Positions 1 to 30,743 of a stretch of 30,743 nt of DNA are shown here, one piece after another (the stretch's first letter is position 1; every line of letters begins with the position of its first letter). The notes below the pieces were generated by a model. That model did not search any database. It worked only from the letters and a program-made list of their open reading frames with translations, and had not been told where the DNA came from. Origin of the DNA: a virus; IMG/VR virus record IMGVR_UViG_3300024343_000071, positions 1 through 30,743 of that record; one strand, given 5' to 3'. A program made the translations under genes and the position numbers.

Positions 1-33
1 CACGTAAAGTTATTTGAGGACTTCTTAAACTAA
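1..33 (+). pseudogene. 5' end of a head-protein gene interrupted by a TAA
   Basis: Frame 1 reads HVKLFEDFLN and then TAA at 31-33. The start codon lies outside the window. The ten residues match the start of the core protein at 26695, MKHVKLFEEFLSEE, both in protein and closely in DNA. The same frame stays open after the TAA and runs straight into the 114-residue reading frame at 85-429. The simplest reading is one gene with a nonsense codon at residue 13, where the relative at 26695 has GAA (Glu). A separate 12-residue peptide, or an assembly or sequencing error, remains possible. Confidence 0.5.
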
Positions 34-84
34 AATAGTTACTCTAATAGGGGTAATTGGAAAGGAAGTGCTGACTCTAATCCA

Positions 85-429
85 ATGTCTTTCTGGAGTT
101 ATGTTTATCATATTGTAATATCTGACCCTATTAATGGAATTAAAGATGAAGATCCTAAAAAAGCTGAAAATATTCTTTTTATAATAAACAAAGAACTTGA
201 GCGTCAGGGTAAAATCAAGAAAATGAATTTTAAAAATCTAGAAGCTAACGATATTTTAAATAATATTAAATATTACGAAAAAACAGATAAGATTGTTGGT
301 AAATTACCAACTTGGATGTTTAACAAAAAACCGAATGCAACTAAAAATAGTATTCATTTTTCTAAATTTTACGATAGTCTAAAAAACAGATATCCAGACC
401 TACAACTTACTCTTAAAAAAATCAATTAA
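85..429 (+). CDS. hypothetical protein, probably the body of an interrupted head protein
   Basis: The frame has 114 codons from the first ATG and is lysine- and asparagine-rich, with no recognisable enzyme motif, signal peptide or membrane segment. The frame continues upstream without a stop from 34 to 84 and beyond the TAA at 31-33 carries a capsid-targeting-like peptide. The ATG at 85 may therefore be an internal methionine rather than the native start. It ends 7 bases before the ATG of the next gene, which carries a related N-terminal peptide, so the pair probably belongs to the prohead core or internal head proteins. Function is unknown; the head assignment is inferred from the targeting peptide and the neighbour. 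Confidence 0.5.
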   Translation: MSFWSYVYHIVISDPINGIKDEDPKKAENILFIINKELERQGKIKKMNFKNLEANDILNNIKYYEKTDKIVGKLPTWMFNKKPNATKNSIHFSKFYDSLKNRYPDLQLTLKKIN

Positions 430-436
430 GTAAATA

Positions 437-1825
437 ATGAAACAGGTAAAATTGTTTGCATCTACGCCTCATGAAGGTTTACCTGAAGTTGTTGAAAATA
501 TTACACCAGCTTCGATTGGAGGTATGGGTCAAGTTCAACTACCTACCGAAACAGAAGTTGGATCTGGTGATGTCCCAGCAGGTCGAGGAGATGCTAAAAA
601 AAGATATAAAAAGAAAATGAAATTTAAGCACAAAATCGCAACATACGAAGAATTTCTTTCTAAAGAAAATTCTCAAATCAATGAAGGCAAATTCAAAGCT
701 GGTCAAGTTTGGATGTGGAAGCACGTCGATGGAGACAAAGAAGTTGAAATTACTAACGTCAAATCTAATGGAGATGTTGTAGGTAAGGTTAAAGGAACTT
801 CAGACGAATTTATTGTTAGAGACGCTAATAAATGGCTTAAAAAACAAGTCGTTGAGGCTAGAGATCTTAATGATCCAATTCTTATGAAACTTAGAGCAGC
901 TCAAATGAAAAGAGATGCTAAAAAGAATGAACCAGCTAAAAAGGAAATGTCACCAGCTAAATCTAAGAAATTGGCTAAGTTAGAAGCTGAAAGAGCTGAG
1001 ATCATGCGAGACATGGAGCAAGAAGCTGAACCAGAAGGCGGTCCAATCGCAGATCGTTATGGTAAAATGCTAAACAAGATCGATAAAGAGATCGCTAAAT
1101 TAGGAGGTCACGGTGAATGGGGTGCTGAAACTGACGTGTATATGTCTAAGGCTGAAATCGAAAGAAGAGCCAGATCTATTAGAGAATCAGAAGAGATTGA
1201 TGAAAAAACAATCTATACTGGTCGAACTGAAGTAGATATTATGGATGAAGTTGGAGGTGATATTCATAGCATATACGGTAAATTAAATGATTTAGCAGAA
1301 GAGACAACTGATGCTAAATGGAGAAAAGCCATTGAAGGTATTATTAAAAATCTTGAAGGAGTTGAAAACAAAATTGGTCAAACTGCTAACAAGTTGGGTG
1401 TTGTTCCAACATATGAATCAGAAGAAGTTAATGAAGCTCGTTCAATCAATAAGATTCAAAAAGAATACTCAGCTGTAGTATCTGAAATGTCTGAAGTTGT
1501 TTTAAACTGGAAAGTCGCTAAAGAATCAGGTGATACTAAAGCTGAAGCTAACTTTTTAGCAAGATTAAAAGAACTTACTGCACAGAAAAAATCTTTAGAG
1601 AAAGAATTAAATCAAGCTGTAATGGGTAAAGATAGAAACGCTGAATTAGCGGGAGCTTTAGAATCTTTAATGTTAGAAGGTTCTATGTCAGAAATTGATA
1701 TTATTGCTCAAGAAGCTAAGAATTTAAAGGACTTTATTAAAGAAGTATTAAAATATCTTAAGGCTGAAGACTCAAAGGAATTAAGAGATTGGTTAACGTC
1801 ATTATACGCACCTTATCAAAGTTAA
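437..1825 (+). CDS. putative internal head protein with targeting peptides and several prohead-protease-like sites
   Basis: This 462-residue protein begins MKQVKLF, like the core protein at 26695 and the peptide at window start. Residues 30-60 are a Gly/Pro-rich linker followed by a lysine run (54-65). A second targeting-like segment, [20 protein letters not shown], occupies 65-84; the T4 internal proteins begin with a similar MKTYQEF peptide (recalled). T4 gp21 cuts after [L/I]-x-E. Matching or near-matching triplets here are INE 81-83, VVE 138-140, IDE 254-256 and VNE 331-333. They separate a beta-rich stretch (84-140) from helical and coiled-coil segments (145-225, 270-325, 335-460). The arrangement suggests a polyprotein matured inside the prohead. 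No enzymatic motif is seen. A strong terminator follows. Confidence 0.6.
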
Positions 1826-1831
1826 TTTCAT

Positions 1832-1861
1832 TTGAAACATTTTTAAAAAGCTCGATATAAT
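1832..1861 (+). promoter_or_regulatory. promoter, TTGAAAC-N17-TATAAT class
   Basis: TTGAAA at 1832-1837 and TATAAT at 1856-1861 are separated by 18 bases. The same arrangement precedes 12629 and 16998. The -10 hexamer lies in the loop side of the terminator hairpin at 1845-1875, so termination of the upstream operon and initiation of the next share sequence. The downstream gene starts 38 bases after the -10. Confidence 0.6.
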
Positions 1862-1875
1862 TATCGAGCTTTTTT
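1845..1875 (+). terminator. Rho-independent terminator
   Basis: A 13-bp perfect stem (1845-1857 with 1862-1874) encloses the loop TAAT and ends in a T-run. It closes the head-protein pair at 85-1825. Confidence 0.85.
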
Positions 1876-1899
1876 ATTTTACAAGGCTTCTAACTTATA

Positions 1900-2145
1900 A
1901 TGATGCAACCATTCCTATTTAAACCCGATAATTACGAATCATGGTCAAGTAAGGCGATTGAAAAAATCGAATTAACCATTGAAAGTTGTCAAACGCGTTG
2001 TCAACTTGAAACTGCTGCCAAGATGGTAGATAACTTCGTATTAATTATGGTTTTGAATGAAACTTATTCACAGGAAATAGTACAAGATATATCGCGTCAA
2101 CTATATTTATGCTTAAAATTAAAAGAAAGTAGATTACATGGATAA
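1900..2145 (+). CDS. hypothetical protein (81 aa)
   Basis: This is the first gene after the promoter at 1832-1861. The start is either of two adjacent ATGs (1900 or 1903). The product is small and mostly helical, with a hydrophobic stretch at about 45-55 (FVLIMVL) too short and isolated to call a membrane segment. It has three cysteines (30, 34 and one near the C-terminus). The last codons overlap the next gene by 8 bases, so the two are probably translated from one message. I do not recognise the family. Confidence 0.7.
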   Translation: MMQPFLFKPDNYESWSSKAIEKIELTIESCQTRCQLETAAKMVDNFVLIMVLNETYSQEIVQDISRQLYLCLKLKESRLHG

Positions 2146-2716
2146 AAATAAAGGTAAAATCGGCTTTACCGCTGGTAATTTTGATCTTTTGCACCCTGGT
2201 TACATTTATACATTTGAAACCGCTAAACAACACTGTGATTATTTTATGGTGTTTTTGCAAATGGATCCCTCAGAAACTCGATTTACAAAATATAAACCAG
2301 TTATTCCATTGTATGAACGATACAAGACTTTAATGGCTATTAAATATGTAGATGAGGTAGTATGTTATCAAACTGAAGAAGACCTAATTAAATTAATCGA
2401 GTTCTATAAGCCAGATATTCGTATTTTAGGAGATGATTACATTGGTAAGCGCTTTACTGGTGATAATCTTCCACCTGAAGTTATTTACACAACACGTTCA
2501 CATGACTGGTCAACTACTAAGTTGAAAGATTTGATTACTATTCAAACTGTAAAGCAAAATCCAGAAATTGTAGACCGTGCAAAGAATGAAAATTCAACTT
2601 CGTCAGCACAAAGATTAATGTTAGCAATTAGAGATCAAATTGCTCAACATGCTGAAGGAAATCTTACAGAAGATCAATATAAAAATGCAATTAAAGAATT
2701 ATTAGAACAAGCATGA
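2138..2716 (+). CDS. cytidylyltransferase-like nucleotidyltransferase
   Basis: The 192-residue product starts with the nucleotidyltransferase signature FTAGNFDLLHPGY (10-22), the class that includes glycerol-3-phosphate cytidylyltransferase and the HldE C-terminal domain. The family's HxGH motif reads H19-P-G-Y22 here, so the second catalytic histidine is replaced by tyrosine. The C-terminal STTKLKDL (about 126-133) corresponds to the family's second nucleotide-binding motif. Residues 145-192 form an extra helical tail beyond the usual domain. The family joins NTP to a phosphorylated sugar or alcohol. The gene overlaps the next by four bases (ATGA), a sugar-nucleotide dehydratase, which supports a role in making an activated sugar. 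Substrate unknown. Confidence 0.75.
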   Translation: MDKNKGKIGFTAGNFDLLHPGYIYTFETAKQHCDYFMVFLQMDPSETRFTKYKPVIPLYERYKTLMAIKYVDEVVCYQTEEDLIKLIEFYKPDIRILGDDYIGKRFTGDNLPPEVIYTTRSHDWSTTKLKDLITIQTVKQNPEIVDRAKNENSTSSAQRLMLAIRDQIAQHAEGNLTEDQYKNAIKELLEQA

Positions 2717-3639
2717 GAATAGTAGTAACAGGTGGTATGGGTTTTATTGGCTCATCATTCGTAAATTTGTTGGGCCGTAAATTGCCAACTGCACAGGTAG
2801 TTGTAGTTGATAAGATGACTTATGCAGCAAACCCAAATAATCTCAAAACACAAGTAACTCTAATCAAAGAAGATATTTGCGATGTAACCGTAGAAGATCT
2901 CGGTGATTATGATTATTTGGTCCATTTTGCAGCGGAAAGTCATGTTGATAATTCTATTAAAGATGGCCGACCATTTATTCGCACTAATGTTGAAGGAACC
3001 TTTAACCTTATTGAATGTGCTCGTCAAAACAAAAATCTAAAAAAGTTTATTCATATTTCAACCGATGAAGTTTATGGAGATATGAATGATATAGATACTT
3101 TAGCAGAAGCTCATGAGAAATATCCATTACACGGATCTTCTTATTATTCTGCAAGTAAAGCAGCTTCTGATCTTTTAGTTGAAGCAGCAGGCCGTACATT
3201 CGGACTTCCATATTTAATTACACGAACTTGTAATAATTATGGAGCTCATCAAAACGCAGAGAAATTTATTCCAAAAATCATCCAATCAATTAAAGAAGAT
3301 AAGACTATTCCAGTTTACGGAGATGGTCGCCAAGTTCGAGAGTGGATCGATGTTGAAGACAATGTTCAACTGATTTATGAACTAATGTTATCTGATCAAT
3401 TAAATGAAGTTTACAACATTGGCTCAGGAGAACGTTACGAAAACATTGAAATCGTGAACATGATCGGTGAAATGTTGGGTAAAACACCAAGGTTTGAATA
3501 TGTTACAGATCGTTTAGGTCATGATCGAAGATATGCACTAAACTCAACTAAAGTCAGAGAAATCTTCTCAGACTGGGAAATCCTATCCTTTCAAGAATTC
3601 TTATTAGAACAAGTTAACGAATTAAAAGAAAAAGTATGA
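2713..3639 (+). CDS. NAD-dependent epimerase/dehydratase, dTDP-glucose 4,6-dehydratase-like
   Basis: This is an extended short-chain dehydrogenase of 308 residues. The N-terminal Rossmann motif is GGMGFIG (7-13). The active site shows T117-D118-E119 in STDEVYGD and the Y145-xxx-K149 pair. The Asp-Glu pair next to Thr is the mark of RmlB-type 4,6-dehydratases, which turn dTDP-glucose into the 4-keto-6-deoxy sugar. RTCNNYG (about 173-179) and EWIDVEDN (about 212-219) are also typical of RmlB. It is somewhat shorter than bacterial RmlB (about 340-360 residues). It is translationally coupled to its neighbours by ATGA overlaps on both sides. Exact substrate is inferred only. Confidence 0.85.
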   Translation: MRIVVTGGMGFIGSSFVNLLGRKLPTAQVVVVDKMTYAANPNNLKTQVTLIKEDICDVTVEDLGDYDYLVHFAAESHVDNSIKDGRPFIRTNVEGTFNLIECARQNKNLKKFIHISTDEVYGDMNDIDTLAEAHEKYPLHGSSYYSASKAASDLLVEAAGRTFGLPYLITRTCNNYGAHQNAEKFIPKIIQSIKEDKTIPVYGDGRQVREWIDVEDNVQLIYELMLSDQLNEVYNIGSGERYENIEIVNMIGEMLGKTPRFEYVTDRLGHDRRYALNSTKVREIFSDWEILSFQEFLLEQVNELKEKV

Positions 3640-3851
3640 AAGCACATTTAGTAGATATGTTACGTAAATCAGCAGAAGCTGACAAATCAAAGGCATTATT
3701 AACACTTGAATTATTGTCAAATCACGCAGCAGGTATTGGAGATCACTCAACGGGTGACTTTTACAAAAACGCAGAAGAAGCTCTTACAATGTTAGTGGAT
3801 GCTGATGACAAGCTTGAAGCATTAGACAAATATTTTCAAACTCAAGTATAA
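3636..3851 (+). CDS. hypothetical protein (71 aa)
   Basis: The small, mostly helical product reads as two helices around a central AGIGDHSTGDF loop (32-42). Small proteins with a similar central GIG-H motif occur in marine T4-like phages as I recall, without a known function. The start ATG overlaps the preceding stop (ATGA), so it is translationally coupled to the dehydratase gene. It closes the operon, since a terminator follows 24 bases later. Confidence 0.75.
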   Translation: MKAHLVDMLRKSAEADKSKALLTLELLSNHAAGIGDHSTGDFYKNAEEALTMLVDADDKLEALDKYFQTQV

Positions 3852-3874
3852 TTGAAAATATTTAGAAAATAATT

Positions 3875-3904
3875 AACCCGGGATTTTTTAGTCTCGGGTT
3901 TTTT
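3875..3904 (+). terminator. Rho-independent terminator
   Basis: A 9-bp stem (3875-3883 with 3892-3900, one G-T wobble) is followed by a T-run. It ends the sugar-nucleotide operon. Confidence 0.8.
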
Positions 3905-3918
3905 GTTTATATTAGCTG

Positions 3919-3924
3919 TATAAT
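3919..3924 (+). promoter_or_regulatory. possible -10 element
   Basis: TATAAT lies directly after the terminator and 15 bases before the next ATG. Unlike the other TATAAT sites in this window, it has no TTGAAAC-like hexamer 18 bases upstream (CGGGTT there), so it is a weaker call. Confidence 0.35.
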
Positions 3925-3939
3925 TAAAAGATAAGCAAT

Positions 3940-4209
3940 ATGACAAAACAAGAGTTCATCGACAAACACGGAGAGTTTCAACCAGTTGAATTATTTGGCA
4001 CTTATGACGTTATTCGCCGTATCTCTAGCAACTTAAGTGATCTACACATTGAAAAAGAGTTCTTTACTTCAGAAGAAATGGATAACAAGCTGAATGCGAT
4101 AAAGCAATATATGTGGGACTATGCAGCTGTGATGCTTGAAGAAGAGCGTCAAAAGCGATATGAAGAGCAAGAGATGAAAGAATTTAATGCACATTTAGGT
4201 AGAATTTAA
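3940..4209 (+). CDS. hypothetical protein (89 aa)
   Basis: The product is charged and probably all helical, with a Glu/Lys/Arg-rich C-terminal helix (68-85, EEERQKRYEEQEMKEF). I see no known motif. It is the first gene of a run of small unknown genes and ends one base before the next ATG. Such short genes behind an early-type promoter region are often host-takeover genes in T4-like phages, but nothing in this sequence shows that directly. Confidence 0.7.
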   Translation: MTKQEFIDKHGEFQPVELFGTYDVIRRISSNLSDLHIEKEFFTSEEMDNKLNAIKQYMWDYAAVMLEEERQKRYEEQEMKEFNAHLGRI

Positions 4210-4210
4210 G

Positions 4211-4804
4211 ATGAGTAATAGGCAATTCACATGGTGGCGTAGGTTTCATACTTCTCGAAAACTACTAAAAGATCTCTATTGGAAAGGATATTCTCGCCTT
4301 CTTCAACGAATTGAATTTGGAGAGTTTGAATATGATCAATTGTCAGAACAAACTCATTTAGAGGAGCTCCTATATCAGATAGAATGTCAACAAATTAAAA
4401 ATGAATTTAGCTACACTCGAGATCCAGAAATTATTCAAGAAAAAATTAGAGATCGACGAAAATTAAAAAATAAGCGAGTTGGTATAATGATGGAAAAACA
4501 TCTTAAGCGTGAAGCCGAATTGCTTAGTCAACTTAGATTAGAACTTGCCGAGGAATTTAGTCTTGATGTTGACTATATACGAGAATACATGGAAACCTTT
4601 GATGGTACCACTAGGCAGCTTTTTTATGTGCTTAGATCCATTTCACAAGGTAGAACAATACCTACATTCGAACAAATAGATTTATTCCCTCGTTCACATT
4701 CAGAGCAGCCTAGGCACATATTAAAGGATCGAGATCCAATAATTAAACGAGCATGGAATAACTTAGTTAAAGAACGTAAAATATGGAATGCATATGGAAA
4801 CTAG
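4211..4804 (+). CDS. hypothetical basic protein (197 aa)
   Basis: The N-terminus is very basic and aromatic (QFTWWRRFHTSRKLLKDLYWKGYSRLLQR, beginning at residue 5), followed by a charged helical region with a basic patch at 80-90 (EKIRDRRKLKNKRVG) and a Leu/Glu heptad-like stretch at about 95-120. The composition is compatible with nucleic-acid or ribosome binding, which is inference only. It overlaps the next gene by 17 bases. I do not recognise the family. Confidence 0.7.
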   Translation: MSNRQFTWWRRFHTSRKLLKDLYWKGYSRLLQRIEFGEFEYDQLSEQTHLEELLYQIECQQIKNEFSYTRDPEIIQEKIRDRRKLKNKRVGIMMEKHLKREAELLSQLRLELAEEFSLDVDYIREYMETFDGTTRQLFYVLRSISQGRTIPTFEQIDLFPRSHSEQPRHILKDRDPIIKRAWNNLVKERKIWNAYGN

Positions 4805-5072
4805 ACCTATTATAGTTTATTGGTTACCTTACGAAGATGATCGAGAAATGGTAAGGCTTTTTAGTAGACATCAAGACTTTGTATGTTGTGTGATGGCAAA
4901 GGATAATCAAGAAGCTATTCAAAAAACAATACAAATTGCACAGAGCACAGGCGTCCCATATGTTAAAATCATGGGAGTTGCGATCGGTCGAGAAGAGTGG
5001 GTTAATGAAGAAAGTCCATTAAAAGATAGTTCTCCAAAAGCAACAAATGCCAGAAACAAAACGCATATATAA
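4788..5072 (+). CDS. hypothetical protein (94 aa)
   Basis: The start may be the ATG at 4788 or the second one at 4794; both lie within the end of the previous gene. Residues 6-65 alternate short strands and helices (PIIVYWLPYEDDREMV, then a helix ending in AIQKTIQIAQSTG, then PYVKIMGVAIG), a small alpha/beta fold. The last 20 residues are Ser/Lys/Asn-rich and probably disordered. Function unknown. A promoter for the next gene begins inside its 3' end. Confidence 0.65.
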   Translation: MHMETRPIIVYWLPYEDDREMVRLFSRHQDFVCCVMAKDNQEAIQKTIQIAQSTGVPYVKIMGVAIGREEWVNEESPLKDSSPKATNARNKTHI

Positions 5073-5080
5073 GGTATAAT
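5051..5080 (+). promoter_or_regulatory. promoter, GAAAC-N17-TATAAT class
   Basis: CAGAAAC begins at 5051 and TATAAT occupies 5075-5080, again with 18 bases between the hexamers. Only GAAAC of the -35 matches the TTGAAAC seen in the better copies. The -10 sits 18 bases before the ATG at 5099. It would drive the operon that ends with the N-terminal polymerase fragment. Confidence 0.5.
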
Positions 5081-5098
5081 TAATCAAACATATTTTAC

Positions 5099-5383
5099 AT
5101 GGATAATAAATCAATCTCACTAGAAGCTCACGAACTTATCAATAATCGATCTGAAGAAAAAGATCGTATGTATGGACCTTTCTCTGAAGGTATGGATCGA
5201 GCTGCTCTCATTTTTAAAGGTATGACAGGTCTAGATGTAACTGGCCGCGAAATGTATATGGCTCTTATTGCTCTTAAATTTTCACGTGAAAGTTATAACC
5301 ATAAGCGTGACAATTTACTCGATGCAATCGGCTATATTCAAGGTCTTGATAACTATGTAAATGAAAAACAAAATAATGGATGA
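5099..5383 (+). CDS. conserved phage protein, DUF6378-like
   Basis: The 94-residue product contains the pattern EAHELINNRSEEKDRMYGPF (9-28), followed by GMDRAALIF, GREMYMALIALKFSRES and NLLDAIGYI. I recall this combination from a small phage/prophage family of unknown function, catalogued as DUF6378; the label is from memory and could be checked with one profile search. The protein looks all-helical, with conserved charged residues, somewhat like all-alpha nucleotide pyrophosphohydrolases, but I cannot demonstrate that relation. It is first in an operon with a glycosyltransferase, a dCTPase-like gene and the polymerase fragment. Confidence 0.7.
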   Translation: MDNKSISLEAHELINNRSEEKDRMYGPFSEGMDRAALIFKGMTGLDVTGREMYMALIALKFSRESYNHKRDNLLDAIGYIQGLDNYVNEKQNNG

Positions 5384-5546
5384 TTTAACTCGAGGTACTG
5401 CTGTTAGCCATCTAAAGTTAGGAAATGGCAAAATAACCGAATTTTATGAATTCTATAACACTATATTTGTCGATGTGTTATTTGAAAAAAGTACAGAACC
5501 GATTTATATTAAAATAGAAGATTTAAAAATAGAAAATAAGAAATGA
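5361..5546 (+). CDS. small SH3-like/KOW-like protein (61 aa)
   Basis: The middle reads V-x-H-LKLGNGKITEF...IFVDVLFE, the strand-turn-strand pattern of small SH3-like barrels also found at the C-terminus of some helicases and in short phage proteins. Two in-frame starts exist. The ATG at 5361 overlaps the previous gene by 23 bases; the ATG at 5376 gives a shorter overlap of 8 bases and removes the N-terminal MKNKI. The second is at least as plausible. The stop overlaps the next ATG (ATGA). Function unknown. Confidence 0.6.
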   Translation: MKNKIMDDLTRGTAVSHLKLGNGKITEFYEFYNTIFVDVLFEKSTEPIYIKIEDLKIENKK

Positions 5547-6769
5547 AAATCGCATTAGTCTTAGCAAAAGGAGTAGAGGGTTGTGGTCTAACAAGACACA
5601 CTATTGAATTCTACAATTGGTTAATTAAAGAAGGTCATGAAGCAACCATCTATTCAGCTACTGAAAAGGTTTGGCCACGTCAAAAAACAACAGACATTGT
5701 TACAACGTATTTTAAAAGAGCAGACATTCCAAAAATTGCAAAGGAATTAAACTCACACGATGTAGTTTATTACACCTCATTTCCACACAAATCAGTGGGC
5801 GATGAGTTCAATGAAGATTTCATTGAGCATTGTGTATATGGTTTAACAAATCCAATTAAAGTTGGAAACTGTTTAGATCACAATACTCAAAACCTTGCAA
5901 AGAATCACAAGTATTGGGAGATCATGACACAGATGGACGCTATGTTCAACTACTCTTTGACTTCTAATTTTGCAAACAAACTTAGAGAAGAGGCACCAGA
6001 TACTCCTCTTATCGAAATGAACCTAAATCCATATGATTATGATGCATGGCTCCCAACTTGGAAACCAGCTGAAGAACAAATGCGACGAGTTACTTACTTT
6101 GGTCGATTTGCTGGATTTAAGGATCCATTCCGTATGTTTGATATTATGAACCTTTTGAAAGGTAATGATTTTGTAACAGAAGCTCGTGGCGTTGAACGTT
6201 CTATTGGTGCTCTTCCAATGTTCTTAAATGACGACCGTTCTCCTCGCCAAGATGTGTTTGAAGTTAATGAAAAAAAGAATCCTATAATTTATCCACAGGT
6301 TGATGATAAAGTATACATTTATGGTCCTTATAATTTAGCTGAAGGAATGGGAGAGCTTTCAAACTCAATGTTTGGTGCAGAGTTCTTTAATCTTCCAGCT
6401 CGTCTTTATGGTTCGATGATTGAATATGCAATGTGTGAAGTTATTGCAGCGGGTACAATTCCATTATTCGATAAACATTGGGGAGAGAACGTAATCCACC
6501 GAACAGAAAAGGTTCCTTTTATTGAATTAGAAGATTTTGCAATCTTTGTTGATAAGAATAATGTAGAAGCTTCAATTCCTCAAATCTTAGAATTGGCTAA
6601 TGACCATAAACGCAGAGATGCCTTTAGAAAGAACTCTCTTCGGTTAGCTAAACTACATAACGCACCAGAAGTAGTTAACACAGATCTTTTCGAAGCTATC
6701 TCTAATGTAACAAAAAGAGCTAATAAACCAGGTCCAGTTCAAGAACTAAAAACAAACTCACTTTTCTAA
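5543..6769 (+). CDS. GT-B glycosyltransferase, resembling T4-type DNA alpha-glucosyltransferases
   Basis: The 408-residue product starts MKIALVLAKGVEGCGLTRHT, very like the N-terminus of the T-even beta-glucosyl-HMC-alpha-glucosyltransferase type proteins (recalled). The second Rossmann-like half begins near 182 with VTYFGRFAGFKDPFR, a strand-loop arrangement typical of GT-B donor-binding domains. ALLED family members add glucose to hydroxymethylcytosine in phage DNA. The next gene is a gp56-type dCTP pyrophosphatase, which fits a modified-cytosine genome. The C-terminus is LKTNSLF, close to the polymerase tail STSLF, and may bind the sliding clamp. A protein-modifying or polysaccharide glycosyltransferase is the alternative; no dCMP hydroxymethylase lies in this window. 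Confidence 0.7.
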   Translation: MKIALVLAKGVEGCGLTRHTIEFYNWLIKEGHEATIYSATEKVWPRQKTTDIVTTYFKRADIPKIAKELNSHDVVYYTSFPHKSVGDEFNEDFIEHCVYGLTNPIKVGNCLDHNTQNLAKNHKYWEIMTQMDAMFNYSLTSNFANKLREEAPDTPLIEMNLNPYDYDAWLPTWKPAEEQMRRVTYFGRFAGFKDPFRMFDIMNLLKGNDFVTEARGVERSIGALPMFLNDDRSPRQDVFEVNEKKNPIIYPQVDDKVYIYGPYNLAEGMGELSNSMFGAEFFNLPARLYGSMIEYAMCEVIAAGTIPLFDKHWGENVIHRTEKVPFIELEDFAIFVDKNNVEASIPQILELANDHKRRDAFRKNSLRLAKLHNAPEVVNTDLFEAISNVTKRANKPGPVQELKTNSLF

Positions 6770-6780
6770 GTATAAATTAC

Positions 6781-7248
6781 ATGGCAAATATAGATAACGA
6801 ATGCAAAGATCTTGAAGTAAAAGATTTTTACGACCAGTCAACTACACACTTGGCTGATATTATGGAAAACCAAAAGAAAATGCAAGAGCAGACTTATGGT
6901 TTCAAATTTGAAGATATGACAATTAGAGAAGTTATGAACTTCTGGCATGTTAATACACACGCAGTCGTTGATGAAATTCATGAAATGACGGATGCACTTG
7001 GCGGTATTAAAGATGGATCTGGCAATGCAGTATGGAAATACTGGAAGAAAGATTTCTCAAAGTATGAAACTATGAAAGTTTCAGATCTATCAGATGGCGA
7101 CAAGAAAGAATTGTATATGGAATGGGTAGACATTCTACACTTCTTTATAAACTACGCGGCCTCAATCGGATTAGATGCAAAAACAGCATACAACTATTAT
7201 TTCGCAAAAGCAGAAGAAAACGTTAACCGCCAGAAAAATAACTATTAA
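6781..7248 (+). CDS. 56: dCTP/dUTP pyrophosphatase, T4 gp56-like (dimeric dUTPase family)
   Basis: The 155-residue all-alpha protein has the two metal-binding pairs of dimeric dUTPases: E65/E68 in EIHEM and E114/D117 in MEWVDILHF. The spacing AVWKYWKK (83-90) and the ending YNYYFAKAEENVNRQKNNY match T4 gp56 (AVWKKWK, KLYYLKNKENFERQDNGY) closely as I remember it. The enzyme hydrolyses dCTP and dUTP to monophosphates. In T4 this keeps unmodified cytosine out of DNA and supplies dCMP for hydroxymethylation. The following polymerase gene starts at its last stop base (TAATG), so the two are translationally coupled. Confidence 0.8.
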   Translation: MANIDNECKDLEVKDFYDQSTTHLADIMENQKKMQEQTYGFKFEDMTIREVMNFWHVNTHAVVDEIHEMTDALGGIKDGSGNAVWKYWKKDFSKYETMKVSDLSDGDKKELYMEWVDILHFFINYAASIGLDAKTAYNYYFAKAEENVNRQKNNY

Positions 7249-8645
7249 TGATTTTAGATATTGAGCAAAGAGACAAAGACGTCATCATTTCCTACTATGA
7301 TGTCGAAGGCAAAGTAGCATTTAAACAATATCCAATTTCACAGTTTCAAAACTGGTATATCTGTGACGAAAAAGAACGAGGAGTAAGTACTGAATTTAAA
7401 AATTGGGATGGTCGACCTGTTAAATTAGGTCCAGCTCGCCAGTTCAATAAGTTCTCAATGGTCTATTTTATTGATGGATTACCAGAAAGAGATAAAGAAG
7501 AACTACTGGCATATAATATGCCTAAGACATATTTTGTCGATATTGAAACTGAAATCGTTGATGGTTTTCCAAAGGCTGAAGAAGCTAAATCAAGAATTCT
7601 TTCTTTCTCTATCATTACACCTGAGCGTAAAGCGATTGTTTTAGGTCTTGAAGATATGGATCCTAAGAGTATTCAAAAGATTGAAGATGATACTAATGAA
7701 TATTTCAAAGATTTTGATCAAGATTGGGAATTTAAATACCATAAGTTCAACACTGAATATGATATGGTATACACGTTCTTAATGAAGTTCTTACCTAAAT
7801 TTCCAATGATGACAGGATGGAACTTTATCAACTATGACTGGCAATATATTGTTAATCGCTGTAAAAGACTTCAAATTGATATTAATGAAGTTGGTATGAC
7901 TCAAAGTGTTGATAGAACTGATTCACGCCCACTTCACATTGGAATTCTGGACTACATGCAATTGTATGATAAATATGATCGCTCAGTTAAAGTAAAGGAA
8001 TCTAATTCACTCGATTATGTTTCGAGTCAAGTATTAAATACAAATAAAATTAAGTTCACAGGTTCACTCCAAGATCTTTATAGAGATAACTTTACTAAAT
8101 ACATATACTATAACGTAGTTGACTCCGTGTTAGTCTATTATATAGATCAGAAACTTAAATCAATGGAAGTTCTTTTAACCTTGGCGAATATTACTAAGAT
8201 GCCACTGTATAAAGCAAGTTCTCCAGTAGCAATCACAGAAGCTCTTATGGCTCGTAAATTAGCTGAACAAGGAATGCGAATTGGAACAGAACAACGAGAA
8301 GATGGTCAAAAGGATGGTCAATACGTTGGAGCTTTCGTTAAAGAACCTATTGTAGGTTACTATGAAGGAATTAGTGCATTTGACTTTGCTTCACTATATC
8401 CTTCTATTATGAGACAGTTTAACATCTCACCGGATGCATATGTTGAACAAGTTTATAAGAGTCAGATTAAAGAACGAAGAGAAGATAAAGAAGTTATTGT
8501 TTGCGATAACGGTGTAGTGTATAAAAAAGAAGATAGTATTCTTAAAAAGATATTAACAGATTTATACGACCAACGGAAACAATATAAGAAAATGTCGTAT
8601 GATTATTTCACAAAAGCAGACCAACTTAAGAAAAGAATAACATAA
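7248..8645 (+). CDS. 43: B-family DNA polymerase, N-terminal fragment (3'-5' exonuclease and motif A)
   Basis: The 465-residue fragment holds the first half of a gp43-type polymerase. Exo I is VDIETE (D98, E100), Exo II is GWNFINYD (D197) and Exo III is YNVVD (Y288, D292), so the proofreading site looks intact. Polymerase motif A is DFASLYPSIMRQFNISPD, starting at D379. The protein stops after DQRKQYKKMSYDYFTKADQLKKRIT, at the start of the fingers helices. Motifs B and C are absent here and are found in the gene at 13388. The two fragments together (866 residues) are about the length of T4 gp43 (898). No intein or intron core is visible at the break. It must assemble with the other fragment to be active, which is inference. 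Confidence 0.9.
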   Translation: MILDIEQRDKDVIISYYDVEGKVAFKQYPISQFQNWYICDEKERGVSTEFKNWDGRPVKLGPARQFNKFSMVYFIDGLPERDKEELLAYNMPKTYFVDIETEIVDGFPKAEEAKSRILSFSIITPERKAIVLGLEDMDPKSIQKIEDDTNEYFKDFDQDWEFKYHKFNTEYDMVYTFLMKFLPKFPMMTGWNFINYDWQYIVNRCKRLQIDINEVGMTQSVDRTDSRPLHIGILDYMQLYDKYDRSVKVKESNSLDYVSSQVLNTNKIKFTGSLQDLYRDNFTKYIYYNVVDSVLVYYIDQKLKSMEVLLTLANITKMPLYKASSPVAITEALMARKLAEQGMRIGTEQREDGQKDGQYVGAFVKEPIVGYYEGISAFDFASLYPSIMRQFNISPDAYVEQVYKSQIKERREDKEVIVCDNGVVYKKEDSILKKILTDLYDQRKQYKKMSYDYFTKADQLKKRIT

Positions 8646-8683
8646 TAACTTTAACCCATATGGGCTCTGAATATTGACTCGTA

Positions 8684-8691
8684 GATATATA
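8684..8691 (+). promoter_or_regulatory. GATATATA motif (late-promoter-like)
   Basis: An exact copy of the octamer found before late genes. Here a strong terminator lies 20 bases downstream, so a transcript from it would be only about 45 bases unless polymerase reads through into nrdB. Confidence 0.3.
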
Positions 8692-8710
8692 ACCTACATT
8701 CAATACAAGT

Positions 8711-8738
8711 AAGAGGCCTTTCTGATGAAAGGCCTTTT
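8711..8738 (+). terminator. Rho-independent terminator before nrdB
   Basis: A perfect 9-bp stem, AGGCCTTTC with GAAAGGCCT (8714-8722 and 8727-8735), has a TGAT loop and a T-run, and flanking AA/TT can extend it. It separates the polymerase operon from the nrd genes. Confidence 0.85.
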
Positions 8739-8772
8739 ATAGTCTAAAAGGAATATAAAAAAATACAAAAAA

Positions 8773-9792
8773 ATGGAAAATACACATTCTAATTTATTTA
8801 AAGAAAGAATTGAATACAAGCCATTTGAATATCCGGTTTACTACACAGAGGGTTGGTTAAAACAAATGCAAGCATTTTGGTTACACACTGAAATTTCAAT
8901 GCAAGGAGATGTCAAAGACTGGAATGAAAAATTAACAGATGCAGAAAAGAATTTAGTAGGTAACATTTTATTGGGGTTTGCACAAACTGAATGCGCAGTT
9001 TCAGATTACTGGACAGGTATGGTTACGCATTGGTTTCCTAAGCATGAAATCAAACAAATGGCAATGGCATTTGGATCACAAGAAACAATCCACGCAACTG
9101 CATATTCATATTTAAACGAAACATTAGGTCTTGAAGATTTCTCAGCATTCTTACATGAACCAGCAATTTCAGAGAAGTTTGAATTGTTAACTTCAACTGA
9201 AGCAGATTGGACTCATGAGGACCTACAAAAATCAGCAACTGCCAGAAAGCAAGTTGCTAGATCACTAGCAATCTTCTCAGCGTTTGCTGAAGGAGTTTCA
9301 TTGTATTCATCGTTTGCAGTTCTTTACTCGTTTCAAATGAGAAACTTGTTAAAAGGAATTGGTCAACAGATGAAGTGGTCAGTTCGTGACGAATCACTAC
9401 ACTCTAAGATGGGCTGTCAATTATTTAAGCACATGTCCACAGAATATCCTGAATTGAAAGAGGACGTAAAAGATGATGTGATTCGTGCAGCTGAGCTCAT
9501 GGTTGACATGGAACATAATTTCATTGATAAGATGTTTGAAATGGGAGATCTTGATAATCTAAAGGCTAGTGATCTAAAACAGTTTATTCTTAAAAGAGCA
9601 AACGAAAAAATTGCAGAATTAGGTTACACTGATGGACCATTTATGAAATATGATGAAGCTGCTGCTTCTGAATTAGATTGGTTTTATCACTTAACGGGTG
9701 GAACAACACATACAGATTTCTTTGCAACCAGACCTACAGATTATTCTAAGGCAGGCGAAGATGAAAACTGGGATGAAGACGAATTATTTTAA
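8773..9792 (+). CDS. nrdB: class I ribonucleotide reductase, small (radical) subunit
   Basis: The 339-residue protein has the full dimetal ligand set: D46, E104 and H107 (QETIHATAY), E173, E207 and H210 (WSVRDESLHS). A tyrosine four residues after H107 (Y111) sits where the radical tyrosine is in class Ia enzymes. Together with NrdA it reduces ribonucleoside diphosphates to deoxyribonucleotides for phage replication. The acidic C-terminus (ENWDEDELF) corresponds to the tail that docks in NrdA. NrdA starts 9 bases after its stop. The gene order nrdB-nrdA is reversed relative to most bacterial operons. No TTGAAAC-type promoter is visible in the 35 bases between the terminator and its ATG. Confidence 0.95.
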   Translation: MENTHSNLFKERIEYKPFEYPVYYTEGWLKQMQAFWLHTEISMQGDVKDWNEKLTDAEKNLVGNILLGFAQTECAVSDYWTGMVTHWFPKHEIKQMAMAFGSQETIHATAYSYLNETLGLEDFSAFLHEPAISEKFELLTSTEADWTHEDLQKSATARKQVARSLAIFSAFAEGVSLYSSFAVLYSFQMRNLLKGIGQQMKWSVRDESLHSKMGCQLFKHMSTEYPELKEDVKDDVIRAAELMVDMEHNFIDKMFEMGDLDNLKASDLKQFILKRANEKIAELGYTDGPFMKYDEAAASELDWFYHLTGGTTHTDFFATRPTDYSKAGEDENWDEDELF

Positions 9793-9801
9793 TAAATTTA
9801 T

Positions 9802-11616
9802 ATGGGAAAGAAAGTAGAAAGCATTAATCATGGTGAAACCCTAGGATGGGAAATCGGAGTAGATTTTCCAACATGGGGCAACACTGAGATTTATGTAAAG
9901 ACAATTAGCAATGGCTATCTTATGCAGGGTGAAACACCAAAGGATGCATATTGGAGAGTGGCAACAACGGTGGCAAAGCGTTTACAAAAACCAGAAATGG
10001 CAAGTAAATTCTTTGATTATATTTGGAAGGGATGGTTGAATTTAGCTTCTCCAGTTCTTTCAAATACAGGAACTGAAAGAGGCCTTCCAATTTCCTGTTT
10101 CGGTATTGACGTAGCTGATTCAATTCATGATATTGGTGCAAAGAATTTAGAGATGATGTTGCTAGCAAAACACGGAGGCGGAGTTGGTATTGGTATTAAC
10201 CAAATCAGACCAGCCGGTGCAAAGATTAGAGGCAACGGAACAAGCGATGGTATTGTTCCATTTTGTAAGATTTATGATTCAACTATTTTAGCAACTAACC
10301 AAGGAAGCGTAAGACGAGGAGCAGCTTCAGTTAATATTGATATTGAACATGCAGATTTCTGGGAATGGTTAGAAATTCGCGAACCAAAGGGAGATGTAAA
10401 CCGTCAATCATTGAACCTACACCAATGTGTTGTAATTTCAGATGGTTTTATGCAAAAGGTAAAAGCTGGCGACAAAGAAGCTCGTAAAAGATGGACTGCA
10501 GTTATTCGCAAGCGTAGAGCGACTGGTGAGCCATACATTATGTTTAAAGGCAATGTAAATCGTTCAAATCCAGATGCATATAAACAGAATGGATTAAAGG
10601 TTTATATGACAAACATTTGTTCTGAGATTACGCTACACACTGATGAAAATCACTCATTCGTTTGTTGTTTATCTTCAGTGAACCTTGCAAAGTATGATGA
10701 GTGGAAGGATACAGATCTTATTTATACAGCGACATGGTTTCTTGATGGTGTTCTTGAAGAATTCATTCAAAAGGCAAAATTTATGCGTGGATTTGAAAAC
10801 TCAGTTCGTTCTGCAGAAAAAGGTAGAGCACTTGGACTTGGAGTTCTTGGATGGCACACATACCTACAAGAACGTAATATTCCGTTTGAAGGTTTAACAG
10901 CTCAATTTGAAACTCGTAAGATTTTCTCAATGATTAAAACTGAAAGTGAAAAAGCAAGTAGAGATATGGCAACTGACATGGGTGAACCTCTATGGTGTGT
11001 TGGAACAGGGATGCGCAACACACACTTAAGAGCAATCGCACCAACGGTTTCTAATTCTAAATTAAGCGGTAATGTTTCAGCGGGTATTGAACCATGGGCT
11101 GCCAATGTTTTCACAGAACAAACTGCAAAAGGAACGTTCATTCGTAAGAATCCAACTCTTGAAGCAGCTTTAGAAGAAATCGGTAAAAACACAAAGGAAA
11201 CATGGGACCAGATTTTAGTTGATGGTGGTAGTGTTTTTGGTCTTTCATGGATCGATGACTACTATGTACATGTTTCATCTAAAACTGCTCCATTACATAA
11301 AAATAAAATGGAAAGATTATCAGAACTTCAAAGAGATAATTATATTCCATTTAAATCAATATTCAAGACGTTTAAAGAAATCAATCAATTAGAATTGGTA
11401 AAACAAGCAGGCGTTAGACAACAATACGTTGATCAGGCAGTTTCTTTAAATCTTGCGTTTCCAAAAGAAGCAGAACCAAAATTCATCAATCAAGTTCACT
11501 TAGAAGCATATGATCAGGGTATTAAAACTCTTTATTATATGAGAACTGAAAGCGTACTTAGAGGAGATATTGCAGCAGCTGCGATCGATCCTGACTGTCT
11601 TTCTTGTGATGGATAG
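9802..11616 (+). CDS. nrdA: class I ribonucleotide reductase, large (catalytic) subunit
   Basis: The 604-residue protein carries the catalytic residues of NrdA: the first redox cysteine in GLPISCFG, the N-x-C-x-E active site TNICSEITL, the second redox cysteine in SFVCCLSSVNL, and the double tyrosine of the radical path in KTLYYMRTESV. The C-terminal CLSC (599-602) is the dithiol that is re-reduced by a thioredoxin or glutaredoxin. At about 150 residues shorter than E. coli or T4 NrdA, it lacks the N-terminal ATP-cone, so it probably escapes dATP inhibition through that domain. No intron or intein is seen. A three-hairpin non-coding stretch follows. Confidence 0.95.
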   Translation: MGKKVESINHGETLGWEIGVDFPTWGNTEIYVKTISNGYLMQGETPKDAYWRVATTVAKRLQKPEMASKFFDYIWKGWLNLASPVLSNTGTERGLPISCFGIDVADSIHDIGAKNLEMMLLAKHGGGVGIGINQIRPAGAKIRGNGTSDGIVPFCKIYDSTILATNQGSVRRGAASVNIDIEHADFWEWLEIREPKGDVNRQSLNLHQCVVISDGFMQKVKAGDKEARKRWTAVIRKRRATGEPYIMFKGNVNRSNPDAYKQNGLKVYMTNICSEITLHTDENHSFVCCLSSVNLAKYDEWKDTDLIYTATWFLDGVLEEFIQKAKFMRGFENSVRSAEKGRALGLGVLGWHTYLQERNIPFEGLTAQFETRKIFSMIKTESEKASRDMATDMGEPLWCVGTGMRNTHLRAIAPTVSNSKLSGNVSAGIEPWAANVFTEQTAKGTFIRKNPTLEAALEEIGKNTKETWDQILVDGGSVFGLSWIDDYYVHVSSKTAPLHKNKMERLSELQRDNYIPFKSIFKTFKEINQLELVKQAGVRQQYVDQAVSLNLAFPKEAEPKFINQVHLEAYDQGIKTLYYMRTESVLRGDIAAAAIDPDCLSCDG

Positions 11617-11625
11617 ATAATTAAA

Positions 11626-11711
11626 GGTGTGGCTGTGATGGCCACTCTTAGGACCGTTATAGTTAACGGAACGAGGCCAGGAGTTCGCTACTTCCTGGCC
11701 TCACTTTTTTT
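11626..11711 (+). ncRNA. three-hairpin structured RNA candidate after nrdA
   Basis: Three consecutive stems can be drawn: GTGGC/GCCAC (11629-11633 with 11641-11645, 7-base loop), CCGTTA/TAACGG (11654-11659 with 11664-11669, TAGT loop) and GAGGCCAGGA/TCCTGGCCTC (11673-11682 with 11693-11702) followed by a T-run. There is no reading frame. The stretch is also noticeably richer in G and C than its surroundings. It may be a stable small RNA or an elaborate nrdA 3' end. I know no RNA family that it matches. Confidence 0.4.
11673..11711 (+). terminator. Rho-independent terminator after nrdA
   Basis: A perfect 10-bp GC-rich stem with a 10-base loop is followed by CAC and seven T residues. Confidence 0.85.
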
Positions 11712-11722
11712 AAAGAAATAAA

Positions 11723-11730
11723 TATAAATA
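11723..11730 (+). promoter_or_regulatory. TATAAATA, T4-type late promoter element
   Basis: This is an exact match to the T4 late consensus, 11 bases before the ATG of the GT-A gene and directly after a terminator. In AT-rich DNA a chance match is likely, but its position is right. Confidence 0.4.
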
Positions 11731-11741
11731 AAAATAGGTTT

Positions 11742-12383
11742 ATGTTTTCAGTAGTTATTCCAACCTTATGGAAAAGCAAATACACAGTTAACTTAATTCA
11801 AAGTTATTTAGATTGTGATCTTGTATCTGAAGTTATATTAATAGATAACGCAAAGAATGATGCACCATCGTTTGATTTTAATCATAAATCTAAATTAGTC
11901 CATATAAAACAAGAAAATAACATATATGTTAATAGGGCATGGAATCTGGGTGTCACATTAGCAAAATACGAAAATGTTATAATATCAAATGATGATATAG
12001 AATTTGACATAAATTCAAATCTTCATTTCATAAATCAATTAGAGGGTTATGGGGCAATAGGTTGCAATACATATTGCTTCAACAATGATATATTTGGAAT
12101 AGGAGTTAGAGAACTTGAAGATTTTTTACTTGAAAATAAACATTATATCACTAAAGGATGGGGATGTTTACTTTTTATTAAGAAGAGCAAATGGGTATCA
12201 ATTCCAGAAGATCTTTTAATTTGGTTTGGTGATGATTGGATTAATAAAACAATTGAACCTATTCAATCTATTTATATTAAAGGTGGAATTAATACTGAAA
12301 TGTCAACTTCGTCAGGTCAAATCGAAATGAATCGAATCGTAGATAGTGATGTCAATACATGGACCATCAAATATAATAAATAA
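11742..12383 (+). CDS. GT-A family 2-like glycosyltransferase
   Basis: The 213-residue protein begins MFSVVIPTLWKSKYTVNLI, the nucleotide-binding start of GT2-like folds, followed by VILIDNAKND (31-40). NRAWNLG (64-70) precedes ISNDDIEF, whose N83-D84-D85 is the DXD-like metal site. GWGCLLFIKKSKW (about 139-151) and WFGDDWIN (about 161-168) fit the acceptor side of small phage and capsule GT2 enzymes. It lies between terminated nrdA and the clamp operon, with its own possible late promoter. The acceptor could be a virion protein or DNA; nothing in the sequence decides. Its base composition is more AT-rich than the nrd genes, which hints at separate acquisition. Confidence 0.8.
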   Translation: MFSVVIPTLWKSKYTVNLIQSYLDCDLVSEVILIDNAKNDAPSFDFNHKSKLVHIKQENNIYVNRAWNLGVTLAKYENVIISNDDIEFDINSNLHFINQLEGYGAIGCNTYCFNNDIFGIGVRELEDFLLENKHYITKGWGCLLFIKKSKWVSIPEDLLIWFGDDWINKTIEPIQSIYIKGGINTEMSTSSGQIEMNRIVDSDVNTWTIKYNK

Positions 12384-12402
12384 GATATATAGATTATAAA
12401 TA
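12384..12402 (+). promoter_or_regulatory. tandem late-promoter-like elements GATATATA and TATAAATA
   Basis: GATATATA at 12384-12391 is followed after three bases by TATAAATA at 12395-12402, 12 bases before the ATG of the 48-residue gene. Either could act as a late -10 element. Confidence 0.5.
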
Positions 12403-12414
12403 CATAACTCTATA

Positions 12415-12561
12415 ATGGAACAGAAACACGTATATGATTTTGTAGGTTGGCAAGCTGACCAATTAGGAATGACAAGAGAGCAATACATGGCTCATTATCA
12501 AGCTAATCAAATCGGATTAGGCATTGATGAATCTTTAGAAACTGAAGAATCTGAAGAGTAA
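12415..12561 (+). CDS. small acidic protein (48 aa)
   Basis: This short frame, MEQKHVYDFVGWQADQLGMT and onward, ends with an acidic tail (LETEESEE). Residues 9-35 (FVGWQADQLGMTREQYMAHYQANQIG) could form two helices. It has an own late-type promoter and starts 31 bases after the glycosyltransferase stop. The clamp promoter begins 7 bases after its stop. Codon use resembles the neighbouring genes and the frame is compact, supporting a real gene. Function unknown. Confidence 0.6.
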   Translation: MEQKHVYDFVGWQADQLGMTREQYMAHYQANQIGLGIDESLETEESEE

Positions 12562-12568
12562 TACTTTT

Positions 12569-12598
12569 TTGAAACTTTATGCGGTTTATGGTTATAAT
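12569..12598 (+). promoter_or_regulatory. promoter, TTGAAAC-N17-TATAAT class
   Basis: TTGAAA at 12569-12574 and TATAAT at 12593-12598 are spaced by 18 bases. It drives the sliding clamp and the C-terminal polymerase fragment. Confidence 0.65.
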
Positions 12599-12628
12599 AC
12601 CTAAACGTATATTAAATTCAAAAACAGT

Positions 12629-13381
12629 ATGAAAATTAAGATTAACAAAGTCGATCAAAACAGCTTTATTAGCTTTGTGAATAGATTGAAAGTCATTGAC
12701 TCTTTCATCTATTTCAAAATCAAAGATGGAGTTGTACAAGCTTCAGCTTATTTGCCTCAACGAGATGCAGTTAAGCACCACCGTATTCCTTTGGCTCAAA
12801 TGTTCCAAATCGAAGAAGGTCAAATCACAACAGAAAAAGAATTGAAGATTGCTTTCTTCGATGCACAGAAGTTAACTGATGCATTTAAGCAGTTTGAATA
12901 TGATTCAATCTCTGGTGAATTTGAATTCATCGAAAACGAAGATGATTGTGTTGCAACTACTTTCCGCATCTATAACGATGAACTCGAGATCAACCTTGCA
13001 TGCTCTGAACCTTCTTTGGGTTACAAAGATTTGACAGACGCACAGATTCAAGCTATCTTTAATGTTGACTCTGCAGCATACAAGTTTGACATTGATTACA
13101 CTACACTAAATAAAGTACGTTCATTATTCGGTTTGGATAAAGAAGAAACATTCTCAATCGAAGCAAATGGCAAAGGAGTTAAACTGACCGGTAACACATA
13201 TAATATGCTTGTTACACCAGATTATGATGGTACTTCAGGAGGTAAAGTTACATTGTTTAAAAAGTATTTGAATCTTTTGGATAAAGAAGATTACACAGCA
13301 AACGTTTTAGATAACCGCGTTGTTCTTCGTTCAAATGACTCAGAAACACTTTTAACAATCGCAACCTGCGCATCAGCGTAA
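12629..13381 (+). CDS. 45: DNA polymerase sliding clamp, gp45-like
   Basis: The 250-residue product is close in length to T4 gp45 (228) and has the alternating strand and helix pattern of a clamp. Two halves of similar layout each end in a strand-rich stretch, and the surface is acidic overall. Sequence identity to T4 gp45 is too low for me to claim recognition by motif; clamps are poorly conserved. The assignment rests on size, fold pattern and its place six bases before the polymerase C-terminal fragment, behind a promoter of the replication class. As a trimeric ring it would hold polymerase on DNA and, in T4, also activates late transcription with gp33 and gp55. The loader genes 44 and 62 are not in the window. 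Confidence 0.65.
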   Translation: MKIKINKVDQNSFISFVNRLKVIDSFIYFKIKDGVVQASAYLPQRDAVKHHRIPLAQMFQIEEGQITTEKELKIAFFDAQKLTDAFKQFEYDSISGEFEFIENEDDCVATTFRIYNDELEINLACSEPSLGYKDLTDAQIQAIFNVDSAAYKFDIDYTTLNKVRSLFGLDKEETFSIEANGKGVKLTGNTYNMLVTPDYDGTSGGKVTLFKKYLNLLDKEDYTANVLDNRVVLRSNDSETLLTIATCASA

Positions 13382-13387
13382 TAACCT

Positions 13388-14593
13388 ATGGTATTGGAGA
13401 ATATAGAAAAGCTTATTAGTAAGCCTGAAAACGAGCTTACAAAACAAGAGATCAAAGAATTAGTCGAGTACTATGAAATGATGTCAACTAAATATACAGC
13501 ATATGAACAAGCTGTTAAAGTTACGTTGAACTCTATCTATGGTGCATTCGGTAATAAGTGGTTTCACTTCTTCAATATCGATATTGCGGAGTCAATTACC
13601 CTGCAAGGCCAAAGTGCTATTCTTTATTCTGAAAAAATTCTTAACAAATACTTTCAAGAATTTTGGCATAAAGATACAGAAGTACACCAGAAATTTAATA
13701 TAAAAGTTAAGAATCATCTTAATAAGCCATCCGTGGTTTACATTGACACAGATTCTTGTTACGTTCAATTTGAAGAGATGTACGAGTCCATTGAATGGCT
13801 AGAAGAAAGCATGACAATCGACAAGTTTATCATGGAGTTGTACAACTTCAGATTGAATGATTATATTGTAAAGTGTATGCAAAGATATGCAGAAGCAACA
13901 AACACGGATAACTTCTTAATGTTCGAACTTGAAACTATTGCATATTCTGGAATTTGGCTCGCTAAGAAAAAGTATTTACAAAATATTGCATGGGAAGATA
14001 AACTATCAATTGACGATAGATATCCGACTTTAAAAAAGATCAAAACAATTGGATTCGATACAATCCAATCTTCAACCCCTGCATTAGCACGTAAACACTT
14101 AACTGAAGCTCTTAAAATTGTACTTTCAGAAAAACCAACAGGTGATCTTCTTAAAAAACTAGTTGATTATTTGAAGAAATGTAAGAAAGAATTTCAATTA
14201 GCAGATGTTGATCAAATTTCATTTAACAAGAGAACTAATAATATCGAAAAGTATATTGTAGATGATACAATTGAATTTCAAATTGGATCTAAATGTCCTC
14301 CTAACGTAAAGGCTGCAGGCTTCTACAATTATCTTATGAATACTAATTCAAAGTATAAAAACAAATATAAGATGATTGGTAATGGTGAAAAGTTAAAATT
14401 ATATCATTGTAAACATGCTATTTCAGATATGTTTGCTTATATGCCAGGTGATCACCCGTACGAAATTGCACCAGAAATTGATTATGAAATTCAATTTGAA
14501 AAAAGCGTCATTGACCCATTGAATCGAGTGTTAACATCAGTTGGTCTACAAACTTTAAATAGAAATTTAATTTATTCAACCTCACTATTTTAA
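13388..14593 (+). CDS. 43: B-family DNA polymerase, C-terminal fragment (motifs B and C, thumb)
   Basis: The 401-residue fragment begins with a fingers-type helical lead (1-40), then motif B KVTLNSIYGAFGN (K44, N48, Y51, G52) and motif C YIDTDS (D120, D122). The palm and thumb follow, including KKKYLQNIAWED (about 197-208). Exonuclease motifs and motif A are missing because they lie in the gene at 7248. The first fragment ends and this one begins in the loop between the two long fingers helices. The tail LIYSTSLF resembles the SLF part of the RB69 polymerase clamp-binding peptide and lies just downstream of the clamp gene. It is six bases from the clamp stop and so is coexpressed with it. Confidence 0.9.
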   Translation: MVLENIEKLISKPENELTKQEIKELVEYYEMMSTKYTAYEQAVKVTLNSIYGAFGNKWFHFFNIDIAESITLQGQSAILYSEKILNKYFQEFWHKDTEVHQKFNIKVKNHLNKPSVVYIDTDSCYVQFEEMYESIEWLEESMTIDKFIMELYNFRLNDYIVKCMQRYAEATNTDNFLMFELETIAYSGIWLAKKKYLQNIAWEDKLSIDDRYPTLKKIKTIGFDTIQSSTPALARKHLTEALKIVLSEKPTGDLLKKLVDYLKKCKKEFQLADVDQISFNKRTNNIEKYIVDDTIEFQIGSKCPPNVKAAGFYNYLMNTNSKYKNKYKMIGNGEKLKLYHCKHAISDMFAYMPGDHPYEIAPEIDYEIQFEKSVIDPLNRVLTSVGLQTLNRNLIYSTSLF

Positions 14594-14595
14594 TT

Positions 14596-14769
14596 ATGAA
14601 AGTAACAATTGAAACACTTAGAGAATTGGTAAAAAAGTATCCAAATAATTTGGAACTTGGTGATGCAATTAGAAAAATGGTTTGGTCTTTTGAAAAAGAC
14701 CAAGAAAAACCAAATAAGAATCAAGTAACTATATTTGATGTAATTAGAGAAGAAGATGGCAAAAATTGA
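14596..14769 (+). CDS. hypothetical protein (57 aa)
   Basis: This short frame starts three bases after the polymerase stop and ends 14 bases inside the next gene, so it fits the compact operon. The product (MKVTIETLRELVKKYPNNLE at the N-terminus) is helical with a charged, lysine-rich middle (33-42) and a C-terminal VTIFDVIREED segment. It has no known motif. The reading frame and its tight spacing are the evidence for it. Confidence 0.6.
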   Translation: MKVTIETLRELVKKYPNNLELGDAIRKMVWSFEKDQEKPNKNQVTIFDVIREEDGKN

Positions 14770-14962
14770 TCCAAAACAAAGCGACAAGTTGTATACTGAA
14801 GAACAGTTACAACAAATTAAAGAGTATGCAAAGATTCATGCTCGTTTACGTGTTCTAAAGTCACAAATGGCAGAGATACAGGATGAAACTGAAGATTTGA
14901 TTGAAACTTTAGACAAAATGAGACTAAAAGAAAATAAAGAAAATACAAATGGCGAAAAATAA
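14756..14962 (+). CDS. small coiled-coil protein (68 aa)
   Basis: Residues 15-60 form one predicted helix with a heptad-like pattern (EEQLQQIKEYAKIHARLRVL, then MAEIQDETEDLIETLDKMRL). The ends are Lys/Glu/Asn-rich. It overlaps the preceding gene by 14 bases and uvsX by 14 bases, so it is translated in a tight chain with them. A role as a recombination or replication accessory is possible from position alone; the sequence does not show one. Confidence 0.65.
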   Translation: MAKIDPKQSDKLYTEEQLQQIKEYAKIHARLRVLKSQMAEIQDETEDLIETLDKMRLKENKENTNGEK

Positions 14963-16058
14963 ATTTACATTTGAAGATTTAAATGCTGAATTAGCAAGTT
15001 TAAATCCTCTAGGTTCCGTTATGAACCAATCTAATTTCAGTGAAGTTACCGAATGGATTAACACAGGTAATTATCACTTAAACGCATGCGTTAGTGGGTC
15101 TCTTTTTGGAGGTTGGCCAAATAACCGTTCATGTTCAATTGCAGGTCCATCTGGAACAGGTAAAACATTCTTGATGCTAAACTCTGTTCGCGAAGCAATC
15201 AACATGGGTTACAATGTAATCTATTATGATTCAGAAGCGGCAGTAGATAAAGAGCAAATGGAAAAGTTTGGTATTGATACTTCTATGGTAAACTATCAAC
15301 CTATCAACACGGTTCAAGATTTTCGTACATCTGTTACCACTATCACACAAAAGATGCAGGATATTAAACGTAAAGGTGGAGAAGTTCCCAAAGTAATGAT
15401 AGTACTCGATTCAGCTGGTAACTTAGCAACAGCAAAGGAAATCGAAGATGCTGCAACAGGTTCAGATAAGGCAGATATGACTCGATCTAAAGTTCTTAAG
15501 TCGATCTTTAGAATTATTATGACTCCTCTAGCTGACCTTAAAATTCCTTTCTTATTCACCAATCACACATACCAAACACAAGACTTTATTTCTCGTCAAA
15601 TTGCAGGTGGTGGAACAGGTCCACAATACGCAGCCTCAATTGTTCTTATGTTAAATAAAGCGCAACTAAAGGACGGAGCAGAAAAGGTTGGTATTGTAGT
15701 TAATGCTAAACCAGATAAGAATCGTTTTGCAAAACCACATCCAATTAAATTTCACTTACACTTTTCAGAAGGTATGAATCCTTACGTTGGTCTTGAACAA
15801 TATGTTGCATGGGATGTATGTGGCGTAGCTAAAGGAGTTATTGAAAAAGGTGAAAAAATTCCTAAAGCAACTGCACGCACCTGGATTTGTAAACACCTTG
15901 ATGAAACTGTAACAAATAAAGAATTCTTTACAAGTAAAGTTTTCACAGAAGAAGTTCTACAGCAAATTAATGAGCACATTAAACCAATCTTTAACTATAA
16001 TACTGAAATCGACGCAGTAGATATTGAAGATATGTTAAATGAAACACTAGAAGCTTAA
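14949..16058 (+). CDS. uvsX: UvsX, RecA-like recombinase
   Basis: The 369-residue RecA-family ATPase has Walker A GPSGTGKT (66-73) and a Walker B region VMIVLDSAGNLA. The run DMTRSKVLKSIFRI and the stretch TNHTYQTQDFISRQIAGGGTGPQY match T4 UvsX closely as remembered and separate it from bacterial RecA. It forms filaments on single-stranded DNA and drives strand exchange, repair and recombination-dependent replication. It is slightly shorter than T4 UvsX (391) with a different C-terminal end. A UvsY-type mediator is not identified in the window. The stop overlaps the next ATG (TAATG). Confidence 0.92.
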   Translation: MAKNKFTFEDLNAELASLNPLGSVMNQSNFSEVTEWINTGNYHLNACVSGSLFGGWPNNRSCSIAGPSGTGKTFLMLNSVREAINMGYNVIYYDSEAAVDKEQMEKFGIDTSMVNYQPINTVQDFRTSVTTITQKMQDIKRKGGEVPKVMIVLDSAGNLATAKEIEDAATGSDKADMTRSKVLKSIFRIIMTPLADLKIPFLFTNHTYQTQDFISRQIAGGGTGPQYAASIVLMLNKAQLKDGAEKVGIVVNAKPDKNRFAKPHPIKFHLHFSEGMNPYVGLEQYVAWDVCGVAKGVIEKGEKIPKATARTWICKHLDETVTNKEFFTSKVFTEEVLQQINEHIKPIFNYNTEIDAVDIEDMLNETLEA

Positions 16059-16369
16059 TGAAAGTTAATGTACATAAAATATCAGAGGATAAGCTTCCAA
16101 TTAAGTATATCTTAGGAATTCATGAATCATTAGAATCATTTCCAGATGCATTTGATATATTGTACATTTTTATCAATGAAGCAGTAAAGCGACCTGATAG
16201 ACAAAAAGATACCTTTAGCAAACATGCTTTAATGCGATATTTTTCAAAGGGTAACCATGAGAATGCAGAAGAGGGTCTTAAACGAGCAATACAATTGGGT
16301 TTAATTGAACAAACAAAAGATGAACCCGGAAAAGAAACCTACAAAATAAAAATAAATCCATATTTATGA
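16058..16369 (+). CDS. hypothetical protein, winged-helix-like (103 aa)
   Basis: The second half (FSKHALMRYFSKGNHENAEEGLKRAIQLGLIEQ, from about residue 53) reads as helix-turn-helix followed by a short hairpin (TYKIKINPYL), the layout of a small winged helix. The N-terminal half is helical. It sits between uvsX and the oxygenase and overlaps both by one to four bases (TAATG; ATGA), so it is translated with uvsX. It could be a recombination or loader accessory, but I cannot link it to UvsY, gp32 or gp59 by sequence. Confidence 0.6.
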   Translation: MKVNVHKISEDKLPIKYILGIHESLESFPDAFDILYIFINEAVKRPDRQKDTFSKHALMRYFSKGNHENAEEGLKRAIQLGLIEQTKDEPGKETYKIKINPYL

Positions 16370-16941
16370 TAGCAGTATTTGATGATTTCATTCAAGATGA
16401 AACACTATTAAACGATATCGCAGCTGAAGGCGATGATTTCTTTTATCCAACTGGTAAATATACCTATTGGAAGGGTTGGTGGGCTAAACCAGCTTCAAAC
16501 GTAAAGCAAAGATTGACACAATATATCTGGGGTACTAAATTTCCTTTATCGAATGTAAATATTACAGCAGATGGATTTGAATATTGGACAGGTATTCAAT
16601 CTGCTGAAATGACAGGTCGTAGAAACTATCTTGAATTACACTTAGACGATGACGTAGTATATCGTCAACAGACGGGTAATAGAATGTTTCCAGTTCTAGG
16701 ATGTGTATACTATCCTCCCGGATTTGAATTTGAGGGTGGCGATTTGGCAATTTATACAGATGGCGAAGGAAAGACACCTGAGTTAATTAAAACCCGTCCA
16801 AATAGACTTGTAATCTTTAATCCAGGTGAAGTTGTTCACGGAGTTCAAGAGGTTACTAAGGGAACTAGAGGTGCAATTGCAATTAACGTCTGGGCAGAAG
16901 AGCCATGGTCAGTTGGTGCAGGTCACATTACACTAGAATAA
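16366..16941 (+). CDS. 2-oxoglutarate/Fe(II)-dependent dioxygenase (prolyl-hydroxylase-like)
   Basis: The 191-residue protein shows the iron triad as H92-x-D94 (ELHLDDD) and H158 (EVVHGVQ), with R168 ten residues later (TKGTRGA) in the position that binds 2-oxoglutarate. YYPPGFEFEGGDLAIY (about 115-130) is the typical jelly-roll core strand pair. Family members hydroxylate prolines or other protein residues, and in some phages DNA bases; marine T4-like phages often carry one. It is the last gene before the helicase promoter. Target unknown; a role in DNA base modification would fit the glucosyltransferase and dCTPase elsewhere in the window but is inference. Confidence 0.8.
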   Translation: MIAVFDDFIQDETLLNDIAAEGDDFFYPTGKYTYWKGWWAKPASNVKQRLTQYIWGTKFPLSNVNITADGFEYWTGIQSAEMTGRRNYLELHLDDDVVYRQQTGNRMFPVLGCVYYPPGFEFEGGDLAIYTDGEGKTPELIKTRPNRLVIFNPGEVVHGVQEVTKGTRGAIAINVWAEEPWSVGAGHITLE

Positions 16942-16947
16942 TATCAT

Positions 16948-16977
16948 TTGAAACAATATCAACAAACGCTCTATAAT
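16948..16977 (+). promoter_or_regulatory. promoter, TTGAAAC-N17-TATAAT class
   Basis: TTGAAA at 16948-16953 and TATAAT at 16972-16977 are spaced by 18 bases. The bases around the -35 (CATTTGAAACA) are identical to the copy near 1830. The ATG of the helicase is 20 bases past the -10. Confidence 0.65.
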
Positions 16978-16997
16978 AGGGTATATACTACAACTAC

Positions 16998-18311
16998 ATG
17001 AAATTCGGACCAGAGTTTGAAAAAATATTCTTTAAGTTATCTTTAGGTAAACCAAAATACTTAGAGACAATTAAGAAGGGCTTTTATACCCTTGATGATA
17101 TTGACACATTACACTTCTTAGCTAATAAGTTTTACCAAAAGTTTCATGAGACACCTTCTGCTGAGCAGATGAAAGCTCTCATTCAAAACCCAAAGATAAA
17201 AGGCAAAGTTGATGAAGATATCGTAGACATGATCTATGCGGTTGATCTTCGAGAATATGATGAAGAATGGTTAACACAAACTACTGAATCTTGGATCAAG
17301 TGGAGAAACTTTGATTCATCTTTAATGGACATCATTGAATATGTTAAAACAACTGAAGTTACTCCAGATACCGCAGACGATATTATTTCTAAAGCAAAGG
17401 CATTAATCAATGATAGAAATTCAATTATCTTTAATTCAGATATTGGTCTTGATTTCTTTAACGCAGAAGATCACTATAATGAAAAACGAGCTAAAGTTAG
17501 CACAGGATATGGATTCTTAGATCGAGTTCTTGACGGCGGTTATGATAAAGATGGTTCATTAGTTGTTTATGTAGGCGAGCAAAACATTGGTAAGTCTATT
17601 TTTCTTGCAAATGACGCAGCTAATTTTGTTAAGATGGGAGTTAATACTGCATTTGTAACTGCTGAAATGGCAGCTCATAAGATTATGAAACGTATCGGCG
17701 CTAACTTGCTTACAATTTCAATGAATGAGTATGAAGAAAAAGCTAAGAATAAAGATTTAATGAAGCGTAAGCTTGAAAATGTAGGAGATGGCTTTACTCC
17801 ACCAGGATCTTTATTTGTAAAGCAATTTCCAACATCACAGGCAACTGTGACAGATATCGAAGCCCACTTAAAACAAATTGAAGAAGAGAAGCGAATTAAA
17901 CTTGGTGCAATCGTAATTGACTACATTAATATTCTAGCAAACTATCGTAATCCAAATTCTGAAAATATGTATCTTAAGATCAAGCAAATTGCAGAAGATC
18001 TAAGAGCAATGGGAGTACGTAATGGTTGGCTAATTGTTACAGCAACGCAGATTAACCGTAATAATTATAACTCGAGCGATATTGGTATGGGTGATGTTGC
18101 AGAATCTGCTGGTCTTTCACATACTGCAGATATGATGTTAGGTATCATTCAAGATGACTTAATGCGTGCCAGCTATGAGTATTGGTTAAAGATCTTAAAG
18201 ATTCGTGACGGAGAAGGAAAGGGCACCAAGTGCAAACTACAAATTAACTATAATTACATGAGACTCACTGAGACAGACGAAGTGACAAACTCAAATATAC
18301 ACAGTTTATAA
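16998..18311 (+). CDS. 41: replicative DNA helicase, gp41 (DnaB-like)
   Basis: The 437-residue protein has the RecA-type helicase core: Walker A GEQNIGKS (193-200), Walker B AIVIDYINIL with D308, then ATQINRNNYNSSDIGMGDVA (arginine-finger/sensor region). The N-terminal 145 residues are helical and hold the hexamer collar. T4 gp41 is 475 residues and has the same layout. It unwinds DNA at the fork and works with a primase, which is not in this window. It overlaps the following gene by one base (TAATG) and precedes gp47-gp46, a recombination-replication block. Confidence 0.9.
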   Translation: MKFGPEFEKIFFKLSLGKPKYLETIKKGFYTLDDIDTLHFLANKFYQKFHETPSAEQMKALIQNPKIKGKVDEDIVDMIYAVDLREYDEEWLTQTTESWIKWRNFDSSLMDIIEYVKTTEVTPDTADDIISKAKALINDRNSIIFNSDIGLDFFNAEDHYNEKRAKVSTGYGFLDRVLDGGYDKDGSLVVYVGEQNIGKSIFLANDAANFVKMGVNTAFVTAEMAAHKIMKRIGANLLTISMNEYEEKAKNKDLMKRKLENVGDGFTPPGSLFVKQFPTSQATVTDIEAHLKQIEEEKRIKLGAIVIDYINILANYRNPNSENMYLKIKQIAEDLRAMGVRNGWLIVTATQINRNNYNSSDIGMGDVAESAGLSHTADMMLGIIQDDLMRASYEYWLKILKIRDGEGKGTKCKLQINYNYMRLTETDEVTNSNIHSL

Positions 18312-18754
18312 TGAGAACTAAAAGAGATAAAATTTTCGATAATACATTCGAAGAAACAGAATTCGAATATGATCCATCTTTAACATTTGAAGTTGCACCG
18401 TCTTATTTAGATTCTCGAAGTGAAGAAGATAAAATTGAAGCGGGCTTGATCGCAGATCAAATTCATGAACTAATTATTAAATCGAGATTTAAAGTTTTTA
18501 ATGAAATCGATGAATTTCAACAAACTATTAAACTAAAGAAACTTGATATCAATGAGGTATATGAATATGTTTCTGATGAAATGAAAACAAAGCATTCACT
18601 AGTTGATGTGTTCTCAGAACTTAGCGATTACTTTAACATCAATCCTACGCGTTTTTATCAATCACTAGGAAATAAATTTAAAGAAGAATTAATCGAAGAA
18701 CTTGACGAAAGAACAAACATACTGAAAAGAAAGAACATCAACAGATTATTCTAA
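18311..18754 (+). CDS. hypothetical protein, possible gp33-like late transcription co-activator
   Basis: The 147-residue acidic protein starts at TAATG behind the helicase. Its N-terminal 40 residues look disordered. The middle and end (LDINEVYEYVSDEMKTKHSL, then DVFSELSDYFNINPTRFYQS, LGNKFKEELIEEL) follow the helix spacing I recall for gp33 (a helix, Y-x-x-A, E-x-x-x-I-P, then L-x-x-x-L/I). It ends NINRLF, and gp33 of T4 ends in a hydrophobic clamp-binding tail (LDFLL). That combination suggests a bridge between polymerase and clamp for late transcription. The similarity is by pattern only; a replication accessory is possible. Confidence 0.4.
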   Translation: MRTKRDKIFDNTFEETEFEYDPSLTFEVAPSYLDSRSEEDKIEAGLIADQIHELIIKSRFKVFNEIDEFQQTIKLKKLDINEVYEYVSDEMKTKHSLVDVFSELSDYFNINPTRFYQSLGNKFKEELIEELDERTNILKRKNINRLF

Positions 18755-18760
18755 TTAGTT

Positions 18761-19876
18761 ATGATTGATAGTACAATCTTAAACAAACCCGTAAAAAGGA
18801 TTTGGATCTTAGGAGACATGCACCTTGGAGTACGTTCAAACTCCATGGAATGGTTAGATATCCAAAAAGATTTCTATGAAAACTTGTTTATTCCAACTCT
18901 TCAAAAAAATGTAAGAGAAGGTGATATTCTAGTACAAGTAGGTGATGCATTTGATAATCGCCAAAGTATTAATCTAAAGGTACTTAATTACGCAGTTGAT
19001 CTTTTTGAAAGATTAGGTGAAATTCTACCAACCCATGTCATTTGCGGTAATCATGATATTTGGGCAAAAAAATCAAATGATGTAACCTCAATCGATTCTC
19101 TTAAGTGGATTCCAAATGTTGCAATCTATAAAGATCCTGAATTATTTAATTGGGGTGGAAAAAAGGTTTTATTAATGCCATGGAGAAGAGACGCTGCACA
19201 TGAAGCAGAAACTCTTGCAGAATATCCAACCGCCAATATTGTCTTTTGTCATTCTGAAGTTAAAGGTATCAAATTAAACTCTAAAGTAACAAATGATCAT
19301 GGCTCAGATTCCCAGTCATTTGACAGATATGATGCAGTGTATTCTGGTCATATTCATTATAGACAAAAGAAAGGAAAGTTGAGAATGGTTGGTACTCCAT
19401 ATCAATTGACTAGATCAGATGCCAACAACGCTAAAGGGTTTGATCTGGTTAATTTAGAAGACATGTCAGAGACTTTCTTTGAAAATAATATATCTCCAAA
19501 GTTTATTAAGACATATCTCACGGGTCTTTATAATGTACCTCTAGGTGAATTCAAAGAAGAAATTCGTAATAACTTCGTAGATCTATATGTTCCTTCAAAT
19601 ATTGCAGCTTCTAACGCGCTATCGAAATTAATTAATAAGATTCAAGAAATTGGTCGTAAAATCGAACCAAATATCTATGAGCAAGATACATTCATCGACA
19701 AAGATATGTATGACATGGATGAAATTGAAGATTTATATAAGAACTATAATATTCTTCATCTATGTAATATGTATATTGATGGTCTAGGTCATGATGATGA
19801 AACAAAAGCACAGATTAAAGATAAAATAAAGAAACTGCACGATCTCTGTGCTTATAATTACGATAGCGATCAATGA
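18761..19876 (+). CDS. 47: recombination exonuclease subunit gp47 (SbcD/Mre11-like)
   Basis: The 371-residue calcineurin-like phosphoesterase has the metal motifs in order: GDMHLG (D19, H21), GDAFDNR (D62), GNHD (96-99), then FCHSEV and YSGHIHY. The core matches SbcD/Mre11 and T4 gp47 (339 residues). With gp46 it makes an ATP-regulated nuclease that resects ends for recombination-dependent replication and degrades host DNA. It overlaps gp46 by four bases (ATGA), which couples subunit synthesis. Confidence 0.92.
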   Translation: MIDSTILNKPVKRIWILGDMHLGVRSNSMEWLDIQKDFYENLFIPTLQKNVREGDILVQVGDAFDNRQSINLKVLNYAVDLFERLGEILPTHVICGNHDIWAKKSNDVTSIDSLKWIPNVAIYKDPELFNWGGKKVLLMPWRRDAAHEAETLAEYPTANIVFCHSEVKGIKLNSKVTNDHGSDSQSFDRYDAVYSGHIHYRQKKGKLRMVGTPYQLTRSDANNAKGFDLVNLEDMSETFFENNISPKFIKTYLTGLYNVPLGEFKEEIRNNFVDLYVPSNIAASNALSKLINKIQEIGRKIEPNIYEQDTFIDKDMYDMDEIEDLYKNYNILHLCNMYIDGLGHDDETKAQIKDKIKKLHDLCAYNYDSDQ

Positions 19877-21546
19877 AAATTCAATCAATAGAATTTAAGA
19901 ACTTTGCAAGTTACGGAAATTCAATTCAAAGATTAGAGTTTGAGGACGATAAATCAGAATTGTTTTTAACACTTGGTAAAAATGGTCACGGTAAAACTAC
20001 CATTGCAAACGCAATTGTTTATGCGTTATACGGTAAAGTTGAAGGTGTTAAGTTAAGTGATTTACCTAATAGAATTAATAAAGATCTTTGGGTTAAGATT
20101 AACCTTCAGTGTAAAAATACAGAGGTTGAAATCGAACGAGGTCTTTCTCCTAATATATTTGAAGTACGCTTAAATGGAATCGAATTTGATAAGGCAGGTA
20201 AGCGCTCAGTTCAAGAATATTTAGAGGAAGAAATCTTTGGTATACCATATCATGTATTTAAAAATATCATTATTCTTTCAGTGAATGATTTTAAGTCATT
20301 TTTAACAATGACAAATCATGATAAAAAACAAATCATAGATAGAATGTTTGGATTTTCTATCTTAAATGATATGCAGCGTGCAATTAAAGAGGATCGTAAA
20401 AATCTAAAGACAGATCTTGATAGTTATGAGCGTGAACTAAAGCAAATTAACGAAAATATTACTTCGGTTAATATGAAGTTAAATCAGTTAATGGCTGAAT
20501 CTAATGAAAAAGACAAGCAAAAGATTCAAGAGCTTAAAGATTCATTGATTAAATACAATGATAACAAGAAAAAACTTGAAGAAGCTCAAATTAAAATAAC
20601 AGAATCATTAGGAACTGTTAACGAGGAATTAGCTGAAAAGCAAACAGAAAAGTCTTCACTTGAGTTTGAATTACAATCTTTAAAAAGAAAATTAAAGTTG
20701 TATGAAAGCAACGCATGTCCAACTTGTGAAAGTCCATTAACGACTGATTTTCACCAAGATCGTAAAGTTGAAATTCAATCTAAGCACGATAATTTGCCAA
20801 CTCAAATTGAAGAATCTGAGATATCAGTAAATGGTATTAAAGATAAGTTAGCAGAACTAAGACAGAAAGATAGAGCAGTTAGAGATAAAGTGAGTTCTAT
20901 TTCTGTTAATATTAATAATCTTAAAAGAGAATTACTTAAAATTCAAGATTCTGTAGGTAATGAAAAAAGCTTTATACACCTTAAACAGATTATTAGCGAA
21001 TTTGAAGAGCAAGAAGTCGATAAGGTTAGTTCAAAAGAAGTTACCAATTCAGAATATTATTTCTTAGAAAAGCTAGAAGACATTTTAGGTGACGATGGTG
21101 TTAAAAACTTGGCTATCAAAACTATTCTACCGGGTTTAAATACTAACATCGCTGCCATGGCCCAAACCATGCACCTTTCTTTCCATATTCGTTTTGATGA
21201 TAAGTTTAATTGTATTATTAATCACTTAGGTGAAGAAATTAATCCATTAACTCTTTCAACAGGTGAACGTAAAAAAGCAGATTTTATTATCATTATTGCA
21301 ATTATTAAAATTCTTAAGTTAAGATTTCCACAATTAAACCTACTATTCCTAGACGAATTGTTAAGTTCAGTTGATGCTGATGGAGTTCATAACATTCTTA
21401 AAATTTTAAGTAATGTTATTAAAGAAAGTAAGATTAATACATTCGTTATTAACCATACTGTTCTTCCACATGAATTATTTGATAAAAAGATTCAAATCTA
21501 TAAAGAAAATGGCTTTTCTAAATTTGAGATCGAGTCAATCGATTAA
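19873..21546 (+). CDS. 46: recombination exonuclease subunit gp46 (SbcC/Rad50-like)
   Basis: The 557-residue ABC-type ATPase has Walker A GKNGHGKT (35-42), long coiled-coil arms (about 165-275 and 290-360), the zinc hook CPTC (282-285), the ABC signature LSTGERKKADF and Walker B LLFLDELLSS. The length fits T4 gp46 (560). It binds ATP and opens or closes the gp47 nuclease. It is the last gene of the helicase operon; a late-type promoter element begins five bases after its stop. Confidence 0.93.
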   Translation: MKIQSIEFKNFASYGNSIQRLEFEDDKSELFLTLGKNGHGKTTIANAIVYALYGKVEGVKLSDLPNRINKDLWVKINLQCKNTEVEIERGLSPNIFEVRLNGIEFDKAGKRSVQEYLEEEIFGIPYHVFKNIIILSVNDFKSFLTMTNHDKKQIIDRMFGFSILNDMQRAIKEDRKNLKTDLDSYERELKQINENITSVNMKLNQLMAESNEKDKQKIQELKDSLIKYNDNKKKLEEAQIKITESLGTVNEELAEKQTEKSSLEFELQSLKRKLKLYESNACPTCESPLTTDFHQDRKVEIQSKHDNLPTQIEESEISVNGIKDKLAELRQKDRAVRDKVSSISVNINNLKRELLKIQDSVGNEKSFIHLKQIISEFEEQEVDKVSSKEVTNSEYYFLEKLEDILGDDGVKNLAIKTILPGLNTNIAAMAQTMHLSFHIRFDDKFNCIINHLGEEINPLTLSTGERKKADFIIIIAIIKILKLRFPQLNLLFLDELLSSVDADGVHNILKILSNVIKESKINTFVINHTVLPHELFDKKIQIYKENGFSKFEIESID

Positions 21547-21550
21547 TAAT

Positions 21551-21558
21551 GATATATA
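21551..21558 (+). promoter_or_regulatory. GATATATA late promoter element
   Basis: The octamer ends six bases before the ATG at 21565. If it works as a -10, transcription would begin at or near the start codon. Confidence 0.55.
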
Positions 21559-21564
21559 CTCTAT

Positions 21565-22689
21565 ATGGCAAGTTATAATTTAAAATACAATTCAGACGAT
21601 AGTATCATACGTCATGCAATTATTGGGTTATTAGCTGATTTAAATAACAAGATTTTCTTTTATCGTCAGTTAGATAATAACACAAGAGTAACGGTTGATG
21701 TACCATTCTATTATGCAATTTCAGGTGATGATCAGTTTTTAAGAGATAATTTCTTATTTTCAACTCCATCAGGTCCTGATTGTTTTCCAGATGCTGGATT
21801 CGCGGATGGCAACTACGATCAAATTCCAAGAGGAGTCGTTAATTTAACTGGGATGTCAATCGATTCAGGAAAATTAGTTAATAAAAGAAACATGGGTTCT
21901 TATACTAAGATGAATCAAGAAGGAGCAATGGAAGGTTACGTTGCTGAATTTGAAATGGTTCCAATTACTTTATCGGTTGATGTCGAGATTCTTGTTAGTT
22001 CAACACTAGATGCCTTTAAACTAACTGAAGCGATTATTAAAAAATTATATAAGTCAAACTATTATAATGTAGAAGTAGGTCATTTAAATGAAGGAACATA
22101 TCGTTTAACTTCATACTATTCAGTACCTGATGACTATGAAATTCAAAGACCAATTGATTTTTCTTTTGAAAAGAAAGAAGAGTATAAGATTTCAGTTCCA
22201 ATCGAAATTAATACGTTTATTCCAGCATTTGAATGGGATACTGAATTACACGTTGGAAATAGGATGTTTGAGATCAGATCAACTTCTGTCACAAAGGCTG
22301 ATTTAAACGAACCTACTCAAAATCTAAATAGAGCACAGGACACTCAAATGATCACAGGAGATGGAGTTACGGCAGGTTTTGTAAATACAAACTATGTGTC
22401 AGATTCTACATTTAATGCAAGTGCAATACAACTACCGTCACAGCAACCTATTACTAGAAATGTAATCGATTTAGATGCTAATATAGTTTCTCAACCAACT
22501 GTAATTAATGCAGGTTCACTTGGACAAGAAGCAATTATCATTGCAACAAACGGAGACGTAACAATAGATACAACAAACTTCGCTGGATCTCCATCAATTA
22601 CTATTTTATCAGGCGGTACAATGTCTATTAAATATTTTAATGGATTATGGTATCCTATTGGTTCAGTCAACACTAATATAATTTACTAA
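21565..22689 (+). CDS. 15: tail sheath stabiliser/tail terminator gp15-like, with an extra C-terminal domain
   Basis: The N-terminus (SIIRHAIIGLLADLNNKIFF, RQLDNNTRVTVDVPFYYAIS, DDQFLRDNF) follows T4 gp15 (RRYATLMGDLFSNIQI, RQLESGDKFIRVPITYA, KEHFM) in order and spacing as remembered. PRGVVNLTGMSID and VPITLSVDVEILVSSTLDAFKL correspond to its PRINLHLVDFSY and MIYELSIFTRYEDDMFQI. gp15 caps the tail tube and sheath at the neck end. The protein is 374 residues against 272 in T4. The extra 100 residues (about 275-374) are a beta-rich, Ser/Thr/Gly/Asn-rich domain ending in MSIKYFNGLWYPIGSVNTN, like a surface-exposed or adhesin-type domain. The gene stands alone between replication genes and an unknown late gene. 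Confidence 0.6.
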   Translation: MASYNLKYNSDDSIIRHAIIGLLADLNNKIFFYRQLDNNTRVTVDVPFYYAISGDDQFLRDNFLFSTPSGPDCFPDAGFADGNYDQIPRGVVNLTGMSIDSGKLVNKRNMGSYTKMNQEGAMEGYVAEFEMVPITLSVDVEILVSSTLDAFKLTEAIIKKLYKSNYYNVEVGHLNEGTYRLTSYYSVPDDYEIQRPIDFSFEKKEEYKISVPIEINTFIPAFEWDTELHVGNRMFEIRSTSVTKADLNEPTQNLNRAQDTQMITGDGVTAGFVNTNYVSDSTFNASAIQLPSQQPITRNVIDLDANIVSQPTVINAGSLGQEAIIIATNGDVTIDTTNFAGSPSITILSGGTMSIKYFNGLWYPIGSVNTNIIY

Positions 22690-22697
22690 ATTATTTA

Positions 22698-22705
22698 GAT
22701 ATATA
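22698..22705 (+). promoter_or_regulatory. GATATATA late promoter element
   Basis: The octamer, preceded by TTTA, ends 23 bases before the ATG at 22729. The leader between them is A-rich and lacks a Shine-Dalgarno sequence. Confidence 0.6.
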
Positions 22706-22728
22706 CAAAAAGAAAAAAATTAAACATT

Positions 22729-23487
22729 ATGAAGACTAATATTTTAGCACCTTTCGTTAAGACTGAAGATTCTGTAAAATTCTACGTTAATGGTAGAGTT
22801 TTTGAGATGAAAAATAATGAGCTTAACGAAACAGAAACTATAGATTCAACATTAAAGTCTGCGATTGCAGCTTTTGAATCTTTTGACTTTTCAAATGATA
22901 GCATTAAGTGGTTCCATGGTCCATACAAGTTTTCTTACGTTATGAATGAAAGCACATTTATGTCTAATACTTCATTAATCGAGGGAAATACATTCTCAAA
23001 GCACGTTCTTTCAGCTGGTATGGTAAGATATGAGCATAAGCATAAAGCTGAATTATTTGAATCACTACCAACTTTATTAGAGAACTTTATCATTTTAGAT
23101 TTTGCAGCTACTTTTGAAGGAAACAATAACATTGTTAACGTTTTCAAATTAAACGAAGAAGTATATGTTGCAAGATTTAACACACAGAATAGAATCTCTA
23201 AATTCTTTAAAGCAAGCAATGCAAATGCAGCAGCAGAATTTGTAACAGAACAAACTGGAGAAAGTGCAGTTACTTTCTTAAGAGATTTAGTTGATGGTGA
23301 AGCAGCTCAATTAGCAGAGCAAGAAGCAACTATCGCATCTTATAATGATATGATTGCTTTCTTAAAGGACCAAAGAGGTTTATTAGCCGAAGCTGACAAA
23401 TCAATTGAAGAGATCAAGGCAGCTGATACGTTAATCAGTGAAGAGATCAAAGTTTGGGAGCAAAAGATTGCTACTATTTTAGCATAA
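22729..23487 (+). CDS. hypothetical late protein (252 aa), probably structural
   Basis: The N-terminal 175 residues are mixed strand and helix with no known motif. Residues about 185-250 form a long coiled coil (QLAEQEATIASYNDMIAFLK, then LAEADKSIEEIKAADTLI). The gene is bracketed by a late-type promoter and a strong terminator, so it is a one-gene late transcript, as expected for an abundant virion or core component. Its N-terminal MKTNILAPFV is only vaguely like the MKHVKLFEEF peptides. I do not recognise the family. Confidence 0.7.
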   Translation: MKTNILAPFVKTEDSVKFYVNGRVFEMKNNELNETETIDSTLKSAIAAFESFDFSNDSIKWFHGPYKFSYVMNESTFMSNTSLIEGNTFSKHVLSAGMVRYEHKHKAELFESLPTLLENFIILDFAATFEGNNNIVNVFKLNEEVYVARFNTQNRISKFFKASNANAAAEFVTEQTGESAVTFLRDLVDGEAAQLAEQEATIASYNDMIAFLKDQRGLLAEADKSIEEIKAADTLISEEIKVWEQKIATILA

Positions 23488-23512
23488 CACCAAACTACAC
23501 ACAAATTCAACT

Positions 23513-23548
23513 AAGAGATGAGGGTTAATTCCCTCATTTCTTGTTTTT
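23513..23548 (+). terminator. Rho-independent terminator
   Basis: A roughly 10-bp stem around GATGAGGG/CCCTCATT (arms 23513-23524 and 23531-23542) encloses TTAATT and is followed by a T-run. The T-run supplies the first bases of the next promoter's -35. Confidence 0.8.
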
Positions 23549-23575
23549 AAACCTTTTTTACTTTTTAAGTATAAT
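23546..23575 (+). promoter_or_regulatory. promoter, TTTAAAC-N17-TATAAT class
   Basis: TTTAAA at 23546-23551 and TATAAT at 23570-23575 are 18 bases apart, one mismatch from the best -35 copies. It starts inside the terminator's T-run and drives the late sigma gene. Confidence 0.55.
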
Positions 23576-23599
23576 CTATATTAAATTAAAATTAACCAA

Positions 23600-23974
23600 G
23601 TGGCTAGAAAAAAGAATTACTTAAATAATAGAGATCTTTATGACGAAATGAAGCTTTCAAAAGAACAAGATAAGCTAACTCCGAATGCGGAGAAGATGCT
23701 TATTCTTCTTGCTGAAAGAACTATCAATCGCATGAAATATGTTAGCGAAGACGATAGAATGGATTGCCTCCAATTCGCTATTTTAGATCTACTTAAATAC
23801 TGGAGAAACTTTAATCCAGATTATCCAAACGCGTTTGCATATTTTACAGAAATTGCTAAACGAGGATATGCTAAAGGTTGGAATAAGATTCATCCACAGA
23901 AATATAAAGGAACTATTTCAATTGATGGTTCTAACGATTATAGTGGAGAACAGACTGGAATTTATACCATCTAA
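23600..23974 (+). CDS. 55: late transcription sigma factor gp55-like
   Basis: The 124-residue protein aligns by eye with the conserved centre of T4 gp55: LLAERTINRMKYVSEDDRMD, DCLQFAILDLLKYWRNFNP and NAFAYFTEIAKRGYAKGWNK match gp55's LSKRFNFSGYTQSWKQEM, ADGIEASIKGLHNFDE and HAYITQACFNAFVQRI. This is the sigma region-2-like core that reads a -10 element. It starts with GTG (23600); no nearer ATG fits. T4 gp55 (185 residues) ends in a clamp-binding tail SLDFLYE; this one stops at EQTGIYTI and lacks such a tail. It would direct the host polymerase to late promoters, probably the GATATATA elements. Confidence 0.75.
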   Translation: MARKKNYLNNRDLYDEMKLSKEQDKLTPNAEKMLILLAERTINRMKYVSEDDRMDCLQFAILDLLKYWRNFNPDYPNAFAYFTEIAKRGYAKGWNKIHPQKYKGTISIDGSNDYSGEQTGIYTI

Positions 23975-24463
23975 ATGTCAATTAAAAACGTCAAACCTAC
24001 TAAAAACTCAGGGTTTAATCAAGGATATTTTACCCCACAATTCCCACAAAAATATGTTGGACCAACTCCGATCATATATAGATCTTCATGGGAACGTAAG
24101 TTTATGATATGGTGCGATGTTAATGATAAAGTAACGCATTGGTCAAGTGAACCTGTAGAAATTAAATATTGGTCAAGACAGGATAATAAACCACATAAAT
24201 ACTATCCAGATTTTTATTTTAAACAGATTCAGCAAGATGACACAGTTAAAGAATATCTAGTTGAAATCAAACCCAAAGCACAGATTCAAAAACCACAACC
24301 ACCCAAGCAAAATTCAAGAAAAGCATTAGAATCCTATAAATTTCTAGCCGAACAGTATGTTAAAAATATGGATAAATATAATGCAGCTAAAAGCTATTGC
24401 GAAGGTAGGGGTTGGAATTTTATAGTACTAACCGAAGATACGATGTTAAATGGGTTACGTTAA
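23975..24463 (+). CDS. 4: head completion protein gp4 (gp50)
   Basis: The 162-residue protein contains GYFTPQFPQKYVGPTPIIYR, SSWERKFMIWCDVNDKVTHW, SSEPVEIKYWSRQDNKPHKY, YPDFYF, EYLVEIKPKAQ and YCEGRGWNFIVLTED. These match T4 gp4 (YRSSWELKFMRWCD, FPDFYVK, IEVKPKKQ, GWEFKIITEDEL) as remembered. The E-x-x-F...DF...EIKPK order is that of a PD-(D/E)XK-type nuclease fold. gp4 acts after DNA packaging to finish the head. Its ATG follows the gp55 stop directly, and its end overlaps the next gene by 14 bases. Confidence 0.88.
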   Translation: MSIKNVKPTKNSGFNQGYFTPQFPQKYVGPTPIIYRSSWERKFMIWCDVNDKVTHWSSEPVEIKYWSRQDNKPHKYYPDFYFKQIQQDDTVKEYLVEIKPKAQIQKPQPPKQNSRKALESYKFLAEQYVKNMDKYNAAKSYCEGRGWNFIVLTEDTMLNGLR

Positions 24464-25037
24464 AAATAGAATCAAAGAACTTAGTAAAGAATCTGGTAGT
24501 ATAAATGCTGCCAAGAAAACGGCTGAGAAATGGTTTGAAGATAGCGTAAAAAGTAGAAAATTAACAGAGGCCGAATATACTAGAGCACGTTTTGAACCAG
24601 GTAAAATTTACGTATTTGAGTACACACCAATTACAGAAAACTTACCATGGTTTGATAAAAATCCAGTTGTTCTTGCAATTGAACAAGTAGATGGAAATGA
24701 TTTAGGTATTAATTTAAATCTTCTACCCGTTGAATTTAAAGAACAATTGTTAGATGATTTATATAATAGATTAGAACGTCAGATTAATAGAGCTAGTTCT
24801 GGTAAAAGAGGATTAGATGCAGAAGGTCAAAAGCCTTTAAGAATTACATATGATGGTATGAAAGCATACTTAAAGAGATTTGGTTTTGATTTTGCAATTA
24901 GACAATATATTCCTAATCGTAAAAACAATCAAGCGGTTATTACATATAATAGATGGCCAGATATCGCACTATGTGACTTTATTGATTTAGAAGGAACAAC
25001 AGTGCAACAAATTAGAGCAATGTTTTCTAATCGATAA
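24450..25037 (+). CDS. T4-like conserved protein, possibly DNA end protector-type (gp2-like)
   Basis: The 195-residue protein has a helical N-terminus with AEKWFEDSVK (25-34), then FEPGKIYVFEYTPITENLPW (49-68) and DLGINLNLLPVEFKEQLLD. Marine T4-like phages carry proteins with the same order (MY-x-YDPKT...LPYYD..., GLNLHYLPP); I remember some labelled DNA end protector gp2, without being sure that label is right. Position between gp4 and the portal fits a DNA-packaging or head-finishing role, since T4 has 2, 4 and 53 next to one another. Function is inferred from that only. Confidence 0.5.
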   Translation: MGYVKNRIKELSKESGSINAAKKTAEKWFEDSVKSRKLTEAEYTRARFEPGKIYVFEYTPITENLPWFDKNPVVLAIEQVDGNDLGINLNLLPVEFKEQLLDDLYNRLERQINRASSGKRGLDAEGQKPLRITYDGMKAYLKRFGFDFAIRQYIPNRKNNQAVITYNRWPDIALCDFIDLEGTTVQQIRAMFSNR

Positions 25038-25042
25038 AAAAA

Positions 25043-25051
25043 GAATATATA
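25043..25051 (+). promoter_or_regulatory. GAATATATA late promoter element
   Basis: A one-base variant of GATATATA, 24 bases before the portal ATG. Confidence 0.45.
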
Positions 25052-25075
25052 ACTAAAATATAATATAAGAATATA

Positions 25076-26674
25076 ATGGCAGGATTCGTAGATAGAAACG
25101 GACCATTCAGTTACAATAAGAAACCTTTTACCCTGAGAGATCAGCTTAAAAAGTTATCTTCGTTTGGTATGTATTATGACGATTTAGTCTTAAGACAATC
25201 ACAGGCGATTGGTCCTATTGAAGACGCGATTGGATATGGTCAGATAAACCCACTTGGTTTAGATAATGATGATATGTATGGTGCATTTGCTGCACTATCG
25301 ATGTCAGATACAAATATGCGAAAGAATATCCCATTCTTTGATCAGAATTACGCTGCTAAAAGAGATGAACTTCGAGCATTTTCAACATATGATGAAATCG
25401 AAGATATCTTAGATATTCTTTGTGACGAATCAATCGTATACGATAATAAAAACTTTTTTGCAAATCCAGAAATTATCGGAATGGATGTTAGTGATGAAGT
25501 TCAAAAATATTTAAATAAGTCTTATAGAGACATTTATCAGTATTTTGGATTTACACAAGATCAATCTGCATGGTATTACTTTAGAAAATTCTTAATTGAT
25601 GGTTATTTAGCATTTGAAATTATTTATAGTCCTGATCAAACAGAGATTATTGGTTTCAAGGAAATCGATCCAATTACACTTGTTCCAGGATATAATAAAA
25701 CAGATAAGAAAAAAGTTTGGACACAATTTAAGGATAATCCAACTAAAGAGAGAACATTATATGACTCTCAGATCATTTATATTTCTTATTCATCTATTAC
25801 TACAGCATCTAGGGTAAGTTACCTAGAGCGTCTTGTAAGAGCTTTCAACCTATTAAGAATTATGGAACACACCAGAATTATCTGGGCGGTTACCAACTCT
25901 TCTTACAGAATGAAATTTATCATCCCAGTTGGTGGTAAATCTAAGACCAGAGCAAAACAATCTCTTGCTCAATTAATGAGTAACTATAAAGAAGTTGTAG
26001 ACTTTGATTGGGATTCAGCAAGCATGACAACCAATGGTCGTCCAATGCTGCAATTTAATAAAGAGTATTGGTTACCTTCTAAGGATGGTGAACAACCAGA
26101 AATTGAAACTTTAGGCGGTGAAGGTCCAGAATTAAATGATACTGAAGCTCTTAAGTATTTTTCTGATAAATTGAAAATGGTATCTAAGATTCCATTCAAT
26201 AGATTCATGTACGAAGATGGTGGAGGCGAATTTAATCTTGCAGCCGATGGTATGATTAGAGATGAAATTAAATTTTCTAAATTCATCAACCGTTTACGCT
26301 CAGTTTTCCAAGAGGTATTGGTTAAGCCACTTTATATTCAAATGTGTCTTAAGTATCCTGAATTTTCAGACGATCCAGGATTTAAAACTCAAATCTCATT
26401 ACAATTTATTGAAGAGAACATGTTCTCTGAATTAAAGCACATGGAAATCATGGAACGTAGAATCGATTTCGTTAGTCAATTAAAAGATTCATTAGTTAAA
26501 ACAGATCCTGTGACAATGGAAGAAGAATCATACTTTGATATGGATTTCTTAGTAGATCGATACTTAAAATTATCTCCAGACGATAAAGCAGCCAATGAAG
26601 CATATAAAGCAAGAAGAACTGCAAAAGATGCTGAAGAACCTGAAGTTGATCCAATGGACATGGGAGGCTTTTAA
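25076..26674 (+). CDS. 20: portal vertex protein gp20
   Basis: The 532-residue protein fits T4 gp20 (524) in length and pattern: RVSYLERLVRAFNLLRIMEH, then RMKFIIPVGG, YWLPSKDG, ETLGGEGPELNDTEALKYFS, KIPFNRFMYEDGGG, RDEIKFSKFINRLRSVFQEV and LVKPLYIQMCLK. Twelve copies form the ring at one capsid vertex through which DNA enters and to which the tail binds. It starts the head module (20, core, 21/22, 23) in the T4 order. Its own late-type element precedes it. Confidence 0.93.
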   Translation: MAGFVDRNGPFSYNKKPFTLRDQLKKLSSFGMYYDDLVLRQSQAIGPIEDAIGYGQINPLGLDNDDMYGAFAALSMSDTNMRKNIPFFDQNYAAKRDELRAFSTYDEIEDILDILCDESIVYDNKNFFANPEIIGMDVSDEVQKYLNKSYRDIYQYFGFTQDQSAWYYFRKFLIDGYLAFEIIYSPDQTEIIGFKEIDPITLVPGYNKTDKKKVWTQFKDNPTKERTLYDSQIIYISYSSITTASRVSYLERLVRAFNLLRIMEHTRIIWAVTNSSYRMKFIIPVGGKSKTRAKQSLAQLMSNYKEVVDFDWDSASMTTNGRPMLQFNKEYWLPSKDGEQPEIETLGGEGPELNDTEALKYFSDKLKMVSKIPFNRFMYEDGGGEFNLAADGMIRDEIKFSKFINRLRSVFQEVLVKPLYIQMCLKYPEFSDDPGFKTQISLQFIEENMFSELKHMEIMERRIDFVSQLKDSLVKTDPVTMEEESYFDMDFLVDRYLKLSPDDKAANEAYKARRTAKDAEEPEVDPMDMGGF

Positions 26675-26681
26675 AAAATTA

Positions 26682-26689
26682 GATATATA
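26682..26689 (+). promoter_or_regulatory. GATATATA late promoter element
   Basis: The octamer lies in the 20-base gap after the portal gene and ends five bases before the next ATG. Confidence 0.55.
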
Positions 26690-26694
26690 ATTAT

Positions 26695-27039
26695 ATGAAA
26701 CACGTAAAATTATTTGAAGAATTCTTAAGTGAAGAAGCAATGAAAGTGACTCCAGAATCTGACGTTATTGTAGACGATTACATAACAGATAACGCTGAAG
26801 AAATCAAAAGTAGCGAGATTATCGGTGCTATTGTAAGCTCAGAATCAGAAAAGGAGTTTCAAGATTATTTTTATAATACATATGGTCAAGGAGCTTTCAC
26901 AACAAACGATATTCAAACTTTGATTAAGTACTATAATGATTATCTAGAAGAAGTAACTGCTAAAGAAACAGAGGAAGAAGAAGCTGCTAAAAAAGAAACT
27001 GAAGCGGGTTCTGAAGAAGATCCATTGGCAGGGATATAA
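26695..27039 (+). CDS. prohead core protein in the gp67/gp68 position, with capsid-targeting peptide
   Basis: The 114-residue protein starts MKHVKLFEEFLSEE, ending in an L-S-E triplet of the gp21 cleavage type. Residues 15-85 are acidic with an aromatic patch (EKEFQDYFYNTYGQGAFTTN). The C-terminal 30 residues are almost all Glu, Lys and Ala, as in T4 gp67. It lies between portal and protease, exactly where T4 has 67 and 68. It probably helps build the scaffold core and is removed or cut on maturation. The N-terminal peptide recurs at 437 and at window start, suggesting a shared address tag. Confidence 0.75.
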   Translation: MKHVKLFEEFLSEEAMKVTPESDVIVDDYITDNAEEIKSSEIIGAIVSSESEKEFQDYFYNTYGQGAFTTNDIQTLIKYYNDYLEEVTAKETEEEEAAKKETEAGSEEDPLAGI

Positions 27040-27072
27040 TAATATTTTTTAAAAATCACACTTTTTACAAAA

Positions 27073-27080
27073 GATATATA
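27073..27080 (+). promoter_or_regulatory. GATATATA late promoter element
   Basis: The octamer ends 25 bases before the protease-scaffold ATG. Confidence 0.6.
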
Positions 27081-27105
27081 GTACAAATATAATAAAATAA
27101 TAAAT

Positions 27106-29064
27106 ATGAGCAATAAAGACCTATTAATCTTAGAGAGATCTTCGTCTGAATTAGAATTTAAAAGCGAAGCAGGTGTTTATATTCTTGAAGGTATCTTCGG
27201 CGAGTTAGATAAAAAGAATCGTAACAACCGTATTTATACTGCAGAAGAATATTTACCACAAATCGAGGCTCTTCAAGATAAAATTAAGGCATCTAAGCTT
27301 TTAGGTGAATTAGATCACCCACAAAACTTTGACGTTTCTTTAAAGAATGTTTCTCACATTATTGAAGAAATCACATATGATGCTGAAAACAAACAAATCA
27401 AAGGTCGTATCCGTTTATTAGATACTGATGCAGGCCGTCAAGCTAAAGCATTAGTTGATGCTGGAGTTCCACTTCAAATTTCATCAAGAGCTGCGGGTGC
27501 AGTTGAATCTAATGGTCAAGTAAAAATTAAACAATTATTTACTTATGACTTAGTCGCTGATCCAGGATTTGAAAACGCTGAATTAAAGCGCGTAAACGAA
27601 TCTTATGGATTTGAAAACGATTCAGATATTCAAATTTACGAAATCAGTGGTCCAGCTAACTTAACAGAAAACACAACAATTGAAAATAAAGAACCAGAAA
27701 AAATGGCAGAATCTAAATTTATCACTGTTGAAGATTTTAACAAATATTCTCAATATCTTTCTGAAGAAATTAAGGGCATTAAACAATCTTTAACTGAAGC
27801 TAATGAAAGCGGTAATGAAACCGAATTAGCAAACTTAAAGGAGTATGCAACTTATTTGGCTGAAAAATTAGATCAGTCAATTCAATACTCTGAGCATGTT
27901 GCTGAGAAAGCTGACCAATCTATTCAATACGCTGAAACTTTAGCTGAGAAATTAGATCAGTCAATCCAATACTCTGAGCACATTGCTGAAGGTTTTACAC
28001 AAATTAAAGAATATACTAATTACTTAGCAGAATCTTATAACGAAGGTGCAACTACACATGCTAATTTATTAGAATACATCGAATACTTAAAAGAGAACTT
28101 AGAAAAAGTTACTGAATATGCAGAATACGTTGCTGAAACAGTTAACTCTAACTTATTAGTTGAAGACACTGCTGAAGAGATCGAAGATCAAGAAGTTGCA
28201 TTAGGCGAGCCAGAAAAAGTAGAAGATGAAGGCGAATTAACTGAAGCTGAAGAAGCTGGAATTCCTGCTGAAGAATTAGAGGATGAAACTAAAGAAGTTG
28301 ATTCAGACGTTGAAGAACCAGTAAACGTTGAAAAAGATCTTGAATTAGAAGGTGAAGGCGACGCTGAAGGCGAAGAAATTACTGAAGCAGAAGAAACTGA
28401 AGCAGAAGAAACTGAAGCAGAAGCAGCAGCAGAAGAGGCTGAAGCAGAAGAAGCAACAGAAGAGGCAGAGGAAGCAGCAGAAGAGGCTGAAGAAGCAGCA
28501 GAAGAGGCTGAAGAAGCAGCAGAAGAATCTAAAGAAGATACAATGGAATCTTATAAAAATTCAATCACTGAAAAACTTTCTGCTCTTATTAATAAAGCAC
28601 AAGAAAAAAAGACAAATGATCCACACTTCTTTAAGTTTGTATCTGAGTCAACAAGAAACTCTTATAACGAATTATCAATTGAAGAAAGAACTAAAGTATT
28701 AACTGCAGTTGAAGGTCGTGGTTTCTTAACTGAAGGTCAAATCATCACATTATGGAATTCAGCATTAATTACTGATGCTCCAACTAATGAGCCTAATGTT
28801 ACAAAGATGATGCCTATCGAATATAAAGAAAGATGGAATACTCTTTCTGAATCTAAGAAAGCACAAATCTTAGCTCAATCTAAATACCACAAATTAGAAA
28901 CTGAATATCAAGTTGCTAATTTCTGGCAGACAAGAGATCTAAGAGAAGTTGCACCAGTAATGGAAAAAGTTGCAATGATCAAAGAATCTAAAGAAGAGTC
29001 AAAAACTTTAGGTTATGATACAACTTCTATTGCTGCTGAACTTGCTAAGAGATTCAAAAAGTAA
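27106..29064 (+). CDS. 21: prohead protease-scaffold fusion (gp21 + gp22)
   Basis: The 652-residue protein is two T4 proteins in one frame. Residues 1-175 are a gp21-type serine protease: FGELDKKNRNNRIY (31-44), GELDHP with H71, QISSRAAG with S126/S127, and LVADPGF (149-155). Residues 200-652 are scaffold-like: 14-residue coiled-coil repeats (247-302), an acidic Ala/Glu stretch (350-478) and a helical C-terminal domain (480-652). T4 gp21 is 212 residues and gp22 269, encoded separately. An in-frame ATG at 27703 (M200, MAESKFITVEDF) could give free scaffold by internal initiation. L/I/V-x-E triplets such as VNE 163-165 could release the domains by self-cleavage. Confidence 0.88.
   Translation: MSNKDLLILERSSSELEFKSEAGVYILEGIFGELDKKNRNNRIYTAEEYLPQIEALQDKIKASKLLGELDHPQNFDVSLKNVSHIIEEITYDAENKQIKGRIRLLDTDAGRQAKALVDAGVPLQISSRAAGAVESNGQVKIKQLFTYDLVADPGFENAELKRVNESYGFENDSDIQIYEISGPANLTENTTIENKEPEKMAESKFITVEDFNKYSQYLSEEIKGIKQSLTEANESGNETELANLKEYATYLAEKLDQSIQYSEHVAEKADQSIQYAETLAEKLDQSIQYSEHIAEGFTQIKEYTNYLAESYNEGATTHANLLEYIEYLKENLEKVTEYAEYVAETVNSNLLVEDTAEEIEDQEVALGEPEKVEDEGELTEAEEAGIPAEELEDETKEVDSDVEEPVNVEKDLELEGEGDAEGEEITEAEETEAEETEAEAAAEEAEAEEATEEAEEAAEEAEEAAEEAEEAAEESKEDTMESYKNSITEKLSALINKAQEKKTNDPHFFKFVSESTRNSYNELSIEERTKVLTAVEGRGFLTEGQIITLWNSALITDAPTNEPNVTKMMPIEYKERWNTLSESKKAQILAQSKYHKLETEYQVANFWQTRDLREVAPVMEKVAMIKESKEESKTLGYDTTSIAAELAKRFKK
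27703..27705 (+). other. 22: possible internal start of free scaffold protein
   Basis: ATG for M200 of the fusion, at the boundary between protease and scaffold, preceded by an A-rich stretch like other starts in this genome. The product would be 453 residues and begin MAESKFITVEDF. Confidence 0.4.
27844..28011 (+). repeat. 42-bp tandem repeat encoding 14-residue coiled-coil units
   Basis: Four consecutive 14-residue units (two heptads each) start Y and contain AEK-DQSIQ: YATYLAEKLDQSIQ, YSEHVAEKADQSIQ, YAETLAEKLDQSIQ, and the diverged YSEHIAEGFTQIKE. Units 1 and 3 are nearly identical in DNA. More diverged units follow to about residue 345. Confidence 0.75.
28384..28530 (+). repeat. low-complexity Glu/Ala repeat
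   Basis: Short tandem repeats of GCAGAAGAGGCTGAAGAA-type units encode an acidic Ala/Glu run. It is part of the scaffold region of the fusion protein and likely variable in length. Confidence 0.75.
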
Positions 29065-29084
29065 TCAAGATAAATATTAAAACA

Positions 29085-29122
29085 AAATAGGAGGTTTATT
29101 CTAAGTATTAGACCTCCTATTT
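29085..29122 (+). terminator. hairpin terminator before the capsid gene
   Basis: A perfect 11-bp stem (29085-29095 with 29112-29122) encloses 16 bases. The following T-run is broken (ATTTAATTTACT), so termination may be partial. The AGGAGG inside the left arm is paired and far from any start. Confidence 0.65.
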
Positions 29123-29179
29123 AATTTACTATAAAAAATTAAAAAAATAAAAAAATCATTTTTTTACTCTTTTAATCAG

Positions 29180-29187
29180 GATATATA
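29180..29187 (+). promoter_or_regulatory. GATATATA late promoter of the capsid gene
   Basis: The octamer is 99 bases before the capsid ATG, giving the longest leader in the window. The leader (29188-29286) is A-rich, has no Shine-Dalgarno sequence and shows no strong hairpin. Confidence 0.6.
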
Positions 29188-29286
29188 GTAATATAAAATT
29201 AATCGATTATTAGTTAAGAAGCAAAAGACTAAAAGACAATCGAGAAAACAACAAATAAAACCATTAAAAAAAAATATAAAATTAAA

Positions 29287-30675
29287 ATGGCAAATTTAAT
29301 CAATGAGGCTGAAGTAAGATCTACATGGGCTCCAATCATCGAATCTGCAACAGGAATCAATGATGCTGAGAAATTAGCATGGATGTCTACTTACTGCCAC
29401 AACCACAAACTTTATGAAGACGCGAACATCATGTCTTTAGATCCAACAATGAACCTTCACGGTATGGGTGCAGTTGCATTCCCATCTGCAATCGGTGCAG
29501 CTGACGGATCAGGTGACAAAGCTCCAACTTTATTACCATTAGCAATGCAAGTTGCTGCTCAAACTGTAGGTTTAGATTTAGTACCTGTAGTTCCTATGGC
29601 TGGTCCAATGGGCTTATTATCTTACTTAGACTTCGTATACGAAGGCGGTAGATTAGATAACGCAGTTACTCCTACTTACGTTAAGACAGCTGACGCTGCT
29701 GCAGGTAACGACGTTTTAGTTGGTACTTCTAGAATCGACGGCAAAAACATCATCAAAATCGTTGACGCTTTAGGTGTTGGTGAATCTTCAATCGCTGATA
29801 GATACACATCTCCTGAGTTAGTTAAGGCTTTAGAAGATCACGTTAAAGGTTTCTCTGCTTCTAACGAAGCTGGTGCTCCTTTCTCTAGAGAAGCTGGTGA
29901 AAGAACTGCTGACAAAGTTATGGGTCTTTCTTTATTCTCTAAATCAGTTGCTGCTGAAACTTTCCAAGTTGCTGCTGCAGTTACAAGAGAGCAAGTACAA
30001 GATCTTAAGCAATTCGGTGTTGACGCTGTAGCTCAAGTTGAGGCAGTTTTAACTAACGAATTAACTCAATCAATCAACCAACACATCTTAGGTTCTGTAA
30101 GAGCTTTAGGTGCTGCTAACGTTGCTGCTACTTTCGGTGCAGCTACAGATTTCGATATCGCTTTACCTACAGCAGCTGCTTTAGGTGGTGGTGAAACTGT
30201 TGCATCTGCACACAGAGCTATCTTAACTCAAGTATTAGCTGCTGCTAACTTGATCGCTAACAGAGGTAGAAGAGGTGCTGGTAACTTCGCAGTTGTTGGT
30301 CCACAAGTTGCTACTGTATTACAGTCAATCGCTGGTTTCGTAGCTAACCCAATGTCTAACACTTTCTCACAAGCTGCAGGCGCAATCTATCCATTAGGTT
30401 CTGTTGCTGGTATCAATGTTTACACTGATCCAACAATGGCATGGGGTGATTACACTGTATCTGTAGGTAGAAAAGGTGACGGTAATGGTCCTGGTTTAGT
30501 ATTCATGCCTTACTTAATGGCTGAATCAGTACAGACAATCGCTGAAGGAACTATGGCTCCTAAAGTTGCTGTTAAGTCTAGATTCGCATTAGTTGAAGCA
30601 GGTTTCCACCCAGAAACTCAATACGTTCAGTTCTCTATCACAGGTGCTTGGACTAACTTAATCAACTTAGCATAA
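29287..30675 (+). CDS. 23: major capsid protein gp23
   Basis: The 462-residue protein lies after the protease-scaffold gene as in T4. Recognisable segments are LPLAMQVAAQTVGLDLVPVV, PMAGPMGLLSYLDFVYEGG, a region SKSVAAETFQVAAAVTREQV with QDLKQFGVDAVAQVEAVLTN, and the C-terminal VGRKGDGNGPGLVFMPYLM. T4 gp23 is 521 residues with a 65-residue N-terminal piece cut off by gp21; here the N-terminus is short (MANLINEAEV), with a possible I-N-E site at residues 5-7, so processing would remove only a few residues. Codons are strongly biased to GGT and GCT, as expected for the most abundant virion protein. It has its own promoter and terminator. Confidence 0.93.
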   Translation: MANLINEAEVRSTWAPIIESATGINDAEKLAWMSTYCHNHKLYEDANIMSLDPTMNLHGMGAVAFPSAIGAADGSGDKAPTLLPLAMQVAAQTVGLDLVPVVPMAGPMGLLSYLDFVYEGGRLDNAVTPTYVKTADAAAGNDVLVGTSRIDGKNIIKIVDALGVGESSIADRYTSPELVKALEDHVKGFSASNEAGAPFSREAGERTADKVMGLSLFSKSVAAETFQVAAAVTREQVQDLKQFGVDAVAQVEAVLTNELTQSINQHILGSVRALGAANVAATFGAATDFDIALPTAAALGGGETVASAHRAILTQVLAAANLIANRGRRGAGNFAVVGPQVATVLQSIAGFVANPMSNTFSQAAGAIYPLGSVAGINVYTDPTMAWGDYTVSVGRKGDGNGPGLVFMPYLMAESVQTIAEGTMAPKVAVKSRFALVEAGFHPETQYVQFSITGAWTNLINLA

Positions 30676-30704
30676 TCTTAATTAGATTATCTTAGATAAT
30701 TAGA

Positions 30705-30732
30705 AAGGGAGACAGAAATGTCTCCCTTTTTT
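30705..30732 (+). terminator. Rho-independent terminator after the capsid gene
   Basis: A perfect 9-bp stem AAGGGAGAC/GTCTCCCTT (30705-30713 with 30720-30728) has a six-base loop and a T-run. Confidence 0.85.
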
Positions 30733-30734
30733 AT

Positions 30735-30743
30735 GAATATATA
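30735..30743 (+). promoter_or_regulatory. GAATATATA late-type element at the window end
   Basis: This matches the variant before the portal gene and directly follows a terminator. The gene it would serve lies beyond the window. Confidence 0.35.

Follow-up and report, generated by a model that had tools for sequence, protein, structure and literature searches.

A T4-type family B DNA polymerase (PolB) is encoded in the window (the whole 30.7-kb stretch of viral DNA analyzed here) by two open reading frames (ORFs), divided at the tip of the fingers domain. Very probably the replicative, gp43-like polymerase of this virus is a two-subunit enzyme, formed by proteins that assemble in trans. Such assembly had been proposed in a preliminary description of this DNA, and recurrence of the split in independent assemblies, the lack of an intact copy in long relatives and a re-fusion nested among split forms all argue for it.

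The first half (7248..8645, plus strand; 465 aa) contains the exonuclease domain, palm motif A (D379) and a fingers helix with R443 and K447, and stops within the fingers as ...QLKKRIT, 22 residues past the fingers Arg. The second half (13388..14593, plus strand; 401 aa) resumes with the fingers helix carrying motif B (K44, N48, Y51, and G52), followed by palm motif C (D120 and D122) and the remainder of the protein to a C-terminus ending in ...SLF; the longer terminal string ...STSLF, examined as a possible clamp-binding tail, is kept in relatives. Pfam matches are to PF03104 (exonuclease) and positions 21-137 of PF00136 in the first ORF and to positions 144-389 of PF00136 in the second, and both families expected of a T4-type (gp43) PolB are thereby covered by the two ORFs jointly. 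Full-length matches to PHROGs were obtained for each half (phrog_2062 and phrog_1918, respectively). In an alignment with RB69 gp43, the first-half residues R443 and K447 fall opposite R482 and K486, and second-half residue K44 falls opposite K560, which places the cut in the fingers, between motifs A and B. The preliminary description had assigned Exo I-III and motif A to one ORF and motifs B and C to the other, with nothing essential lost, and this holds: the two halves together retain the full set of 13 residues for catalysis or dNTP binding (the four acidic residues of the exonuclease, Asp of motif A, Arg and Lys of the fingers, K/N/Y/G of motif B and D/D of motif C). Comparison of predicted structures with RB69 gp43 succeeded for the first half (pLDDT 82.6; E 7e-25, TMq 0.69), in which a terminal helix spans residues 431-464; when this half is modeled alone, the approach to motif A (residues 351-383) is unresolved. 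The second-half model was poor (pLDDT 52.5), its PDB matches were not significant, and it was left out of the analysis.

What lies between the two halves? They are separated by 4742 bp. The start of the first half overlaps the stop of a nucleotide pyrophosphohydrolase/dUTPase-type gene (6781..7248, plus strand), and no promoter of its own is evident just upstream. A terminator-like hairpin (AGGCCTTTC-TGAT-GAAAGGCCT, then TTTTAT; 8714..8736, plus strand) stands between the first half and the next gene; the scan reports its minus-strand form and the plus-strand form was read off the sequence. There follow, all on the plus strand and as first described, nrdB for the ribonucleotide reductase small subunit (8773..9792; phrog_86), nrdA for the large subunit (9802..11616; phrog_84), a family 2 glycosyltransferase gene (11742..12383; PF00535) and a small gene of 48 aa (12415..12561), with a second terminator-like hairpin 3' of nrdA (11673..11702, plus strand; 11 pairs, then a T run). 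The presence of two such hairpins between the halves supports separate transcription units. Separate promoters of the same class had also been suggested: a promoter-like site does precede the clamp-like gene and second half (TTGAAA-18-TATAAT, 12569..12598, plus strand; 11/12, a consensus match only), whereas none is evident for the first half, and promoter-like sites in the window are not enriched relative to shuffled sequence.

The gene directly 5' of the second half (12629..13381, plus strand; 250 aa) had been taken for the clamp. This identity was not confirmed, as searches of Pfam, PHROGs and PDB sequences did not recognize its product as a sliding clamp and comparing profiles with a single gp45 gave a probability of 7%, although the gene is conserved. 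Members of the same clamp-like family precede the second half in LR756500, Sphingomonas phage PAU, Chryseobacterium phage MA9V-2, and Tenacibaculum phages PTm1 and pT24, parted from it by a TnpB gene in MA9V-2 and by a 169-aa ORF in LR756500. The order first half, clamp-like gene, second half is found in PAU, PTm1, pT24, and MA9V-2, continues with uvsX and a helicase gene in both the window and LR756500, and is pared down to these three genes alone in locus L220.

The preliminary description set the arrangement apart from that of Aeromonas T4-like phages, with their closely placed halves, but a search of related genomes shows it to be common to its lineage, to cultured Bacteroidota phages and to huge phages, with the halves sometimes much further apart. 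Both halves occur in the same order and on the same strand at 110 IMG/VR loci, with spacings of 3.6-7.6 kb, and a wider survey yielded 167 loci (some from the same contig) with both halves on one strand, mostly 3.6-7 kb apart. Narrower alignments served as queries for this collection; divergent alignments gave no conserved stretch. The same cut is present in PAU, MA9V-2, PTm1, pT24, Lak, and huge phages of up to 735 kb, in which the halves can lie >100 kb apart on opposite strands. Both halves are also carried by 11 relatives of 145-236 kb and, in these contigs as assembled and of uncertified completeness, neither an intact PolB copy nor a second PolB was found; nor does the 30.7-kb window contain a third, intact polymerase gene. 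Every split form is cut at one place: the first half runs on for 22-36 residues past the fingers Arg, and the second has 34-84 residues ahead of the motif B Lys; these are residue counts from the full alignment, as mapping of a fragment alignment onto PEi20 proved noisy. The 13 functional positions are kept in 36/36 compared sequences, bar one Lys to Gln change in PAU and MA9V-2. Together these observations point to a split that is old and functional and not to a broken gene. It is already visible in database records, as two “DNA polymerase” entries or, for PTm1, as an “intein-containing split DNA polymerase precursor,” and no paper on such a conserved, widely separated split was found in the open PMC literature.

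Other explanations for two ORFs must be weighed. The window is a 30.7-kb fragment, and a contiguous gene might have been broken by a rearranged contig, but this is scarcely credible: spacing identical to that of the window is found in L003, L004, and L005/L084, from other contigs, the order is uniform among the 110 loci, and the cut recurs in cultured, fully sequenced phages. Mis-assembly was rejected on the strength of these independent contigs and cultured phages. Many phages have more than one polymerase type. Related jumbo phages with a split minimal PolIII have been described (Iyer, 2021; PMC7824862), and the ORFs could be relics of a decaying gene in a genome replicated by another polymerase. 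This is very improbable, however, given that every active-site residue is retained, both halves persist across deep divergence, dN/dS is far below 1 for both (0.03-0.08 where computable) and relatives lack a second PolB. There is similarly little chance that the halves become covalently linked once made, through split-intein splicing or RNA trans-splicing, to give a working enzyme of one chain. This gene family does contain split inteins, which LR756500, PTm1, and Lak phages have at motif C, and the PolB of phage MIJ3 is intein-split (PMC6892783). These motif C inteins nevertheless sit at a different site from the fingers cut, where both ORFs end cleanly in native finger helices with no intein-like extension; an Rfam search found no group I or II intron in the window, and halves on opposite strands >100 kb apart in huge phages also speak against joining. 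An intein or intron at the break was rejected on the clean ORF ends and the lack of an Rfam intron match in the window.

How might two polypeptides form one polymerase? Subunit one would contribute the N-terminal and exonuclease domains, the palm strand bearing the first catalytic aspartate and the helix that runs out into the fingers. The helix leading back from the fingers, which carries motif B, would come from subunit two, as would the palm strands that hold the remaining pair of catalytic aspartates and the rest of the chain up to the C-terminus. Because the cut lies at the tip of the hairpin formed by the two fingers helices, the halves could associate without a covalent link, and since neither alone has the full metal site or dNTP site, assembly should be obligatory. 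The associated halves are predicted to be active.

The phylogeny bears on this argument. The PolB of L278 is intact, yet it is sister to the split LR756504 enzyme (support 97.6/99) inside a 100/100 clade, and trees that put it outside the group of split forms are rejected (AU p 2e-7). The intact gene lies between smpB and a Clp-like ATPase gene, at which place LR756504 has the second half only. This nesting is best read from the trees as a re-fusion, which in turn speaks for the two halves functioning as a single enzyme. The lineage probably underwent one old fission in its ancestor, with the halves drifting apart in huge phages and rejoining once. A single fission is consistent with these data but not proven, since the intact MaF61 gene has an unstable tree position (placement outside the split forms, AU p 0.40). 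Repeated, independent splitting at the same permissive site is unlikely, although Aeromonas phage 25 has an independent break in the same region beside a homing endonuclease gene, MaF61 is intact and weakly placed, and deep nodes among PAU-type, Lak, and T4-type sequences are poorly supported. Against it stand the common gene order, in which the clamp-like gene precedes the second half, and the topology tests, which do not reject a single clade of all split forms plus L278 (AU p 0.40) and do reject a forced grouping of all intact forms (p 4e-95). A broader reading is offered tentatively, at somewhat less than even chances: one ancient fission would have given an obligate two-subunit replicative PolB, inherited by phages ranging from marine ones of ~200 kb to Lak and huge phages of 735 kb, with one re-fusion, and part of the lineage would in addition carry polymerase-specific 38-48-nt motif B hairpins in the second-subunit gene that must be skipped for active enzyme, with programmed translational bypassing as in T4 gene 60 the most likely means.

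Some huge-phage second-half genes were separately observed to contain a 38-48-nt hairpin insertion around motif B, similar to translational bypass elements; a landing-codon rule holds at 2/3 sites and fails at the Tyr-Gly site.

Experimental precedent for a phage replicase active site made of two proteins was found only in a phage with neighboring half-genes. Here such an active site appears fixed across a lineage both large and deep, to which the biggest phages belong, its halves free to separate and once rejoined. This offers a natural test case for the survival of an essential enzyme after its gene is divided, and for the question whether separate subunit expression serves control. As a consequence of the split, polymerase genes of these phages can look truncated or duplicated in automatic annotation and marker-gene trees.

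The nearest database relatives are the huge phages LR756500, LR756502, LR745206, LR756504, and LR756501 and Prevotella Lak phages, with the same cut and a first half of ≤45% identity, but their halves are 11-14 kb to >100 kb apart, often on opposite strands, and the second halves of Lak and LR756500 are divided again by an intein at motif C. PAU (gp105/gp110), MA9V-2, PTm1, and pT24 show the same cut and order at just 23-33% identity to the window, with a further split intein at motif C in PTm1. PolB of the jumbo phage MIJ3 is broken into separate ORFs with reported intein motifs (PMC6892783), so protein splicing can rejoin it, in contrast to the window, which has no intein at the fingers cut. 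The closest experimental parallel is gp43A/gp43B of Aeromonas phages 25 and 44RR (Petrov, Ratnayaka and Karam, 2010; reviewed in PMC2988022); the phage 25 proteins co-purify and polymerize DNA (PMC2988022). Direct reading of the 43A and 43B sequences places this T4-type PolB cut likewise between the fingers Arg and motif B. However, the Aeromonas halves are neighbors, with only a homing endonuclease gene or untranslated spacer between them, and 43B of phage 25 additionally has a group I intron, whereas those of the window stand 4.7 kb apart around nrdB, nrdA, the glycosyltransferase gene, the small ORF and the clamp-like gene, in a type of split that appears fixed across a whole lineage.

In the window, a T4-type (gp43-like) family B DNA polymerase (PolB) is encoded by two genes on the plus strand. 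The first half (7248-8645, 465 aa) comprises an exonuclease model match and positions 21-137 of PF00136, and the second (13388-14593, 401 aa) covers positions 144-389 of PF00136; they give near full-length matches to two separate PHROGs families (phrog_2062 and phrog_1918, respectively). First-half R443 and K447 align with RB69 gp43 R482 and K486, and second-half K44 aligns with K560, residues that in RB69 touch the incoming nucleotide. The two-metal site is likewise made up of D379 in the first half and D120 and D122 in the second, so that both it and the dNTP site are divided between two proteins. The proposal in the preliminary description that the split removes nothing essential is borne out, the catalytic and dNTP-binding residues all being present across the two halves. 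The predicted structure of the first half (pLDDT 82.6) has RB69 gp43 as its top PDB match (E 7e-25, TMq 0.69) and ends in a long helix (431-464) corresponding to the outgoing fingers helix; residues 351-383, running up to motif A, are not resolved in this model of the isolated chain. The second-half model is poor (pLDDT 52.5) except for the N-terminal helical sequence, and the argument here does not draw on it.

Upstream of the first half lies a nucleotide pyrophosphohydrolase/dUTPase-type gene whose stop overlaps the first-half start. The halves are separated by nrdB, nrdA, a glycosyltransferase gene, a 48-aa ORF and a clamp-like gene (12629-13381), the stop of which is six bases from the second-half start; two small genes, uvsX and a helicase gene follow. 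Separate transcription of the halves is likely, given the two terminator-like hairpins that lie between them, at 8714-8736 and at 11673-11702, and the promoter-like site at 12569. It had been suggested that both use promoters of the same class, but a shared class is not established. Sites of the form TTTGAAAC - about 17 nt - TATAAT recur before several genes (1832, 12569, 16948) and possibly represent a phage promoter class. The clamp-like protein is a genuine conserved family at the position before the second half, but sequence searches do not mark it as a sliding clamp, as it had earlier been called.

Relatives are numerous in IMG/VR. Both halves occur in order on one strand, 3.6-7.6 kb apart, in 110 loci. 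A wider set includes 167 loci with both halves, some sharing a contig (median spacing 4.1 kb). The first half stands alone in a further 143 loci of that set, where either the second half is more distant or the available sequence (contig or fetched stretch) stops too early. At one locus (L220) the clamp-like gene is the sole gene between the halves. Eleven relatives of 145-236 kb carry the two halves and no intact PolB copy. Cultured phages PAU, MA9V-2, PTm1 and pT24 have the same cut, and in them too the clamp-like gene precedes the second half. The 462-kb LR756500 still shows the whole series of first half, ribonucleotide reductase, clamp-like gene, second half, uvsX and helicase; its ribonucleotide reductase gene (L207, reverse strand) is broken up by ORFs resembling inteins and endonucleases. 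The halves are far apart in other huge phages and in some Lak phages, often on opposite strands (LR756504, 256 vs 538 kb; Lak-A2, 123 vs 346 kb; Lak-B5, 505 vs 516 kb, same strand).

How often did the split arise? In a tree of 36 split and intact polymerases, the intact 949-aa enzyme of L278 (L278:10001-12850) is nested among split enzymes, as sister to that of LR756504 (support 97.6/99) within a fully supported split clade. Placing L278 outside the split forms was rejected (p 2e-7), as was uniting all intact forms (p 4e-95); one clade of all split forms plus L278, with intact MaF61 outside, was allowed (p 0.40). The L278 gene is flanked by smpB on one side and a gene for a Clp-like ATPase on the other; at this location LR756504 carries the second half alone. 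These results are most simply read as a single old fission followed by one re-fusion at the second-half locus, the intact L278 gene being a likely natural re-fusion. Because the tree resolves neither MaF61 nor its own deep nodes well, recurrent fission at a single permissive site keeps a lower but real probability.

The second half is itself interrupted in places. In many contigs of LR745206-like huge phages the gene carries a 38-48 nt insertion that lies inside motif B or immediately ahead of it, at one of three closely spaced sites (L419, L428, L429, L431, L434, L435, L437-L440, L442-L446, L449-L455, L457, and L394 [G012]); other second-half genes of these relatives lack it. Eighteen insertions, including two nearly identical pairs, follow a common layout. 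Some five bases come first and in most cases contain a stop codon; next are a 9-12 bp stem beginning with a C run, and a short loop; roughly 8-17 more bases then precede the return to coding, which is in the correct frame. Variation at stem positions 5-9 preserves the pairing, and in 2.49 Mb of these phages 15/15 such hairpins between long open frames fell in the second-half polymerase gene. The four loci searched gave no Rfam match. The insertions may be very small introns or elements skipped by translational bypassing. At two sites the flanking codons are synonymous (CTT/CTA, GCT/GCA, GTT/GTT), a feature shared with bypassing in T4 gene 60 (PMC5009743); those at the Tyr-Gly site are not, and the L437 insertion has no stop codon, so removal at the RNA level is also possible. 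At motif C (DTDS), a split or interrupted intein also divides the second half in LR756500 (L207), PTm1 (L168), Lak-B5 (L212) and Lak-A2 (L215), with an endonuclease-like ORF between the pieces in the first two; these phages thus have three polymerase polypeptides each. Extra motif C insertions of about 0.36-1.6 kb are seen in L446, L449 and L452.

In every split form the cut falls at the tip of the two-helix fingers: the fingers Arg lies 22-36 residues before it and the motif B Lys 34-84 residues beyond it. Neither an intein nor a known intron was found there, and dN/dS is 0.03-0.08 in both halves where measurable. On these grounds, the best explanation would be an enzyme of two proteins associating via palm and fingers. 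We found no description in the open PMC library of a conserved, widely separated split, or of its occurrence in Lak or huge phages. Split PolB as such is already known, and the database records of PAU, PTm1 and MA9V-2 carry two entries. The experimental precedent is Aeromonas phage 25, whose 43A and 43B proteins are divided in the region where the present halves are cut; they co-purify and polymerise DNA (PMC2988022).

Follow-up and report, generated by a model that had tools for sequence, protein, structure and literature searches.

The scaffold of phage lambda is nested within the protease gene, as Nu3 within C. In PMC10695390, nu3 is given as a scaffold gene alongside C. Mu and Mu-like phages also have an in-frame scaffold start inside the protease gene, where an SD sequence precedes the internal start; the nesting of scaffold genes in other phages, to which an earlier note on the DNA studied here alluded, thus has a real precedent in Mu (PMC4378225). 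In T4, the known internal start inside the protease is Met45, which gives gp21s; the recognition sequence of gp21 is [LI]xE, and the enzyme, which carries a LIE-9 motif, is thought to process itself (PMC9026906). The T4 core contains approximately 576 copies of gp22 to 100 copies of gp21 (PMC5694885).

We analyzed a 30,743-nucleotide stretch of viral DNA, hereafter the window (positions 1 to 30,743 of IMG/VR record IMGVR_UViG_3300024343_000071), from a phage whose host, judged from start context and relatives, probably belongs to the Bacteroidota. As the earlier note had claimed, protease and scaffold are fused in a single 652-residue protein, and the open frame was confirmed (Table 1). An S77 prohead protease opens the product, and a disordered linker joins it to a coiled coil, behind which come an acidic tract and, at the C-terminus, a helical domain; the AF2 model of the whole protein is of modest confidence (pLDDT 60). 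The fused gene sits between the gp20 and gp23 genes, the place of the separate genes 21 and 22 in T4, whose corresponding interval is made up of the separate genes 67, 68, 21, 22 and 23. The genes on its 5' side code for a late sigma factor-like protein, a gp4-like head-closure protein, a gp2-like end protector, the gp20 portal and an acidic 114-aa protein that occupies the place of T4 gp67; the gp23 gene lies on its 3' side. The gp4-like product (23975-24463) matches a TnsA-like endonuclease N-terminal domain (E=1e-17).

Table 1. Features of the fused gene and its surroundings, in window positions
Feature	Position	Strand	Basis
Putative late-promoter element GATATATA	27073..27080	+	About 33 nt before fused gene; 44/44 relatives
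Fused protease-scaffold gene, 652 aa	27106..29064	+	One uninterrupted frame; in-frame fusion in 180/180 IMG/VR copies
T4 gp21-type prohead protease part, residues 1-179	27106..27642	+	Pfam S77; 5JBL by sequence and fold
Candidate self-cleavage motif I-L-E, residues 8-10	27127..27135	+	[LI]xE in 44/44; cleavage inferred
Putative catalytic His71	27316..27318	+	Invariant in homologue alignments; aligns with gp21 His85
Putative catalytic Ser127	27484..27486	+	Invariant; aligns with Ser140, Ser of gp21 'SR.LG'
Hypervariable disordered linker, residues 168-199	27607..27702	+	Low column conservation; pLDDT <50
Candidate self-cleavage motif I-Y-E, residues 177-179	27634..27642	+	[LI]xE in 43/44; cleavage inferred
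Putative A-rich translation-initiation region before M200	27679..27702	+	16 A in 24 nt, window copy
Candidate internal start codon ATG (M200)	27703..27705	+	Invariant (74/74, 85/85); retained in 9 additional divergent copies
Nested scaffold reading frame, 453 aa	27703..29064	+	Inferred product of M200 initiation
Coiled-coil part, residues 208-352	27727..28161	+	AF2 helices; [LI]xE-rich; tandem repeats
Acidic disordered tract, ~ residues 353-447	28162..28446	+	pLDDT mostly <50; composition
Conserved helical C-terminal scaffold domain, residues 476-652	28531..29061	+	AF2 mean pLDDT 76
Hairpin between fused and major capsid protein genes	29080..29127	+	Inverted repeat, 19-nt arms, 84% complementary

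The Pfam family Peptidase_S77 (PF03420, T4 gp21) matches residues 20-136 (E=5.8e-12; 45.9 bits against a curated cut-off of 27), and T4 gp21 (5JBL) was the only significant PDB sequence match (E=8e-6). The AF2 protease domain spans approximately residues 6-166. When the model was compared with known structures by Foldseek, a check that the earlier note had suggested for prohead proteases, only three chains of 5JBL fell below E=0.001 (best E=4e-7). The gp21-type domain named in that note is thus borne out by sequence and by fold. Its catalytic candidates were H71 and S126/127; H71 and S127 take the catalytic places, and S126 is not the aligned serine. The gp21 His85 position is Asn in the 5JBL construct.

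Downstream of the protease, AF2 predicts helices that are followed by an acidic disordered stretch, in agreement with the coiled-coil and acidic scaffold that had been noticed in frame. The scaffold lies between protease and major capsid protein, as does gp22. Its similarity to T4 gp22 is not significant (hhalign probability below 5%); the only likeness is a suggestive 30-column match (46%) in a hand-picked region. No PHROG scaffold family was matched by the scaffold, and Pfam and PHROG matches of the coil were rejected as low-complexity noise. The C-terminal domain contains an internal duplication, and its two halves align (hhalign 85%, E=6e-6). The duplicated unit is of about 48 residues, its copies have diverged, and one of them shows a weak likeness to part of T4 gp22. 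A search for the domain in bacterial genomes gave no confirmed occurrence. A 389-aa protein of Virus NIOZ-UU157 (BFVD A0A7S9SUJ9) matches this domain with 33% identity and may be an unfused scaffold.

The earlier note had drawn attention to M200 at the junction of the two parts. In the AF2 model M200 falls inside a low-confidence linker (168-207), eight residues ahead of the first scaffold helix. Comparison of relatives, as the note had advised, revealed a Met aligned with M200 in every one of 74 distinct homologues, a set in which 44 share less than 90% identity with one another. The linker columns near it fall to 0.2-0.5 conservation with indels on both sides, and the residues just after it differ in sequence and in length (MA-ESKF, MENNARF, ME---EF). 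The junction Met is also kept in 9 further copies, the non-identical ones at 37-49% identity; across this more divergent group, anything from 7 to 24 residues separates it from the first helix. A sister group (L296, L298, L301, L302, L305 and L308) has it 18-24 residues before the first helix and retains A-rich upstream DNA. In the huge-phage clade the Met is present in 85 of 85 sequences; since the surrounding peptide is conserved there too, the Met is weaker evidence in that clade.

In Flavobacterium johnsoniae, initiation is favored by A at -3, -6, -12 and -13 and by weak folding, and extra AUGs tend to be kept away from starts (PMC6847099). The DNA around M200 likewise has the character of a start. 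Counted over the 24 nt upstream, A averages 16.4 at M200 and 13.0 at authentic starts, but 9.2 at the remaining Mets of these genes and 8.2 where other genes have an in-frame Met; A occupies -3 in 93% of cases and -13 in 86%. Over the full length of the gene, A content peaks at M200 or at most 11 codons upstream in 43 of 44 sequences, and none of the 44 has another ATG at -30 to -1, as against about half for other Mets. Given the amino acids, the synonymous codons at -8 to -1 are A-enriched (722 vs 639.5 expected, z=12.9), with a positive excess in 14 of 14 clusters at 70% identity; because the sequences are related by common ancestry and not independent, the P values are overstated. Local folding at M200 is weak (-3.0 vs -7.6 kcal/mol). 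As a control, we considered 19 near-invariant Met columns in the portal, major capsid protein and fused genes: only the N-terminal start Met of the portal and M200 are A-rich upstream. An SD-like motif at -16 to -4 was seen in 0 of 44 M200 sites and in 1% of real starts of these phages (n=258), which in this respect resemble Bacteroidota, where A-rich, weakly folded leaders free of AUG take the role of SD motifs. The averaged start-site score of M200 (4.1) is lower than that of the fused gene's own start (7.9), so that the ratio proposed in the earlier note, a little fusion to much free scaffold, cannot be read from the sequence. The window's own M200 scores 2.4 compared to a real-start mean of 7.6, with ordinary local folding (33rd percentile).

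We propose, with a probability of about 0.86, that this gene combines a protease-scaffold fusion with a selected internal start at M200 and so would give two proteins from one frame. The fusion and the selection on the start rest on comparison; expression, the ratio of the products, incorporation and self-cleavage are what we infer from them. A single mRNA from the putative late promoter GATATATA would be translated in two ways. Initiation at 27106 would yield the 652-aa fusion, whose own scaffold part would bring the protease into the prohead core, and initiation at AUG 27703, an A-rich, unstructured, SD-free site of the Bacteroidota type, would yield 453 aa of free scaffold. A plain fusion forces a 1:1 ratio of protease to scaffold, and the second start lifts this constraint: two starts would allow an excess of scaffold over protease, as in T4, while the fraction of scaffold chains bearing protease would guarantee its incorporation. 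Once the prohead has closed, the protease would cut the core at [LI]xE, including ILE10 and IYE179 beside its own domain, and the scaffold would be destroyed. The ILE motif is the counterpart of T4 gp21 LIE-9, and IYE179 stands between protease and scaffold, on the border of the variable linker. Such motifs number 10 in the coiled coil of the window against 4.0 in shuffles (p=0.001), and their density in the scaffold is 3.6 per 100 aa against 1.9. Self-release and scaffold destruction are plausible because [LI]xE is dense, is conserved beside the protease and is joined to a likeness to T4 gp21.

The same motifs can be read differently. If the fusion alone were translated, self-cleavage, for example at IYE179, could separate the two parts, and the Met would be kept for a protein reason. 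The near-universal motifs at residues 8-10 and 177-179 would suit this, as would the self-processing of T4 gp21 (PMC9026906) and the existence of Met-less fused relatives. Cleavage alone, however, leaves unexplained both why the Met never changes although the linker around it is disordered and carries indels to either side, and the A-rich synonymous choice and lack of upstream AUGs, and we regard it as unlikely. It is more improbable still that M200 is an unused relic of the start of a once-separate scaffold gene. Separate genes do occur in T4, cyanophages, PA5oct and PAU, but a relic should decay, yet all homologues at 35-60% identity retain the Met, and the clade of the window retains its upstream context as well.

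A free scaffold could also arise from an internal promoter instead of internal translation, and T4 gene 17 is annotated with internal transcription and in-frame products. The distribution of GATATATA, which is probably a late promoter, speaks against this: 44 of 44 relatives have it 27-42 nt ahead of the fused gene and 33 of 40 have it ahead of the major capsid protein gene, but none of 44 has it within 120 nt of M200 and none of 44 inside the fused ORF. Most likely, therefore, it is translation and not transcription that starts at M200, and we consider an internal promoter highly improbable. In the window GATATATA is found at 8684, 12384, 21551, 22698, 26682, 27073 and 29180, ahead of genes; all 7 copies are on the + strand, against a chance expectation of 2.2. 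A gp55-like late sigma gene is located at 23600-23974. The hairpin at 29080-29127, upstream of the putative major capsid protein promoter, is possibly a terminator or processing site; no Rfam element was found. The internal initiation at M200 first put forward in the earlier note is strongly supported by the invariant Met, the A-rich context, the codon skew, the lack of a nearby AUG and the lack of an internal promoter.

Finally, a sequencing frameshift that joined two genes, which the earlier note had named as a refutation, is excluded because the two parts share one frame in all 180 IMG/VR copies that contain both. These copies derive from different metagenomes, although many of the contigs are near-identical; the one exception is cut by a contig end. 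The huge-phage genomes are fused likewise. No split version was found in the clade of the window among the 180, and the fusion extends to five huge-phage genomes and 80 of their IMG/VR relatives. The note would also have been contradicted by a separate scaffold gene elsewhere. A scaffold profile run against 12 related contigs, 130-256 kb in length, found one locus only in each, a search that detects homologues and that an unrelated scaffold would escape.

A fused gene with a related C-terminal scaffold region is also present in Tenacibaculum phages PTm1 and pT24, Chryseobacterium phage MA9V-2 and Prevotella Lak phages. These have no convincing junction Met with an A-rich context; fusion without a nested scaffold is thus viable. 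A search with the pT24 protease yielded five weak relatives besides a single copy of pT24 itself. The MA9V-2 frame (L026:5908-9531) encodes 1207 aa, far longer than the others, and has many [LI]NES motifs that resemble prohead protease cleavage sites. In the protease tree, which includes several long branches, the fusions that carry the junction Met cluster together (support 88/96), the Met-less fusions of Lak, PTm1, pT24 and MA9V-2 are nearby, and the separate genes of T4, cyanophages and PA5oct fall outside. PAU (L027:4914-6490) has separate protease and scaffold genes, yet its protease is placed among the fused, which suggests possible re-splitting or repeated fusion.

We found no description of a nested start in this lineage in the openly licensed PMC literature; an earlier account elsewhere is possible. 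On present evidence we think it likely that a widespread T4-type lineage of Bacteroidota phages independently reached the nesting of Mu and lambda, with linker codons doubling as an A-rich, SD-independent landing site. T4-type head assembly would then gain a second design, in which the protease is built into the core and the internal start sets scaffold stoichiometry, and Bacteroidota phages would offer a clear natural case of SD-free internal translation initiation. Because the nested scaffold escapes gene callers, one of the most abundant assembly proteins is probably absent from hundreds of phage records. We predict that A-rich patches ahead of conserved in-frame Mets can expose other nested genes in these phages.

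Nesting itself is known from Mu; here it would occur among T4-type proteases and depend on a start that lacks an SD sequence. As in Mu, the protease comes first, the scaffold is the C-terminal part of the frame and there is a second in-frame start, here putative. The internal start of Mu-like phages is preceded by an SD sequence, whereas this locus has an A-rich non-SD site and an S77 (T4 gp21) protease. Lambda gpC is of the S49-type protease family and its host is of the SD type, both unlike the system described here. With T4 the locus shares the protease family, the order gp20-(acidic gene)-gp21-scaffold-gp23 and an acidic scaffold with [LI]xE motifs; it differs from T4, where genes 21 and 22 are separate, in the fusion and in a scaffold without significant similarity to gp22.
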